Source: Nocardia vaccinii NBRC 15922
GTDB lineage: Bacteria > Actinomycetota > Actinomycetes > Mycobacteriales > Mycobacteriaceae
Assembly (NCBI RefSeq): GCF_001613305.1
Contig: NZ_BDCC01000032.1
Location: 186,001 to 250,000, forward strand
Direction: 5' to 3'
Length of the DNA: 64,000 bases
The notes beneath the pieces were generated by a model, which was not told the DNA's origin, searched no databases, and saw only the letters and a list, made by a program, of their open reading frames with translations. Made by a program: the position numbers and the translations under genes. This document shows positions 1-64,000 of the stretch, piece after piece (positions within the stretch are counted from its first letter, which is position 1; the number at the start of each line of letters is the position of its first letter).

Positions 1-26
1 TGCTGCGCTGACCGCCGCGCCGAACC

Positions 27-347
27 CTACTTGTTGAGGAAGATGCCCGCCACGTCGGCGTTCTTGATCGGCGTGGCGGCATTGCGCTGATTGCTGCACA
101 GAAAATTCACCGACACCATCGTCGCATCCACCGTCGTGCCCGCCGGTTCGTGATCATTGTTGGTCTGCTGCTTGATGAACTTCGTGATCGTCATCCGCTG
201 CGTATCCTGATCCTGTTTCACATAATCGCTGCACGCGGTGTCACCACCCTTGTTCAACGCCTTCTGCACATCGCTGCACCCGGTCAGAAGCGTTGCGGCA
301 ACACCCATCACACCCACACCGGCAGCCACCCATCGCAGGGACTTCAT
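27..347 (-). CDS. small secreted lipoprotein, function unknown
   Basis: A 106-residue protein beginning MKSLRW, with a hydrophobic signal segment ending in a lipobox (LLTGC, Cys at about residue 24), so it is probably lipid-anchored on the outer face of the membrane. The mature part has two further cysteines (TACSD and NFLCSN) that could form a disulfide. The ATG was chosen because AGGAGAT precedes it at good spacing; an in-frame extension upstream has no such site. It resembles small Nocardia and Mycobacterium lipoproteins of unknown role but I cannot name the family. Confidence 0.75.
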   Translation of the reverse strand: MKSLRWVAAGVGVMGVAATLLTGCSDVQKALNKGGDTACSDYVKQDQDTQRMTITKFIKQQTNNDHEPAGTTVDATMVSVNFLCSNQRNAATPIKNADVAGIFLNK

Positions 348-451
348 CACGATCTCCTCTGCCGCACGCCGAGCCGACCCCGGCGATCCCGCCCGCCAGC
401 TTAAAGCGTGCACGCGGTGCACGTCGCGTAACGTACCGCTACCCTACGGCG

Positions 452-1189
452 GTGAGTTCGTCGCGCATCGCCGCACCGCTGTCGGTGTCCTCGGTATCGG
501 ATCAGCTGGGCCTGGTCTCCGCGCACCCACCGCTGTGGGTCATCGCCGCCACCGCGGCCGCCGCATTGCTGCTGGTGCTGTACACGCCGGTGTGGCGGAT
601 CCTGCGCACCGCGGTCACCATCGCCCACGAAGGCGGGCACGCCCTCGTCGCGGTGCTGACCGGACGAACCCTGCGCGGAGTGCGCCTGCACTCGGACACC
701 TCCGGAGTCACCGTCTCGCGCGGAAAACCCTACGGCCCCGGCATGATCCTGACCACCATGGCCGGATATCCCGCCCCCTCACTGCTGGGCCTGGGATGCG
801 CGGCGCTGCTGGGCATCGGACGCCTGACCCTGATGCTGTGGCTGGTCGTCGCCGCCCTCGCGATACTGCTGCTGTTGATCCGCAACATGTTCGGCCTGCT
901 CGCGGTGATCGTCGCCGGAGCGGCCGTCTTCGCCGTCTCCTGGTACGGCGACGTCGTCGTCCAAGGTGTCTTCGGATACGCGGTGGCCTGGTTCCTGCTG
1001 TTCGGGGGCCTGCGCGCGGTCGCGGAACTGCAACGCGTCCACGTCCGCGGCGACGGCTCCGACGCCGACCAACTCGCCCACCTCACCCGCATACCCGCAC
1101 TGCTGTGGGTGCTGGTGTTCGCCGCGGCGGCACTGGCCTGCCTCATCGGCGGCGGCCGCCTGCTCCTGACCCCCTGGCCGTTCACCTGA
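452..1189 (+). CDS. M50-family-like integral membrane metallopeptidase
   Basis: A 245-residue membrane protein with about six hydrophobic segments. The first is followed by AHEGGHALVAVLTGR, an HExxH-type zinc site (HEGGH) placed as in site-2-protease-like M50B proteins, which cleave or process proteins within or next to the membrane. The GTG at 452 is preferred: the frame continues upstream but that part is Arg/Pro-rich and runs antisense through the neighbouring lipoprotein gene. A TACCCT element a few bases before the GTG suggests a leaderless transcript. Substrate unknown; the third zinc ligand could not be assigned. Confidence 0.7.
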   Translation: MSSSRIAAPLSVSSVSDQLGLVSAHPPLWVIAATAAAALLLVLYTPVWRILRTAVTIAHEGGHALVAVLTGRTLRGVRLHSDTSGVTVSRGKPYGPGMILTTMAGYPAPSLLGLGCAALLGIGRLTLMLWLVVAALAILLLLIRNMFGLLAVIVAGAAVFAVSWYGDVVVQGVFGYAVAWFLLFGGLRAVAELQRVHVRGDGSDADQLAHLTRIPALLWVLVFAAAALACLIGGGRLLLTPWPFT

Positions 1190-1248
1190 GAACCAGCTCC
1201 AGCCCCGAACCCTGCGCACCAGGTCCGAGACCGGACAATCACCGCACG

Positions 1249-2064
1249 CTAGGGCCGCGATCCCTGCCCGGCACAATCGCGCCACCGCCGCGCTTCCCCC
1301 GCGCTCCCGTGCCGATCCAGGACCTCGGCCAGCCCGATCATCGCCCGCACGTCGCCATGTTCGGCCGCCGCACGCCACCAGCGCTCGGCCTCGGCGAGCT
1401 CACCGTGCCCGAACCGCACCGCCCCCAGGTCGTACGCCGCACCCACATGCCCCAGATCCGCCGCCTGCCCCCACAACACGCACGCCTCATCGGTCTCACC
1501 GCGCCCGTGCATCGCCACCCCCAACTCGTACAGCGCCCCGCTGTACCGCGACTCGTGTGTCGGCGCGGCCCGAATCCCCACCTCCACCACCAATTCCGCG
1601 AAATCCGGCGCACCCACACCCGTGCTGCACCGCAACACCGCCGCCCCGTCGGGCGACCGATCGACCAACACCCCGTAATTGCCCACCCACGACACCGTCT
1701 CACCATCCCCACCCAGCCACACCGGCGTCAACGCGAACCGCGCATCCGGACCCGCCCCACACAATTCGATCTCCACACCACCGCACATCGCCTCGGTCCA
1801 CACATCCACCCCACGCAAACGCCGCCCCGCCAACGCCACATACCCACTCAACACCGACACCGCGATCCCCACCCCGAACACTCCGGCCGGGGGAGCGGCG
1901 CGACGCAACGTCAACGTCAACATCGTCGGATCCGCACCCAACGCCTCGCAGAACATCGACTGCACCACCTGCCCCTGCCACCGCACCGGCTCGGTCCCGC
2001 CGTACCGGTCGGCCAGCGACCCACCCGAAACATCCTGCTCGTCATACCGATCCGGCCCGGTCAT
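1249..2064 (-). CDS. Sel1/TPR-like repeat protein
   Basis: A 271-residue cytoplasmic-looking protein. The C-terminal third (from about residue 170) has Sel1-like repeats, e.g. ALYELGVAMHGRGETDEA, AAYDLGAVRFGHGELAEA and AMIGLAEVLDRHGSAGEA, a solenoid normally used for protein-protein contacts. The N-terminal 165 residues are not recognised. It lies divergent from the FAD monooxygenase with about 250 bases between them, and nothing ties the two functionally. Confidence 0.75.
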   Translation of the reverse strand: MTGPDRYDEQDVSGGSLADRYGGTEPVRWQGQVVQSMFCEALGADPTMLTLTLRRAAPPAGVFGVGIAVSVLSGYVALAGRRLRGVDVWTEAMCGGVEIELCGAGPDARFALTPVWLGGDGETVSWVGNYGVLVDRSPDGAAVLRCSTGVGAPDFAELVVEVGIRAAPTHESRYSGALYELGVAMHGRGETDEACVLWGQAADLGHVGAAYDLGAVRFGHGELAEAERWWRAAAEHGDVRAMIGLAEVLDRHGSAGEARRWRDCAGQGSRP

Positions 2065-2318
2065 CGTGCCCGCCGCCTTTCACCGAAGGTGTCCCGGGAA
2101 AACTCGCGCGCCATACCGCGATACCCGCACCGGAACGACAAACACCTTGCCCCCGAACATATTCCGGCACCCGCACCGATCCGGACCAGCCGAACGGTAT
2201 GCGCCGAATGCCCCATCGCATTACCCCGCAATACTATTCACACCTCGCGACCCGCGCCGCGCGAACCGTCCGCGGCCCACGCGAGCCTCACTCGGCGCCC
2301 GCGGGCACCGTGGCACCC

Positions 2319-3821
2319 ATGAGCGAAACATTCGACGTCGTCGTCGCCGGAGCCGGACCCGTCGGACTGATGCTCGGCTGCGAACTACGCCTCGCCGGTG
2401 CGCACGTCCTGGTCGTGGACCGGCTCCCCGCACCCGACCGCACCATCAAAGCGGGCTCGATCAACATCCCCACCGCACAAGCCTTCGACCGCCGCGGTCT
2501 GCTGCCGCAGCTAGCCGAACGCCACCGCGCACACATCGCCCGGCTCGCACCCGCCCCGGCCGGGGCGGCGGCCCCCAGGCCCGTGGGCCACTTCGCCGGA
2601 ATCTGGGTCGACCACAACGACATCGACGAGAGCGACCCCGCCTTCGCCGAACTCGGCCCCGCCCGGGAAGCCACCATCGTCCCGCAACAGGCCATCGAGG
2701 AAATCCTCACCGCCCACGCGACCGAACTCGGCATCCCGATCCGCCGCGACACCGAACTCACCGGCTTCACCGACGACAGCGACAGCGTCACCGTCTGGCT
2801 CGGCGACACCGTCGTACGCGCGGGCTGGCTCGTCGGCTGCGACGGCGGGCGCAGCACCATGCGCAAACTCGCCGGATTCGACTTCCCCGGCGTCGACCCG
2901 CTCATCACCGGACACCAGGCCATCGTCGAGATGCGCGGCGCGCAAGCCCTCCAGCGCGGCTGGAACTGCACCGACACCGGCATCTACGTGCACGGGCCGA
3001 TGCCCGGTCGCATCCTCACCGTCCAACTCGACGGACCACCCGCCGACCGCACCGCCCCCGTCACCGCCGCCGAACTCCAGCACGCCCTGCGCGCGGTATC
3101 GGGAGTCCCGGTCGAGATCACCGCCGTGCACTCGGCCACCCGCTTCACCGACAACACTCGCCAGGTCACCGGCTACCGCAAAGGCCGCCTTCTGCTGGCC
3201 GGGGACGCCGCACACGTGCATTCCCCGTTCGGCGGACAGGGCCTGAACCTGGGCATCGGCGACGCGGTCAACCTCGGCTGGAAACTCGGCGCCGTCATCG
3301 CCGGGCACGCACCCGCCGGCCTGCTGGACACCTACACCGCCGAACGTCATCCGATCGGGGAGTGGGTGCTGCACTGGTCCCGCGCCCAGGTCGCCATCAT
3401 GCGCACCGATCCGCACAGCCGCGCCATGCGCGCGGTCACCGCCGAACTCCTGGCCACCCGCGACGGCGCCACCACCCTGCTGAAGCAGATCTCCGGCATC
3501 ACCCACCGCTACGACCTCGGTGACGCACACCCCTTGCTCGGCACCGTCATCCGCGATATCGCCCTCGCCGACGGCACCCGCCCGGCCGAACACTGCACCG
3601 ATGGAAAGGCCCTGCTGCTCGACCTCGCCGACACCCCCGGTGTGCGCGAGATCGCCGCACCCTGGCATCGCATCGTCCGCGTCGTCACGGCCAAACCTGC
3701 TGAACCACAAGCTCTTTCGGGCGTTCTGGTGCGACCGGACGGAATCGTCGCCTGGGCCGCCGCCGACGGCGTCACCGGCCTGCGCGAAGCCCTGACCCGC
3801 TGGTTCGGCACCCCCGCCTGA
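2319..3821 (+). CDS. FAD-dependent aromatic monooxygenase (PheA/TfdB-like)
   Basis: A 500-residue class A flavin monooxygenase, which uses NAD(P)H and O2 to hydroxylate aromatic or polyketide-type substrates. It shows the FAD dinucleotide motif GAGPVG near residue 10, the mid-protein GCDGGRS motif, and the second FAD site GDAAHVHSPFGGQGLNLGIGDA around residue 295. The C-terminal 100 residues fit the thioredoxin-like tail common in this group. The start is the ATG immediately before SETFDVVVAG; the long in-frame upstream extension is antisense to the Sel1 gene and was discarded. Relatives include rifampicin and tetracycline monooxygenases, but substrate cannot be told from sequence. Confidence 0.9.
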   Translation: MSETFDVVVAGAGPVGLMLGCELRLAGAHVLVVDRLPAPDRTIKAGSINIPTAQAFDRRGLLPQLAERHRAHIARLAPAPAGAAAPRPVGHFAGIWVDHNDIDESDPAFAELGPAREATIVPQQAIEEILTAHATELGIPIRRDTELTGFTDDSDSVTVWLGDTVVRAGWLVGCDGGRSTMRKLAGFDFPGVDPLITGHQAIVEMRGAQALQRGWNCTDTGIYVHGPMPGRILTVQLDGPPADRTAPVTAAELQHALRAVSGVPVEITAVHSATRFTDNTRQVTGYRKGRLLLAGDAAHVHSPFGGQGLNLGIGDAVNLGWKLGAVIAGHAPAGLLDTYTAERHPIGEWVLHWSRAQVAIMRTDPHSRAMRAVTAELLATRDGATTLLKQISGITHRYDLGDAHPLLGTVIRDIALADGTRPAEHCTDGKALLLDLADTPGVREIAAPWHRIVRVVTAKPAEPQALSGVLVRPDGIVAWAAADGVTGLREALTRWFGTPA

Positions 3822-3871
3822 TGCCCGATCGACACGCGGCTCGCCCGATACGGCATCGACCACCCCGGCCT

Positions 3872-3886
3872 ACTACATAATGTAGT
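3872..3886. promoter_or_regulatory. perfect 15-bp palindrome, probable repressor operator
   Basis: ACTACATAATGTAGT is a perfect inverted repeat (arms ACTACAT/ATGTAGT around one A) 58 bases before the AhpD-like gene. The TACA...TGTA core resembles operators of BlaI/CopY or TetR-type repressors. An AT-rich core in this GC background could also hold the -10 element. The cognate regulator is not encoded next to it. Confidence 0.5.
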
Positions 3887-3943
3887 GGAACCGCGCTCGG
3901 TGAACCCCACCACACGCGCACACCACAGGGGAGACACAGCCAC

Positions 3944-4489
3944 ATGCGAGCCACAACCCGAACCCTGCACTACGCGCAAGCCCTCGCCGCCGCCCGCCGC
4001 CACCGCACCGACCTGCTCGGCTGGCTCATCCGCAGACCCTGGCTCCTGTTCGGCACCGGCACCTACGAAACCGCGCTCCTGCTCAGCAACCGACTCGACC
4101 CCCGCCTCAAAGAACTCGCCGAACTCAAAACCGCCAGCCTCATCGGCTGCGAATTCTGCCTCGACATCGGCTCCGCACTCGCACACTCCAGCGGCCTGAC
4201 CGAACGACAACTCACCGACCTGCCGACCTACACCACCAGCGACGCCTACAGCCACCTGGAAAAACTCGTCCTCACCCTCGCTGAAGCGATGACCCGCACA
4301 CCCACCACACTCGACCTGGAAGACCTGCGCACCCGCCTGCTGGCCACCCTGTCCAAAGCCCAATACGCCGAACTCGCCGCCACCATCGGCTGGGAAAACC
4401 AACGCGCCCGCCTCAACCAAGCCCTCGGCGTACGCCCCACCGGCATGGCCGACGGCAAGGCCTGCGCCCTGCCCCAACGACCCGCATAA
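3944..4489 (+). CDS. carboxymuconolactone decarboxylase / AhpD-family protein
   Basis: A 181-residue all-helical protein with the AhpD-type redox motif GCEFCLDIGSALAHSSG (CxxC at about residues 68-71 with the following His). Family members act as alkylhydroperoxidases that reduce peroxides through the Cys pair, or as gamma-carboxymuconolactone decarboxylases. The CxxC and the closeness to katG favour an oxidative-stress role, which is inference. GGGGAGA precedes the ATG, and a 15-bp palindrome lies just upstream. Confidence 0.85.
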   Translation: MRATTRTLHYAQALAAARRHRTDLLGWLIRRPWLLFGTGTYETALLLSNRLDPRLKELAELKTASLIGCEFCLDIGSALAHSSGLTERQLTDLPTYTTSDAYSHLEKLVLTLAEAMTRTPTTLDLEDLRTRLLATLSKAQYAELAATIGWENQRARLNQALGVRPTGMADGKACALPQRPA

Positions 4490-4510
4490 CAGGGGAGAGG
4501 CACACACAGC

Positions 4511-4543
4511 GGTGCCCCCGGACCACATCGGCCCGGGGGCACC
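4511..4543. terminator. bidirectional hairpin terminator
   Basis: GGTGCCCCCGG pairs perfectly with CCGGGGGCACC across an 11-base loop. It lies between the convergent AhpD-like gene and katG, so it can serve both. There is no U-tract, which is common in actinobacteria. Confidence 0.75.
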
Positions 4544-4554
4544 ACCACACCGGA

Positions 4555-6822
<2,268 letters not shown>

Positions 6823-7269
6823 TCAGATTCGAGATTGCGAACTGTGCTGGGCTGCAAAGCAATCGGGGCACAGACCCCAATACACGACCTCGGCCTCGTC
6901 CAGGACGAAACCGTTGGTGTCCGATGCGGTCAGGCAGGGCGTCTCACCGACGGCGCAGTCGACATCGGCGATGACCCCGCAAGAGCGGCACACGACGTGA
7001 TGATGGTTGTCGCCGACCCGGGTCTCGTAGCGGGCCACCGACCCCATCGGCTGGATACGTCGAAGCAGACCCGCCGCCGTGAGCGCGCGCAACACGTCGT
7101 AGACGGCCTGATGGGAGACCGTCCCGAGCGTCTCGCGCACTCGGTTCAGGATCGAGTCGGTATCCGAATGGGGACGCTCGTGCACCGCGGCCAGAACCGC
7201 GATCCGCGGGGCGGTCACCCGCAGAGCGGCACCGCGCAACATGCGCTCGAACTCTGCTGTAGTGGACAC
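6823..7269 (-). CDS. furA: Fur-family redox/metal repressor FurA
   Basis: A 148-residue Fur-family repressor. The N-terminal winged helix contains VSHQAVYDVLRALTAAGLL. The dimerisation half has the metal-binding stretch GDNHHHVVCRSCGVIADVDC and a second CPDC pair, with strong resemblance to mycobacterial FurA (GSVARYE, PCLTASD, EAEVVYWGLCPDC). The GTG at 7269 is preferred over the TTG two codons upstream because a CATAAT -10 element ends seven bases before it, fitting a leaderless mRNA as known for mycobacterial furA. It represses its own operon with katG. Confidence 0.95.
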   Translation of the reverse strand: MSTTAEFERMLRGAALRVTAPRIAVLAAVHERPHSDTDSILNRVRETLGTVSHQAVYDVLRALTAAGLLRRIQPMGSVARYETRVGDNHHHVVCRSCGVIADVDCAVGETPCLTASDTNGFVLDEAEVVYWGLCPDCFAAQHSSQSRI

Positions 7270-7300
7270 ACTCAAGATTATGACTCATTCAAGTCTAGAG
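7270..7300 (-). promoter_or_regulatory. furA-katG promoter with AT-rich operator
   Basis: Reading the minus strand, an AT-rich stretch contains GACTTGAATGAGTCATAATC. CATAAT (plus coordinates 7277-7282) is a good -10, and GACT/AGTC form a short dyad, matching the AT-rich autoregulatory site known before mycobacterial furA. Operator limits are inferred. Confidence 0.55.
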
Positions 7301-7786
7301 AGGTAGGGGTTCGCGAAAATTCACAGCTTTCGCTCGAACATCCCCACCCCGAACTGTGACGCCCGTCTCCGAATCATGATCAATGTCGCAGAGGTTACCG
7401 ATCTTGTGCGCCCACGTCCGGATTATCGACAGCCCGGAGATGAACAATCGGAGGCGCATGGACCTACGTCGGAACAGGCTGGCGCCGCATGCTCGGCAAC
7501 CTGTCGCGCAGGTTCTTCAGGCCCGCGCTGAGGCCGGGGGAGATGGCCGCGTCAGCACCGCGATCGTCGGAGCAGCAGAACGCGTGGCGGGCAGATTCGC
7601 CGGCGTCCGGGATCTTTGCGGGAGCTTTGGTAACCGCATCATCCGACCGGAGCGATTCCGGCCGACGCACAAGCCTTTTCACGGTATGGCGGGAAAAGGT
7701 TCCGCCGCCAGGAGGGGTGATCCCAGCGGAGGGGGATCGACCGTCGAGAAGGTTCAGGTCGCACCCTTCGGTTCGAACAACCTTAC

Positions 7787-7801
7787 TTGACATAATGTCA
7801 A
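7787..7801. promoter_or_regulatory. perfect 15-bp palindrome (operator-like)
   Basis: TTGACATAATGTCAA is a perfect inverted repeat around one A. It contains a consensus -35 (TTGACA) on both strands, and on the minus strand GATAAT follows closely. The ATAAT core is like that of the site at 3872-3886. It looks like a TetR/MarR-class operator but has no clear target gene. Confidence 0.45.
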
Positions 7802-7972
7802 TTATCGGCGCAATAACATGGGCGTTCGGAGCAGGTAAGGATGTTGTTGCGCAACGGATCCGGCGCCTCCGGCTCGACGCTCAGCGCCGGCCCGCTCCGA
7901 GCTCGCAGCTGCCCCGCGGTTCACTGTCACGTTCGTGGATGTCGAAAAATACTGAGTAACAGAATTTTTCGT

Positions 7973-8003
7973 CGATTCGATCTTGAATCGGAATTTTTCC
8001 GAT
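7973..8003. repeat. overlapping mutually exclusive hairpins
   Basis: CGATTC (7973-7978) pairs with GAATCG (7985-7990), while ATCGGAA (7987-7993) pairs with TTCCGAT (7997-8003). The second arm of the first helix overlaps the first arm of the other, so only one can form, as in attenuators. The patch is unusually AT-rich. Confidence 0.4.
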
Positions 8004-8058
8004 CGGATCTTGATGAGCCTCGCAGCGACCTGCCCTACCCCTTCCCCTGCAGCAGCCC

Positions 8059-8085
8059 ATCAATTCGTCACAGTGACGAATTGAT
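8059..8085. promoter_or_regulatory. 27-bp perfect palindrome
   Basis: Thirteen-base arms (core CAATTCGTCAC/GTGACGAATTG, extended by AT on each side) around a single A, with no mismatch. Too long and loop-poor for a normal terminator; more like a high-affinity operator or a mobile-element end. It lies 46 bases from the terminator of the flanking lipoprotein gene. Confidence 0.5.
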
Positions 8086-8131
8086 AGGCGGTTGGGGGCC
8101 TCGCACAATCATCGTCAACCGTGTAGATACC

Positions 8132-8163
8132 AATGAGGGCGGACCCGCGGGTCCGCCCTCATT
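8132..8163 (-). terminator. intrinsic terminator hairpin of the lipoprotein gene
   Basis: A perfect 32-base self-complementary sequence (arms AATGAGGGCGGACCCG/CGGGTCCGCCCTCATT) lying 16 bases past the stop of the minus-strand lipoprotein gene. Flanking A and T runs make it usable from either side. Confidence 0.8.
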
Positions 8164-8179
8164 CGCTTCGAAACGCAGA

Positions 8180-8767
8180 TCAGCTCGGCGACTTGGTCAG
8201 ATCGCCGTTCTCGTTCTCGGTGATCTCAACACCCTGCCCCTTGGAGCTACTCTCGGTCTGGCTGATCAGGGTGTTCAGCCCGTCCACGCCGGAGCTGTCA
8301 CCGCTCTTGAGTTTGTCGAAGGCCGATTGCACGGTGTCGCCGAGTTTGCCCAGCGGCGCCGAGATCGTTTTGCACAGTGTGGGATTGGCCTTCGCGTCGG
8401 CCAGCGCCAGGCGGACCTCACGTTTGACGAACAACGCCGCCAGACCGCCCTTGACGAATGCGGTGACGCGGCCCTTGGCGCCCTTCTTGAAGGTGCCGGC
8501 CTTCATCGGCTTGTACAGCCACCGGTGGAACGCGCCGAAGGCCAGGCCGGTGTGTGCGACGAATTTGGTCTTGGCGAAGGCGGTGGTGTTCGAGGTCGGG
8601 CAGGTGGTGTCCTCCGACTGCGCGTCGGCGGCGGTGCCGGTCGGGTCCGCCGGGATCGACTGGTCCGTGCCACTACTGGGCGCGCTCGACGACGAGCTCT
8701 TGCAACCACCGACCAGGACCACCACCGGAATCAGTAAGAGAACCACTATTCGCATCAAACGACTCAC
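8180..8767 (-). CDS. secreted lipoprotein, function unknown
   Basis: A 195-residue protein with a strong signal peptide (RIVVLLLIPVVVLVGGC) ending in a lipobox, then a Ser-rich linker typical of actinobacterial lipoproteins. The mature part is Lys/Ala-rich and helical-looking (FKKGAKGRVTAFVKGGLAALFVK) with two cysteines. The GTG at 8767 is chosen because GGGAG precedes it by six bases; an ATG four codons later is the alternative. Family not recognised. Confidence 0.75.
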   Translation of the reverse strand: MSRLMRIVVLLLIPVVVLVGGCKSSSSSAPSSGTDQSIPADPTGTAADAQSEDTTCPTSNTTAFAKTKFVAHTGLAFGAFHRWLYKPMKAGTFKKGAKGRVTAFVKGGLAALFVKREVRLALADAKANPTLCKTISAPLGKLGDTVQSAFDKLKSGDSSGVDGLNTLISQTESSSKGQGVEITENENGDLTKSPS

Positions 8768-9036
8768 GCCACACTCCCGATATCCGAACTGATGTATCTC
8801 GGCGTACACTACCCGAGCAATCGCTCGGCAATCCAGTGCTTCCGGACGCTTCGGTCCTGGAATCGATACTCGCCCTGCATAACTCGCGTAAGTGTCGCTC
8901 GCCTCGAGGAGCATTGCCAAGCATGGGAGGCGTGTTCTGGGAACGAGCACAACTTCGGTGCGAGTTGTGGACCGGCGTAATTGCGCTGTTGTTCAATCGG
9001 ATCCATATTCAGGTGGGCGAGCTCCAGGGCGGCAGG

Positions 9037-10164
9037 ATGCGCGGTTCATTGCGTTCGGATCGGAGTGCGATGCTGTTCGCGCGGATGTCACGGAGTGTCC
9101 TTGCGGTAACCGCTGCGGTGGCTGTCGCGTTGGTGGCCAACGACGTTGCGGTGCCCGCGTCGGCCACGGCTGATCCCGGGGCGCCGACATCGCCGAGTGC
9201 CCAGGACGGTTCGCACATCAGTGGCATCCGGCGGGTGTCCGACCGGGTACTCGATGTGGGTGTGTATTCGGCCGCGATGGCCACTGGGACTCGGGTGCGG
9301 GTGTTGCGGGCAGCGGCCCCCGATCGTCCGGCGCCGACGCTGTATCTGCTCAACGGCGCGAACGGCGGCTCGGACGGCAGCTGGATCCAGGGCCCCGATC
9401 TGGTGAAGTTTTTCCGTGACAAGCAGGTCAACGTCGTGATCCCGTTCGGCGGCGCGGGCAGTTATTTCGCCGATTGGCGTGCGGACGATCCGATTCTGGG
9501 GCGTCAGCGCTGGGCGACTCTGTTGACTCGCGAGTTGCCGCCGATCATCGACGCGGCATTTCATGGCAGCGGTGCGAATGCCATCGCGGGTGTCTCGATG
9601 GCGGGCACGTCGGTATTTCAGCTGGCGATGGATACACCGGGGCTGTATCGGGCGATCGGTTCCTACAGCGGTTGTGTGCGAACCAGTAACCCGATGGGGC
9701 AGGCCATGGTGCAGGCGGTCGTGGCTCAGGAGCACGGTAACGCGGTGAACATGTGGGGTCCGCCGAGCGATCCGGCGTGGGCGGCGAACGATCCGTATCT
9801 GCACGCGAACCGGTTGCGCGGTACGGCTATCTACGTTTCCACCGGCAGCGGTGTGCTGGGTCCGCACGATACTCTCGACGGTGCTCACGGTGACGCGGTT
9901 CAGTTGTTGTATCAGGTGCTTTTCGGTGCGCCGCTGGAGTCGGTGACCAATATGTGCACCCATCAGTTGCAGGATCGCCTGCGGCAGTTGAGGCTTCCCG
10001 CGATGTTCGATTTCCGCGCGACGGGCACTCATTCCTGGACCTATTGGCAGGAGGATCTGCACCGCTCCTGGCCGGTGTTCGAGGCGGCGCTGACCGCACC
10101 GGGTGCGGCGGAGACCTCGGCGAACCGAGTCGTCATCGGTGATAACTATCGTGGTCACCGATGA
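9037..10164 (+). CDS. antigen-85-like mycolyltransferase/esterase
   Basis: A 375-residue secreted alpha/beta hydrolase of the antigen 85 (Fbp) type, which in mycolic-acid bacteria transfers mycolates from trehalose monomycolate to trehalose or arabinogalactan outside the membrane. It has a signal peptide (hydrophobic core SVLAVTAAVAVALVAN), the nucleophile motif GVSMAG, and the C-terminal GTHSWTYWQEDLHRSWP motif with the catalytic His. A second homologue lies at 45694-46743. Start choice among ATGs at 9037, 9070 and 9085 is uncertain; all retain the signal core. Substrate specificity cannot be read from sequence. Confidence 0.87.
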   Translation: MRGSLRSDRSAMLFARMSRSVLAVTAAVAVALVANDVAVPASATADPGAPTSPSAQDGSHISGIRRVSDRVLDVGVYSAAMATGTRVRVLRAAAPDRPAPTLYLLNGANGGSDGSWIQGPDLVKFFRDKQVNVVIPFGGAGSYFADWRADDPILGRQRWATLLTRELPPIIDAAFHGSGANAIAGVSMAGTSVFQLAMDTPGLYRAIGSYSGCVRTSNPMGQAMVQAVVAQEHGNAVNMWGPPSDPAWAANDPYLHANRLRGTAIYVSTGSGVLGPHDTLDGAHGDAVQLLYQVLFGAPLESVTNMCTHQLQDRLRQLRLPAMFDFRATGTHSWTYWQEDLHRSWPVFEAALTAPGAAETSANRVVIGDNYRGHR

Positions 10165-10263
10165 CCGCGGGTGCCTTGTTGGCCGAACGTCCCGCCGCGC
10201 AGGGGTTTTCGTCACGGTTCGCCGGGTGGATGTGGGGTTGGGAGCGGTTGCACTCCCCTGGTT

Positions 10264-10297
10264 CGGCCGTGTTCCGCGGTGTTGCGGAACACGGCCG
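10264..10297. terminator. bidirectional terminator hairpin
   Basis: A 14-bp perfect stem (CGGCCGTGTTCCGC/GCGGAACACGGCCG) with a GGTGTT loop, between the converging mycolyltransferase-like and MFS genes. Confidence 0.85.
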
Positions 10298-10305
10298 GGT
10301 GAGGG

Positions 10306-11637
10306 TCAGGCGGTTTTCTGCTGCTCTTGCGTCGCGATGACGGGGATTTCGCCGCTGACGGGGACGTCGGTGCCGCGCAGGGAGGCGCCGACGGTTTCGC
10401 GCAGGAACAGCCAGGCGATCAGGCCCAGGACGCAGGAGCCGACCATGAAGTAGGCCGGGAACAGGTCCCAGTGGGTGAGGTCGATGACCCATTGGCTGAT
10501 CAGGGGGGCGGTGCCGCCGAAGAGCGCGGTGGACAGGTTGTAGGACAGGGCGAATCCGGCGTAGCGGACGTGGGTGGGGAAGATGGCGGGGAAGGTCGCG
10601 GAGATGGTGGACAGCTGTGGGACGTACAGCAGGCCCAGGACGATGAATCCGGTGATGGCCCAGCCGACTCCCTTGCCCATGAGCCAGTACATGGGTATGG
10701 ACAGCACGCCGAGTCCGACCAGGGAGATCAGCCACATGGGCCGGCGGCCGATGCGGTCGGACAGTCCGCCCGCGAGTGGGAGCACCAGTGCCATGACGAG
10801 CTGTCCGATCAGGACCATGGCGGTGGTTTGGGTGTCGCTGACGCCGATGGTGCCGTGCAGGTAGGTGGGCATGTAGGCGAGCAGGGTGTAGTTGACGACG
10901 TTGAGTGCGATGACCAGGCCGCCGAGGGTGAGCAGTTCGCGGCGGTAGTCGGTGATCAGTTTGATCAGGCCGCCCTTGGGGTGTTCGTGTTCGGCGACTT
11001 CGGTGAAGACCGGGGATTCGTCGAGTCTGCTGCGCAGGTACCAGCCGACGAGACCGAGCGGGATGGCGACCAGGAACGGTATACGCCAGCCCCACTGTTG
11101 CATTTGGTGTTCGCTGAGCATGACCTGCATGAGCAGCACGATGGCCGAGCCGCCGATGAAGCCGCTCAGGGTGCCGAATTCCAGGAAGCTGCCGAGGAAT
11201 CCGCGGCGTTTGTCGTCGACGGATTCGGCGAGGTAGGTCGCCGCGCCGCCGTATTCGCCGCCGGTGGAGAAGCCCTGGATGACGCGCAGGACGATCAGGA
11301 GGATGGGGGCCGCGACGCCGATGCTGTCGTGGCTGGGGATCACGCCGATGAGGCCGGTGACGGTGGCCATGAGCAGGATGGTGACGGCCAGGACGGCTTT
11401 GCGTCCGATGCGGTCGCCGAGGGGGCCCCACCACATGCCGCCGATGGGGCGTAGCACGAAGGAGATGGCGAAGCCCAGTAGGGTGCCGATGGTGCCGAGG
11501 GCGCCGGGGAAGAAGGCGTGGGTGAGGTAGGTGGCGGTGGCGGCGTAGACGCCGTAGTCGTACCACTCGGTGGCGTTGCCCATTGCCGCTGCGGCCACGG
11601 AACGTCGTTGTTGCGGTTGTGAGTCGCCGTTCGTCAC
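10306..11637 (-). CDS. MFS transporter, metabolite:H+ symporter (MHS) type
   Basis: A 443-residue twelve-helix permease. The loop-2/3 signature GPLGDRIGRKAVL, the NATEWYDYGVYAATATYL start, and the extended loop with FSTGGEYGGAATYLAE match the MHS (ProP/KgtP/shikimate-type) subfamily, which import osmolytes or organic acids with protons. The GTG at 11637 has GAGAGGAG about eight bases upstream; the longer in-frame extension does not. Divergent from the APC transporter, with a CRP-type site between them, so carbon-source control is plausible. Confidence 0.88.
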   Translation of the reverse strand: MTNGDSQPQQRRSVAAAAMGNATEWYDYGVYAATATYLTHAFFPGALGTIGTLLGFAISFVLRPIGGMWWGPLGDRIGRKAVLAVTILLMATVTGLIGVIPSHDSIGVAAPILLIVLRVIQGFSTGGEYGGAATYLAESVDDKRRGFLGSFLEFGTLSGFIGGSAIVLLMQVMLSEHQMQQWGWRIPFLVAIPLGLVGWYLRSRLDESPVFTEVAEHEHPKGGLIKLITDYRRELLTLGGLVIALNVVNYTLLAYMPTYLHGTIGVSDTQTTAMVLIGQLVMALVLPLAGGLSDRIGRRPMWLISLVGLGVLSIPMYWLMGKGVGWAITGFIVLGLLYVPQLSTISATFPAIFPTHVRYAGFALSYNLSTALFGGTAPLISQWVIDLTHWDLFPAYFMVGSCVLGLIAWLFLRETVGASLRGTDVPVSGEIPVIATQEQQKTA

Positions 11638-12034
11638 GCGCGAGCTCCTCTCCCCGTGGTGTTGAAGCACCGCGCTGTCGCAGTGCGGAAAACTGATGTC
11701 GCCATGCGGGTTACAGAATGGCAACGAATGCCTCGTTTACCCGGTTCGGCACGGCGGCAAACGGAGAGACATGTCGAGAACGTGGCTATGCACACCGGGC
11801 GACCAGTGACTATATCGAATTTTGTGATGGTCGTCACACTTGCTCATTCTGGCACGATTGGCTAGGAACGATCGCTGCCGGACGGTGTGCGCGACCCCTG
11901 CCGATCCGCGGTGCGATTCGGACGGATACGCCGACCAGGCCGTAACGGCACGTAGCGCCGGGCCGCGTAGATTGACCCCGACGATGCCGAGTTACCGGGT
12001 TTCCCGGATGGACGCTCCCTAGGGGGACCACGAC
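11638..12034. other. divergent promoter region with no gene
   Basis: Roughly 400 bases between the divergent MFS and APC transporter genes. It contains a perfect CRP-type dyad (11823-11838). I looked for a c-di-AMP riboswitch before the APC gene and did not see the conserved elements. Confidence 0.6.
11823..11838. promoter_or_regulatory. CRP/GlxR-type cAMP receptor binding site
   Basis: TGTGATGGTCGTCACA fits the consensus TGTGA-N6-TCACA exactly. CRP (mycobacteria) and GlxR (corynebacteria) recognise this form. It lies about 185 bases from both divergent transporter starts. Confidence 0.7.
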
Positions 12035-13999
12035 GTGACCACGACCGACCAACGGCCGCGATCCGGATTCAGAACCTGGTTGCTCGAGGGGGCGAACGAA
12101 GACCGGTACTCCCGGCATCCCGGGCCCATGGTCAAGCAGGCCGAGGAGGCTCATCAGCGGTCATGGTGGAAGGTGATGTGCCTGACCGGCGTCGACTACT
12201 TCTCCACCCTCGGCTATCAGCCGGGTATCGCCGCGGTCGCCGCGGGTGTGCTGTCCCCGATGGCCACACTGGTGCTGGTGGCATTGACGTTGCTGGGCGC
12301 GCTGCCGGTGTATCGGCGGGTGGCGCGGGAGAGCCCGCACGGCGGCGGATCGCTGGCGATGTTCACCGATGTGCTGCCGCGCTGGACCGGCAAGGTGTTC
12401 ATTCTGGTGCTGCTGGGATTCGCGGCGACCGACTTCGTGATCACCATGACGCTGTCCGCGGCCGACGGCGCGGCCCACATCGTGGAGAATCCGCTGGTCC
12501 CGCACTGGCTCACGGGCCACGCGATGCTGATCACGCTGGTGCTGCTGGCTTTCTTGGCGGCGATCTTCCTCAAGGGGTTCGCCGAGGCGATCAGTACCGC
12601 GGTCGTGCTGGTCGGGGTGTATCTGGCGCTGAACGTGGTAGTGGCGGTGGTCGGCCTGTGGCATGTGTTCACCGCCTCGGGCCTGGTGGTGGACTGGACG
12701 CACGCGCTGACCGCCCAGCACGGCAGCATCTTCGCGATGGTGGGCGTCTCGCTGCTGGTGTTCCCGAAACTGGCGCTGGGACTCTCGGGTTTCGAGACCG
12801 GTGTCGCGGTCATGCCGCAGATCAAGGCGGCTCCCGGCGAACCCGAAGCAGACCCGCAGACCCGGATCGCCGGAGCGCGCAAACTGCTCACCACCGCGGC
12901 GTTGATCATGAGCGGATTCCTGATCGTCACCAGCTTCATCACCGTGGTGCTCATCCCGGAGAAGGAGTTCCGGAGCGGCGGGTCGGCCAACGGGCGGGCG
13001 CTGGCGTATCTGGCGCACCACTATCTGGGTGACGGGTTCGGCACCGTCTACGACATTTCCACGATCGCGATCCTGTGGTTCGCGGGCGCCTCGGCGATGG
13101 CAGGTCTGCTGAACCTGGTGCCGCGCTATCTGCCCCGGTACGGCATGGCGCCGGAGTGGGCGCGCACCACACGGCCGCTGGTGTTGGTGTTCGCGGTGAT
13201 CGCGTTCGGTATCACCTGGTATTTCGATGCCGACGTGGACGCCCAGGGCGGCGCGTACGCCACCGGTGTGCTGGTGCTGATCACCTCGGCCGCGGTGGCG
13301 GTGACGCTCTCGGCCGCGCGCAAACGCGAGGCCGGCAAGGTGATCGGGTTCGGGGTCGTCTCGGCGGTGTTCGTGTACACCACGATTTTGAACATCTTCG
13401 AAAAGCCCGAGGGTGTGCAGTTGGCCTCACTGTTCATTGTGGCGATCATCGTGGTGTCGTTCGTCTCCCGGGCCCGGCGCGCGTTCGAATTGCGGGCGAT
13501 CGAGGTCGACTTCGACGACAAGGCCGCGTGGTTGATCGACAAGATCGCCTCGAGCGGCACGATCCGCATCGTCACCCACGATCTCGAGGGGGTGGAGGAT
13601 CGTGAACCGGGCGAGTATCGGGAGAAGGAGGCCGAGCAGCGGCTCGAGAGCCATATTCCCGCCCAGGCGCCGATCCTGTTCCTCGAGGTGATCGTGCGCG
13701 ACGCCTCGGAATTCTCCACCGATCTGCACGTGCGGGCGGTGGAGTTGGACTGTTACAAGATCCTGTCGGTTGAGGCCGCGGCGATCCCGAACTCGATCGC
13801 GGCGATTCTGCTGGCGATCCGCGACCGGACCGGTCTGAACCCGCACGTGTATTTCGAATGGACCGAGGGCAATCCGATCACGAACCTGCTCAAGTTCCTG
13901 TTCGTCGGCGAGGGGGAGGTCGCGCCGGTCACCCGTGAGATTCTGCGGCGCGCGGTGCCCGATCCGCATCAGCGCCCGCACGTGCACGTGGACAGCTGA
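12035..13999 (+). CDS. APC-superfamily permease with cytoplasmic C-terminal domain
   Basis: A 654-residue transporter: about 12 hydrophobic segments between residues 45 and 485, then a roughly 165-residue hydrophilic C-terminal domain. The opening [23 protein letters not shown] and the [21 protein letters not shown] segment fit the amino-acid/K+ permease group that includes KimA/YdaO-like K+ importers, but amino acids are equally possible. GTG start with AGGGGGA ahead of it. The soluble tail suggests ligand-controlled gating (inference). Divergent from the MFS gene and shares its CRP-type site region. Confidence 0.8.
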
Positions 14000-14152
14000 C
14001 CCGCTCCCCCGCGCCGATTCCGCTGCGCCGCTGGGCTTGCAGACCGGTCGCGGTTCGGCACAGCATGCCTCTGCGCGAGATACGAACGGCGCGTTGCGCC
14101 GCGGTGCAGCCAGCGACGCACCCGCCGAGGCAGCTCACCGGGCGCGGACCAC

Positions 14153-14899
14153 TCAGCGGGGCAGGCGGTCGGTGCGCCAGCACTGGGAGGTCAGCGGAAT
14201 GTCCAGGGTCGGGGCGCCCGCGGCCTGGGTCTCGAGCAGTTCCCGCACGTGGGTCAGGCGGGCGCGGGTGTGCTCGTAGTCCGCGACGATGAACTGGCTG
14301 TAGGTGCCGAGCCAGGCGACGATCTCGTCGAGGGTCATGGTGCGGGTGAAGGTGAACGAGGCGGTGTCCACTCGGCCGAACGGGCTGTGTTCGGGCAGGG
14401 TGAAGCGGAACCGGCTGGCCAGGTGTTCCCGGGCGGGTTGTTCCTCGCGGCCGCGGTCGGCTTCGAAGATCCAGTCCACGGTGCGGTCGCGGCTGGTCCA
14501 CAGCACACCCAGCCGCCCGCCCGCGCGCAACACCCGGGCGATCTCCGGGACCGCGACCGGATGGTCGAACCAATGCCAGGCCGCGGAGACGAAGACCGCG
14601 TCCACGCTCGCGTCCGGCATCGGGATGGCCTCCGCGCGACCGTCGAGCACCCGCACCTGTGGTGAGCGTCGCGCGAGGACCGCGCGCATGCGCTCGTCGG
14701 GTTCGACCGCGATGACCTCGGGAACGCGCGCGGCCAGTGCCCGGGTGAACAGGCCCGTCCCGGCGGCCAGGTCCAGTGCGGTGCCGCAGCCGGGTGGGAT
14801 CAGCCAGTCCAGGGCTTTTTCCGGCGGTCCGGGCCGCATCCGGTCGTAGTCCTGGGCGATCGAACCGAAGCAGGTCGCTCGTTCACGTTGTGCGGTCAT
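14153..14899 (-). CDS. class I SAM-dependent methyltransferase
   Basis: A 248-residue Rossmann-fold methyltransferase of the UbiE/Methyltransf_11 type. Motif I is TALDLAAGTGLFTRAL around residue 40, followed by the acidic EPDERM (motif II) and DASVDAVFVSAAWHWFD (motif IV region). It transfers a methyl group from SAM to an unknown acceptor. The next gene on the same strand (the long fusion) starts 3 kb away and shows no coupling. Confidence 0.85.
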   Translation of the reverse strand: MTAQRERATCFGSIAQDYDRMRPGPPEKALDWLIPPGCGTALDLAAGTGLFTRALAARVPEVIAVEPDERMRAVLARRSPQVRVLDGRAEAIPMPDASVDAVFVSAAWHWFDHPVAVPEIARVLRAGGRLGVLWTSRDRTVDWIFEADRGREEQPAREHLASRFRFTLPEHSPFGRVDTASFTFTRTMTLDEIVAWLGTYSQFIVADYEHTRARLTHVRELLETQAAGAPTLDIPLTSQCWRTDRLPR

Positions 14900-14953
14900 G
14901 GAACTGACGCTAGTGGGCGTAGCTGCGTGGTTCCCGCACGTGGCGTTCGTGTT

Positions 14954-17947
14954 TCAGCGCCCCTGCCATACGGGGGGCCGCTTCTGTGCGAAGGCGAGCA
15001 CGCCCTCGCCCGCATCGCGGGAGGACAGGGCGGGCGCGGCGAGTTCGCCCTGACGGGTGAACCCCTCGTCGACGGACCAGTCGGCGGATTCGTCGATGAT
15101 GCGTTTGCTCGCCTGGATGCTCAGCGGGGCGTTCACCGCGATGCGCTCGGCCAACGCCAGGGCCGCGTCCAGTGCGTGGCCGGGTTCGGTGAGCTCGTTG
15201 ACCAGGCCCAGTTCCGCGGCGCGGGCAGCGCTGATCGGGTCCCCGGTCAGGGCCAGTTCCATCGCGATCGCGCGCGGAACGCGCTGGGCCAGGCGCAGCA
15301 CGCCGCCGCCGGCGGCGACCAGGCCGCGTTTGACCTCCGGGATGCCGAAGGTCGAATCCTGCGCGGCGACAACCAGATCCGCGGCCAATGCCAGCTCGCA
15401 ACCACCGGCCAGAGCAGGACCTTCCACAGCGGCGATGAGCGGTTTGGTGGGTGGTTTGGCGGTGATGCCCAGCGGGCCGCGTCTCTCGGTCATCGGCACC
15501 TCGCCCGCTGCGGCGGCTTTGAGATCCATTCCGGCGCTGAAGTATCCGCCCGCGCCGGTGATGATCGCGACCTGTGCGGTGGGGTCGGCTTCGAAGGCGT
15601 CCAGGGCGCGTTCGATCCCCAGCGCGGTGGCCAGGTTCACCGCGTTGCGCACCTGCGGGCGGTTGAGGGTGATGATGGTGACCGGCCCACTGCGTTCGAC
15701 CAGCACCGGTGCCGGGGGCGGCGGGGGCAGTTCGGTGCGTTCGCGGGCCTGCACGCTGATCTGCCCGTCGGTGACCGTCACCGGCAGGCCGAGCAGATCG
15801 CTGTCGAGGAGTTCATCGATCAGCTCGGATTGTGTGCTGCGCAGCAGGATTCGCGCGCCGTCGGGTGCGATGAGGCTCACCACCGCGGCTTCGGGTTCGC
15901 CGTCGCGGCCGTAGGGCACGGTGTACGCCTCGATCACCGCGGGGCCCTGGTGCCGGCTGCGGGCCGGGCGTGCGGGCGGGTTGTCGATGACAGGGGTCAG
16001 GTGCCGGTAGCGGGTGTGCGGCGGGGTCGCGGAGTAGATGCCCAGGGCGTGTTTGGTGACGTACCAGCCCAGCGATGTGGACAGCCCGTAGGATTGCGGG
16101 TCCGCGCGCAGGGCGGTGACCAGGGAGGCGACGGCGTGGCCGCCGTAGTTGTTGCCGGGGCCGCCGCCGAAGGTGAGCCCGCCGGTGACCGACAGCGGGC
16201 GTTCGGGGTTGTCCAGGGGCAGGCCCAGTTCTCGTGCGGCGATCTGCACCGCCACCGGGAAGCACGCGTACAGGTCGACGTGGGCCAGATCGTCCACGCC
16301 GATGCCCGCGTGGGCGAGCGCGGCCGCGCCGAGGGTCCGGATGGCCGGGGAGGCGGCCAGTTCGGCGCGTTCGCTGGTGAACCATTCGTCGTGGCCGGAG
16401 GCTCCCGCGTGCAGGAATACCCATTTGTCCTGCGCGATTCCGGCTTCCTGGGCGGCCGCGGCGCTGGTGAGGATGATGCCGCTGGCCATGTCGACCTGCA
16501 GGTTGGCGCATTCGAGTTTGGTGTAGGGGGTGGAGATGATGCGGTTGTCCGCGGTGGGCGTGGCGATCTGCTCGGCGGTGAATTCGGTGCGCTGCCAGGC
16601 GAATTCATTGGCCGCGCCGATGGCGGAGAACCCGGACCACAGGCGCGCGACGGCGTCGGCGTGTTCGGTGGGGTTGCGGCCGAGGCGATGCCGGTTGGCC
16701 GATTCCAGCAGTGCGTACATGTTGATCGGGGCGATGAGCCCGGCCTCGGTTTCCGCGGCGTTGTTGGCGGGCTTGTCGATGCCGGCGGTGCGGGTCGGGG
16801 TGGTCGCGATGTCCTGGGCGGGCCAGCCCGGATCGATTCCGGCGCGTTGGGCCGCGGCCTGGGTGGCGCCGGCCTCGGTGCCGGTGACCAGCACGATGTC
16901 GTATTCGCCTGCCGCGATCGCCGCGGCGGCCTCGTTGATCACCAGCTGTCCGCCGTCGCCGCCGAAGGTGCTGGACTGCACGGTGTCCACCGTGCCCGCG
17001 CCGAGGCGTTCGGCGACCATCGCTCCCAGATCGCGGTACTGCCATGAGGCGCATGCCACCGCGTACACCGCGTCGGCGGCACGCAACACGGACTCGCCCG
17101 CACCGGTGTCCGCCGCGGCGCGGCGCAGCGCCTGCACCGCGAGCTGGGCCGGATCGCCGTACTGCGGGTCGGGGGTGCGCTGTACGACTTGGCCCACACC
17201 CACCAGGACCGGTGTCGAGGGATCCAGTTCGACACCGGATGCGGTGTGCAGCACGGGCTCTCGCGCGGGCTTGCTGTGCAGAGGTCCGGCTGCGGCGATC
17301 GCGGCGGTGAGCCGGTCGAGCGATTCCCGCATCGCCTCGCCCAGGCTGCGGACCACCGATCCGCCCAGTGGGCCCTCCACGGGTGGTCCGGCAGCACCGG
17401 CGTCGAAATCGACGACGGTCTGCTCGCCGCTGCCCGAGACGGTGATCCAATAGCCCAGCCGCACCTGTTGCGGGGCTTGGCCGCGCAGTTCGAAGCCGCG
17501 GTCCCCGGCCGCGGTGACGGTCCAGGCGATGTCCACCGGCAACCCCATGATCTGGGCCTGCTGGGTGAACTGTGCGCCCTCGCGGACGAGGCCGGGCGGG
17601 TCGCCGCGCCAGCCGCCGTGCAGCACGAACCAGTCCCCGAGCCGGTTCAGATCACGCAGATACGCTGCGACGGTATCGACGGGGGCGTCCAGGAGTTGGT
17701 CGGCGTGGGCGGTCTTGGTGAAGTCGCTCAATCCGGCCGGGGCCAGGCGTTCGCGCCGCTCCTCGGCCGAGGGTGAGCTGGGTGGTGGTGTGGTCGGGGA
17801 CGGTTCGGGGGCCGGTGTTTTCCTGCTCGCCACCATTCCCGCGACCAGTTCACGGGCGATCCGCGGATTCTTGCGGACCATCGCGGCCAATTCCCCGCCC
17901 GCGCGCAGTTGTTTACGCACCGAACGGATTCGATCGACACCGGACAC
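14954..17947 (-). CDS. SRPBCC - thiolase-like (TLP1/SCP-x) - enoyl-CoA hydratase fusion
   Basis: A 997-residue three-part protein in one uninterrupted frame. Residues 72-222 are an SRPBCC (polyketide cyclase/START-like) lipid-binding domain. Residues 240-735 are a thiolase of the SCP-x/TLP1 type with its extra C-terminal domain (about 660-735), similar to Mycobacterium Rv0914c-type proteins. Residues 745-997 are a crotonase, with catalytic Glu851 (GGCEL) and Glu871 (IPEV) 20 residues apart as in enoyl-CoA hydratase. A PPPPPAP linker joins the last two parts. The thiolase nucleophile position reads SSTFGGDGG with no Cys, so thiolytic activity is doubtful. Likely role: hydration or lipid handling in acyl-CoA/sterol beta-oxidation (inference). 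Confidence 0.88.
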   Translation of the reverse strand: MSGVDRIRSVRKQLRAGGELAAMVRKNPRIARELVAGMVASRKTPAPEPSPTTPPPSSPSAEERRERLAPAGLSDFTKTAHADQLLDAPVDTVAAYLRDLNRLGDWFVLHGGWRGDPPGLVREGAQFTQQAQIMGLPVDIAWTVTAAGDRGFELRGQAPQQVRLGYWITVSGSGEQTVVDFDAGAAGPPVEGPLGGSVVRSLGEAMRESLDRLTAAIAAAGPLHSKPAREPVLHTASGVELDPSTPVLVGVGQVVQRTPDPQYGDPAQLAVQALRRAAADTGAGESVLRAADAVYAVACASWQYRDLGAMVAERLGAGTVDTVQSSTFGGDGGQLVINEAAAAIAAGEYDIVLVTGTEAGATQAAAQRAGIDPGWPAQDIATTPTRTAGIDKPANNAAETEAGLIAPINMYALLESANRHRLGRNPTEHADAVARLWSGFSAIGAANEFAWQRTEFTAEQIATPTADNRIISTPYTKLECANLQVDMASGIILTSAAAAQEAGIAQDKWVFLHAGASGHDEWFTSERAELAASPAIRTLGAAALAHAGIGVDDLAHVDLYACFPVAVQIAARELGLPLDNPERPLSVTGGLTFGGGPGNNYGGHAVASLVTALRADPQSYGLSTSLGWYVTKHALGIYSATPPHTRYRHLTPVIDNPPARPARSRHQGPAVIEAYTVPYGRDGEPEAAVVSLIAPDGARILLRSTQSELIDELLDSDLLGLPVTVTDGQISVQARERTELPPPPPAPVLVERSGPVTIITLNRPQVRNAVNLATALGIERALDAFEADPTAQVAIITGAGGYFSAGMDLKAAAAGEVPMTERRGPLGITAKPPTKPLIAAVEGPALAGGCELALAADLVVAAQDSTFGIPEVKRGLVAAGGGVLRLAQRVPRAIAMELALTGDPISAARAAELGLVNELTEPGHALDAALALAERIAVNAPLSIQASKRIIDESADWSVDEGFTRQGELAAPALSSRDAGEGVLAFAQKRPPVWQGR

Positions 17948-18324
17948 AGCTCACACCGTCCTATCTCCTCAATCCGGTACGAGACTATTCGACCGTGTTC
18001 GCGCCCGCCCGCCCCGGCTACGGTCGGGCATCGCGCATCGACGCTGAACCCGGATCCGATGACCACGCCGGAGCATCGCCTGGCGCGGGCGAATGCGTGT
18101 GCTCATCCGTGGCGGCGCACTGTTTCCACGTGGTGAGCCGCCGACATCCAGGGCGGGGGAACCGCCGGGCGATCGGCCCGTGCGAGCGCCCCTGGCAATG
18201 CCGCATGGCACACGACAGGGAATCCGCTGTGGCACACGAGCCGGTGGCCGGCTCTTCTGTCGGCCGGCTCGATCGGTGCGCCGCCGCTGAGCGGATCGGG
18301 ACGGCGGTCGAGCGGGAACCGAGC
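17948..18324. other. intergenic region, no gene; hairpin near mshC end
   Basis: About 375 bases between the fusion gene start and the mshC stop. GAGCCGG-TGG-CCGGCTC (18238-18254) forms a seven-bp hairpin, with a further GGCCGGCTC copy beside it; possibly the mshC terminator. No supported coding sequence. Confidence 0.45.
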
Positions 18325-19563
18325 TCAGAGCGTGATGCCCAGCAGCGCGTCCACCGCGGTGGCGATCGCGGCGGGCGCGGCGGCGTCCGGGCCGCCGTAT
18401 TCGAGCGCTTCGCGGGCCCAGTTGTCCACCGCGGCAAGAGCTTTGGGGGTGTCCAGGTCGTCGGCCAGATGCAAGCGCAGCCGGGCGACGGTATCGGTGG
18501 CGTCCGGGCCCGAACTCAGCGCCGCCGCGCGCTTCCAGGTGTCCAGCCGCGAGAGCGCCCGGGCCAGAACCGGATCGGACCATTCGCGATCCTGCCGGTA
18601 GTGCCCGGCGAACAAGCCCAGCCGGATCGCGGCGGGATCCACGCCCGTGCGGCGCAACCGGGAGACGAACACCAGATTGCCGCGTGATTTGGACATCTTC
18701 TCCCCGTCCAGGGCGATCAGGCCCGCGTGCACGTAATGCCGGGCGAAGCGCCGGCCCGCCACCAGCGCCTCGGCATGCGCGGCGGAGTACTCGTGATGCG
18801 GGTAGATCAGATCGCGGCCCCCGCCCTGAATGTCGAATTCGGGGCCGATGCGGTTCAAAGCGATTGCCGCGCATTCGATATGCCAGCCCGGACGGCCCTC
18901 CCCGAACGGTGCGGGCCACGACGGCTCTCCCGGCCGCGCCGCGCGCCACAGCAGCGCATCGATCGGGTCGTGCTTACCGGGCCGGGTGGGGTCACCGCCG
19001 CGCTCGGCGAACAGCTGGTCCATCGTGGCACGGTCGTATCCGGACTCGTAGCCGAACTGTTCGGTGGCGTCGTGGCGGAAGTACACGTCCGGGTACTGCG
19101 CGTCGGGCACCACATACGCCGCGCCCGAGGCCAGCAGCTTGTCGACCAGTTCCACGACCTCGCCGACCGATTCGATCGCGCCGATGTATTCGCGCGGCGG
19201 CAGCACCCGCAGCGCGGTCATATCCTCGCGGAACAGGGCGATCTCGCGGCTGCCCAGCTCACGCCAGTCCACCCCGTCGCGGTCGGCACGTTCGAACAGC
19301 GGATCGTCCACATCGGTCACGTTCTGCACGTAGTGCACCTCGTGCCCGCCATCGCGCAGCACCCGGTTGACCAGATCGAAGGTCAGGTAGGTCGCCGCAT
19401 GGCCAAGATGGGTCGCATCGTAGGGGGTGATGCCGCACACGTACATCGTGGCGGTGGGGCCGGGGGTGATCGGGCGCACCTGCGCGTCGGCGGTGTCGAA
19501 CAACCGCAACGGCGGTCCGGATCCGGGGACGGTCGGGACAGCGATATCGGACCAGGACTGCAT
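18325..19563 (-). CDS. mshC: L-cysteine:1D-myo-inosityl 2-amino-2-deoxy-alpha-D-glucopyranoside ligase
   Basis: A 412-residue class I cysteinyl-tRNA-synthetase-like ligase that joins cysteine to GlcN-Ins using ATP, the third step of mycothiol synthesis. HLGH (HIGH motif) is near residue 53 and KMSKS near residue 290; zinc ligands include the Cys of [16 protein letters not shown] and GWHIECAA. The protein lacks the tRNA anticodon-binding domain of CysS. It is last in a minus-strand cluster after a histidine phosphatase, DUF3090 and SCO1664-like genes, the same order as around Rv2130c in M. tuberculosis. Confidence 0.97.
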
Positions 19564-19721
19564 GATTCGAGAGTAAAGGTTTCAGCGGCCCGCGCGCCCG
19601 CCGCCCCCACGCACCCGCGTCGCGCCTGCCTCGCGGGCACCGGCGCTCACCTGCGCCGGGGCAGCCGATGCCGTTCCGCAACCGTTGCAATCTCGCAGGA
19701 CCGAAACCGGCCCGGCGCGGT

Positions 19722-20564
19722 TCAGAACGCGGGCCAGGGAATCGGGCGTGAGGTGCGCGGCAGCGGCATCACCGGATCATCGCGCAGCCGCCGCCCGCGC
19801 GCGAGCAGTGCGTCGATCTCCTCGTCGGTGATGTGTTCGGCCAGCGCATCGCCGATCGCGCCCGGCGCCGCCTCGACGAAGGCGGTGATGTCGGTGATCA
19901 GCTCCTGGTCCACCGGTTCGCCGGCCCACCCCCACAGCACCGTGCGCAATTTCGGCTCGGTGTGCAGACAGATCCCGTGATCGACCCCGTAGACGGCGCC
20001 GTCCAGGCCCTCGAGGGCGTGCCCGCCCTTGCGGTCGGCGTTGTTCAACAGCACATCCAGGACCGCCATGCGTTGCAGTCGCGGATCGTCCGCATGCACC
20101 AGCGACACCTCCGCACCCGCGCCGTCGACCGCGCGCAGCACCTCCCGGAACCCCTCGGGCACCACGCCGGCGGGCACCAGATCCACCAGATCCAGCCGGT
20201 CACCCCGTTCGCGGTGGTTGCCCACCGACTCCACCCAGCGCTGCACCATGCCCGGCCCCAGCGGGCCTTCCCGCAGAATCGTCTCCGGGATCACCATCCA
20301 GCCCAGCGCCCGGGACACCAGATAGGAGGCGACCTCCCGACCCGCGAGGGTGCCGTCCGGGAAATCCCACAGCGGGCGCTCCCCGCGCACCGGTTTGTAC
20401 ACCACGCGCACACCCGCATCCGATGCCGGTTCGCGCACCGTGCCATCGGGGCCGATCTCGCACACCAGGGTCAGATTGCTGGCCGTGCTGACCCGGCCGA
20501 TCACAGCCAGATCACCGGCGTAGAACGGGTCGCAGCCGCGCTCACCGGTCCCGGTACTCACCAC
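19722..20564 (-). CDS. SCO1664-family PI3/4-kinase-like protein
   Basis: A 280-residue protein of the SCO1664 family, with a phosphatidylinositol-kinase-like fold. Visible elements are VVYKPVRGERPLWDFP (ATP-binding lysine region), VLLNNADRKGGHAL (catalytic-loop-like, near residue 180) and YGVDHGICLH (DFG-like). The biochemical activity of the family is unknown. Its GTG start follows the stop codon of the DUF3090 gene with no gap, so the two are translationally coupled. Confidence 0.88.
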   Translation of the reverse strand: MVSTGTGERGCDPFYAGDLAVIGRVSTASNLTLVCEIGPDGTVREPASDAGVRVVYKPVRGERPLWDFPDGTLAGREVASYLVSRALGWMVIPETILREGPLGPGMVQRWVESVGNHRERGDRLDLVDLVPAGVVPEGFREVLRAVDGAGAEVSLVHADDPRLQRMAVLDVLLNNADRKGGHALEGLDGAVYGVDHGICLHTEPKLRTVLWGWAGEPVDQELITDITAFVEAAPGAIGDALAEHITDEEIDALLARGRRLRDDPVMPLPRTSRPIPWPAF

Positions 20565-21149
20565 TCAGTCCTCGAGGTCGGCAGCACCGAAGATCCCGCC
20601 GCGCTTGTAGCCGTTGGTGCGCACACACATATGCCCCTTCGTGGACAGCGGCTCCCCGCACAGCGGACACGGCGGCCGCCCGGCGGCGATCACCCGTGCC
20701 GACCGCAGCGCGAACTCCCGTGCCTGCGAAGGCGTCAGGAACACTCGCACCGCGTCGGGGCCCTCCTCGGTGTCGTCCAGCACCACCGACTCGTCCACCT
20801 CGGTCTCGGTGATCGCCAGCAACTCGACCACCACCGCGTTGGCATCCGCGTCCCAGCCCAAGCCCATCGTGCCGACCCGGAATTCGGCATCGATCGGGGT
20901 CTGCAGGGGGCCGGTGTCGTTCACATCGTCCGCCTGGGGCGGCACACTCGCGCCGAATCGGCGCGCCACCTCGTCCAGTAGCAGACCCATTCGATCGGCT
21001 AGCACCTTGACCTGCTGCTTCTCCAACAGCACGCTGACCACCCGCGGTTCCTCGACGGCCTGCAGATAGAAAGAGCGATCGCCCGGTTCACCGACGGTCC
21101 CGGCGACGAAACGATCGGGGGTGCGAAACACGTGGATTGCTCTGCTCAT
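20565..21149 (-). CDS. DUF3090 family protein
   Basis: A 194-residue actinobacterial protein with the DUF3090 features: SRAIHVF start, RFVAGTVGEPGDRSFYLQA, and a C-terminal zinc-ribbon-like CPLCGEPLSTKGHMC. Function unknown. The ATG is chosen for a strong AGGAGGT seven bases upstream. It sits between the histidine phosphatase and SCO1664 genes, a conserved block next to mshC, hinting at a shared role with mycothiol or inositol chemistry (inference). Confidence 0.92.
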   Translation of the reverse strand: MSRAIHVFRTPDRFVAGTVGEPGDRSFYLQAVEEPRVVSVLLEKQQVKVLADRMGLLLDEVARRFGASVPPQADDVNDTGPLQTPIDAEFRVGTMGLGWDADANAVVVELLAITETEVDESVVLDDTEEGPDAVRVFLTPSQAREFALRSARVIAAGRPPCPLCGEPLSTKGHMCVRTNGYKRGGIFGAADLED

Positions 21150-21178
21150 CTGCACCTCCTGAAACCACACTGCACTAC

Positions 21179-21955
21179 TTACTCCAAAGAGTCGGCGCGT
21201 TGCGCATTCCCATTATCCGCGTCGGTGATGCGCTCGCCCGCCACAGCACCACCGCTTCCGGCCGGACCGGGGCCGACCTCGCCGCCCGGGACCGGGCCCG
21301 CCGGTTCGCGCGAACGCTGCTCCGGAGGTGTCGCCAGCGCCGACAGGTCGGCGCCGGTGTCGTTGCTGCGCCACACCGACGGACCGGCCGGGGTGTACCG
21401 GACGACGCTGAGCGAGGCCGGTTCCACCACCAGGCGCTGGAATCCGTCCAGGTGGATGCCGAAGGCGTCGGCGAGCACCGATTTGATCACGTCGCCGTGC
21501 GTGCACGCCACCCACAGCGCGTCGCGGCCGTGCAGTTCGGCGAACCGGCGATCGTGCTCGCGGATCGCGGCCACGGCCCGGTACTGCACATCGGCCAGGC
21601 CCTCGCCGCCGGGGAACACCGCACCCGAGGCGTTGCGCTGCACCACCGCCCACAGCGGCTCCTTCACCAGATCGGCCAGCTTGCGGCCGGTCCAGTCGCC
21701 GTAATCGACCTCCACGAGGCGTTCCTCGGACACCGGTTCCAGGGCGAGCTTCTCCGCCAGCGGGGCCACGGTGCGAGCGCAGCGCAGCAGCGGAGAGACC
21801 ACGATGTGCTCGATAGGCAAGGGGGCCAAGCGTTCCGCGAGTGCGCGGGCCTGTTCACCGCCGCGTTCGGTGAGCTCCACTCCGGGAGTGCGCCCGGACA
21901 GGGTGTGAGCCGTATTCGAGGTCGACACCCCGTGCCGGAGCAGGATCACCGTCAT
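21179..21955 (-). CDS. histidine phosphatase family protein (phosphoglycerate-mutase-like)
   Basis: A 258-residue branch-1 histidine phosphatase. The catalytic His is in LLRHGVSTSN at the N-terminus, with VSPLLRCART, the acid region EVDYGDWTGRKLADL, and a second His in ACTHGDVIKSVLADA. It hydrolyses phosphomonoesters through a phospho-His; substrate unknown. The last 45 residues are Pro/Gly-rich and probably disordered. First gene of the mshC-containing cluster, 29 bases before DUF3090. Confidence 0.9.
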   Translation of the reverse strand: MTVILLRHGVSTSNTAHTLSGRTPGVELTERGGEQARALAERLAPLPIEHIVVSPLLRCARTVAPLAEKLALEPVSEERLVEVDYGDWTGRKLADLVKEPLWAVVQRNASGAVFPGGEGLADVQYRAVAAIREHDRRFAELHGRDALWVACTHGDVIKSVLADAFGIHLDGFQRLVVEPASLSVVRYTPAGPSVWRSNDTGADLSALATPPEQRSREPAGPVPGGEVGPGPAGSGGAVAGERITDADNGNAQRADSLE

Positions 21956-22219
21956 GCCCCCAGCCTAGGCGATTACACCGTTGCGGCCACGCGGCGAGCG
22001 GCACACGCACCCGATCTTGATTACGCTCAGCGCGAATCCGGTTCGGGTCACGGCGAATTCGCTGCTCCGGGCATGTGCCGGGGGATCATCGTGCTCGCCG
22101 GGCCCGGGATCGGGGTGCGCGCGCGGCGGGCAGCGTCGCATCGATCACTCCGGCGGTTCGCCGTGCCTTGGCCGTATCCGAACGGGTTGTGGCCCTAGGC
22201 TCTTGGGTGTGACGGAAGT

Positions 22220-23191
22220 ATGCGCACGGTGATGGAACAGCGGGCGGTCGGGCGCAGCGGCCTGCGGGTCTCCCGGATCGGCCTGGCCACCCACACCTGG
22301 GGCAGGGAGACCGATCCCGACGACGCGGCGGTGCAGTTGGTGGCGTTCGTCGAGGCCGGCGGCACGCTGCTGGACACCTCCCCCGCCTACGGGAGCGGCA
22401 CGGCGCAGCGCATCCTGGGCGAGCTGATCGGTGAACTGGTGCCCCGGCACGATCTGGTGATCAGCGGATGCGCCGGGATCACCCCGGTGCCGGTCACCGA
22501 TCCGGACGGCGCCCCGGCCGCGGAGCCGCGCTGGCGGGTGGACGCCTCGCGGCGCACCCTGTTGCGCCAACTCGACCAGACCCTCACCGAACTGGGCACC
22601 GACCATCTGGACATCTGGAGTGTGGCCGCGTGGGACCCGCACACTCCGCTGGACGAGATCACCGCCACCGTCCAGGACGCGGTGCAATCGGGCAAGGTCC
22701 GCTACGGCGGAGTGCGCGGCCTGGATGCCTGGCAACTGGCCACCATGGCGTGCGCCGCGCCGATCACCGTCGCGCAGACCCCGTACTCGCTGCTCGCACG
22801 CGGTGTCGAACACGACATCGTGCCCGCGGCCCAGCATCACGGCGTCGGGCTCATCGCGACCACACCCCTGGCGTGGGGCATCCTGACCGGCAAATACCGG
22901 GATGGGGTGCCCGCCGATTCGCGCGGCGCGGACGAGACCAGCGGCGCGCAGATCCGCGAGCGCCTCGACGAGCACGCCGACCGGGTGGTGGACGCGCTGG
23001 TCACCGCCGCCGACGGCATGGGCACCTCCCCGCTGGCCGTGGCGCTGGCCTGGGTGCGTGACCGGCCGGGGGTGGCCTCGCTGATCGTGGGAGCACGCGA
23101 TATGGGTCAGCTCACCGGTGTGCTGGCCGCCGAGACCCTGGAGCTGCCGCGTGCGATCGCCTCGGCCCTGGACGATGTCAGCAGTATCTGA
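22220..23191 (+). CDS. aldo/keto reductase homologue with substituted active site
   Basis: A 323-residue TIM-barrel protein of the AKR fold. The DTSPAYGSG segment keeps the Asp and Tyr of the catalytic tetrad, and the C-terminal TPLAWGILTGKY and LIVGARDMGQL segments that bind NADP(H) are present. By manual alignment the catalytic Lys (normally in ATK) is replaced in VISGCAG and the catalytic His (normally in QVH) is replaced in IWSVAAW. It may therefore be a non-reductase binding protein. ATG 22220 or ATG 22232 could be the start. It heads away from the mshC cluster. Confidence 0.83.
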   Translation: MRTVMEQRAVGRSGLRVSRIGLATHTWGRETDPDDAAVQLVAFVEAGGTLLDTSPAYGSGTAQRILGELIGELVPRHDLVISGCAGITPVPVTDPDGAPAAEPRWRVDASRRTLLRQLDQTLTELGTDHLDIWSVAAWDPHTPLDEITATVQDAVQSGKVRYGGVRGLDAWQLATMACAAPITVAQTPYSLLARGVEHDIVPAAQHHGVGLIATTPLAWGILTGKYRDGVPADSRGADETSGAQIRERLDEHADRVVDALVTAADGMGTSPLAVALAWVRDRPGVASLIVGARDMGQLTGVLAAETLELPRAIASALDDVSSI

Positions 23192-23497
23192 CCCAGCCGC
23201 GCGTCCGCGGGTCACGGCCGGTGCCTCGGAGGAGCGACCGGCAGCCGTGCACGGCCCACGCTGCGCCTCGGTCTGCCGCCACTACTGGTGGTGCAATCAC
23301 CCGCACGGCGCGAGGATGACCCGAACCCGGTCGTCCGGGACCGCTGGTGCGCGCATGCCGTACCGGGAAGGTCCCGGCTCGCGACCGTACTCTCGGGTGG
23401 CAAGTGGTCCGCGTGCCTGCACCCGCACAGGTCGGCCGTAGCCCGATTCGCACCCGGCGCGGCGGACGGGCCGGCGCCCGGTGCGCGCGGGCACCAC
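23192..23497. other. intergenic region, no gene recognised
   Basis: About 300 bases between the AKR homologue and the heme-importer operon. No convincing gene or terminator hairpin was seen; it ends at an IdeR-like element. Confidence 0.5.
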
Positions 23498-23510
23498 TTA
23501 GGCTTGCCTA
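23498..23510 (+). promoter_or_regulatory. IdeR/DtxR-type iron box (one good half)
   Basis: TTAGGCTTGCCTA contains TAGGC-TT-GCCTA and matches the right 13 positions of the IdeR consensus TTAGGTWAGSCTWRCCTAA; the left five bases do not match. It ends one base before the hmuT start, so bound regulator would block initiation. Iron repression of the importer is therefore likely. Confidence 0.6.
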
Positions 23511-23511
23511 C

Positions 23512-24573
23512 ATGAGCTGCCTCGCCCGGGTCCGATCGTCCCGCATCGCTTCCGCGCGGCCGGTGCGCCGCATCGCGCTGGCCGTATTCACCGTCGCGAC
23601 GGTCACGACGGTCGGCGCGTGCGGGCCCTCCGGCGGGAACGGCAGCGCCGCGCAGCACGGTCCGGCCACCGCGACGCTCGCCGACCCCAACCCGGTGCCG
23701 ATCGGGCCCGCGCCGCATCCAGCGTTACCGGTGACAGTGCACTCTTTCGACGGATCCTCGGTGACCGTCACCGACGCCGCCCGCATCGTCGCGGTCGACC
23801 AGTACGGCACCCTCGCCCAGACCGTGTGGGCGCTGGGCCTGGGCGCGAATCTGGTCGGCCGCTCCACCGCCGCGGCGTTCCCAGCGGCCAAGGACGTGCC
23901 CAGCGTGGCGGGTGGCAGCGGCAGCATCAACATCGAAGCCGTTGCCGCGCAACGGCCCACGGTCTTTCTCACCGATACCGTCAGCGCCACGCCCACCATG
24001 CGCGATCAGCTCAGAGCGCTCGGTATCACCGTGGTCTACTTCGATCCCGCACGCACCCTGGCCGGGGTCGGACCACAGATCCAGGCCGTGGCCGCCGCCC
24101 TGGGCGTGCCGCAGGCCGGCGCCGCCCTGGCCCAGCGCACCCAGCGCGAGATCGACGCCGCGACCGCTGCTGTGCCGAAACAGAATCCGGCGCCCGAGAT
24201 CGCGTTCCTGTATCTGCGCAGCACCGCGATCACCATGATGGCCGGGCCGGCGTTCGGTTCACACGCGCTGATCACCGCCCTGGGTGGCGCCGACGCCGGG
24301 CAGGCCGCCGGGATCACCGAACCGTTCGTGCCGATCACCAGCGAATCGATGATCAGCGCGAATCCCGATGTGTTCCTGGTCATGACGGACGGCCTGCAAT
24401 CGATCGGCGGCGCGGACGGCCTGACCGAGATCCCCGGCGTCGCCCAGACCAACGCCGGTAGGAACAAACGCGTCATCGATATGGCCGACTCGGTGCTGCT
24501 GAGCTTCGGCCCCAACACCGGCCGCATCCTCGCCGCTCTGTCCCGGGCCCTCTACGGCACCCGCCCCGCATGA
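23512..24573 (+). CDS. hmuT: heme/iron ABC transporter substrate-binding lipoprotein (HmuT-like)
   Basis: A 353-residue periplasmic-binding-type protein with a signal peptide ending in a VGAC lipobox at about residue 37. The fold markers ARIVAVDQYGTLAQTVWALGLG, IEAVAAQRPTVFLTD and NPDVFLVMTDG place it among class III iron-siderophore/heme binding proteins. Together with the following permease and ATPase it fits HmuT of corynebacterial hemin uptake, though a siderophore or cobalamin substrate is not excluded. The ATG at 23512 directly follows an IdeR-like box. Its stop overlaps the permease start by four bases (ATGA). Confidence 0.8.
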   Translation: MSCLARVRSSRIASARPVRRIALAVFTVATVTTVGACGPSGGNGSAAQHGPATATLADPNPVPIGPAPHPALPVTVHSFDGSSVTVTDAARIVAVDQYGTLAQTVWALGLGANLVGRSTAAAFPAAKDVPSVAGGSGSINIEAVAAQRPTVFLTDTVSATPTMRDQLRALGITVVYFDPARTLAGVGPQIQAVAAALGVPQAGAALAQRTQREIDAATAAVPKQNPAPEIAFLYLRSTAITMMAGPAFGSHALITALGGADAGQAAGITEPFVPITSESMISANPDVFLVMTDGLQSIGGADGLTEIPGVAQTNAGRNKRVIDMADSVLLSFGPNTGRILAALSRALYGTRPA

Positions 24574-25979
24574 GCGAGCCCACCCCGCAGGACATTTCAC
24601 GGTGCCGCCCCACCGGCGCCGGCGCGGTGCCCGACGTCCCCGTATCGGCAATCGATGCAGACACGCAACCACCGCATCGAAGCCCGCACAGCGGCGTATC
24701 CCCCGCTGAAACACCCGATCCGGACTCGGCTCCGGAACCCGGCCGGGCACATGAACCGCAGGTCCCGCCCGGTAGCACCGCATCCTCGGGTGCACACGAA
24801 CCGGCGCACACCGCCGACACCCCGGCACGGCGGCAATCCGTTCCGGCGGCGCCACCACGCAATGACGCTCACGCGCAACGGGATTCGAACACAGCGTCCG
24901 CGCCTACCGGCGAGGGCGGTGTCGATCCCGGGACGCGACGGTCTCGGCGCTCACGGGTGACGGTCGCGTTCGTGGTGTCCATCGCGCTGTTGGTGGGGTT
25001 GGCGTTGGTGTCCGCGGCGATCGGGCAGGTGCCCACGACGCCGTGGGAGGTCGCCGGGACGGTGCTGCACCGGATCGGGCTGGATTGGGGGCCGTTGCCG
25101 CATCATCCGGCCGGGCAGGTGACGTTGCTGCAGGTGCGTTTCCCGCGGGTGGTGTTGGCGCTGCTGGTGGGGGCCGCACTGGCCACGGCGGGTGCGTTGT
25201 TGCAGGGGGTGTTCGCCAATCCGCTGGCCGAACCGGGGGTGATCGGGGTATCGGCGGGGGCGGCGGTCGGCGCCGGAGTGGTGATCGTGGTCGGGGGCGC
25301 GTTCGCCGCGGCATGGTCGGTGGCCGCGGGCGCGTTCGTGGCCGGACTGGGCACGACGCTGCTGGTGTATCTGCTCTCGCGCTCGGGGGGACGCACCGAG
25401 ACGGTGACCTTGGTGCTCACCGGTGTGGCGGTCAACGCGTTCGCCGGTGGGCTGATGTCGTTCCTGCTGTTCACCGCCTCGAACGCGGCGCGCGATCAGA
25501 TCGTGTTCTGGCAGCTGGGCAGCCTCAACGGCGCGACCTGGCAGTCGGTGGCCGTGGTCGCGCCGCTGACCGGCGCGGGTGTGCTGGCCGCGATTCTGAT
25601 GGCGCCGCGGCTGGATCTGCTCGCGCTCGGTGAGGCCGCGGCGCGGCATCTGGGTGTGGATGTGGAACGGTTGCGGCGCAACGTCGTTCTGGTCGTGGCC
25701 GTGCTGGCGACGGCGGGCGTGGCATTCACCGGGATCATCCTGTTCGTAGGGCTGATCGTGCCGCATGTGGTGCGCATGCTCGTGGGACCGGCGCATCGGG
25801 TGCTGATCCCGCTCTCGGCGATCCTGGGCGCGGTGGTGCTGCTGGCCGCCGATATCGGCGCCCGCGATCTGGTCACCAACGCGGACCTGCCGCTGGGCAT
25901 GCTCACCTCCCTGGTCGGCGGCCCGTTCTTCTTCTGGCTGCTGCGCCGCACCCGCGCCCGATCGGGAGGCTGGGCATGA
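24570..25979 (+). CDS. hmuU: heme/iron ABC transporter permease (HmuU-like, FecCD family)
   Basis: A 469-residue FecCD-family permease with about ten membrane segments from residue 128 on. Family hallmarks are VRFPRVVLALLVGAALATAGALLQG, NPLAEPGVIGVSAGAAVGAG, and the ATPase-contact region GEAAARHLGV plus GIILFVGLIVPHVVRMLVG. It carries an unusual, about 125-residue hydrophilic Pro/Ala/Glu-rich N-terminal extension, predicted disordered and cytoplasmic. The ATG overlaps the hmuT stop, which supports the long form; an internal start near residue 125 remains possible. Overlaps hmuV by four bases. Confidence 0.88.
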   Translation: MSEPTPQDISRCRPTGAGAVPDVPVSAIDADTQPPHRSPHSGVSPAETPDPDSAPEPGRAHEPQVPPGSTASSGAHEPAHTADTPARRQSVPAAPPRNDAHAQRDSNTASAPTGEGGVDPGTRRSRRSRVTVAFVVSIALLVGLALVSAAIGQVPTTPWEVAGTVLHRIGLDWGPLPHHPAGQVTLLQVRFPRVVLALLVGAALATAGALLQGVFANPLAEPGVIGVSAGAAVGAGVVIVVGGAFAAAWSVAAGAFVAGLGTTLLVYLLSRSGGRTETVTLVLTGVAVNAFAGGLMSFLLFTASNAARDQIVFWQLGSLNGATWQSVAVVAPLTGAGVLAAILMAPRLDLLALGEAAARHLGVDVERLRRNVVLVVAVLATAGVAFTGIILFVGLIVPHVVRMLVGPAHRVLIPLSAILGAVVLLAADIGARDLVTNADLPLGMLTSLVGGPFFFWLLRRTRARSGGWA

Positions 25980-26824
25980 GCGGGGTGTCCCGGGCGCTCA
26001 CCCGGATTCTCGCGCGCACCCACGCGATTCCCGAGGACCCGCCCCCGGGCACGGTCACCCTGCGCGGCACAGAGGTGAGCGTGGACCGCGGCAGCGGACG
26101 GCGAGTATTGGACCGGGTGAGCCTGGACGTGGTCGCCGGGCGGATCCTGGCGCTGGTCGGTCCGAACGGCGCGGGCAAGTCCACGCTGTTGGCGGCCCTG
26201 GCCGGAGAACTCGAACTCGCCACCGGCACAGTCGAACTCGACGGCCGCGAGCTGGCGCACTGGACCGTGGCGGATATGGCGCGCCGCCGCGCGGTCCTGC
26301 CGCAGACACACAACGTCGGGTTTCCGTTCACCGCCCGCGAGGTCGTCACCATGGGCCGAGCCCCATGGGCGCGCACCCCGCGCCAGGGCGAGGACCTGGC
26401 GGCCGTCGAGGCGGCCATGGCCGCCACCGACGTCACCCACCTCGCCCAGCGTCCGTTCCCGGCGCTGTCCGGTGGTGAACGCGCCCGCGTGGCGCTGGCG
26501 CGCGTGCTGGCCCAGCGCACCACCACCTTGCTGTTGGACGAACCCACCGCCGCCCTGGATCTGGGCCATCAGGAAGCGGTCCTGCACCTGGCCCGCGAGC
26601 GCGCCGCCGCGGGAGCCGCGGTCGTGGTGGTACTGCACGATCTCGGTATCGCCGCGGCCTACGCCGACAGCGTCGCGGTATTGCGGGACGCCCGCCTGGC
26701 CGCGTCCGGCCCGCCGCGCGAGGTGCTGACCACCGCACTGCTCACCCGCGTCTACCAGCATCCGGTGGAGGTCATCGACCATCCGGTCACCGGCGCGCAA
26801 CTGGTACTGCCGCTGCGCCGCTGA
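25976..26824 (+). CDS. hmuV: heme/iron ABC transporter ATP-binding protein (HmuV-like)
   Basis: A 282-residue ABC ATPase that powers import through the preceding permease. Walker A GPNGAGKST, Q-loop VLPQTHN, signature LSGGERARVALAR, Walker B TLLLDEPTAALDLGH and the switch His in VVVLHDLGIAA are all intact. The start overlaps the permease stop (ATGA), so the three genes form one translationally coupled operon. The gene converges on the mmpL gene with an 18-base gap. Confidence 0.92.
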   Translation: MSGVSRALTRILARTHAIPEDPPPGTVTLRGTEVSVDRGSGRRVLDRVSLDVVAGRILALVGPNGAGKSTLLAALAGELELATGTVELDGRELAHWTVADMARRRAVLPQTHNVGFPFTAREVVTMGRAPWARTPRQGEDLAAVEAAMAATDVTHLAQRPFPALSGGERARVALARVLAQRTTTLLLDEPTAALDLGHQEAVLHLARERAAAGAAVVVVLHDLGIAAAYADSVAVLRDARLAASGPPREVLTTALLTRVYQHPVEVIDHPVTGAQLVLPLRR

Positions 26825-26842
26825 CCCGGTTCGGCGAAAAGG

Positions 26843-29026
26843 TCAGCGCCACACCAGTTTCAGCACCGCCGGGGTCAGCAGCAGCCGGATCACCGTGGCA
26901 TCGAGGATCAGCGCGGCGATCATCCCGTACGCGATGTATTTCATCAGCACCAGATCCGAGAAGCCGAACGCGCCGGTGACCACGATCAGGATCGCCGCGG
27001 CCGAGGTGATCACCCCGCCGGTGTGGGCGATGCCGTAGCGGATCGCCTCACGCGGCGGCGCGCCACCCGCACGGGCCTCGGTCATCCGCGATTGCAGGAA
27101 AACCTCGTAGTCGGTGGACAGCCCGAACAGCACCGTCACGATCAGCACCAGCACCGCGAACATCAGCGGCCCCGGGGTGAAGCGGAACAGCCCCGCGCCG
27201 TGGCCCTCGACGAAGATCCAGGTCAGCACGCCCAGCGTCGCGCCCAGACTCAACGCGCTCATCACGACGGCTTTCACCGCCAGGATCAGCGAGCGGAACG
27301 CCGCGTACATCAGCGCGAGCGCCGCGCAGATCAGAATCGCCGCCAGCAGCGGCAGCCCGCCGATCAGCCCGCGGATGCTGTCGAGTTCGAGCGCCGGGAC
27401 ACCCGCGACCATCACCCGCACACCGGGTGGATGCGGGATCGCGCGCAGGGTGTCGATCGCCGCGTCGGGATGCTGCTGGTCCACCAGCCCGGCCGAGAGC
27501 ACGTTGACACCGTGGGTGGTCGGCGCGGACGGTTCGAACGGCCCGGTCAGTCCCGGCGCGAAATTGGCCTGGAACCGGATGTCGGAGAGCTGCTGCGGAT
27601 TCGCGCCCACCACCACGAGCTTGAGCGGTTGGGTGCGGAAGTCCGGAAACAGCCGGTCGAAATCCTCCTGCGCCACCCGCGCCGGATTGTCCGAGGCCAG
27701 ATACCGTTCGCTCAATCCGCCGAATTCGATGTGCCGGAACGGGATCAGCAACACCAGCAGCCCCAGCACCACCGGTACGATCACCCGCACCGGGCGGCGC
27801 ATCGCGAACAACGCCAGATCGGAGAAGAATCCCTGCCCGCGCCGGTCGCGCAACGTGGTAGAGATCTCCACCGGCTCAGCGCTACGCACACTGGCCAGCC
27901 GATGCCAGCCCCACAGGTCGATCCTGGTCCCGACGATGCTCAGCAGCGCCGGAAGCGCCGTCACCGACAACACCGCGGCCAGCAGCACCGCGCTGATCCC
28001 GCCGTAGGGCACCGACCGCAGCACCTGATGCGGATAGATGAACAACGCGCCCAGGCTCACCGCGATGATCGCCGCGGAGAACAACACCGTGCGCCCCGCG
28101 GTCGCCACGGTGCGGGCGGTGGCCTCCTCCACGGTCTGCCCGGCGGCCAGCTCTTCACGGAAGCGGGTCACCGCGAACAGCCCGTAATCGATCGCCAACC
28201 CCAGACTCACCAATGTCACCACGGCGCTGGCGAACACGTTCACATCGATCACATCGGTCAGCCCCCGGATGATGCCCTGGGTGCCCAGCACGGTCATCGC
28301 GCCGATCAGCACCGGCAGCAACGCACCCACCACACCGCCGAACACGAAGAACAGCAGGATAGCCACCAGCGGCAGCGCGATCAGCTCCGCGCGCCGAATA
28401 TCGTGCTGCATCCCCAGATTGATGCCCTCGACCACCGGTTGCAGCCCGGCCAGTTGCACTGTCGTGCCGCCGGGTCCTGCGCCGGCCGCGCCCGCGCCGA
28501 GCCGGTCCTCGATGGCCAGGTAGTTGTTCACCGTCTGGGTGTCCTGGCCGCGCAACCCGATACTGGCGAAGGCGTGGGTGCGCGTGGCGTCGGCGAATGT
28601 GCCCATCATCGGGCCGTCGAAATAGCTGTCGATCTTCTTGATCCGGTCCGGATACCGGGCGTGCAGGTTCGCCAGCGCGGTGGTGATCGCGCCGTGTACG
28701 GCCGGATCGTCCACGGTGCGTCCCGGCGGGGCGGTGTACAGGACGATCACGTCGGCGTCGGTGTCGCGCCCGAACGTCTGATCGGCCAGTTGGGAGGCGA
28801 TGACCGATTCGCTGTGGTCGTCGAACCAGCCGCCCTGGGTCAGGCGCGGTCCCAGATCGCGCCCGCAGAATCCGGAGACCGCGACCAACGCGACGAACAC
28901 CGCCAGCACCGGATAGCGGTGCCGGTACACGAACCGGCCCCACCACAGCGACAACTCCCGGAACCGGCCCTGCTCGATGCGCGCGGGCTCGGTACCGGCT
29001 CGATGTTCGGTCACCGTGCGGCTCAA
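26843..29026 (-). CDS. MMPL-family RND transporter
   Basis: A 727-residue RND lipid exporter of the MmpL type with two six-helix halves and two extracytoplasmic loops. The proton-relay Asp-Tyr pairs of MmpL3 are present in both halves: LGLAIDYGLFAVTRFREEL and LFGLSTDYEVFLQSRMTEA. It is short (about 730 residues, no long C-terminal tail), nearer MmpL11 or small MmpLs than MmpL3. TTG start at 29026 is tentative. It is convergent with hmuTUV and upstream of an MTB12-like lipoprotein on the same strand; mycobacterial MmpL3/MmpL11 have been linked to heme uptake, which makes the neighbourhood suggestive. Confidence 0.9.
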   Translation of the reverse strand: MSRTVTEHRAGTEPARIEQGRFRELSLWWGRFVYRHRYPVLAVFVALVAVSGFCGRDLGPRLTQGGWFDDHSESVIASQLADQTFGRDTDADVIVLYTAPPGRTVDDPAVHGAITTALANLHARYPDRIKKIDSYFDGPMMGTFADATRTHAFASIGLRGQDTQTVNNYLAIEDRLGAGAAGAGPGGTTVQLAGLQPVVEGINLGMQHDIRRAELIALPLVAILLFFVFGGVVGALLPVLIGAMTVLGTQGIIRGLTDVIDVNVFASAVVTLVSLGLAIDYGLFAVTRFREELAAGQTVEEATARTVATAGRTVLFSAAIIAVSLGALFIYPHQVLRSVPYGGISAVLLAAVLSVTALPALLSIVGTRIDLWGWHRLASVRSAEPVEISTTLRDRRGQGFFSDLALFAMRRPVRVIVPVVLGLLVLLIPFRHIEFGGLSERYLASDNPARVAQEDFDRLFPDFRTQPLKLVVVGANPQQLSDIRFQANFAPGLTGPFEPSAPTTHGVNVLSAGLVDQQHPDAAIDTLRAIPHPPGVRVMVAGVPALELDSIRGLIGGLPLLAAILICAALALMYAAFRSLILAVKAVVMSALSLGATLGVLTWIFVEGHGAGLFRFTPGPLMFAVLVLIVTVLFGLSTDYEVFLQSRMTEARAGGAPPREAIRYGIAHTGGVITSAAAILIVVTGAFGFSDLVLMKYIAYGMIAALILDATVIRLLLTPAVLKLVWR

Positions 29027-29054
29027 TCGTTTTCCCGTTCCGTCCCGGCCCGGA

Positions 29055-29597
29055 TCAGCCGCAGGCCGGGGTCTGGTAGTCCGCCGAGCGCAGGATGCCG
29101 CACAGGTCGGTGCGCGAGATCTTCCACGTGCCGTCCAGATCGATGAAGTGCATGACGGTGGTGCGCACGTTCTCCCCGGTGCCGTCCTTGTCCAGGCGCA
29201 GGGTCGCGGTCAGGGTGCCGTCGTGATTGTCGAACACCGGATCCACCACCCCGTACACCGCGTTCGGATGTTCGTGCAGCGCCTTGTACATATCGGGGAT
29301 GGCCGACCGGAACGCCGCGCCGTCCTGGATCAGGTTGGTGCGGTCACTGTCCGGCAGCGACGGGTCCAGGGCGCGCTTGAGCTGGGTGTCCAGCTGCGCG
29401 GCAGTCGGAATCGGGGGCCGGTTCGCCGAACTCACGGCCGCGGCCTGCGCGGAGGAGGTCAGCGCGGCGTACGCCGAGGATCGGGCCGCGGCCACCGACG
29501 CCTCGTCCGGGTCGCTGCTGCACGCGGCGGTCAGCACGGCCAGCGCGATCAACGCACCGCCGATCGCTGCGCCCCGGGTTGTTCCTCGCACTGCCAT
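29055..29597 (-). CDS. MTB12-like secreted lipoprotein
   Basis: A 180-residue lipoprotein (signal AAIGGALIALAVLTAAC with lipobox LTAAC). The mature domain ends in DLDGTWKISRTDLCGIL, the kind of C-terminus seen in the mycobacterial low-molecular-weight antigen MTB12/CFP-2 family, an NTF2-like fold. Function unknown. Transcribed ahead of the mmpL gene, 28 bases apart, so likely an operon. ATGs at 29603 and 29597 are both possible; the second has GAGG six bases upstream. Confidence 0.75.
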   Translation of the reverse strand: MAVRGTTRGAAIGGALIALAVLTAACSSDPDEASVAAARSSAYAALTSSAQAAAVSSANRPPIPTAAQLDTQLKRALDPSLPDSDRTNLIQDGAAFRSAIPDMYKALHEHPNAVYGVVDPVFDNHDGTLTATLRLDKDGTGENVRTTVMHFIDLDGTWKISRTDLCGILRSADYQTPACG

Positions 29598-29840
29598 CGC
29601 CATCCTCACGGCCTCGAAGTTAACCGTACTTCTCACTGTCCCACCAGTCCGTCATGCGGATATGCCATCAGCTGCGGCTCGGCCCCGGGCGAGCGTTCAC
29701 CACCCCAAGGTAGGTGAACCACACCGGCGGCGGGCACGCGGGAGGGCCGGTGTGTTCGCGGCCCGCCGTGGCGCGGCTGCGTTCCGCGGCGGTGCGGGCC
29801 GCCGCCGGAGGATGGACCGGATATGTTGTGGCCCAGGCGA

Positions 29841-30197
29841 TCACATGCTGTCGATGACGGCGCTCAGGCGCAGCAGCAGCGCATGGACCGTGGTCGTTTC
29901 GCGCGGGGCGTCGGGGATTACCGGCACCGCGTCCGGGATCAGATCGTGCACCATGGCGATCACGCTGCGCTCGTCGTCCAGGTCGATATCGGTGACCCGG
30001 GCTCGCGCGACGGCGATCACATCCTCCGGGCCGGGGACCTGCGCGCCGGAGTCGGTGCGGTAGATCTCGAGCCGCAGTGTGGCGCGCACGGTGCGGAACG
30101 CGAACGAGCGGCCGTCCTCGGTGGTGCCGAACCCGTGCGCGAACGCGCCGACGGTGATGTCCTCCACGGAAAAACCGCAACCTGGGTTTGTGCTCAA
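29841..30197 (-). CDS. hypothetical protein, 118 residues
   Basis: A small acidic protein with the body SFAFRTVRATLRLEIYRTD and VTDIDLDDERSVIAMVHDLI. I do not recognise the family. The TTG at 30197 is selected because CAGGAGA stands seven bases upstream and codon use before it is poor. No signal peptide or membrane segment. Confidence 0.6.
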   Translation of the reverse strand: MSTNPGCGFSVEDITVGAFAHGFGTTEDGRSFAFRTVRATLRLEIYRTDSGAQVPGPEDVIAVARARVTDIDLDDERSVIAMVHDLIPDAVPVIPDAPRETTTVHALLLRLSAVIDSM

Positions 30198-30463
30198 CCG
30201 AGTCTCCTGATCAGGCCGTATGCGCTCGTCCACCGTAACGTCGAGTATCGACGAACCCGAGCCGCCGCGTATTCCCGGCGTGCCCGCGACGCGCCCACTC
30301 GTGCGGAACCACCCCGGCGAGCCGGTCCGGTCCGCGATCATGGTCAGATAAGAAAGCCCGCATGAGCGGGCCGGGGCCATCGGCGGGCGCCGCGCGGGCC
30401 GGCGAACGGTGCCGCGGCGGTGCCGCGGATCGCCCCGGTGGCAGGTGAGAAGGAGTTCGGAGT

Positions 30464-31492
30464 ATGCGTGCTCGCGGTGTGAGCCGATCGGTGTGCGCGG
30501 CCGCGCTGGCCGCGGTCGCGGCGGCGGCACTGGCGAGTGGCTGCGCCCGGCATTCCGGCAGCGGTGATACCGCATCCACCGCCGCGCCCGCCGGCGCCGC
30601 GGTCGCACCGGTTCAGCACACCGCCCCCGCGGGCACGGTCGTCGCGTCCGGGCCCATCGCCGCACTGCTGGCCGAACCGGCCAGCGGCGATCTCGTGCTG
30701 CTGGACCGCGACGGTGTCACCGTACGCATCCAGGACCCCACCGGCAGCACCCCCGAACGCACCCTGACCCTGCCCGCCCGCGCGACCGCCCTCGTACCCG
30801 GACCGGCCGGGCAAATCCTGGCCGCCGCCGGGCGAGCGGTGCTGCACATCGACGTGGCCGCGGCCACCGTGCACACCACCGCGGTGGACGGCCAGGTCCG
30901 CGCGGTCGCCCAGCGCCCCGACGGCACCGAGGCCGCCGCCCTGGCCGACGGGCGGTTGCTCATCCTGGCCGCGGACGGGCACGTGATACACACGATCAAC
31001 GGGATGAGCGGCGACGAGATCGCGGCCCCCGGCAGCGCGGTCGCGGTGCTCGACCGTGCCCGCACCACCCTGACCCAGGCCGATATCGCCCACGCGCGCC
31101 CCGGCCTGGCCCTGCGCACCGGGCAGGGCGCGACCAACCTGGTCACCGATCACTTCGGGCGGATACTGGTCACCGACACCGCGGGCGGGGCGCTGCTGGT
31201 GTACACCGCCGATCCGCTGGCGATGCATCAGATGTTCCCGCTGAGCTCCGCGCCCTACGCACTGGCCTATGATCAGCGATCCGAGACGGTGTGGGTCACC
31301 CTCACCGGCAGCAATCAGATCGCCGGGTTCGACCTGTCGACGGGTATACCGGTGGAAGTGGGTCGCTACCCGACGGTGCGCCAGCCGAACTCGGTGACGG
31401 TCGACTCCCGCACCGGCGATCTGTTCGTGGGGTCCGCGACCGGCGACGGTCTGCAGCGGATCGGCGCGGACGAGAGGAAGAGAGGGCAGTGA
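30464..31492 (+). CDS. beta-propeller (YncE/SMP-30-like) lipoprotein
   Basis: A 342-residue lipoprotein with signal [16 protein letters not shown] and a mature region made of repeated propeller-like blades, e.g. [63 protein letters not shown]. Such extracytoplasmic propellers usually bind ligands or proteins; no catalytic residues are evident. AAGGAG precedes the ATG. Its stop overlaps the DUF5703 start (TGATG), and pyrD follows, so the three are probably co-transcribed. Confidence 0.85.
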
Positions 31493-31758
31493 TGGCTCGG
31501 GCCTCTGCGCACCGTTCACCCGCCAGGCGGTCGATCCCGGCGAGCTGGGAGGAGATCAGCGACGACGGGGAATGGGAATACGTGCCGCTGCGATTACCTC
31601 CCGAGGTCAATCGGGTGACCGCATCGATCCGGCTGTCCATCCATGCCGAATACGGCGGCTGGGAACTCTCGCGAGTCCGCGCGTACACCGACGGCAGCCG
31701 CCGTGTGCTGTTGCGGCGGCGCAAGACCTCCCTCCCGGTGCCGGAACCGGGGATGTGA
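31492..31758 (+). CDS. DUF5703 family protein
   Basis: An 88-residue basic protein containing [19 protein letters not shown] and ILS-like [22 protein letters not shown], the features of the actinobacterial DUF5703 family, function unknown. The start overlaps the preceding lipoprotein gene by one base, and pyrD begins five bases after its stop; the same gene sits directly before pyrD in other mycolic-acid bacteria as far as I recall. Confidence 0.85.
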
Positions 31759-31763
31759 GCCGC

Positions 31764-32864
31764 ATGTATTCGCTGCTGCGGCGCCTGATGTTCCTGTTGC
31801 CCCCCGAAACGATCCACCACTGGGCGTTCGTCGCGATGTGCCTGGCGACCCGGTTCGCACCCACCCGCGCGGTGCTCGCGCGCCTGACGGTCACCGACGA
31901 TCCGATCCTGAGCACCACCGCGTTCGGGGTGCGGTTCCCTGCGCCGGTGGGCCTGGCCGCCGGGTTCGACAAGAACGCCGAAGGCGTGAATGCCTGGGGC
32001 CCACTGGGTTTCGGCTTCGCGGAGGTCGGCACCGTCACCGCGCAGGCGCAGCCGGGCAACCCCGCCCCACGGCTGTTCCGGCTGCCCGCGGACCATGCGC
32101 TGATCAACCGGATGGGATTCAACAATCAGGGCGCGGCCGCGGCGGCACAGCGACTGCGCCACCGGCGGCCCGGCGGGGTGCCGATCGGCGCCAACATCGG
32201 CAAGACCAAGCTCGTGCCCGCCGAGCGCGCCGCCGAGGACTACGTCACCAGCGCCCGGCTGCTGGGCCCGCTCGCGGATTTCGTCGTGGTCAACGTCAGC
32301 TCGCCGAACACCCCGGGCCTGCGTGATCTGCAGGCGGTCGAATCGCTGCGCCCGCTGCTGGTCGCGGTCCTGGACTGCCTCGCCGAGACCGGCGGCGAAC
32401 CCCGCGTGCCGGTGCTGGTGAAGATCGCCCCCGACCTGTCGGACGAGGACATCGACGCGGTCGCCGATCTGGCCGTGGAACTGGGCCTGGCCGGGATCGT
32501 GGCCACCAACACCACCGTCGGACGCGACGGTTTGCGCACCCCCGCCGAGCAGGTCGCCGCGATGGGCGCGGGCGGGCTGTCCGGCCCGCCGGTCGCCGAG
32601 CGCGCCCTCGAGGTGCTGCGCCGCCTCTACGCGCGGGTCGGCGACCGGCTGGTACTGATCTCGGTCGGCGGCATCGAGACCGCCGATCAGGCGTACGAGC
32701 GCATCCTGGCCGGTGCGACCCTGCTGCAGGGCTACACCGGATTCATCTACGGCGGACCGCTGTGGACCCGGCACCTGCATCGGGGCCTGGCCGCGCGGCT
32801 GCGCGCGGACGGCTACGCCGACATCGCCGAAGCGGTCGGCGCGGGCCACACCGCGCACACCTGA
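31764..32864 (+). CDS. pyrD: quinone-dependent dihydroorotate dehydrogenase
   Basis: A 366-residue class 2 DHODH that oxidises dihydroorotate to orotate with membrane quinone as acceptor, step four of UMP synthesis. The N-terminal helical extension [19 protein letters not shown] makes the quinone tunnel. FMN-site motifs are [19 protein letters not shown] and ISVGGIET; the catalytic Ser is in [17 protein letters not shown] 31764 matches the usual N-terminus, although a GTG nine bases earlier overlaps the DUF5703 stop. Confidence 0.95.
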
Positions 32865-32906
32865 GTCCGGCAGGCACCGCGGGATCTCGCACCGGCAGAA
32901 CCTCTC

Positions 32907-33269
32907 TCACCGGCTCGGTGTCATCCACCCCGACAGCACCGGCTCGGCCTCACGCGGGGTGCGAGTACCCGAATGCCGCCGCAACCGCTCGAACATCCGG
33001 CGCGCCAGCAGCAGCACCGCATGCTCGTATCGCACCCCGAGGGTGGCCGAATGCACGGACACCTGCCGATGAGCCTCCATATCGTGCACTACGGCCGGGT
33101 CGCTGAGCAGCTCGTCCATCTCCATGCCCGCAAGGGCCTGCTCGAAGGTGAGCCGGTGATCGGGCAGCCAGCTCAGCCGCCAGACCGCCGTGCCCGCCGC
33201 GGCCACCCGCCACGCGTGCTCGGGGGTGCGGTCACTGGTCATCGTCCAGGGGGTCGTCTCGATGGTCAC
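32907..33269 (-). CDS. hypothetical protein, 120 residues
   Basis: A small protein with a WRVAAAGTAVWRLSWLPDHRLTFEQAL N-terminal half and a helical, Arg-rich C-terminal half. The GTG at 33269 has AGGAGAA seven bases upstream, a strong start. No recognised domain, signal peptide or membrane segment. It converges on pyrD. Confidence 0.65.
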   Translation of the reverse strand: MTIETTPWTMTSDRTPEHAWRVAAAGTAVWRLSWLPDHRLTFEQALAGMEMDELLSDPAVVHDMEAHRQVSVHSATLGVRYEHAVLLLARRMFERLRRHSGTRTPREAEPVLSGWMTPSR

Positions 33270-33934
33270 GAGGTTCTCCTCTCGTGTGCCGCCGGGCAGA
33301 GCGGATGCTGCACCGGGAAGGGCTACCCACACCGTCGGCTCGGGGCGCCGAGGATGTGTCGTGTAGGTGGTCCGCGACGCTGATCAGCGCCCGGGGCGCA
33401 CCATCGCGGCGAGGGTGCGCGTCCTCGCGGTGGCGTGGTCCGCCACTCCGAGGACCGGTGATCGGATGACGAGCCGCCCCCGCGGGCGGCAATCCGGTTC
33501 CGACTCCCCGGCGAACGTGCGCACCGGGGGGATCACCGACCAACGATCGATCGCCGAAACCGAGGATCGTGCCGGTTCCCGTCGTGCGAGCCAAATCGAA
33601 ACGGCCTGTGCGGGAACGGATACCGCAATACCGGCATCGAGACGGCCTAGAGATGGGCACTGACCGTGACCGCGTCGGACTCGCCGTCGACCCGGATCGA
33701 CCGTCGCCGACGGATACACCGCCTGGGTCGAATCGCTCCCAGCATGATGACCTCCCCGGAGCAGAGGCGCTCGAGATCGCCGATTGCATTATGGCACTTG
33801 CCGTTCCACAGCGGCAAATGTCGCGATAAGTTGGGAATTGCCGGAATCGACCGCCGATAAACCGGCAATCGCCGGTTCGTCGGTCGGTTTGCGATCGGAG
33901 AGCCCCGCGCACCGGAACGGAGGTGGTCGGCCCC
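33270..33934. other. long leader region, no gene
   Basis: About 660 bases before the PfkB-like gene. No frame shows convincing protein. The last 140 bases carry two tandem hairpins with matching arms (listed separately) and may be a structured mRNA leader. Confidence 0.5.
33798..33869 (+). promoter_or_regulatory. tandem hairpins with shared TTGCCG/CGGCAA arms (candidate regulatory leader)
   Basis: First helix: TTGCCG (33798-33803) with CGGCAA (33812-33817). Second helix: ATTGCCGG (33837-33844) with CCGGCAAT (33862-33869). Because the arms have the same sequence, 5' and 3' arms could swap partners, giving alternative structures. It lies 65 bases upstream of the PfkB-like/GTP cyclohydrolase operon. 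It does not look like the FMN riboswitch. Confidence 0.4.
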
Positions 33935-35389
33935 ATGGCCGGAAACGACGCGGCGATCGAGGCCGTGCGCAATGTGCTGTCCCGGCTGCGCAAACGCCGC
34001 GGCCTGCGCTCGAATCGCCTGGACAGCACCGAGATCGACGCCGCCGCCCTGCTGGGACTGCGCGTCATCGGCCTGTACGCGGACCGTCTCGGGCTGCGGC
34101 GCCAGGACGCGGTCGTCCCGGTCATCCGCGAGATGGTCCGGCGCATGCCCCCGACCGATCGCCTCATCGCCGATGCCGAACTGGCTCTCGGCCTGCTCGA
34201 TGACGCCACCGCCGGCCGGATCGACACCGCCGGCCTCTACGCCGAGGATCTCGGCGCGCGCCGGGACTACCTGTGCGCGCACTGGCGGCGACTGCACGAG
34301 GCGGTGCGAGCCGAGACGATCCCGCCCGCGCCGACGGTCAGCCAGTTGCGCAGAAACCCCGAACACCGCGCATTCGCCGAGCTCGCCCGCCTGCTGGTGG
34401 AGGGCACCACCTACGGATCGCATCCGCCCGACGTCGCCGCGGACCCGGCCGATCCCCAGGTTCGCGGCCGGGTCACCGTCGTGGGCGACGCGGTGATCGA
34501 CCACCTCTACCGGGTCGAGCGCATCCCGCAGGGGCACGGTACCGTCACCGGCAGTTTCATCGCCCACCCCGGCGGAAAGGGGCTCGCGCGGGCGGTGGCG
34601 CTGGCCCGCCTCGGCATCGAGGTCCATCTGATGGCCGCCGTCGGCGACGACGAGGCGGGCCGCCGGATCCTGGATTTCCTGCACGAACAGCAGGTCCGCA
34701 CCGATCTGATCAAGATCCTCCCGAACGCCCCGACCCCGGTCACCGCCGTGATCGTGGCCCCCTCGGGCGAGCAGGCCACCATCGCCTGCAAGACCGACCC
34801 CGCCACCCTGAGCGCCGACGATCTCACCACCATGGCCACACACCGGGCCCTGAACAGCGCGGACGCGGTGTTGATGAGTTTCGAACAGCCCGTGCCCATC
34901 CTCGAGCACGTCCTGGCCACCCTCGGCGCACTCGAACCCCGCCCCACCCTGATCGTGCACGCCGCACCCCCGGTGACCCGCCCCGAACGGCTCTACCCGC
35001 ATCTGCGCGTGGTGGACTACCTCATCGGCACCAGCGACGAGCTGAGCAGGCTGACCGGCACCATCGAAGCCGCCTGGCAATTGCGCATGCACGGGGTGCA
35101 AACCGTCTGCACGATCGACGATTTCGGTTGTTCGGTGCGTTCGGACCGGCTGACCGTGGACATCCCGCCGTTCCCGACATTGCTCACCGGCTCGCCCGGT
35201 GCTCATGCGGCGTTCTCCGCTGCGCTGGCGTATCGTCTGCTGCGGTCGCGGCGGCCCGCCGATACAGGCGACTTCACCTGGGCGACAGCCGCGATGGTAG
35301 CCACGCAGTCGCTCGATGATGTTCCCAGCGCCATGCCGCCGGCCGACCGGATCGACCACATCGTGAAACTCGCTTCGGAGGAACGTTGA
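33935..35389 (+). CDS. PfkB-fold protein with N-terminal helical domain; catalytic Asp apparently lost
   Basis: A 484-residue protein. Residues 1-150 are an Arg-rich helical domain I do not recognise; residues 175-470 are a ribokinase/PfkB fold, starting GRVTVVGDAVIDHLYRVERIPQG and carrying the sugar-binding GGKGLARAVALARLG. The family's GAGD catalytic motif reads TGSPGAHAAFSAAL, so the base Asp seems absent by manual alignment. It may bind a ribosyl ligand without phosphorylating it, or be a diverged kinase. ATG has GGAGGTGG upstream. Its stop overlaps the start of the GTP cyclohydrolase II gene (TTGA), so the two are coupled. Confidence 0.82.
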   Translation: MAGNDAAIEAVRNVLSRLRKRRGLRSNRLDSTEIDAAALLGLRVIGLYADRLGLRRQDAVVPVIREMVRRMPPTDRLIADAELALGLLDDATAGRIDTAGLYAEDLGARRDYLCAHWRRLHEAVRAETIPPAPTVSQLRRNPEHRAFAELARLLVEGTTYGSHPPDVAADPADPQVRGRVTVVGDAVIDHLYRVERIPQGHGTVTGSFIAHPGGKGLARAVALARLGIEVHLMAAVGDDEAGRRILDFLHEQQVRTDLIKILPNAPTPVTAVIVAPSGEQATIACKTDPATLSADDLTTMATHRALNSADAVLMSFEQPVPILEHVLATLGALEPRPTLIVHAAPPVTRPERLYPHLRVVDYLIGTSDELSRLTGTIEAAWQLRMHGVQTVCTIDDFGCSVRSDRLTVDIPPFPTLLTGSPGAHAAFSAALAYRLLRSRRPADTGDFTWATAAMVATQSLDDVPSAMPPADRIDHIVKLASEER

Positions 35390-36039
35390 CCACTGCCCTG
35401 CCCCCGTCCCTCGGCTCGGCCGGGGACACCGAGCACACCTTCAGCCGCGGGGGCCGTGAAATGCCGTTACAGGTGCGCGAGATCGGCGGCGCCACCGACC
35501 ACGGCCACATCCTCGTCTTCGGCCGACCGGCCGAGAATTGCCTGGTCCGTATCCATTCACGCTGCCTGTACGGGGAGTCGCTGGGCTCGGACGACTGCGA
35601 CTGCGGCCCAGAACTCGACAAAACCCTGGACCTGATCCAGGACGCCGGCGCCGGCGTGCTGGTCTACCTCGAGCAGGAAGGCCGCGGCCTGGGACTGCTG
35701 GCCAAGGCCCGCGGCTACCGGCACAGCGAACAATCCGGCGCGGACACCTTCACCAGCTACGAGGCGCTGGGCTATCCCGCCGACGCACGCACCTACACCG
35801 CGGCCGCCGAAAGCCTCTACAAACTCCTGGTGAACCTCGGCATCGGCAGAATCCAACTGCTCACCAACAACCCGGCCAAGGCCGCCGCGGTCACCGACAC
35901 CGGCCTCGCGGTCACCGTCCTCCCGCTGCGCACCACGGTCCTGAGCGAACGCGCCGGCAACTACCTCGAGGCCAAACGCCGCCAGCGCCACCACTGGATC
36001 CCCACCGACAACGCCCCTTGGGCGCCGGACCTGTCCTGA
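35386..36039 (+). CDS. ribA: stand-alone GTP cyclohydrolase II (RibA)
   Basis: A 217-residue enzyme that opens GTP to 2,5-diamino-6-ribosylamino-4-pyrimidinone 5'-phosphate, formate and pyrophosphate. Zn ligands Cys-x10-Cys-x-Cys lie in HSRCLYGESLGSDDCDCG. The GTP site is EQEGRGLGLLAKARGY, and the ADAR segment keeps the Asp and Arg equivalents of E. coli D126/R128; LLTNNP follows. It lacks the fused RibB domain typical of actinobacterial housekeeping RibBA, so it is probably a dedicated copy. TTG start overlaps the previous stop with GGAGG ahead of it. Confidence 0.92.
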   Translation: MTTALPPSLGSAGDTEHTFSRGGREMPLQVREIGGATDHGHILVFGRPAENCLVRIHSRCLYGESLGSDDCDCGPELDKTLDLIQDAGAGVLVYLEQEGRGLGLLAKARGYRHSEQSGADTFTSYEALGYPADARTYTAAAESLYKLLVNLGIGRIQLLTNNPAKAAAVTDTGLAVTVLPLRTTVLSERAGNYLEAKRRQRHHWIPTDNAPWAPDLS

Positions 36040-36056
36040 CGATCGCGGGAACCGTG

Positions 36057-36266
36057 ATGAGCGTCGAACGCACAGACACCACCGAGGATCCGGATCGGCG
36101 GTCGACCTCCACCAGGACCGCGCTCATCGACATGCTCGTCGTCATGGCGGCACTCACCGCCGTGGTCGTGCTCGTGGTCGTGGGACATTCCACCGCCGCG
36201 GTCATCGCCGCCGCGGGGGGATTCGTCCTGTTCATCACCCACGCGTGGCGTCGCACGCGCCGATAG
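36057..36266 (+). CDS. small two-helix membrane protein
   Basis: A 69-residue protein with a charged N-terminus and two hydrophobic segments (ALIDMLVVMAALTAVVVLVVV and AAVIAAAGGFVLFITHAW), ending RRTRR, so both ends are probably cytoplasmic. Family unknown. It starts 17 bases after the ribA stop and precedes a strong terminator, so it is the last gene of that operon. Confidence 0.65.
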   Translation: MSVERTDTTEDPDRRSTSTRTALIDMLVVMAALTAVVVLVVVGHSTAAVIAAAGGFVLFITHAWRRTRR

Positions 36267-36282
36267 TCCGGCCGAATGCACT

Positions 36283-36311
36283 GTGGCCCCGCACATTACG
36301 TGCGGGGCCAC
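36283..36311. terminator. bidirectional terminator hairpin
   Basis: GTGGCCCCGCAC/GTGCGGGGCCAC, a perfect 12-bp stem with ATTAC loop, between the ribA operon and the convergent PEBP gene. Confidence 0.88.
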
Positions 36312-36325
36312 GGTATCGGGCGTAA

Positions 36326-36868
36326 TCAGCCCTGGATCTCGAACGTCCCGACGATCTGCGCGCGGGCGATGGCGTGCGAGAACAGGTTGAAGCCCAGGAA
36401 AGCGGGAGTCGCGTCCGCGCCCACTCCCAGGCTCTCCACATCCACCGCGTGCACGGTGATGAAATACCGGTGGTAACCGTGCCCGGCCGGAGGCGCCGCG
36501 CCGACGAATCCGGCGAAACCGCCGTCGTTGCGCAACTGCACCGCCCCGGCCGGCAGCGTGCCGCCGGAGCTGCCCGCGCCGCTGTCCAGCGAGGTGACCG
36601 CGGCCGGGATGTCGGCCACGACCCAGTGCCAGAAACCCGAGGCGGTCGGGGCGTCCGGATCGAAGACGGTCACCGCGAAACTCTTGGTCTCGGCCGGAAA
36701 ACCCGACCACGACAGCTGCGGGGACACATCCTTGCCACCGGGAACGCCGAACGCGCCACTGGCCTGCTCGATCGCGAACGCGTTGCCGTCGGTCACATCG
36801 GCCGAGGTCAGCTCGAACGTCGGCAGTTGCGGCAGCGATGCGTACGGGTTGTAGGAATAGTCGGGCAC
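36326..36868 (-). CDS. YbhB/YbcL family (PEBP/Raf kinase inhibitor-like) protein
   Basis: A 180-residue phosphatidylethanolamine-binding-protein fold. Family motifs are the anion pocket segments [30 protein letters not shown] and [13 protein letters not shown]. Bacterial members are cytoplasmic or periplasmic proteins of unclear role. The GTG at 36868 has AAAGGA eight bases ahead of it; no signal peptide. The M20 peptidase gene lies 65 bases upstream on the same strand. Confidence 0.9.
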
Positions 36869-36933
36869 GAGGCTGTCCTTTCGTCGTCGAGGTCCACGCC
36901 GGGCCACAACCGGCCCGGCCCACCCTCGAATCG

Positions 36934-38295
36934 TCAGCTGTTCAGCAGGAAGTGTTCCAAAACCTTGGTACCGAACTCCAGTGCGGGCACCGGGACCCGC
37001 TCGTCGACGCCGTGGAACAGCGCCGAGAAGTCCAGTTCGGGCGGCAATCGCAGCGGCGCGAAACCGAAGCAGCGAATTCCCAAGCGCGCGAACGCTTTCG
37101 CATCGGTGCCGCCGGAGAGCATATACGGCACCGTACGCCCGTTCGGATCGTGCGCGAGCACCGCGGCATTCATCGCGTCGACCAGATGCCCGTCGAACGT
37201 CGTTTCGTAGGAATCGAGTTCGGTGATCCACTCGCGCTCGACATCCGGGCCGATCAGCTCGTCGACCTCGCGTTCGAACGCGGCCTGGCGGCCCGGCACC
37301 ACCCGGCAGTCCACCACCGCCTCCGCGGTCTGCGGGATGACGTTGGCCTTGTATCCGGCCTGCAGCATCGTCGGATTGGCGGTATCGCGCAGGGTCGCGC
37401 CGATGATCCGCGAGATCGTGCCCAGCTTGGCCAGCTGACCCTCGATATCGGGGCTGTCGGGATCGAATTGCAGACCCGACTCCTCCGATACCGCGGCCAG
37501 GAATTCCGCGACCGAATCCGACAGCACCAGCGGGAAGGTGTGCTTACCCAGCCGCGCCACCGCATCGGCCAGGATCGTGACCGCGTTGTCCTCGTGCAGA
37601 AACGACCCGTGTCCGGCACGAGCCTTGGCGCGCAAGCGCATCCAGCCCAGCCCCTTCTCCGCGGTCTCCACCAGATACAGCCGCCGTTCGGTGCCGTCCG
37701 GGCGCGGCACGGTCAACGAGAACCCGCCCACCTCGCCGACGGCCTCGGTGACGCCGTCGAACAGATCGGGACGGTTGTCCGCGAGCCACTGCGAACCCCA
37801 GCGCCCGCCGTTCTCCTCATCGGCCAAGAACGCGAACACCAGATCCCGCGGCGGGACCGTGCCCTCGATCTTGAACTGCCGCGCCACGGCCAGCGTCATG
37901 CCGACCATATCCTTCATATCGATCGCGCCGCGGCCCCACACGTAACCGTCGCGCACCGCACCGGAGAACGGGTGCACACTCCAATCCGAGGCCTCCGCGG
38001 GCACCACATCCAGATGACCGTGGATCATCAGCGCCCCCCGGCTCGGGTCCGCGCCCCGCAGACGGGCGAAGACGTTACCGCGGCCCGGCGCCCCCGATTC
38101 CACGTATTCGGTGATGTAGCCGGCCTGCTGCAACTGATCGGCCACCCATTCCGCGCACTCGCGCTCCCCCTTGGTCGTGGCCAGATCCCCGGTATTGGAG
38201 GTGTCGAACCTGATCAGCGAACTGACCAGATCCACCACCTCCGATACCGCGCGGGAAGTCGATTCCGATCGCCTGTCTTCACCAGTTGCGGACAC
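36934..38295 (-). CDS. M20/M25/M40 family di-zinc peptidase
   Basis: A 453-residue metallohydrolase of the ArgE/DapE/CPG2 group, which cleave N-acyl amino acids or small peptides. Metal and catalytic residues are in [36 protein letters not shown] (Glu base and Glu ligand) and the final [10 protein letters not shown] His. A lid/dimerisation insert occupies about residues 215-340. GTG start with AGGAAGGGG upstream. Substrate unknown. Confidence 0.92.
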
Positions 38296-38675
38296 GTCCC
38301 CTTCCTACCATTGCCGCAGCCCCCGGCCACGCCTTGCCCGCAGCTCGCGCGTAATCCCCCGCGCCGCGCACGCGGTACCGCATCGCGGGCGGCTGTCCGC
38401 GCGGTCACGATCAACGGACCGGGACCGGTGCCGGGCACCGCAGTCCACGCACAGGTAACGGGTCCGAACCCTCCCGAATCCGGCTGATCCACGTATTGCA
38501 TTGCACCGCAACAGGTTCACCCAGCCCGTCCCGCTCTCGCAAATGCGACCGAACCCGGTGCCAGCGGTTGGGCACATGGTGTGTCGCGGGTCGGTGGACG
38601 CTCGCCCCGCCGGGGGACCCGGTATCCCTCGCTCGCGGGACGATCGGGCCGTGGCCTGCGGGTATCGTCCCTGAG
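38296..38675. other. divergent intergenic region, no gene
   Basis: About 380 bases between the M20 peptidase and the histidine kinase. Open frames here are antisense or low-complexity. A TATCGT element seven bases before the kinase GTG may be its -10. Confidence 0.5.
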
Positions 38676-39935
38676 GTGTTCACCGGACCGGCATATCCGC
38701 CCGACGCGCGGCTGCCGCACCTGTTCGCCTCGGCGCGCGATGTCAATACCGCCGAGGGCGGTGACCTGGCCGGGATCCTGCGATCGCTGTCCCGGCAGTC
38801 GATACTGGTGGCCGTCGCCACCGCGATCCTGGACACGGTCATCATCACGATGTCCGGAATCTTCACCGTCGCACCGGTTCCCGCCACCGCGGTGACGGTC
38901 CTGATCGTCGCCGCGGACCTGGCCTTCGCCGCCGCACCCCGCACCGCCGCGGTGGTGGCCGTCGCGCAGGTGGCGCTGCGGCTGGCCGGTGCCGCGCTAT
39001 TGCACGGGCACGGGCTGCCGGTGCGCATCGGGGACGTCGGTTTCCTCATCGCCGGATACCGGGCCGGTGCGTGGCTGTCCGGGCGCGCCTCACTGATCAT
39101 CGTGCCGCTGCTGGGTGCGGGCGCGTGCGGTAGCGCACTGATCGCCAACGGTCCCGCCGCGCACGACTGGCGTCTGCTGGCCATCACGGCGGTTTCCACC
39201 GGCGTGCTGCCGTGGCTGGTCGGCCGATACACCACTGCCCGCGGCGCCTATATCGCCGAACTCGAACAGCGCGAACGGCTTCGGCGTCACGAACAGCGCG
39301 CCGCGCTGGACCGCGCGCTGGCCGACGAACGCGAGGCGATCGCCCGCGACCTGCACGACGTGATCTCCCACCACGTCAGCGCCATCGGCATCCATGCCGG
39401 CGCCGCGCGGCTGGCGCTCACGGCCGGCGCGGCCCCGGACGACGCGGCGACCAGATCCCTGGCCGCGGTCGAGGCGAGCAGCCGCGCGGCGATGGTGGAT
39501 CTGCGCCGTCAGCTCGATCTGTTACACGGCCGCGACGAGGCCGGACGACGCCAACCCGGACTCGCCGATATCGAGGAACTGGCCGCACACGTGCGCGAGA
39601 CCGGACTGGACCTTGCGATCCACACCCGCGGCTCGGGCACACCGCTGCCCGAATCGCTGGATGTGACCGTGTACCGGATCGTGCAGGAGATGCTCACCAA
39701 CGCGCTGCGCCACGGCGACGGCCGCGCCGACCTCACGGTGGACGAGCGCAGCGACCGGGTACTGATCTGCGAAACCAATCCGGTCGCTGCGCAGCCGGAT
39801 ACGGCGCATTCGCTGCATCGAGGCCTGGACGGGATCCGGCGTCGCGCCGAATTGTTCGGCGGCACGGTCGATTACGGGATCGACGACCGAAACCGTTGGC
39901 GCATCACGGTATCGCTACCTCTGGGAGGCACATGA
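38676..39935 (+). CDS. two-component sensor histidine kinase (NarL/DesK type)
   Basis: A 419-residue membrane histidine kinase. Five or so hydrophobic segments between residues 35 and 180 form the sensor; the HisKA_3 dimerisation helix has the phospho-acceptor His in REAIARDLHDVISHHVSAIG, and the HATPase_c domain has YRIVQEMLTNALRHG and GLDGIRRRAELFGG. The GTG at 38676 fits a leaderless start. The signal is unknown. The stop overlaps the response regulator ATG (ATGA). Confidence 0.9.
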   Translation: MFTGPAYPPDARLPHLFASARDVNTAEGGDLAGILRSLSRQSILVAVATAILDTVIITMSGIFTVAPVPATAVTVLIVAADLAFAAAPRTAAVVAVAQVALRLAGAALLHGHGLPVRIGDVGFLIAGYRAGAWLSGRASLIIVPLLGAGACGSALIANGPAAHDWRLLAITAVSTGVLPWLVGRYTTARGAYIAELEQRERLRRHEQRAALDRALADEREAIARDLHDVISHHVSAIGIHAGAARLALTAGAAPDDAATRSLAAVEASSRAAMVDLRRQLDLLHGRDEAGRRQPGLADIEELAAHVRETGLDLAIHTRGSGTPLPESLDVTVYRIVQEMLTNALRHGDGRADLTVDERSDRVLICETNPVAAQPDTAHSLHRGLDGIRRRAELFGGTVDYGIDDRNRWRITVSLPLGGT

Positions 39936-40591
39936 ACACCCCGATCCGGGTCCTGATCGCCGATGACCACGCCATGTTCCGGTCCGGGCTGCGCGCTGTG
40001 ATGCAGGCCCATCCGGAAACCGAATGCGTGGCCGACGTCGGTGATGGGCGCTCGGCCGTGGCCGAGGTATCCCGGCTGCGACCGGATGTGGCGATCCTGG
40101 ACGTGCGCATGCCGAAACTCGACGGACTGGCCGCCACCGAGGCGATCGTCGCGGCCGGCGGCACCCGCGTACTGGTGCTGACCACCTACGACAGCGAGGC
40201 GAGTCTGGCGCGGGCATTACAGGCCGGGGCCAGCGGATTCCTGCTCAAGACCCTGCCGCCGGAGGAGTTGATCGCCGCGGTGCGCATCGCCGCGCGCGGT
40301 GACGCGGTGATCGACCCGTCGATGACCCGGCGCCTGGCCGGGCGGTTCGCCGGCACGCTCACCGACCCGGCCGAGCCGCCCGAGGTCGCAACGCTCACCG
40401 CCCGGGAGAAGGAGGTACTGCTGCTGCTCGCTGATGCCCGCAGCAACAGCGAGATCGCCGCGGCGCTGCATGTCGGCGAGGAGACGGTGAAAACGCACGT
40501 CTCCCGGGTTCTGGCCAAGCTCGGCGTGCGCGATCGGATTCACGCGGTGGTGTACGCCCACCAGAACGGGTTGGTGCGTCCCGCTCCTTGA
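39932..40591 (+). CDS. NarL/FixJ-family response regulator
   Basis: A 219-residue regulator. The receiver domain has the acidic pair in IADDHAMF, phospho-acceptor Asp57 (AILDVRMP), and the Thr/Lys switch in LVLTTYD and GFLLKTLP. The C-terminal LuxR-type helix-turn-helix is LTAREKEVLLLLADARSNSEIAAALHVGEETVKTHVSRVLAKLGV. Partner of the kinase whose gene it overlaps by four bases. Targets unknown. Confidence 0.95.
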   Translation: MNTPIRVLIADDHAMFRSGLRAVMQAHPETECVADVGDGRSAVAEVSRLRPDVAILDVRMPKLDGLAATEAIVAAGGTRVLVLTTYDSEASLARALQAGASGFLLKTLPPEELIAAVRIAARGDAVIDPSMTRRLAGRFAGTLTDPAEPPEVATLTAREKEVLLLLADARSNSEIAAALHVGEETVKTHVSRVLAKLGVRDRIHAVVYAHQNGLVRPAP

Positions 40592-40895
40592 TGTCCGGGA
40601 CAGTCATCACAGTGGGATAACCCACATTGCTCAGTCATCCGCTACCAAGCAAATGCTTGTCTTGCTACCGTCGGAAATGCAGGAGGACGGCCGCGGCGAT
40701 CGATGACGATCGCGGAGCGCGCGCCACATCGGACCGCGTGATACGCGGCCCATTCGGGGAATATCAACGGGGATGAGACCGAGGGCAGAGTCACTGCCGC
40801 TCGATGATGGCCGCGGCCCACGCACCCCGGACGTCACGTCGGCGCGCTCGCCATGCTGCCGTTACTCCTGACGACCCGACAACACAGGAAGGCAT
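40592..40895. other. intergenic region with operator-like dyads
   Basis: About 300 bases before the acyltransferase gene. It holds a small GTGGG-ATAA-CCCAC dyad just past the response regulator (40612-40625) and a 14-bp palindrome (40646-40659). No gene. Confidence 0.5.
40646..40659. promoter_or_regulatory. TetR-type palindrome
   Basis: CAAGCA-AA-TGCTTG, a perfect six-base inverted repeat. The CAAGCAnnTGCTTG form is typical of TetR-family operators in actinobacterial lipid genes. It lies about 235 bases before the acyltransferase; the regulator is not in the window neighbourhood. Confidence 0.4.
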
Positions 40896-41744
40896 ATGAA
40901 CACCCCTACAACACTCCCCGATCCCGACCACCCGCTGATCCTCGCCGGGCGGGCGTACACGAAATATTTCACTCCACGTGTCACCGGTCTGGAGAATCTC
41001 CCCACCTCGGGCCCGGCCCTGATCATCGGCAACCACTCCTCGATCTACTGGGCGCCGGAGGTATGGATCACCTTCATGGCCATGCTCGACCACCGCAAGG
41101 GCGAGCCCAGTTTCGGCGTCGCGCACGACATTCTTTTGCGCACACCGATTCTCGGGGAGAGCCTGCAGAGCATCGGTGTGCTTCCGGCGTGCCGGGAGGC
41201 GGCCATCAACGCGGTCAAGGACGGCGGGGCGGTGCTGGTGTATCCCGGCGGCGACTGGGAGGCATGCCGACCGTGGACCGAGCGCGGCAAGGTCGATTTC
41301 GCCGGGCGCCGCGGATTCGTACGCCTGGCCTTGGAACTGGGCATCCCGGTGATCCCCGCGGTCGCCGACGGCGGTCACGACGCGATCTTCGTGCTGAGCC
41401 GCGGCGCACGCGCCGCACGACTGCTGGGACTGGACAAACTGTTCCGCACCAAGGTCTTCCCCTTCACCCTGGGCCTGCCCTTCGGTGTCGCGCCGGTCCT
41501 GCCGCAGGTGCCGCTACCCGCATCGGTGCGAGTGAGCTTCCTGCCGCCGCTGCAATGGTCCACCGAGCCCGGCGACCACTGCGACGAGGCCACGGTCGAT
41601 CGCTGCTACGAGCAGACTCTCTCGACCATGCAGGCCGAACTCGACCGGCTGCGCGCCGAGACGCCGAATCCGGTCACCAGCGGTATCCGCACCCACCTCG
41701 CCGGACTGCCCGGCCCGCTGTCCGCGCTGGCCGGATTCCTCTGA
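40896..41744 (+). CDS. lysophospholipid/glycerolipid acyltransferase (PlsC-like)
   Basis: A 282-residue LPLAT-superfamily acyltransferase, transferring acyl groups from acyl-CoA to a lipid hydroxyl at the membrane. The active-site region is IIGNHSSIYWAPEVW: the His is present but the usual Asp of HX4D is Trp. The substrate-pocket block is VLVYPGGDWEACRPW, then GIPVIPAVADGGHDAIF, like mono/diacylglycerol acyltransferase-type members. AGGAAGG precedes the ATG. Acyl acceptor unknown. Confidence 0.85.
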   Translation: MNTPTTLPDPDHPLILAGRAYTKYFTPRVTGLENLPTSGPALIIGNHSSIYWAPEVWITFMAMLDHRKGEPSFGVAHDILLRTPILGESLQSIGVLPACREAAINAVKDGGAVLVYPGGDWEACRPWTERGKVDFAGRRGFVRLALELGIPVIPAVADGGHDAIFVLSRGARAARLLGLDKLFRTKVFPFTLGLPFGVAPVLPQVPLPASVRVSFLPPLQWSTEPGDHCDEATVDRCYEQTLSTMQAELDRLRAETPNPVTSGIRTHLAGLPGPLSALAGFL

Positions 41745-41756
41745 CCCGCCGGTCGC

Positions 41757-42515
41757 TCAGCCGCGCCCGATATAGGGCATGCCCGTCGCCATCACCGTCA
41801 GGAACGGCACGGCGGTATCCAGCGGAAGGGCGATCGTCTGGACGACGAGCCGGGCCACATCGGCCGCGTCGATGGTGGGTTCGGGCCGCACCGTGCCGTC
41901 GGCCTGCAAGGCTCCCGCGGCGATTCCCGCGGTCAGATCCGTCGCCGCATTACCGATGTCGATCTGACCGACCGCGATGCCGTGGGCACGGCCCTCGAGG
42001 GCCAGCGCCTTGGTCAGTCCGGTCACCGCGTGCTTGCTGGCGGTATAGGCCACCGCGTAGGGCCGCGGCACGTGCGCGGAGATCGAGCCGTTGTTGATGA
42101 TCCGCCCGCCTGCGGGGTCCTGTCGGCGCATCAGCCCGAACGCTTCCTGTGCGCACAGGAACGAGCCGGTCAGATTCGTATCGATCACCCGGCGCCACTG
42201 CGCGTGTTCGACCTGCTCGATCGGCTGCGTCGGACCGAACAGTCCGGCATTGTTGATCAGCACGTCCAGACGGGACCAGCGACGTTCGATGTGCTCGAAC
42301 AGCTCCCGCACCGATTCGGCGTCGGTGACATCGGCGGTGACGGCCTCGGCCGACCCAGGACCCGGTGCGGCCGAGACGGTCTCGGCGAGCGTCGCGGCCG
42401 TGCGACCCGCCGCGACGACGTGATGTCCCGCCGCGCTCGACGCGACGGTGACCGCGCGGCCCAGACCGGACCCCGCGCCGGTGACGAGAATGATCTTGCG
42501 GTCGGACACGGCCAC
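41757..42515 (-). CDS. short-chain dehydrogenase/reductase
   Basis: A 252-residue classical SDR. NAD(P) motif TGAGSGLG at residues 12-19, NNAG near residue 89, catalytic Ser in NGSISAHVP and Tyr-x3-Lys in YAVAYTASKHAVTG. Oxidoreductase on an unknown alcohol/ketone. GTG start lies four bases after the stop of the membrane-protein gene, making it the third gene of the phospholipase-like operon. Confidence 0.9.
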   Translation of the reverse strand: MAVSDRKIILVTGAGSGLGRAVTVASSAAGHHVVAAGRTAATLAETVSAAPGPGSAEAVTADVTDAESVRELFEHIERRWSRLDVLINNAGLFGPTQPIEQVEHAQWRRVIDTNLTGSFLCAQEAFGLMRRQDPAGGRIINNGSISAHVPRPYAVAYTASKHAVTGLTKALALEGRAHGIAVGQIDIGNAATDLTAGIAAGALQADGTVRPEPTIDAADVARLVVQTIALPLDTAVPFLTVMATGMPYIGRG

Positions 42516-42519
42516 GAGA

Positions 42520-43068
42520 CTAACCCGATACCTGCCCGGAGACCGCGGGCTGCGGCTCGGCCGGTGTGGCGTCGATCCGGTCGTCCCCGGCGGCGGGAAC
42601 CTCCGGCAGCGCAGGCGTGGGCAACTGGGCCGGCAGACGCCGATCGGCGCCGCTCATCTTGCGCATCACCCAGCGCAGCCCCCGGGACGCTCCCACCAGG
42701 ATTGCCGCGAGTACGGCGGTGCCCACCGCGGCCCGCAGCCAGTACACCGGGCCGATCGGCGCCATTCCCATGTCCGCGCGCAGCCCGCTCTGCCAATGTG
42801 AGGCGTTCACCGTCGCGGCGATCACCGCGAACCCGCACAGCAGCAACACCGGCACCCGATGGTGCCCCCACCGCGCCTCGACGTCGATACCGCGGCGCCG
42901 CAACACGATTCGCCCCAGCCCGGCGATCCCGATCGCCACGGCGACCAGGACACCGGTGAGCACCGCCTGGGTGGGCGAGGTCCGCGGCAGGACCGCGGGC
43001 AGCAGCGATACGACCGCGGCGATCGTCACCGCCACGATGGTGCCCACCCGGGGACGTATCCGGCTCAT
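42520..43068 (-). CDS. membrane protein resembling the N-terminal domain of Abhydrolase_9 proteins
   Basis: A 182-residue protein with four to five hydrophobic segments. LLPAVLPRTSPTQAVLTGVLVAVAIGIAGL and YWLRAAVGTAVLAAILVGASRGLRWVMRKM look like the membrane region (PF15420-type) that normally precedes an alpha/beta-hydrolase catalytic domain, but no catalytic domain follows. The tail is a hydrophilic Pro/Ala-rich stretch. The ATG overlaps the stop of the phospholipase-like gene by one base. Confidence 0.65.
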   Translation of the reverse strand: MSRIRPRVGTIVAVTIAAVVSLLPAVLPRTSPTQAVLTGVLVAVAIGIAGLGRIVLRRRGIDVEARWGHHRVPVLLLCGFAVIAATVNASHWQSGLRADMGMAPIGPVYWLRAAVGTAVLAAILVGASRGLRWVMRKMSGADRRLPAQLPTPALPEVPAAGDDRIDATPAEPQPAVSGQVSG

Positions 43069-43883
43069 CACGCCACCACCTTGCGGCTCCAGCGGCGATA
43101 TCCGATCGCGGCCACCACCAGCAACAGCAGTACGCCGAACACCGTCACGGCGGCCGGGCCGCCGATATGCCAGAGCTGATGATCGAAGGTCTTGCCGGAC
43201 AATTGCGTACCGAACAGATACTCCGGTTCGGGCGTGGCGTAGTTCTGCCGACGGGAGTTCAGGTCCACCCCGGTCGTGGCCACTGTCGCCATCAGTTCGC
43301 AACCGGTCTCCGAGACACTGTCCGCCCGCGATTCACACGCGGTGTGGATGCGCTGCTGGAACACCGCGTCGATGGCCTGACGGCCCCACGCACCCAGCGG
43401 CTGATGCCGATGCTCGGCATAACGCAGCACGTCGTAACCCAGATCGTGGGCACGGCAGGCGGAGGTGAACTCGGCCGGCAACTGGATCGGGGACGAACAC
43501 GCCCCGCCCGGGTCGACCAGCAGATGGTTTTCCACCACCGGCCGGTACCCCGCCCCCGCGGCGAAATCGGCCGGAAGCCGCACATCCCACGGATGCGCAC
43601 CGATCAGATCGGTCACCGCGGTGCGCGCCGCCCGGTTCTCCGAGCCCGGATTGTTCACCGACGCCGAGGCGTGCATGGCCGGCGCGAAGGCCAGGGTGAC
43701 CGTGGCGGTGAGCAACGCCATCATCATCGAGCCCAGCTGGCGGCGCACATCCCGCGAACGCACCCGGCGTAACGAGACATATCTGCGCAGAGCGTGTGCG
43801 CCCTGCGAACTGTGTGGACTGTGCGGGGCGGCGGGAGACGGGTCCGGCGGGCCATCCGGTCGGGCCGGTGTTACATCACTCAC
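43068..43883 (-). CDS. membrane-anchored phospholipase-A2-like protein
   Basis: A 271-residue protein with a signal/anchor segment (MMALLTATVTLAFAPAMHASA), an extracytoplasmic domain and a C-terminal membrane helix (AAVTVFGVLLLLVVAAIGY). The extracytoplasmic part has the prokaryotic phospholipase A2 signature CRAHDLGYDVLRYAE with the His-Asp pair at about residues 146-147 and paired cysteines. It would hydrolyse phospholipid acyl esters or act as a PLA2-fold binder at the cell envelope. The GTG at 43883, possibly leaderless, is preferred over an upstream GTG at 43940. Confidence 0.75.
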   Translation of the reverse strand: MSDVTPARPDGPPDPSPAAPHSPHSSQGAHALRRYVSLRRVRSRDVRRQLGSMMMALLTATVTLAFAPAMHASASVNNPGSENRAARTAVTDLIGAHPWDVRLPADFAAGAGYRPVVENHLLVDPGGACSSPIQLPAEFTSACRAHDLGYDVLRYAEHRHQPLGAWGRQAIDAVFQQRIHTACESRADSVSETGCELMATVATTGVDLNSRRQNYATPEPEYLFGTQLSGKTFDHQLWHIGGPAAVTVFGVLLLLVVAAIGYRRWSRKVVA

Positions 43884-44271
43884 GATGTCCGAAGGTATGC
43901 GATAGGGGCGTGGAAGTGTAGTCGAGGCCGGTTCACGCACCCGATCTCAGGACAAATGCCTCGTCAGCACCTTTGCAGCGGGTGCGTCCGTGCCGACGAT
44001 GTGCGATCGAGGCAGACGGGTCGGGACGGCGAGTTCCATGATGCGAGGACAACTTTCGCCGTCGCGTCACCGGCCACGTCGCGGTACGATTCTTCGCTCT
44101 CGCTCAGCGAGCGCTCTCGGAGCCTGCGGATGCGACCGGGAATCGCCGCCTCGGGCAGGCGATCCCGTTCCTTCGTACCCGCCCTGCCGCGCGGCACACG
44201 GTGCCCGATGCGCGATGATGTGCGCCGACGCAGTGTGCGAGCACCGTGCTCGCACCGGAAAGGCGGGCGTC
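43884..44271. other. divergent intergenic region, no gene recognised
   Basis: About 390 bases between the divergent phospholipase-like and cyclase-family genes. No conserved frame, dyad of note or RNA was seen. Confidence 0.45.
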
Positions 44272-44991
44272 ATGGGTTCGGTGCACATCCTGTCGCATCC
44301 GCTGTCCGCCACCAGGGTGTCGGTATTTCCCGGTGATCCGCCGCCGCGTCTGGACACCGTGTGCACCCTCGCCGATGATGGCTACTATCTGCGAACGGTG
44401 ACCGTCGGGGAGCACACCGGCACGCACTGGGGAGCCCCCGCTCATTTCACCGCCGGCGCCGCGGCCGCACATGAACTGCGCGCCGAGGATTTCGTACTGC
44501 CCGGAATCGTGATCGATATCGCCGACCGGGCCGCCGCCGATCACGACTACGCGCTCACCGTCGCCGATCTGATCCATTGGCAGGACCGGCACGGGCCGCT
44601 GCCGCGCGAGGCCGCCGTGCTGCTGCATACCGGCTGGGATATCCGCTGGGGCACTGACGATTTCGCCGCCCGCGGCCCGGACGGGCGAATCCACCATCCG
44701 GGATTCTCGGTCGCGGCGGTGCGCTGGCTGCTCGACCACGGCGTCCTGGGCCACCGCGGTGCGCTGGGCACCGACGCGTTCAGCCCGGACCTCGGCGTGG
44801 ACGAGACCTTCGAGGTGTCCAGACTCCTGTATCGCGAGCATCGGCTGAGCCTCGAGATACTGGCCGGGCTGAACGATCTGCCGGCGCGCGGTTTCACCGT
44901 CGTGGTCGGCGGATTCGTCAGCGAAGGGGGCTCGGGCTCACCGGCGACCATCTACGCTCTCGTGGACGAACCCGGCCACCAGCGCGGATAG
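44272..44991 (+). CDS. cyclase-family (kynurenine-formamidase-like) hydrolase
   Basis: A 239-residue protein of the cyclase/KynB family. The metal-binding block reads GEHTGTHWGAPAHFTAG; the canonical HxGTHxDxPxHF has Asp where Gly stands here. Downstream motifs LLHTGWD, HPGFSVAAVRWLLDHG and GTDAFSPDLG are intact. Members hydrolyse formamides or lactams with divalent metal. GGAAAGG upstream of the ATG. Substrate unknown. Confidence 0.87.
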   Translation: MGSVHILSHPLSATRVSVFPGDPPPRLDTVCTLADDGYYLRTVTVGEHTGTHWGAPAHFTAGAAAAHELRAEDFVLPGIVIDIADRAAADHDYALTVADLIHWQDRHGPLPREAAVLLHTGWDIRWGTDDFAARGPDGRIHHPGFSVAAVRWLLDHGVLGHRGALGTDAFSPDLGVDETFEVSRLLYREHRLSLEILAGLNDLPARGFTVVVGGFVSEGGSGSPATIYALVDEPGHQRG

Positions 44992-45001
44992 CGCCACCAC
45001 C

Positions 45002-45394
45002 TCACGCGCAGTGGATCAGGAACGTCGCCACGGCGGTGTCCGCGGCCTTCACATCGACCTGAGCGTTCGCCACGGCATCGGGGGAACACCCGGACGGCAC
45101 CGAGGTCACAGTGGCGTGATAGCACCCCGGCGGGAAGCTCCGGCTCGCCGCGCCGTCCTTGCCGGTGGTCAACGTCGCCAGGGCCGCATCCGCCGTACAG
45201 CTGGTGACCCGCACCGCGACCATCGGGACCGGGAATCGCTCGGTGCCGGTCCCGGCCTGCACCTTCACCGTCCCCGACGGCGCGGCCGGTGCGGACGGTG
45301 CGGACGGACCACCGGGCGATGCGGAACATCCCGCGGCGGGCAGCGTGAGCAGGATCGCGGCCAGTGTGGACAGCGCGAGCAACATGCGGCGCAC
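45002..45394 (-). CDS. secreted lipoprotein, function unknown
   Basis: A 130-residue lipoprotein with signal MLLALSTLAAILLTLPAAGC, a Ser/Pro/Ala-rich linker and a small beta-rich domain (VPMVAVRVTSCTADAALATLTTGKDG) with four cysteines, resembling a carboxypeptidase-regulatory/Ig-like module. GTG at 45394 has AAGGAG five bases upstream. It converges on the cyclase gene with a 10-base gap. Confidence 0.75.
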   Translation of the reverse strand: MRRMLLALSTLAAILLTLPAAGCSASPGGPSAPSAPAAPSGTVKVQAGTGTERFPVPMVAVRVTSCTADAALATLTTGKDGAASRSFPPGCYHATVTSVPSGCSPDAVANAQVDVKAADTAVATFLIHCA

Positions 45395-45693
45395 CTGGAC
45401 TCCTTCCGATCGATCGGGGGCGAATCGATCGCCCGGGCCAACCCTATGCCTTCCCGGTCGCGACTCCCCGGCATGACACAAACCATCGGCACGCGCCCTT
45501 GCGGAGAGTTTTGTCCGCTGTCACACCACATTTCGATAGCCGTTCCGCCACAGCCGTATTCGGAATGTTGCAGCCGAGGGCGATTCCGAATTTTCCACCG
45601 CTGACCGTATGCGAGAGTGGACGCGCCGCCGCGTGCGGTGAACGAATCCGCTCGGCCGAAAACGGAGATCTCGAATTGACACCCGGAGACGCG

Positions 45694-46743
45694 ATGCGGG
45701 TGGCCGCACTCGCAGTTGTCGCCACCCTCACCGCCGTCGTGACGACGGCCACCGGATCGGCTGCCGCGCCGATCGACCCGATCACCTCCTCCGGGCGGCC
45801 CGCGGCCACCGTGAGCGCTCCCGACGGCTCGACCGTCACGAAGCTGACCGTGCACGATGCGCGGCATCTGACCTTGCAGGTCCATTCCGCCGCGATGCGC
45901 CGCGACATCGCCGTCGACGTGCAACGCCCCGCCGACAGCTCGGCGCGGCGGCCGGTGCTCTACCTGCTCAACGGCTCCGGCGGCGGCACCGACGGTGACA
46001 GCTGGGCCACCACGACCCATGTCCTGCAATTCCTCGGGGACAAGAACGTCAATGTCGTACAACCACTCGGCGGCGCGTGGAGCGTGTACACCGACTGGAT
46101 CAAGGACGATCCGACGCTGGGCCGCAACAAATGGACCACCTTCTTCACCCGAGAACTACCACCCGTGATCGACGCCGCCCTGGACACGGACGGCCGCAAC
46201 GCCATCGCGGGCCTGTCGATGGCCGGTGAATCGGTATTCGCGCTGTCCATCGCGAAACCGGGCCTGTATCGCAGCGTCGCCTCCTACAGCGGCTGCGCGC
46301 AGACCAGCGATCCGCTCGGCCAGCGCGAGATCAAGACGATGGTCGAAGTCTGGGGTCACGGCAATCCGGCCAACATGTGGGGCCCGGACGACAGCCCGCT
46401 GTGGGCGGCCAACGACCCGTACGTGCACGCCGAGCAACTGCGCGGGGTGAAGCTGTTCATCTCCGCCGGAAGCGGACTGCCGGGACCGCACGACACCCTC
46501 GACAGCCCGTTCCTGACCTACGGTTTCAGCCGAACCCCCGACACGCTGGCCAATCAGATCCTGCTCGGCGGCCTGATCGAGGCCGGAGTGAACGCCTGCA
46601 CCCACCACCTGCAGCAACGCCTGGACCAGCTGGATATCCCCGCCACCTACGACTACACCCCGACCGGAACCCATTCCTGGGGCTACTGGCAGGACGCGTT
46701 CGAGAAGTCCTGGCCGGTGCTCGCGTCCGGCCTGGGCATCTGA
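45694..46743 (+). CDS. antigen-85-like mycolyltransferase/esterase (second copy)
   Basis: A 349-residue secreted esterase of the antigen 85 type, with signal core VAALAVVATLTAVVTTATGSAAA. The oxyanion/nucleophile segment is NAIAGLSMAGESVFAL, an SGCAQTSDP loop follows, and the catalytic His is in PTGTHSWGYWQDAFEKSWP. It aligns along its length with the copy at 9037-10164 (LYLLNG, NVNVV, FTRELPP, NMWGP, AANDPY, GPHDTL), so they are paralogues. ATG 45694 has GGAG five bases ahead; a TTG at 45676 is the alternative. Probable role in mycolate transfer at the cell wall. Confidence 0.88.
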   Translation: MRVAALAVVATLTAVVTTATGSAAAPIDPITSSGRPAATVSAPDGSTVTKLTVHDARHLTLQVHSAAMRRDIAVDVQRPADSSARRPVLYLLNGSGGGTDGDSWATTTHVLQFLGDKNVNVVQPLGGAWSVYTDWIKDDPTLGRNKWTTFFTRELPPVIDAALDTDGRNAIAGLSMAGESVFALSIAKPGLYRSVASYSGCAQTSDPLGQREIKTMVEVWGHGNPANMWGPDDSPLWAANDPYVHAEQLRGVKLFISAGSGLPGPHDTLDSPFLTYGFSRTPDTLANQILLGGLIEAGVNACTHHLQQRLDQLDIPATYDYTPTGTHSWGYWQDAFEKSWPVLASGLGI

Positions 46744-46769
46744 ACGCGGCGGACCTATCGGCCGCCACA

Positions 46770-46784
46770 CGGGCAAATTGCCCG
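46770..46784. repeat. 15-bp perfect palindrome
   Basis: CGGGCAA-A-TTGCCCG, 27 bases past the mycolyltransferase stop and 137 before mihF. It could be a compact terminator or an operator. Confidence 0.4.
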
Positions 46785-46920
46785 CATCCGAAGCTCGCGA
46801 CCACGTGACGTCGGCTCGTTACCCCGTCTATCCTCGCGGTGTGTCGTTACACAGCCCGGCACTCGGTGATGTTCAATCGGTGCCGTTGCAGTTCCAGCGA
46901 ACGAGTGAAAGGTAGTAGAC

Positions 46921-47235
46921 ATGGCACTTCCCACCATGACAGCCGAGCAACGCTCCGAGGCGCTGGCGAAGGCTGCCGCCGTCCGCAAGGCCCGGTCGGA
47001 GCTGATCGAGCAGATCCGCAAGGGATCGGTGTCGCTGTCCCAGGTGCTCGAGCGGGCCGACAAGGAAGATCTCGTGAAGAAGACGAAGGTCGCCGCGGTC
47101 ATCAAGGCGCTGCCGGGCATCGGACCGGTCAAGGCCGCCAAGCTGATGGACGAGGCGGAGATCCCCGCCGACCGTCGCATCGGCGGCCTCGGCTCGCGCC
47201 AGCGCGCCGCCCTGCTCGAGGCGATCAGGAACTGA
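46921..47235 (+). CDS. mihF: actinobacterial integration host factor
   Basis: A 104-residue nucleoid-associated protein: LPTMTAEQRSEALAKAAAVRKAR helix, then a helix-two-turn-helix DNA-binding core VIKALPGIGPVKAAKLMDEAEI and GGLGSRQRAALLEAI, nearly as in mycobacterial mIHF and Streptomyces sIHF. It bends or stiffens DNA and supports phage integration and nucleoid structure. AAAGGTAG precedes the ATG. A tRNA-Leu gene follows about 100 bases later. Confidence 0.96.
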   Translation: MALPTMTAEQRSEALAKAAAVRKARSELIEQIRKGSVSLSQVLERADKEDLVKKTKVAAVIKALPGIGPVKAAKLMDEAEIPADRRIGGLGSRQRAALLEAIRN

Positions 47236-47333
47236 TCCGGCGGCGCTCAGCACCCGACCAGCCCCGCGACCTGCACAAATACCTGTGATTTGGTCCACGC
47301 GGACTGATCCGATAGCCTTGCTGAGCACCACCG

Positions 47334-47419
47334 GTCCGGGTGGCGGAATGGCAGACGCGCTAGCTTGAGGTGCTAGTGTCCTATTAATGGACGTGGGGGT
47401 TCAAGTCCCCCTCCGGACA
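47334..47419 (+). tRNA. tRNA-Leu (anticodon GAG)
   Basis: An 86-base class II tRNA: acceptor GTCCGGG pairs with TCCGGAC (last pair G-U), D-arm GTGGCGGAATGGCAGACGC, anticodon stem CTAGC/GCTAG with loop TTGAGGT (GAG at 47367-47369), long variable arm GTCCTATTAATGGAC, and T-arm GGGGGTTCAAGTCCCCC. CCA is not encoded. It reads CUC leucine codons. Confidence 0.97.
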
Positions 47420-47481
47420 CAGACAGTACGCCAACGTGCGGCCGGGGATTCACTTCGGCCGTAACCATGTGGTCGTCGTGG

Positions 47482-48378
47482 TTATAAGTTTGTTTCAGTC
47501 CCAATTCTCGGTAAACCTCCGGCTTGTCGTACGGGTCGGCAGCCCGCAGCACCGCCAGCAGCCCTTTCAGGTTCGAAGACCTCTGCGCCCGGTGAGCTGA
47601 TGGCCGCGCCTCGGCTCATCGTGAGCACGGCCTCGCGGCGGCTCATCGCGCCGAACGGTGAACCGCCCATCGGGTTGTTGCCCCAGATCCAGGTGGGCCC
47701 GTCGCCGAGATGATCCAGTGCCTGCTCTGCGACATCCCTGGGATCGGCGACCTCGCCGCCGGACTCGCCTTCAGGGTCGAGGACCCGGTGCATGGACGGG
47801 GTGTCGGTCTTGCCGAGCACCAGCCCCAGCACATCGACTCCGCTGTCACGCCATTCGGCCCACAAGCCTTCAGCCAGGATGAGGTCGAAGGCTTTGGTGG
47901 CACCGTATGCAGCGAGGGTTGCGCCTCCCGCCCAAGCCGCGCCCGAGGTCACCAGTACCAGAGCTCCCCGTCCTCGCGCGACCATCGGAGCACCGAACCG
48001 GTAAGCCGCTTCGAGCACACTGCCGCAATTTCGGTGAACCAGACTCAGATGGGTGTCGAGGTTCTTGTCGAGGAACGTGGCGCTGCTGTTGTCACTGCCC
48101 GCGTTGTACACGAACAGCCCGATCTCCAGTTCGGATGTCATCTGCGCCAGCTCCGAAAGGGCTTGGGGCGCACTGAGATCGAGCGGCACGGTGCGGACCT
48201 CGACACCGTGCTGCGCCCGGATGTCGTCGGCGAACGCCGTGAGAACGGGCACCCGTCGCGCCACCAGCACGACGTTCATGCCGCGGGAAGCCATTTCGTG
48301 TGCGAATGCCGCACCGACGCCGTCGGATCCACCCGCGACGATGCCCCATGGCCCATAGTCGGTCAAAGCCTTGGTCAT
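47482..48378 (-). CDS. SDR-family oxidoreductase
   Basis: A 298-residue SDR: cofactor motif VAGGSDGVGAAFA near residue 13, VYNAGS around residue 90, catalytic LVTSGAAW and YGATKAFD (Tyr-x3-Lys). Reduces or oxidises an unknown substrate. ATG 48378 has AAAGGAA seven bases upstream. The protein's last 25 residues (GGAAGCRPVRQAGG) look atypical, so the 3' end may have been altered. Last gene of the catabolic operon that begins with the alcohol dehydrogenase. Confidence 0.87.
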   Translation of the reverse strand: MTKALTDYGPWGIVAGGSDGVGAAFAHEMASRGMNVVLVARRVPVLTAFADDIRAQHGVEVRTVPLDLSAPQALSELAQMTSELEIGLFVYNAGSDNSSATFLDKNLDTHLSLVHRNCGSVLEAAYRFGAPMVARGRGALVLVTSGAAWAGGATLAAYGATKAFDLILAEGLWAEWRDSGVDVLGLVLGKTDTPSMHRVLDPEGESGGEVADPRDVAEQALDHLGDGPTWIWGNNPMGGSPFGAMSRREAVLTMSRGAAISSPGAEVFEPERAAGGAAGCRPVRQAGGLPRIGTETNL

Positions 48379-48421
48379 TGAGTTTCCTTTCCAGAATTGG
48401 ACTTGCGTCAGCTCGATAGCG

Positions 48422-49966
48422 TCAGCAGTGCACGGGCCGCCAGGACGCATCGGCGTGCTCGTTCGCGTATCGGTTCCCTGCCCGCGCTGCCGAAATCATC
48501 GGGACTTCGAGACCGATCACGACGTCGCGGGGCAGCGTGGCCAGAATTTCCGGTAGTGGCAGCTCACCTTCGCCAGGCACCATCCGGTCGATCGCGTCCG
48601 CATGGTAGTTCGCACTTCGCTGGCGGATCGTGTGGTCACTGAGCTGCGCATAACCGATCAACGCCGGATCGATGGCCGCTGGTTCGGCTGCGGAATGCCC
48701 GGCACGCACCAGGTGCATGGTGTCGATCAGCAGACGGAAGTCCGTGCGCGCCACGTAGTGCACCGCTGCCAACGCGATGTCGAGGTCGGCGATCATCAGC
48801 GACGGAGCGAATTCGATCGTCGTCCGGATTCCTCGCGTGCCCACCATCTCCGCTAGCACAGCGAACTCGTCGAAATCGCCTGCCAGGTGGACGGACTCGA
48901 CGGGCGGGAGCCCGAAGACAGTCTGGTGTTCGATGGCCAACTGGTGGCGGTTCGTCGTCATCCGGCGCGCCGCATCGAGGTGACGAAGCGCCATGCCACG
49001 TCGGTGCCCGCGAACGGTTCGAGTGACACCGCCCAGCGGGCGAACACGCTCAATTCGTGGCCCGCGGCCAGTAGCCGCTGCGCCATCGGCGTGCCCATGC
49101 TGCCGAGCCCGACCTTCACCGCGACTCCCCACGACCGGCTCGGGCGCACCGCAGGGATGCAGCACGTTCTTCTCTACCGCGTCCGACGACAGAACCGTTC
49201 CGATGATTCCCAGGTCGGCTCCTGCACGCTGGGCGACTTCACGCACCACGGTGATGTCCTCGAGCATCCAGTCCGACAACCGCGCAACGGCGTCGACTGA
49301 TCCGCCAGCGGCCACGACGCCGAAAGCACGGCTCGCGCCACTGCCGTGTTGCACAGCCGAGAGAATCGTTTTCTCCTCGATCCCCACTGAGCCCGCCAGG
49401 CGCACCGCATCGATCGCGAGACCCACCTGCGCCACGAACAGCGCGTTGTTCACGAGTTTGACCCGCTGACCATTGCCGATCGGCCCCACGAAGACGACCG
49501 GCGACGCATAGGTCGCCAATGCCGGGCGTAGCTGTTCGACAAGCGCCTCGTCGCCGCCCACCCAGAGCGTGAGATCGCCTGCCGCGATATTGTGCGGGCC
49601 GCCCGAGAGCGCGGCGTCGAGCACCCCGATCCCGCGACGCGCGGACTGCGCCGCGATCAGCTCCACGGTCGCCGGATCGCAGGTCGTGTGGGCGACGATC
49701 ACGGCTCCCGGTCTCATAGCCGCGACCGCACCAGCGGGGCCGAGACATACCGATCGCACCTGTTCGTCGGTCAGCACGGCCACGAACACCACATCCGCGT
49801 CGCGCACCGTCGCCGCGATGTCATCGGTCACGGTCAGCCCGTCGGCCGCGGCGGCAAGTTGGGCATCGGGTCGGCGCACCAGTACCCGCACGTCGTGGCC
49901 TGCGGCGGCCAAGCGGTCGATAATCGGCCGACCCATACGACCTGCTCCTATAAATCCGATCTTCAC
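48422..49966 (-). CDS. chimeric frame: hydroxyisobutyrate-dehydrogenase-like protein run into a deleted TIM-barrel isomerase
   Basis: One 514-codon frame made of unlike parts. Codons 1-265 are a 6PGDH/3-hydroxyisobutyrate-dehydrogenase-like enzyme (KIGFIGAGRMGRPI, SGGPHNIAAGDLTLWVGG, GNGQRVKLVNNALF). Codons 275-335 are Arg/Gly-rich out-of-frame-looking sequence. From codon 336 it reads as a sugar-phosphate-isomerase-type TIM barrel (HQLAIEHQTVFGLPPVESVH, then TTIEFAPSLMIADLD and LEVPMISAARAGNRYANEHADASW). The barrel probably has its own ATG at 48961 overlapping an upstream stop (ATGA) and seems to lack its central third. The GTG at 49966 follows GGAGG and overlaps the NTF2-like stop. The first enzyme may work; the barrel probably not. 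Confidence 0.65.
   Translation of the reverse strand: MKIGFIGAGRMGRPIIDRLAAAGHDVRVLVRRPDAQLAAAADGLTVTDDIAATVRDADVVFVAVLTDEQVRSVCLGPAGAVAAMRPGAVIVAHTTCDPATVELIAAQSARRGIGVLDAALSGGPHNIAAGDLTLWVGGDEALVEQLRPALATYASPVVFVGPIGNGQRVKLVNNALFVAQVGLAIDAVRLAGSVGIEEKTILSAVQHGSGASRAFGVVAAGGSVDAVARLSDWMLEDITVVREVAQRAGADLGIIGTVLSSDAVEKNVLHPCGAPEPVVGSRGEGRARQHGHADGAAATGRGPRIERVRPLGGVTRTVRGHRRGMALRHLDAARRMTTNRHQLAIEHQTVFGLPPVESVHLAGDFDEFAVLAEMVGTRGIRTTIEFAPSLMIADLDIALAAVHYVARTDFRLLIDTMHLVRAGHSAAEPAAIDPALIGYAQLSDHTIRQRSANYHADAIDRMVPGEGELPLPEILATLPRDVVIGLEVPMISAARAGNRYANEHADASWRPVHC
48958..49119 (-). pseudogene. remnant of a second hydroxyacid-dehydrogenase-like gene
   Basis: In another frame, GTG at 49119 with GGGGAG five bases upstream opens KVGLGSMGTPMAQRLLAAGH, a perfect NAD-binding N-terminus of the same enzyme family, but it jumps within 30 codons to unrelated AVSLEPFAGTDVAWRFVTSM and stops at TGA, overlapping the barrel's ATG. 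About 230 codons are missing, consistent with an internal deletion. Confidence 0.65.
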
Positions 49967-50514
49967 TGTTCCTCCACTGCCGCTGCCGCCTGCGCGGCGG
50001 GCGGGGCGAGCATGTCGCGATGTTCGGGAGTGCCGTCGAGGTTGGCGTTGATCCGCTCGGTGATCCGCCAGCCTTCCGCTGTGCGGGCCCAGCGCCAGGT
50101 GTTCGCCGAAACCCGCGCCACCCAGAACCGGTCGGCCCCGGCGTCCCACCGGATGTTGAGCGCGTAGCTGCGTCCTGTCGCCCGGTCGCCGTCGACCACG
50201 ATGTGCGGCACCGTCAGCACATGACCGCAGCCGTTGCGGATCAGGCTCTGGTGCCCACCGTGAACCATGGCGACGATGTCGTCGCGTCCTTGCATCCGCA
50301 GCTGAGGGACAGCGTCGAAGAGACCGTCCTGCGTCCACAACGCCGCCGCGGCCTCGCCAGAACCGCTGTCCACGGCCGGGCCGTACTGCGCTACCAGTTG
50401 CATGATCTCCACCTGGTCCTCCAGCAGACGCACTCGCGCCGACAGCGCGTCGATCAGCGCGCGCAACTCATCGATCTCACTCAATCCGTCCGATCCTTTC
50501 CGCTTGTGCCGCAT
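49963..50514 (-). CDS. SnoaL/NTF2-fold family protein
   Basis: A 183-residue protein: an N-terminal coiled-coil-like helix (IDELRALIDALSARVRLLEDQVEIMQLV) then an NTF2-like cone (VAQYGPAVDSGSGEAAAALWTQDGLFD, GRDDIVAMVHGG, NTWRWARTAEGWRITERINANLDG), as in SnoaL_4 dehydratases or isomerases. Start at ATG 50514 or at TTG 50484, which has AAAGGA nine bases upstream. The stop overlaps the dehydrogenase GTG (GTGA). It follows the alcohol dehydrogenase by 16 bases. Confidence 0.82.
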   Translation of the reverse strand: MRHKRKGSDGLSEIDELRALIDALSARVRLLEDQVEIMQLVAQYGPAVDSGSGEAAAALWTQDGLFDAVPQLRMQGRDDIVAMVHGGHQSLIRNGCGHVLTVPHIVVDGDRATGRSYALNIRWDAGADRFWVARVSANTWRWARTAEGWRITERINANLDGTPEHRDMLAPPAAQAAAAVEEQ

Positions 50515-50530
50515 GGTCGCCGGCGGTTTT

Positions 50531-51586
50531 TCAAGGAACCACGACGATGCGCGCCGGACCGCTGGCGTCGCGGGCAGCATCGAGCGCCTCGGATACCTGG
50601 TCGAGTCCGACGGTCCAGCCCAGCATCGGGGAGACATCCAGATCGCCCGAGCAGACCGCTTCGAATGCCTCGGTCCAGTGGGCAGGCAACGGGCCACCAC
50701 CGAACTGGATGTTCAAGCCTTTACGCTTGGCGGTCAGCGTGTGGAGATGGTCGCCCTCCGGCGGACCACCCACGGAGAAAATCCGCGTACTGCGCTCACA
50801 TCCCTTGATGATCGAGTCGAGCACGCCGGGAATACCGACGCATTCGAACACCACGCAGCCCGGCAGACCGGCCGCGCCGATCATGTCCTTCATCGGCTCG
50901 CCCGACCTGCGCACCACATCACGCCACGCCCGATACGGCGAGACCTCGGCCGGATCGACCACCACGTCAGCACCCATCGCCAGCGCCGTCTCCCGCCGGG
51001 CCGCCACGAAATCGACCGCCACGATCGGCCCCACACCCAAACGTTTCAGATGCGCGATCGCCGACAGCCCGATCGCACCGCACCCGAGCACCAGCGGTAC
51101 CTCCCTGGTCGTCACCTGTGCGCGTGCCGCAGCCGACCAGCCCACCGAGATCCCGTCCGCGATGCATACGACCTCGCTCGGCAAATCCGACACCACGACC
51201 TGGGTGAGAGCCTCGTCCAGCAACAGATACTCACCGAAACCACCAGGCGACTCCGGATTCTGGCCGATGATCTTGCGCCCGTCCGCGGTGGACAGGATCG
51301 GCAGCGAGCTCACCCGCGTTCCGATGGGGATCGCGCGCTCGGTCGCCGGACCATAATCGGTGACCTCGGCGCAGTATTCGTGCCCCATCACGATGTCCTG
51401 ATCCTGGTCGTAGGTCGACATCCCGCTGTCGTCCTCCGCACCCGCCTCCGGGTGATCCATGAAATGCAGATCCGACGCGCAGATCCCGCACGCGAGGGTC
51501 CGGACCAGCAACTGGCCCGGACCTGGAACCGGGTCTTCGACAACCCGCGTCTCGACCCGCCCACCTCGTAGCACAGCAGCACGCAT
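50531..51586 (-). CDS. zinc-type MDR alcohol dehydrogenase
   Basis: A 351-residue medium-chain dehydrogenase. Catalytic zinc site residues lie in LACGICASDLHFMDH and MGHEYCAEVTDYG; the NAD(P) motif is VLGCGAIGLSAIAHLKRLG around residue 165, with an Asp after it (VAVDFVAARR) favouring NAD. The structural zinc loop with four cysteines appears missing. First gene of a minus-strand operon, divergent from a TetR regulator. Substrate unknown; the operon suggests stepwise oxidation of an alcohol-bearing compound. Confidence 0.9.
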   Translation of the reverse strand: MRAAVLRGGRVETRVVEDPVPGPGQLLVRTLACGICASDLHFMDHPEAGAEDDSGMSTYDQDQDIVMGHEYCAEVTDYGPATERAIPIGTRVSSLPILSTADGRKIIGQNPESPGGFGEYLLLDEALTQVVVSDLPSEVVCIADGISVGWSAAARAQVTTREVPLVLGCGAIGLSAIAHLKRLGVGPIVAVDFVAARRETALAMGADVVVDPAEVSPYRAWRDVVRRSGEPMKDMIGAAGLPGCVVFECVGIPGVLDSIIKGCERSTRIFSVGGPPEGDHLHTLTAKRKGLNIQFGGGPLPAHWTEAFEAVCSGDLDVSPMLGWTVGLDQVSEALDAARDASGPARIVVVP

Positions 51587-51671
51587 GCGCTTCCTCCTCG
51601 CTCTACATGCGAAGCCTCACTTCCGATCACAGCCCGCATACCGATCTTGGGATCGTATCTACGACTGCTCA

Positions 51672-51716
51672 ATTACGGAATAGACTCTCCTAAATTATTT
51701 CGGTACTCACTCTCCT
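51672..51716. promoter_or_regulatory. tandem 20-bp direct repeats between divergent tetR and adh operon
   Basis: ATTACGGAATAGACTCTCCT (51672-51691) and ATTTCGGTACTCACTCTCCT (51697-51716) match at 15 of 20 positions with a 25-base period. They sit in an AT-rich patch between the divergent genes, the expected place for the TetR operator and both promoters. Confidence 0.55.
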
Positions 51717-51781
51717 GAAACTCGGAGCGGCGGAAACGATGGCAGGCTGGTGTCCGGTCGGTCTCCCGCTACGATCGCGGT

Positions 51782-52384
51782 ATGTCAGAGCCAGTCCGCC
51801 GCCCCGGCCGCCCCCGCGACACCGGCATCGACGAGCGGGCGATCGCGGCAGCACGCGAGCTGCTCATCGAACACGGGTTCGAGGCGACAACCATCCAAGC
51901 CATCGCCGCGCGCTCCGGCGTGCATGCCTCAGCCATCTACCGGCGGTGGCCGTCACGGATCGAGCTGATCGAGGAAGCCGCCTTCCCCGGTTTCAGCCCG
52001 TTCGATGTCCCGCCGACCGGTAATCTGCGCCGCGACCTGCGCCGCTTCATCCGCGCCTATATGGCCGCCTTCGACGCCCCCGCGGCACGTGCGGCAGCGG
52101 CAGGTCTGCTCGCGTATCGGCGGACCTCGACACCCACCGGCCCACCCGCGACATACCTGGGCGTGTCGGCACGCCCCCAATTCCAAGACATTCTGCGCAG
52201 CGCACCACATGGAAGCATCGACTCGCACGTCGACCCGGACGATGTCTTCGACATGCTCCTCGGCGCCGTCCTGACCCGCACTCTCGCATTCCCCGTCACA
52301 GCACGACACCGCCCCATCGAGCGCACGGTTGAGATGATTCTGCGGCTGCTGCAACCCAGAATTGACGACTGCCCTACCGACTAG
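51782..52384 (+). CDS. TetR/AcrR-family transcriptional regulator
   Basis: A 200-residue TetR-type repressor. The helix-turn-helix is GFEATTIQAIAARSGVHASAIYRRWPSRIELI at about residues 36-67; the C-terminal two-thirds is a helical ligand-binding domain. Divergent from the alcohol dehydrogenase operon, with a tandem repeat between, so it most likely represses that operon and itself until an operon-related ligand binds. Confidence 0.92.
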   Translation: MSEPVRRPGRPRDTGIDERAIAAARELLIEHGFEATTIQAIAARSGVHASAIYRRWPSRIELIEEAAFPGFSPFDVPPTGNLRRDLRRFIRAYMAAFDAPAARAAAAGLLAYRRTSTPTGPPATYLGVSARPQFQDILRSAPHGSIDSHVDPDDVFDMLLGAVLTRTLAFPVTARHRPIERTVEMILRLLQPRIDDCPTD

Positions 52385-52533
52385 TCGAGGCCGGGCTGCC
52401 GGTGCAGGTGCTGACCATGATCCCCACCCCAGGCAGCACACCCACCCCGAACGCGGACTGCACCCGTATCTGGACCACCAGACGCGTGGACCCCGCATTC
52501 ACCTGGTGGATACGCACCAAGGCGCTCGGATGA
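52381..52533 (+). pseudogene. possible MerR-family regulator fragment
   Basis: Just past the TetR stop, another frame reads YRLVEAGLPVQVLTMIPTPG and ends at TGA 52533 after about 50 codons. LVEAGLP plus a Pro-rich, Cys-containing stretch resembles the effector region of MerR-type regulators. No DNA-binding part exists, so it would be a remnant. Weak call. Confidence 0.3.
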
Positions 52534-52659
52534 CCCGCGCGAGCACCCGGCATGCTCGGCCGGCACCTAAAGGTCGACGACGCGATGCCCAGGACTCGCA
52601 ATACGAGCTCGACCGGATACTGCGGGTGATCTTCCACGAACCCACACCGCACGGGCCCC

Positions 52660-53586
52660 TCAACTCGGGCTTGTCGCCGCGTGCAGGGGTTCGTCGTTGT
52701 GCAGGGTTGCGACAGTATCGGCGAGTAGCGGTGCGATCGAGCACACTTCGAATTCGGGTGGCAGGTGGTGGTGGGCGATGGTGTCGGTGATGAGTATGTG
52801 TTGCAGGCCGAGCCTACGGAGGCGGCCCACGGCTCCGTGTGTGAATACGGCATGTGTGGCCGCGACGGTGACCTCAGCGGCGGCGTTGTGCTGGCGTAGC
52901 AGCCCGAGCGCGGTGCCGATGGTGGCGCCGGTGGAGATCATGTCGTCGATGATCACCGGCAGCCTTCCCTGTACGTCGCCGATCAGCTCCAGTGCGGTGA
53001 CCTCGGTGCCGCTTTCGCGGCGTTTGCGCACCACCGCAAGGGGATTCGGTGATTCCGCCGCATAGTGCTCGGCGAGTTTCACCGCACCTTCGTCGGGAGC
53101 GACGAGTACCCGGTCCGGCAGGGTGATCTTGCGGGCGAGGACGGGGACTGCAGTGACTGTTTCGACCGGAACGGGGCTGATCGCCTCGAGGGTGGGGGTG
53201 TGTGGGTCCACGACCACGAGGCGATCCGCGCCGGCGGCGGCGATGGCCCGGGTGAACACCGCGACGCCGACGGGTTGCCCGGCGCGGGTGCGGCGGTCCT
53301 GGCGGGCGTAGCCGAGGTACGGTACCACCGCGGTCACGCGCGTTGCGTGGGCACGTTGGCAGGCGTCGAGCAACAGCAGCAGTTCCGCGAGGTGGTCGTT
53401 GACCGGCGGCGGGGTCGATTGCACGACGTATACGTCGCTGCCGCTGACGTTCTCGACCGTTGGAAGCAGTTCGCCGTCGGGAAATCGTTCCAGTACGGTG
53501 TCGGCCGGGCCGGCTCCCAGAAGGTTCGCGAGGGCACCGGCCAGCTCCGGAGTGGCGCTGCCGGCGATGATCCGCAGCGTGGTCAT
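52660..53586 (-). CDS. prs: ribose-phosphate diphosphokinase (PRPP synthetase) homologue
   Basis: A 308-residue PRPP synthetase-type protein, converting ribose 5-phosphate and ATP to PRPP. ATP flexible loop region VPYLGYARQDRRT, the VVVDPHTPTLEAISP site and the PRPP-binding IIDDMISTGATIG are present. It is somewhat divergent (ELAGALANLLG start, HTP instead of HSxQ), so it is probably an accessory copy rather than the housekeeping enzyme. AAAGGA lies about 13 bases before the ATG. The neighbouring phosphoribosyltransferase could use its product. Confidence 0.85.
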   Translation of the reverse strand: MTTLRIIAGSATPELAGALANLLGAGPADTVLERFPDGELLPTVENVSGSDVYVVQSTPPPVNDHLAELLLLLDACQRAHATRVTAVVPYLGYARQDRRTRAGQPVGVAVFTRAIAAAGADRLVVVDPHTPTLEAISPVPVETVTAVPVLARKITLPDRVLVAPDEGAVKLAEHYAAESPNPLAVVRKRRESGTEVTALELIGDVQGRLPVIIDDMISTGATIGTALGLLRQHNAAAEVTVAATHAVFTHGAVGRLRRLGLQHILITDTIAHHHLPPEFEVCSIAPLLADTVATLHNDEPLHAATSPS

Positions 53587-53716
53587 GATCGTCTGGTGTC
53601 CTTTCCGGTCGCGGTCGGGCGAGCATCGAAGCCGGCGCGGCAAACGGGCGAGGAACGACGCAGCTGCTCCAGCGCGTCGTTCTCGGAGAACCGTTGCACT
53701 GCACCGGATTTCCTTG

Positions 53717-55063
53717 TCATCGATTCCGGCCGGCGGTGACGTCTTCGGGTGCTCGGCTGATTGTCAGGTGGGCGACGAACCAGTTCCGGGCGAGGTCGGC
53801 GACGGTCTCGAGTGCCGCCGGTTGGGTGAACAGATGGTCGGCGCCGGGCACTACGGTGACTGTGCTCGCGCACGACATTGTCGCTTGCGCACGCTGGTTC
53901 GACTTCAGGGTGGTCGGGTCGCCGCCGCCGGCGATGAGCAGGGTAGGCGTCCGCACCCGTGTCAGGGCGTCGCGGGCCAGGTCGGGCCGGCCGCTGCGGG
54001 ATGCCACGGTGGCGATGTCGACCCGGGGGTCGGTCGTTGCCCGCAGTGCTGCCGCTGCGCCGGTGTCGGTTCCGAAGTATCCGATCCTCAGGCCCTGGGT
54101 GTGTGGTTGGCGGGTGAGCCATTCGGTGACGTCCACCAGTCGGGCGGACAGCAGGTCGATATCGAAAACCCGTGCCCGGTGTATCTCCTCGTCCGGGGTG
54201 AGCAGGTCGAACAGCAGAGTGCCCAGTCCCGCCTGTCGGAGCATTTCGGCGAGATAGCGGTTGCGGGGGCTGTAGCGGCTGCTTCCGCTCGGATGCGCGA
54301 ACACGACCATGCCGATCGGGTCGGCCGGGATGGTGAGATGCCCAGTCAGTTCGATATTTCCGGTGATCACGTGCACGTCGTCGTCGCGCAGCGGTGGCGG
54401 TCCGGGCTCGGCTCGAGGTGCCGCGGGGGCACCTGTGGCAGCGCGGTCGAGCAGTTCGGCTATGTCGTCGTCGGAGGGCCGGGGGAAGCTGCGGTACCAC
54501 TGTCCAACGGCGCGCATCGAGGCCGGCTTTTGGAGGCAGATCACCTCGTCGGCTATACCTCGCACCGTGTTCACCGCCTCGCGAGGTGCAACCGGTACGG
54601 CGAGCACGACCCTCGCTGCGCCGTGGGCGCGGGCGATCTCGCAGGCGACGCGGGCGCTGGCGCCGGTGACCATTCCGTCATCGATGATGACGACCGTGCG
54701 CCCGACCACGGGGATTCGTGGATGCCTGTGCCGGAATCGGGCAGTCCGGCGGGTGAGCTCGTCGCGTTCTCGGCGCTCGACCGAGGCCATCTCGTCCGCG
54801 GTCAGCTGTGCCTGCTGGACGATGAACTCATTGATGACGCGGACATCCTCGCCGACGGCTCCGAAGGCGAGTTCAGGCTGATGCGGGACACCGAGCTTAC
54901 GGACCGGAATCACATCCAACGGCGCCCCGAGCGCTGTGGCGACCTCGAACGCCACCGGCACACCTCCACGCGGTATCCCTAGCGCCACGATGTCCTCGGC
55001 GTGCAGAGACTGCAACGGCACTGCCAGCCGTCGACCGGCGTCGCCACGATCGATGAACAACAT
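53717..55063 (-). CDS. phosphoribosyltransferase - alpha/beta-hydrolase fusion (Rv0571c-like)
   Basis: A 448-residue two-domain protein. Residues 1-205 are a type I phosphoribosyltransferase with PRPP loop VVIIDDGMVTGASA (Asp128-Asp129) and the GIPRGGVPVAFEVA segment. Residues 235-440 are a dienelactone-hydrolase-like domain (VVFAHPSGSSRYSPRNR, GYFGTDTGAAAAL, VPGADHLFTQP). The same fusion exists in mycobacteria as Rv0571c of the dormancy regulon. The hydrolase part is paralogous to 61755-62378. The usual nucleophile elbow reads GTDTGA, lacking Ser/Cys, so hydrolysis is doubtful. Confidence 0.88.
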   Translation of the reverse strand: MLFIDRGDAGRRLAVPLQSLHAEDIVALGIPRGGVPVAFEVATALGAPLDVIPVRKLGVPHQPELAFGAVGEDVRVINEFIVQQAQLTADEMASVERRERDELTRRTARFRHRHPRIPVVGRTVVIIDDGMVTGASARVACEIARAHGAARVVLAVPVAPREAVNTVRGIADEVICLQKPASMRAVGQWYRSFPRPSDDDIAELLDRAATGAPAAPRAEPGPPPLRDDDVHVITGNIELTGHLTIPADPIGMVVFAHPSGSSRYSPRNRYLAEMLRQAGLGTLLFDLLTPDEEIHRARVFDIDLLSARLVDVTEWLTRQPHTQGLRIGYFGTDTGAAAALRATTDPRVDIATVASRSGRPDLARDALTRVRTPTLLIAGGGDPTTLKSNQRAQATMSCASTVTVVPGADHLFTQPAALETVADLARNWFVAHLTISRAPEDVTAGRNR

Positions 55064-56153
55064 GAGATCACCTCCCCGAGGTCCAAGCCGGTGGCGGCCC
55101 GTCGGCGACTGCGGCCTGCTTGCCCTCTATCAGCGGGCCGATGGTGTCGTCGCGGAGCGGGTCGAACGCCGCGGTGACATCCGGCAGATCTAGTTCCTCA
55201 TGGTGGTTTCGGTTCATCCGGGCGAATCAGTATCCTCCAGCGGGCGAAGACAGGACCGGCTGTTGTCTCGGCGCGTTGGGCTGATGAATATCAGGCGGTC
55301 CGCTTCGGTCGAATCCGGCGATCGGGTTCGCCGCCATTCCCGTCCCGTGTTGCTCTGTGTGAGCACAGGCAGCGCTTTCGAGAACCGGGGCCCGGGGCTA
55401 CCGAACTACGGGCCGCCGACGACCGCATCCTGTGTCGAGGGTCAGCGGCGGTCAATGCGGTCGCTTCGGCATTGCACCCTGAGCATGGGCTTGCCCGAGT
55501 ATGGTAGCCACCGTCTTTCGACGGCTCGTCGTCGATAAGCACCTCGGCCCACATCCGACCGGCCACCATCTCGAACAGGTCGCCAGGTTTCCCCGGCACA
55601 ATCCAGAATCCACTCTCATGCATGTATCGGCAGGGGCCGGAAGTCCCTTGTTCGGGAGTGCGGAAGTTGCGACCCGGGCGCGACGGCCGCCCTGGGGACT
55701 TTCGGTTCTGTTACCGGTCGGTCTGCCCACCCAGGATCGAAGCATGACGAACAGTACCGGCCGCCGGCGGTTCCAGACACCGGCATGAGTGGCACCTCGC
55801 ACATGGTTCGCGAATTGGCCTTGATCACCGAGTTCCTTGCGGTGGTGATGATCCTGGTTGTCGTCACCCGTGGCCGACCCTGGTGAACGCGTTGCGGCCG
55901 GATAGCGCGTACCGGAAGGCGATACCGCGCGGGCGGTCCGGTTGTCGTTCTGCAGAAACCCTGCGCGGGGGGCTTGCGGCAATACGCCAGGTTCGCGGCG
56001 TGCGGCGTCGAAGGAAGTGACGCCGCCGGGTGCGATTCCTCTCAGAAGAGCCGGTCGCCGTCCGCACACCGCCGTGTGGTTGTTATTGCCGACCGCGACT
56101 GTGGTAGCGCGATGTCGACGGCGCGGGCCCGGCCGAGGGGGTGAGGTAGTCGG
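55064..56153. other. gene-poor region, probable decay
   Basis: About 1.1 kb without an intact recognisable gene. A minus-strand frame near 55500-55620 reads HESGFWIVPGKPGDLFEMV for about 40 codons, then loses protein character, and could be a remnant. A possible 33-residue membrane peptide is listed separately. Confidence 0.5.
55785..55886 (+). CDS. possible 33-residue membrane peptide
   Basis: ATG at 55785 opens a 33-codon frame whose core LALITEFLAVVMILVVV is one hydrophobic helix flanked by charged residues, ending RGRPW. No clear ribosome site. It may be a genuine small membrane protein or a fragment; nothing homologous is recognised. Confidence 0.3.
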   Translation: MSGTSHMVRELALITEFLAVVMILVVVTRGRPW

Positions 56154-56750
56154 GTGGAGTTCACTCTGCTCGGTGTGGGCGCGATGAACTCGCCACGCTA
56201 CCGCCCGGCCGGGCTGCTGCTGCGCACATCCGGTCGGCGGATCATGTTCGATGGTGGTCCGGGCGCGGAACCGGATTCCGCGATCGATGCCTGGCTGGTC
56301 ACCGACAACCGGGCCGAACTCATCGGCGAGATACGCAGGGCTGCACGAACTTTCGATACCGAACCGGTCATCGACGGTTATCGTGGTCGAACACTGCGAG
56401 TCGATCCGTATCCGGTCGTGCATACCAGCCATCCCACCGTCGGCTATCTCATTTCCTGCTGCGGTCGTCGTGTGGTGTGGGCGCCGGAGTTCTGGCAGTT
56501 CCCGGTCTGGGCGGCGGGCGCGGATCTGATGTTCGCCGACGCCGCCGGCTGGATCCGGCCGATTCGCTTCGCGCACAACACCGGCGGGCACGCCCCGGTC
56601 TGCGACACCGCCCGCGTGGCGCGCGAACACGATGTCCGGCGACTGGTATTCGCCCACATCGGGCGTCCTTCGATCCGCGCCATCGACAGTGGTGCGGTGC
56701 CGGTGTTCGGCGAGTGGGGAATAGAGGGACGAACCTATCACGTGCGGTGA
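56154..56750 (+). CDS. metallo-beta-lactamase-fold-like protein
   Basis: A 198-residue protein that begins like RNase Z/MBL-fold hydrolases (EFTLLGVGAMNSPRYRPAGLLLRT, IMFDGGPG) and ends with FAHIGRPSIRAIDSG. The canonical HxHxDH metal motif is not present; HTSHPTVGYLI and NTGGHAPV supply other histidines. Full catalytic ability is uncertain. GTG start. It converges on the large ligase-acyltransferase gene. Confidence 0.7.
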   Translation: MEFTLLGVGAMNSPRYRPAGLLLRTSGRRIMFDGGPGAEPDSAIDAWLVTDNRAELIGEIRRAARTFDTEPVIDGYRGRTLRVDPYPVVHTSHPTVGYLISCCGRRVVWAPEFWQFPVWAAGADLMFADAAGWIRPIRFAHNTGGHAPVCDTARVAREHDVRRLVFAHIGRPSIRAIDSGAVPVFGEWGIEGRTYHVR

Positions 56751-56764
56751 GGTCTGTGTGATCG

Positions 56765-59626
56765 TCACTGGAGGTCAGGTTCTCCGGACAGGCGCAGCAC
56801 AGCATCTCGGGCTGTGCGCTGCAACCGGACGGCCTCGGCCCAGTCGGTGCCCGTCGTGTGGAGCGGTGGTCCGATGGCGATATCGATCGCTCCACGTAGC
56901 GGGAAGCGGCGTCCGGGCCGCAGGATCGTTCGGGTGCCGTGTATGCCCACGGGCAAGACGCAGGCTCCGGTGCGGACCGCAACCACGAATGCGCCCATAC
57001 GGAAGGGCCGTACTCCTGGCTCATGTGACAGGGCGCCCTCGGGGAACACCACCAGCGATCGACCGGCTCGGACGTCGTCGGCGAGGCGGTCGGTGTCGGC
57101 GATGCCGTGTTCGCGTTCGTGTCGTTCGACGAACTCTGTGCCGAGCCGTCTGAGCACGAATCCGCTGAGCGGGCGATGCTCGAACACTTCGCCGGCGATG
57201 AAGCAGAACGATCGCGGCAGCACCGTCGCGAGCACCAGCCCGTCGAGCCAGCTTTGATGGTTCGGCACGACGATCACCGGACTGTCGGGCTTCGGCAGGT
57301 GGTCGAGGCCGTGCACGGTGACTTCGGTCTTGGTGAGGCGGGCAAGCAGCCGGGCCGAGGCGCGGATCATGTGCCAGCGCAGTTGGGGGCTCGGCAGCAG
57401 TGCCAGCAGAATGATCACCGGGACGGCCAGGATGAGGAAAACCACCCATGCGTGGGCTGCGAAAGCCACAGCGGCGGCGCTGTGGCGGGTGCGGCGCAGC
57501 GACGGGACGACACCGCGCAACCGCAACCGCACCAGCTCCCACCACAGCGGCCGTGATGGTGCACCGATTCTTGCCTGCTCGTACATCTCTCGGCTGGCGG
57601 CCCGCCGGATCTTGCCGCTCGAGGTCTTCGGAATCGTGCGTGCAGGCGCAAGGACCACGTCGTCGGGGGCCGAGCCGAGCAGGCCCACGGTGGTCGAGAT
57701 GATGTGGGCGCGTAGGGAACGTGTCGCCTGATCGCTCGAGGCTCGGGTCTCGGCCACCACGACGAGCCGCTCCGGTCCGCCCGCCGGGTCGGAGGCGGCG
57801 AACACCGCGACACATCCTTTGCGGACACCTTCGAGGTACCCGATCGCCTCTTCGAGTTCGGCGGGGTGAAGGTTTCGGCCGGCACGAATGATCATGTCTT
57901 TGACGCGGCCGGTGACGTAGAGGTCGGCATCGGCCATATAGCCCAGATCGCCGCTGTCGAGCCAGTCACCGTGGAACAACGAATCGGTAGCTTCAGCGTT
58001 GTTGAAGTAGCCGGCTGTAGCCGACGGCCCGCGGAACTCGATGCGGCCCTCACGGCGGTCACCCAGCTCGATGCCGGCGCTGTCCACGATCCGTATCTCG
58101 TGCCCCGGCAGGGCCCGCCCGCAGGCAACGAAGCTCACAGCCTGCTGCGGGTGCTGCGGGCCTGGTTGGGCTGGAACTGCACGCCCGGAATGCGCAAACT
58201 CCGCGCGGTCGATACGGTCGACGAGCGGATTGCGTCCCAGGGGCGGGAAGGTCAGTCCGACCGATGACTCGGCGAGCCCGTACACCGGCGCCATGGCGGT
58301 CGGCCGCAACCCGTAACGGGTGAAGCGTTCGGTGAACCGCTGGATCGTCGCGGGGCTGACAGGCTCGGCGCCGTTGTAGGCCAGCCGCCAGGAACTCAGG
58401 TCGAGACCTTCGAGCTCGGAGTCATCGATCTTGGCCAGGCAGAGTTCGTAGGCGAAGTTCGGGCCCGCCGAGATCGTGGCGCGGTGGGCGTGGATCGCGC
58501 TCAGCCACCGCGAGGGACGGGCCAGGAACGCTTGCGGGCCCATGACCACCAGCGGTATGCCGAAGTACAGGGGCGAGAGCCACGCCCCGATCAGGCCCAT
58601 GTCGTGGTACAGAGGCAGCCAGCTGACGAATATATCCGCCGAGGACACCCCTGCTGCCTGGCCCATTGCTCTGATGTTGGCCAGCAGGTTCTGGTGTGTG
58701 AGTGCGACGCCCTTGGGTTGGCCGGTACTGCCCGAGGTGTATTGCACCAGTGCCAGATCGAGCGATCGGGGTCGAGGAAGTGCGCCATCGATGCGGCCTT
58801 CGAGAGCATCGGGGACCACGACATGACGCAGGCTGTCGATGTTCGAGCGCAGCAGCTGACCGAGGGAAACGGCTTCGGGCACGGTAACCAGGACCGTGGC
58901 CTGGGCATTGGCGAGGATGCCGATGTGGCGGCGCAGATGATCCGCCAGCAGGGAAGGGCGGACCGGCGGATACAACGGCACCGGCACGGCGCCCGCGAGC
59001 ATCACTCCGGTGAAGGTGACGAAATAGGCCCGGCTGGTGGGCAACATGATGGCGACCCTGTCGCCTGGCAGGACATCACACGCCGCCAACCCCGCTGCGA
59101 CTGCGGCAGCCTCGCGGTGCAGCATCGCATAGGTCAGATCCTCGGGGATGCCCCGCTCGTCGAGGATGCGGATATGCGCGCGATCCGGAGTCGCGTGCAC
59201 ATGCCAATCGAGGGCTTCGATCAAGGTCGCCGCCCCCGCCGCCGGTGCGGCGTCCGGCGCAGTGGCCGGGGGTGCGATCGGGCGTGGCTGCTGCCCCGCC
59301 GACGCACTGCTACAGTCGATGGCGCGCAACAGATCATGCGGGGTCTCGGCACTGGTCAAGACGTGTGCACCCAATGTCACCCCACACGTGTGCTGGACCC
59401 GCCGCAGCAGCTCGGCCAGTTCCAGACTTCCGATACCCAGATCGTCGAACCGGCTGTCGAGCGTAACGGTCACCCGCGACGACTGCGGATGGAACTCCGC
59501 GACCAGGTCCCGGACCAGGGCAACAACGACATCGGCAGCCTCATCACTCACCGTCGGCCGGGGCACACCTTCCGACTGTGGGGAGCCGCGCCGCGACAGC
59601 GGATCAACCACGTGGACGCCCGGCAA
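56765..59626 (-). CDS. ACP - fatty acyl-AMP ligase - PlsC acyltransferase fusion
   Basis: A 953-residue protein. Residues 28-105 are an acyl-carrier domain with the phosphopantetheine Ser67 (DDLGIGSLELAEL). Residues 135-690 are an adenylating domain of the fatty acyl-AMP ligase type (YTSGSTGQPKGV at 296-307, LPLYHDMGLIG, final KTSSGKIRR). After a basic linker and one or two membrane helices, residues 770-945 are a PlsC acyltransferase with NHQSWLD at 789-795 and FPEG at 861-864. It could activate a fatty acid, load it on its own ACP and acylate a lysolipid at the membrane, like E. coli Aas with domains reversed. The TTG start is tentative. Confidence 0.88.
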   Translation of the reverse strand: MPGVHVVDPLSRRGSPQSEGVPRPTVSDEAADVVVALVRDLVAEFHPQSSRVTVTLDSRFDDLGIGSLELAELLRRVQHTCGVTLGAHVLTSAETPHDLLRAIDCSSASAGQQPRPIAPPATAPDAAPAAGAATLIEALDWHVHATPDRAHIRILDERGIPEDLTYAMLHREAAAVAAGLAACDVLPGDRVAIMLPTSRAYFVTFTGVMLAGAVPVPLYPPVRPSLLADHLRRHIGILANAQATVLVTVPEAVSLGQLLRSNIDSLRHVVVPDALEGRIDGALPRPRSLDLALVQYTSGSTGQPKGVALTHQNLLANIRAMGQAAGVSSADIFVSWLPLYHDMGLIGAWLSPLYFGIPLVVMGPQAFLARPSRWLSAIHAHRATISAGPNFAYELCLAKIDDSELEGLDLSSWRLAYNGAEPVSPATIQRFTERFTRYGLRPTAMAPVYGLAESSVGLTFPPLGRNPLVDRIDRAEFAHSGRAVPAQPGPQHPQQAVSFVACGRALPGHEIRIVDSAGIELGDRREGRIEFRGPSATAGYFNNAEATDSLFHGDWLDSGDLGYMADADLYVTGRVKDMIIRAGRNLHPAELEEAIGYLEGVRKGCVAVFAASDPAGGPERLVVVAETRASSDQATRSLRAHIISTTVGLLGSAPDDVVLAPARTIPKTSSGKIRRAASREMYEQARIGAPSRPLWWELVRLRLRGVVPSLRRTRHSAAAVAFAAHAWVVFLILAVPVIILLALLPSPQLRWHMIRASARLLARLTKTEVTVHGLDHLPKPDSPVIVVPNHQSWLDGLVLATVLPRSFCFIAGEVFEHRPLSGFVLRRLGTEFVERHEREHGIADTDRLADDVRAGRSLVVFPEGALSHEPGVRPFRMGAFVVAVRTGACVLPVGIHGTRTILRPGRRFPLRGAIDIAIGPPLHTTGTDWAEAVRLQRTARDAVLRLSGEPDLQ

Positions 59627-60304
59627 GAGATCTGGGGCTCCGTGGCCAGGTCATGGAGACTTCCCTCGGGTTGGTATTCGGGATTGCTTCGCCACTACAG
59701 CCACGCAGTGTGCCAGCCGAACCCTGAACGACTCCAGGGCCGGAAACACCCTCGGGCCCGGGACGATCGGCCGTCGATGTGGTGGACCAGCGGCCCTGGA
59801 CGCGGGATTGCCCCTCGGCTGTGGAAGGCATGCCCTGGGGCAGCGATTCGTTCGAGATCGTTGTCCACACCGCGCGAAGTGGTTGGATCTCATCGCCGAA
59901 CGGCTCGGTCGACGATCGAAGCTTCACCCATCGCGTGATGCGGGCCTGGCTGCACATGGTCCGTGACCGGGTCGGCGTCGAGGTCGCAGCCATCTCGGTG
60001 CCCAGTTGCCGCATGCCACGCATTCCCGCGGCCTGCGCCGTGTGCTGGGCAGTGCTGTTGGCGGGCTTGCTGCCGAAGAGCTCGCCGAGGATGTGTTCGT
60101 GTTCGAGCCCCCGCAAGAGCAATAGCCGGCATCCGCCCAGGCGAGGTCATCAATCGCATCCCATCCTCGTTCGGGTTTCGGCGGTGACCTCCGAAACTCT
60201 GCAGCGGGGACATCGGGCCCGCGACGAGTGCGCCCGCGGAGCGACATACTGGGAACACCCGGTGACTCGCCCGAACTGATGGAGGACCCCTGGAGGGGCA
60301 TCTG
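59627..60304. other. gene-poor region, possible remnant
   Basis: About 680 bases without an intact gene. One plus frame ending at TAG 60125 finishes with GGLAAEELAEDVFVFEPP, which looks protein-like but lacks a supported start. Possibly the end of a deleted gene. Confidence 0.45.
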
Positions 60305-60727
60305 ATGCCAACCCTGTCGGCAGGGCACGTGTTCGTGTCGCATACCGCCGATCTGCGGATCGAAGCGTGGGCCCCGACACGGGCGCGGTGCCTGGCGGAA
60401 GCAGTCGAGGCGCTGGTGGACAGTTTCATCGATCGTCCACGGCCCGAGCCTTCGACAGCGATCGATTGGCTGCTGCCCGACAACGACACCGAGAATCCGC
60501 TGGCCGATCTGCTCGACGAAGTCATCTACCAGATGGACGTGTACGCCCGGATACCGGTCGCGACCGTGGTAGAGCCGGCGACGATCGGATGGCAGGTCCG
60601 GTTCGAGATGGCCGACCTGTCCACAGCGACACCGTGCGGTGCGGTGCCGAAAGCGGTGTCGCGGCAGGAGATTCGATTTCGGCGCGAGGAAAACGGATGG
60701 AGATGTGAAGTGACCATCGATGTCTGA
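60305..60727 (+). CDS. archease
   Basis: A 140-residue archease, the cofactor protein that speeds guanylylation and turnover of the RtcB RNA ligase. Family features are FVSHTADLRIEAWAPT at the N-terminus (metal-site His and Asp), LLDEVIYQMDVYARIP in the middle and the C-terminal VTIDV with terminal Asp-Val. GGAGGGGCAT precedes the ATG. It overlaps the start of an rtcB gene by eight bases, as expected for partners, but that rtcB is broken. Confidence 0.9.
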   Translation: MPTLSAGHVFVSHTADLRIEAWAPTRARCLAEAVEALVDSFIDRPRPEPSTAIDWLLPDNDTENPLADLLDEVIYQMDVYARIPVATVVEPATIGWQVRFEMADLSTATPCGAVPKAVSRQEIRFRREENGWRCEVTIDV

Positions 60728-60976
60728 CCACGACACCCTGATCGACCTGATCCAGGAGACTCCGTTCCGGTCCGCATCCCGCAGCAGGCTCCCATGCGGG
60801 TTCCCGGCGTGGTCTTCGCCTCTTCGGCCCTGCTCCCGCAGGCCGCTGGCGACAAGGCGCTCGAACAGGTGGTCGATGTGGCCACGCTGCCGGGAATCGT
60901 TCGCGCCTCCTACGCCATGCCGGATGTGCACTGGGGCTACGGATTCCCGATCGGCGAAACCGAGCGAAGGCGCTGA
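60720..60976 (+). pseudogene. rtcB: truncated, frameshifted rtcB RNA ligase
   Basis: ATG 60720 opens [16 protein letters not shown], then the frame shifts near 60768: the continuing RtcB sequence is [20 protein letters not shown] and [20 protein letters not shown] in the next frame (ATG 60794). After the GYGFPIG motif it ends at once in ETERRR and a stop, whereas RtcB proteins have about 400 more residues with the Mn-binding Cys/His and nucleophile His. So only the N-terminal 75 codons remain, in two frames. Confidence 0.85.
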
Positions 60977-61754
60977 ACACCGGGTACCAGCGCCATCATC
61001 CGCGCCCGCTCGAGTTCTACTGCAATTGCGCGATCCCGTACAGGTGCGGGGACCTTATCAACGACTACGAAGGTATCAGCGGCTACCGGTGCTATCGTCC
61101 GGACCTGCGCCTGGCTGTATCTGGTCTCGGTAGACCCGGGAGGTGACTCGGGGTACGGATGCTTCCGCTGCGGACCCGGCGGATGCGGCTGGAACTCGCC
61201 GGTGCCGCCGAAGCCTAGTGGTTGTGCGCCACACTGGATCACATCAGCCGCCGATTCCACACCGGGATCGTGTCGGGACCGGATGGGCTGCTGGTCGCCG
61301 AGCGCACCCCGGACTTGTTCGGCCATCACGTATTTCGCGGGAAGACCTCTCCCCAAAATAGCGTTCCAGGTGGTCGCTGAGTACCGAAGCCGGTGTCCCG
61401 GTCGGGTGTCCTGCCGCGTGCCGGGTGCCGACCTCCGGGCGCAATGTGTGGAAACACCGTGGCCCGTCCCAGCGCGAGCAAGCCGACATGGTGCTGATGG
61501 TCACGATCAGCGAGATACACGCCAAGTCGCGGGGCACTTACGGTGTACCGCATGTGTCCATGCCGAACTGCGGCTGTTCATAAGAATCGATTGGGCCGCA
61601 AACGAGACGCCAGCTCATGTGCGCTGCCAGTCTACGAGGTGGTGTTCCGGCACCGGCGTGGCCGCACGGTCCGGGACCCGAAAGCGAGCCCGTATGCCGG
61701 CCTGGTCAAATCGCCGGTTCACAGGCACTTGTGGTGCATGGGCGGGCGCGATAG
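60977..61754. other. degenerate region after rtcB remnant
   Basis: About 780 bases without an intact recognisable gene. I looked for the missing RtcB C-terminus in all plus frames and did not find its motifs, so the rest appears deleted, not just frameshifted. One plus stretch near 61183-61350 reads LDHISRRFHTGIVSGPDGLL in a stop-broken frame. Confidence 0.5.
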
Positions 61755-62378
61755 TCAGCGCAGGGGCGTCCGTTCCATGTGGGTGACGAACCAGTCACGG
61801 GCGAGTTCTGTGGTTTTCCTTATCGCGTCTGGCTCGGCGAATAGATGGGTAGCCGAGCGCACTATGGACACCGCGTGGTCACATGCCATCGATTCGGCGG
61901 CGCGGCGACTGTTTGCGACGGCCTCTGGATCGTTCTCTGCTGCTATCAACAGTGATGGAGCGCGCACATCGGGCAGCGCCGGGGCGGCCAGATCGGGTCG
62001 GCCGCCGCAGCAGACTACTGCCGCTATATCGGAATCCGGCTCTGCTGCGGCAGTGAGCACCGTCGCCGCGCCTACTCCGGTCCCCAGATAGCCGATAGCC
62101 ACCCCAGGGGCGAAGTCCGCCTCGGCGAGCCAACCGGTGATGGTGGCCAGCCGGTGCGACAGGACCGCCATGTCGACACCGACAATGTGGTTTCTTTCGT
62201 CGACCGAGAGCACGTCGACCGCCAATGTGTTCAGCCCGGCACTATTGAGTAGCTCGCAGACCAACCCGATGCTGGTGTCGCGGTGTCCGCCTGCGATGCC
62301 GTGCGCGAACACCACCTGTCCCAGCGGTCGCTCCAACACGGTCAGGTCTCCGAGGCGTTCGAGATCAGCAACACTCAT
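61755..62378 (-). CDS. dienelactone-hydrolase-like alpha/beta hydrolase
   Basis: A 207-residue protein paralogous to the C-terminal half of the phosphoribosyltransferase fusion: LGQVVFAHGIAGGHRDTS, IGYLGTGVGAATVLTAAA, APSLLIAAENDPEAV, SATHLFAEP and LARDWFVTHM each have counterparts there. The nucleophile elbow reads GTGVGA with no Ser/Cys, so it shares the questionable active site. ATG 62378 has GGAGGAGG ahead of it. Diverges from hspX. Confidence 0.85.
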   Translation of the reverse strand: MSVADLERLGDLTVLERPLGQVVFAHGIAGGHRDTSIGLVCELLNSAGLNTLAVDVLSVDERNHIVGVDMAVLSHRLATITGWLAEADFAPGVAIGYLGTGVGAATVLTAAAEPDSDIAAVVCCGGRPDLAAPALPDVRAPSLLIAAENDPEAVANSRRAAESMACDHAVSIVRSATHLFAEPDAIRKTTELARDWFVTHMERTPLR

Positions 62379-62870
62379 GGAATCCTCCTCCGGGGTGAAT
62401 AAGGCGACGAGTTCCTTGTGGGTCAGGTCGCGCACCGGAGCGAGCGAGGGAGGAGGTGTCGCGCCCTGCTCCCTGGAAACTCCCGCCCCAGGATGCCCGT
62501 TGTGAGGGAGTGGACGTTAGATCCGCTGGCCTTCGGCGCGTGGCCTTTGGACTGTTCCTGGTGAGGACTTGCGTCCCGTATTCCCGACGTGTTGGGCCGA
62601 GTCCGAATGAGGTGATTCGCTGGCGAGCGGCCGAAACCGCGGATCCCATCGCGTTGGGTTCTCATGACGGCCCGGAAACACTGCGGCGGGGTTCATGAAA
62701 CACCCCAGCCGGCCTGCTGGTTCAGCATCTTCTGAAGCCGGGCCGCAGGGGTCGGGGACTTGTGTCATCTCGCGGTGAAGACTCGATGCTCTAGGGCCTC
62801 GCGCGCGGGAACGGTGGGATCGATGCAGTAGCGCCGTCAGCTCACCACCACACACTCTCGAGGAGTGACC
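62379..62870. other. divergent region upstream of hspX
   Basis: About 490 bases between the hydrolase and hspX. No gene. It includes a DosR-like element at 62752-62771, about 100 bases before hspX. Confidence 0.5.
62752..62771 (+). promoter_or_regulatory. candidate DosR/DevR box
   Basis: GGGACTTGTGTC (left half GGGACT perfect, right half GTC only) matches 13 of 20 positions of the mycobacterial DosR consensus built on GGGACTWWAGTCCC, at a plausible distance before hspX, whose mycobacterial orthologue is DosR-controlled. Confidence 0.4.
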
Positions 62871-63299
62871 ATGAACCTGCTTCCTGCCCGCACCCATCGC
62901 CCTGGCTCGCTCTTGCCCGACATCAGCGACTGGTGGAATGCCTTCACTCCCGGGCTGGCGCCGATGCTGGGCGGTCATATGCTTCGGGTGGAAGAGTCCG
63001 TCGATGCCAGCCACTACGTGGTTCGTGTCGAGATCCCCGGCATCGACCCGGCCAAGGATGTAGAAGTATCTGTGCACGGCGGACTGCTCACCATCAAGGC
63101 CGAGCGCAGCGATACCCATGAGGAACAGGGGCGTTCGGAATTCAGTTATGGGTCGTTCGAGCGCACCGTCTCGCTCCCGGAAGGCGCGCAGGACGAGGGC
63201 ATCGACGCGACTTATGCCAAGGGCATCTTGTCGGTCAGCGTTCCCTTGGGCGAACCGAAGCACAAGGTCACCAAGGTCGAGGTCAAGTCCGCCGACTAG
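62871..63299 (+). CDS. hspX: Hsp20/alpha-crystallin-family chaperone (HspX/Acr-like)
   Basis: A 142-residue small heat-shock protein. The alpha-crystallin domain runs from about residue 38 (HMLRVEESVDASHYVVRVEIPGID) through GRSEFSYGSFERTVSLPEGA to ATYAKGILSVSVPL, close to mycobacterial HspX (RSEFAYGSFVRTVSLP, ATYDKGILTVSV), the dominant dormancy protein. It prevents aggregation of unfolded proteins as an oligomer. AGGAG lies five bases before ATG 62871; GTG 62865 is an alternative. Confidence 0.94.
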   Translation: MNLLPARTHRPGSLLPDISDWWNAFTPGLAPMLGGHMLRVEESVDASHYVVRVEIPGIDPAKDVEVSVHGGLLTIKAERSDTHEEQGRSEFSYGSFERTVSLPEGAQDEGIDATYAKGILSVSVPLGEPKHKVTKVEVKSAD

Positions 63300-63334
63300 C
63301 TGCGCTCACAGCAGTCGATTGCAAGAAGCAACTC

Positions 63335-64000
63335 GTGGCCCCGCCGGTACCGGAGCCGGGGTTCGTCGCGCCGATCGTGGTGGGCACCGACGGGTCGGCG
63401 GTGTCGTACCAGGCCGTGGCGTGGGCCGCGACCGAAGCGGCGCTGCACGGGTGTGCGCTACGTGTGGTCACCTCCGTCGGGTTCCGGGGGTCGTACGGGC
63501 CGGTCCCGTTCGTGACCGAGGACCTTCTCGAGCTGATGCGGGCCGATGGTGAGCGGATCGTGAAGCAGGCGGGGCGGATCACGATAGATTTCACGTCCCC
63601 GGACCCGGTCGAGGTCGACGAGGATGTGACCTTGGAATCGATCATCCCCGCGCTGATCGCCCGATCGAGGACCGCGCGCATCCTGGTGGTCGGCAGCCGG
63701 GGGCGTGGTGCGTTCCAGCGCGCGCTGCTGGGCTCGGTGAGTTCGGCGATGGTGCACCATGCGCACTGCCCGGTCGCGGTGATCGGAAGTACCGCCGAGA
63801 CCGATCCCGTCGCGGCGCGTATGCCTGTCCTGGTGGGTGTGGACGGTAGTGCGAACAACGTGCCGGCGGTGGCCGTGGCGTTCGAGGAGGCTGCACTGCG
63901 CGGGGTGGATCTGGTGGCGTTGCGGTGTTGGAGCGATGCGAGTGGCGGTGCGTCTGTTCGAGTCGACTGGGATCAGGTGCAGGAGAAGGAGTTTGCTGTG
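63335..64000 (+). CDS. tandem universal stress protein, cut by the window end
   Basis: At least 222 residues, open to the last base. The first Usp domain starts FVAPIVVGTDGSAVSYQAVAWAATEA and has the ATP motif VVGSRGRGAFQRALLGSVSSAMVHHAHCPVAVI. A second begins MPVLVGVDGSANNVPAVAVAFEEA, so it is a two-domain protein like the mycobacterial Rv2005c/Rv2028c dormancy USPs. GTG 63335 is the probable start, 35 bases after the hspX stop, suggesting co-transcription. Confidence 0.9.
   Translation, partial: MAPPVPEPGFVAPIVVGTDGSAVSYQAVAWAATEAALHGCALRVVTSVGFRGSYGPVPFVTEDLLELMRADGERIVKQAGRITIDFTSPDPVEVDEDVTLESIIPALIARSRTARILVVGSRGRGAFQRALLGSVSSAMVHHAHCPVAVIGSTAETDPVAARMPVLVGVDGSANNVPAVAVAFEEAALRGVDLVALRCWSDASGGASVRVDWDQVQEKEFAV

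Follow-up and report, generated by a model that had tools for sequence, protein, structure and literature searches.

The question raised by this locus is how parts of three genes came to lie in and along a single open frame of 514 codons (49966-48422, minus strand) in the window analysed here, a stretch of 64,000 nt from the draft genome assembly of Nocardia vaccinii NBRC 15922 (9.22 Mb, 141 contigs). The frame is found in a minus-strand cassette with six oxidoreductase-operon genes, for a zinc-dependent alcohol dehydrogenase (ADH), a SnoaL-like protein, two proteins similar to hydroxyisobutyrate dehydrogenase (HIBADH), here HIB1 and HIB2, a TIM-barrel protein and an SDR oxidoreductase, with a TetR-type regulator placed divergently. 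Damage is confined to the middle genes HIB1, HIB2 and TIM, and the outer operon genes are whole. The features are the following:

47334..47420, plus strand: tRNA-Leu (GAG), adjoining the SDR end of the cassette
47482..48378, minus strand: open frame of the SDR oxidoreductase, its C-terminus extending about 36 aa beyond that of the N. alni SDR
48422..49966, minus strand: 514-aa open frame comprising HIB1, out-of-frame HIB2 DNA and the TIM remnant
48422..48961, minus strand: TIM-barrel (xylose isomerase-like) remnant, 270 nt shorter at 48875/48874 than in five references
48958..49119, minus strand: what is left of HIB2, 53 codons against the 269 of P. soli, with the N-terminal part followed directly by the final dozen codons
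49120..49141, minus strand: altered HIB1/HIB2 spacer, no HIB1 stop
49142..49966, minus strand: HIB1, HIBADH-like, near complete
49963..50484, minus strand: SnoaL-like protein, whole, GTGA overlap with HIB1
50531..51586, minus strand: zinc-dependent ADH, whole, 351 aa as in the loci L073 and L080
51782..52384, plus strand: TetR-type regulator, full length, divergent, with a counterpart at this position in 10 of the 14 other cassettes
52570..52642, plus strand: transposase scrap beyond the cassette end opposite the tRNA, matching contig C7 of the same genome at 92% over 73 nt

The regulator at 51782-52384 is presumably of the TetR type (with a below-cut-off ScbR-type match), and the transposase scrap at 52570-52642 is putatively of the IS3 type, as read by eye. 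DNA homology to the Parafrankia cassettes, regulator included, extends over about 47610-52357 of the window, and the edge of the cassette homology is at about 47605, inside the SDR C-terminus and about 185 nt from the tRNA-Leu (GAG) gene. By this tRNA, in a stretch well conserved in relatives, there is an ORF (46921-47235) that putatively resembles the actinobacterial integration host factor.

An earlier, sequence-only reading had described an almost complete HIBADH-like gene, a second one cut to its N-terminus and a TIM-barrel gene without its centre, lying in tandem and fused, with normal start/stop overlaps. The first part agrees with the Pfam matches of the 514-aa frame, in which HIB1 carries NAD_binding_2 (profile positions 1-159 of 161) and NAD_binding_11 (1-93 of 122), both above the cut-off; the other match is to part of the xylose isomerase-like TIM barrel. 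HIB1 scored 105.7 bits against TIGR01692, curated for true HIBADH, below the cut-off of 291.6, so that it is a relative within the HIBADH superfamily and is not assigned as a true 3-hydroxyisobutyrate dehydrogenase. It matches beta-hydroxyacid dehydrogenases (PDB 3w6u, 9k2j) up to residue 257 and aligns collinearly with P. soli HIB1 to about 49142; its identity to three outgroups is 62-65%, versus 63-67% for P. soli HIB1. HIB2 left a 63-aa mechanical ORF holding 49119-48958, with an NAD_binding_2 match (E 5.1e-07), which is the N-terminus described, but about a dozen C-terminal codons are also kept and the start is about 9 nt short. A tblastn search with the intact N. alni TIM protein recovered only residues 10-33 and 123-256 in the window, in agreement with a missing centre, and a 1-nt difference in the tail is added to this. 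With its stop lost in the altered HIB1/HIB2 spacer, the HIB1 frame continues across HIB2 DNA and on into the TIM remnant; HIB1 and TIM are therefore joined in frame as described, but HIB2 is crossed in another frame. The overlaps of SnoaL/HIB1 (GTGA) and HIB2/TIM (ATGA) are present, but the GTGA at 49119-49116 is no HIB1 stop and is crossed by the HIB1 frame, which makes this overlap abnormal. HIB1 may still be working, with a useless tail.

A profile search with the TIM family in bacterial and archaeal genomes gave 86 relatives, the best 80 of which were kept; eight of these 80 TIM loci had a match of more than 45% identity to HIB1, ADH, SDR or SnoaL. The order ADH-SnoaL-HIB1-HIB2-TIM-SDR was found in both Parafrankia soli and P. 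colletiae. The cassettes of P. soli NRRL B-16219 (L079) and P. colletiae Cc1.17 (L078) have the same gene order as the window and a divergent regulator, with 68-82% protein identity to the window pieces; unlike in the window, HIB2 and TIM are open in both, and the P. soli HIB1 ends at a stop of its own. The P. soli cassette has SnoaL, HIB1, HIB2, TIM and SDR open and ADH aligned over all 351 residues, with a few ambiguous bases in its DNA. In P. colletiae, HIB1 is split by a frameshift (L078:4506-4515), either real or a sequencing error. Since the order of the pieces in the window matches that of the intact operon, the tandem pieces are real and not a product of chance, and the ancestor proposed earlier, a compact operon that lost internal segments, is matched by the complete P. 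soli cassette and by that of P. colletiae, in which the genes are likewise ordered and HIB1 is frameshifted.

Fourteen other cassettes were compared (tblastn, E ≤ 1e-8). In eight, SnoaL and SDR have neither a HIB nor a TIM gene between them; two (N. alni and Rhodococcus sp. SMB37) have TIM alone of the three, two have the full set, one of them with the frameshifted HIB1, and two have other partial sets (Frankia sp. AgB1.9 and Trebonia). Four-gene cassettes in Nocardia and relatives (L159, L160, L171), with the layout TetR / ADH-SnoaL-SDR, have a core homologous to that of the window and, unlike it, no HIB1, HIB2 or TIM between SnoaL and SDR. Frankia sp. AgB1.9 has HIB2 and TIM, lacks SnoaL and HIB1, and carries an SDR-like gene in the opposite orientation; by eye, the leader and first codons of its HIB2 (L080:5080-5200) resemble Parafrankia HIB1, as if the starts of the paralogues had recombined and HIB1 had been removed. 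Trebonia has ADH-SnoaL-HIB1 and a distant TIM in the opposite orientation. In N. alni, the TIM gene is preceded by a stretch resembling, by eye, the HIB1 leader of the window, and the regulator copy sits at a contig end. One of the eight reduced cassettes, in genome G069, has a TIM gene (L162:4801-5592; 58% identity to the N. alni protein) beyond SDR rather than between SnoaL and SDR. HIB1-TIM pairs outside this cassette were found in three other genomes of the family, and G321 has such a pair and a reduced cassette on separate contigs. The literature search found no paper on the cassette, which does not show that none exists.

The alignment with intact operons proposed in the sequence-only reading was made against P. 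soli, P. colletiae and Frankia sp. AgB1.9, with N. alni and Rhodococcus sp. SMB37 added for TIM, and it placed the two larger gaps. The references are about 72-78% identical in DNA to the window, so the ancestral sequence itself is not seen. The HIB2 gap is 642 nt at about 49000/48999, equal in size against the three references, and the TIM gap is 270 nt, equal in size against all five (P. soli, P. colletiae, AgB1.9, N. alni and SMB37). Also, about 9 nt are gone near the HIB2 start, as placed by pairing the letters by hand (MAFFT put this gap elsewhere), and the 3' end of TIM has a 1-nt length difference beside a G run, by which the last codons are shifted. Of short repeats at the breakpoints there are traces: for the HIB2 gap, P. 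soli has GTGGC on the left, whereas P. colletiae and AgB1.9 have it on the right, and none of the references carries it on both sides; TCGG is on both flanks of the 9-nt gap in AgB1.9 only, whose HIB2 start resembles that of HIB1, and at the TIM gap 1-2 nt at most are shared. This repeat signal is weak, and the reading of the locus as decay does not rest on it. For 46800-53700, 20 of the 25 families of direct repeats and 25 of the 33 pairs of inverted ones were inspected, in a search blind to copies taken out by a deletion; none of these marks the breakpoints, and the longest direct repeats among them are ≤31 nt and 63-88% alike. The genome encodes Ku, so end joining is possible; in M. smegmatis, according to the excerpt of PMC3519483 used here, direct repeats induce loss of the intervening sequence independently of end joining.

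The segments gone are essential to the fold: HIB2 has 53 of 269 codons left and TIM lacks three of eight strands. The intact N. alni TIM protein is modelled as a barrel (mean pLDDT 93.7, pTM 0.90, 27 rows), and intact TIM relatives match PDB 2g0w and IolI (1i60), whereas the window copy is without residues 33-122 of 287, which hold the modelled strands 37-39, 77-80 and 109-114, that is, strands 2-4 of 8. By this model of the N. alni protein, the window piece falls three strands short of an eight-stranded barrel. Both HIB2 and TIM are probably no longer working. At E ≤ 0.001 the genome yielded no second TIM gene of this family, and the closest HIB2 paralogue in it is 41% identical. A tandem pair of HIBADH-like genes is also present on contig C12 of this genome (L075:4339-6005), with a similar pair in genome G022 (L076:3581-5448).

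The age of the loss was approached through nonsynonymous change (dN) over 134 codons shared by the TIM remnant and the intact N. alni gene, comparing their distances to four outgroups with bootstrap. The mean dN difference was -0.001 (bootstrap 95% -0.049 to 0.053), so the remnant has no dN excess over N. alni of the kind that relaxed constraint would leave. As controls with three outgroups each, ADH gave 0.007 (-0.013 to 0.026), SnoaL 0.001 (-0.025 to 0.020) and SDR 0.022 (0.001 to 0.041), the last slightly above zero though the SDR frame is open. Had the remnant been unconstrained since the split from N. alni, an excess of about 0.28 (half of dS minus dN) would be expected; with about 0 observed, the loss spans at most about one fifth of the time since that split, which is a rough bound. 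Amino acids in the TIM remnant have not been changing any faster, and the loss is accordingly recent.

Here it is proposed, with a probability of about 0.72, that the locus is a partly decayed accessory block in a horizontally scattered oxidoreductase cassette, in which HIB2 and TIM have suffered recent damage. The ancestor would have been TetR / ADH-SnoaL-HIB1-HIB2-TIM-SDR; in this Nocardia lineage separate recent deletions, probably by replication slippage or end joining, would have hit HIB2 and TIM, and a changed HIB1/HIB2 spacer would have dropped the HIB1 stop, letting HIB1 run into the TIM remnant. The intact order in Parafrankia, the constant gap sizes and the eight of 14 cassettes without the three genes speak for this proposal. 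The excerpts of PMC2916853 and PMC522871 used here describe pseudogenes as commoner in horizontally acquired DNA and gene parts as removed by deletion, which the first of them gives as the primary force eroding bacterial pseudogenes; the window genes, similarly, lost parts by deletion. With this, and with the three genes absent in eight of 14 cassettes, the earlier view that the pattern is unusual for simple decay was not upheld, and ordinary gene decay caught early, with the accessory block half-way lost, is explanation enough. Against it, several deletions without substitution decay are not the commonest pseudogene picture: in the same excerpt of PMC2916853, 346 of 378 Salmonella pseudogenes have a single inactivating mutation, unlike the window, which has several, in adjacent genes. 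Several deletions ahead of any substitution excess are therefore somewhat unusual. Loss rather than gain is also not proven in each reduced cassette, given the weak tree nodes described below.

The draft status of the assembly is the main caution. An assembly or sequencing artefact, with the stretch closed wrongly and the segments missing from the assembly but present in the cell, is unlikely. It would agree with a draft of 141 contigs, with the crowding of indels in 1.5 kb, with a TIM remnant without substitution decay, as expected of a truly intact gene, and with one difference being 1 nt beside a G run. However, the locus lies 234-236 kb into a 262-kb contig, away from its ends, the neighbours align well (935 columns without length change at 52675-53609, and ADH at full length), and the 642-nt and 270-nt gaps both keep the frame. 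The stretches shared at the breakpoints are also ≤5 nt, too short to mislead a k-mer assembler.

All three measurable gaps (about 9, 642 and 270 nt) have a length divisible by three. Simple decay would give this about once in 27 cases, and it counts to that extent against such decay; either chance or avoidance of polarity on SDR may account for it. Because there are three events only and the case was picked for its open frame, this is treated as a lead. It is rather unlikely that a polarity filter acts on operon decay, internal genes being pruned mainly in frame as frame-breaking deletions would silence the useful last gene, and quite improbable that the real decay here was shaped in this way, by favouring translation-preserving deletions so that the downstream SDR stays expressed. 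SDR is indeed open and begins 43 nt after the TIM stop, and the SnoaL and SDR alignment ends are 8 to 108 nt apart in the eight reduced cassettes, but frameshifts are present in the TIM tail and in P. colletiae HIB1. If true, the filter would be visible in the frame-keeping gaps with the terminal SDR kept, and in the closeness of SnoaL and SDR in the related cassettes.

A new functional fusion protein is very improbable and was set aside, because although its 514 codons are open, with HIB1 nearly complete and no surplus of amino-acid changes in the TIM remnant, the two parts are linked by HIB2 DNA in the wrong frame, the TIM part lacks the strands named above and has a shifted tail, and HIB and TIM are separate frames in all six examined loci where a HIB gene adjoins TIM, among which the counter-case named at the outset, a 514-residue protein conserved in many genomes, found no example. 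In annotation, the frame should not be called a bifunctional enzyme.

The description of the cassette as horizontally scattered agrees with its distribution. In the genus, at least six of 149 other genomes had an ADH-SnoaL match over ≥1,500 query bases; ADH was found at E ≤ 1e-130 in four of 400 other genomes of the family sample and in none of 395 of the phylum sample. In the core-gene tree the window joins N. alni (split support 89; 86% identity over 743 columns). Support at many of the other nodes is 20-52%, too low to tell gain from loss in every lineage. The insertion of the HIB genes into the cassette of this genome was considered, as the other Nocardia cassettes compared are without them, and was not preferred; the HIB genes occupy this very position in Parafrankia, and loss from the other cassettes therefore fits at least as well. 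In G023, of the same genus, the cassette flanks are about 1.1 kb apart, versus about 5.3 kb here; this spacing, together with the flanking tRNA-Leu and the transposase scrap at the opposite end, fits an arrival of the cassette at this place. Full, damaged and reduced states of the cassette coexist in related actinomycetes, and the N. vaccinii locus is a snapshot of how an accessory block may leave a scattered catabolic cassette.
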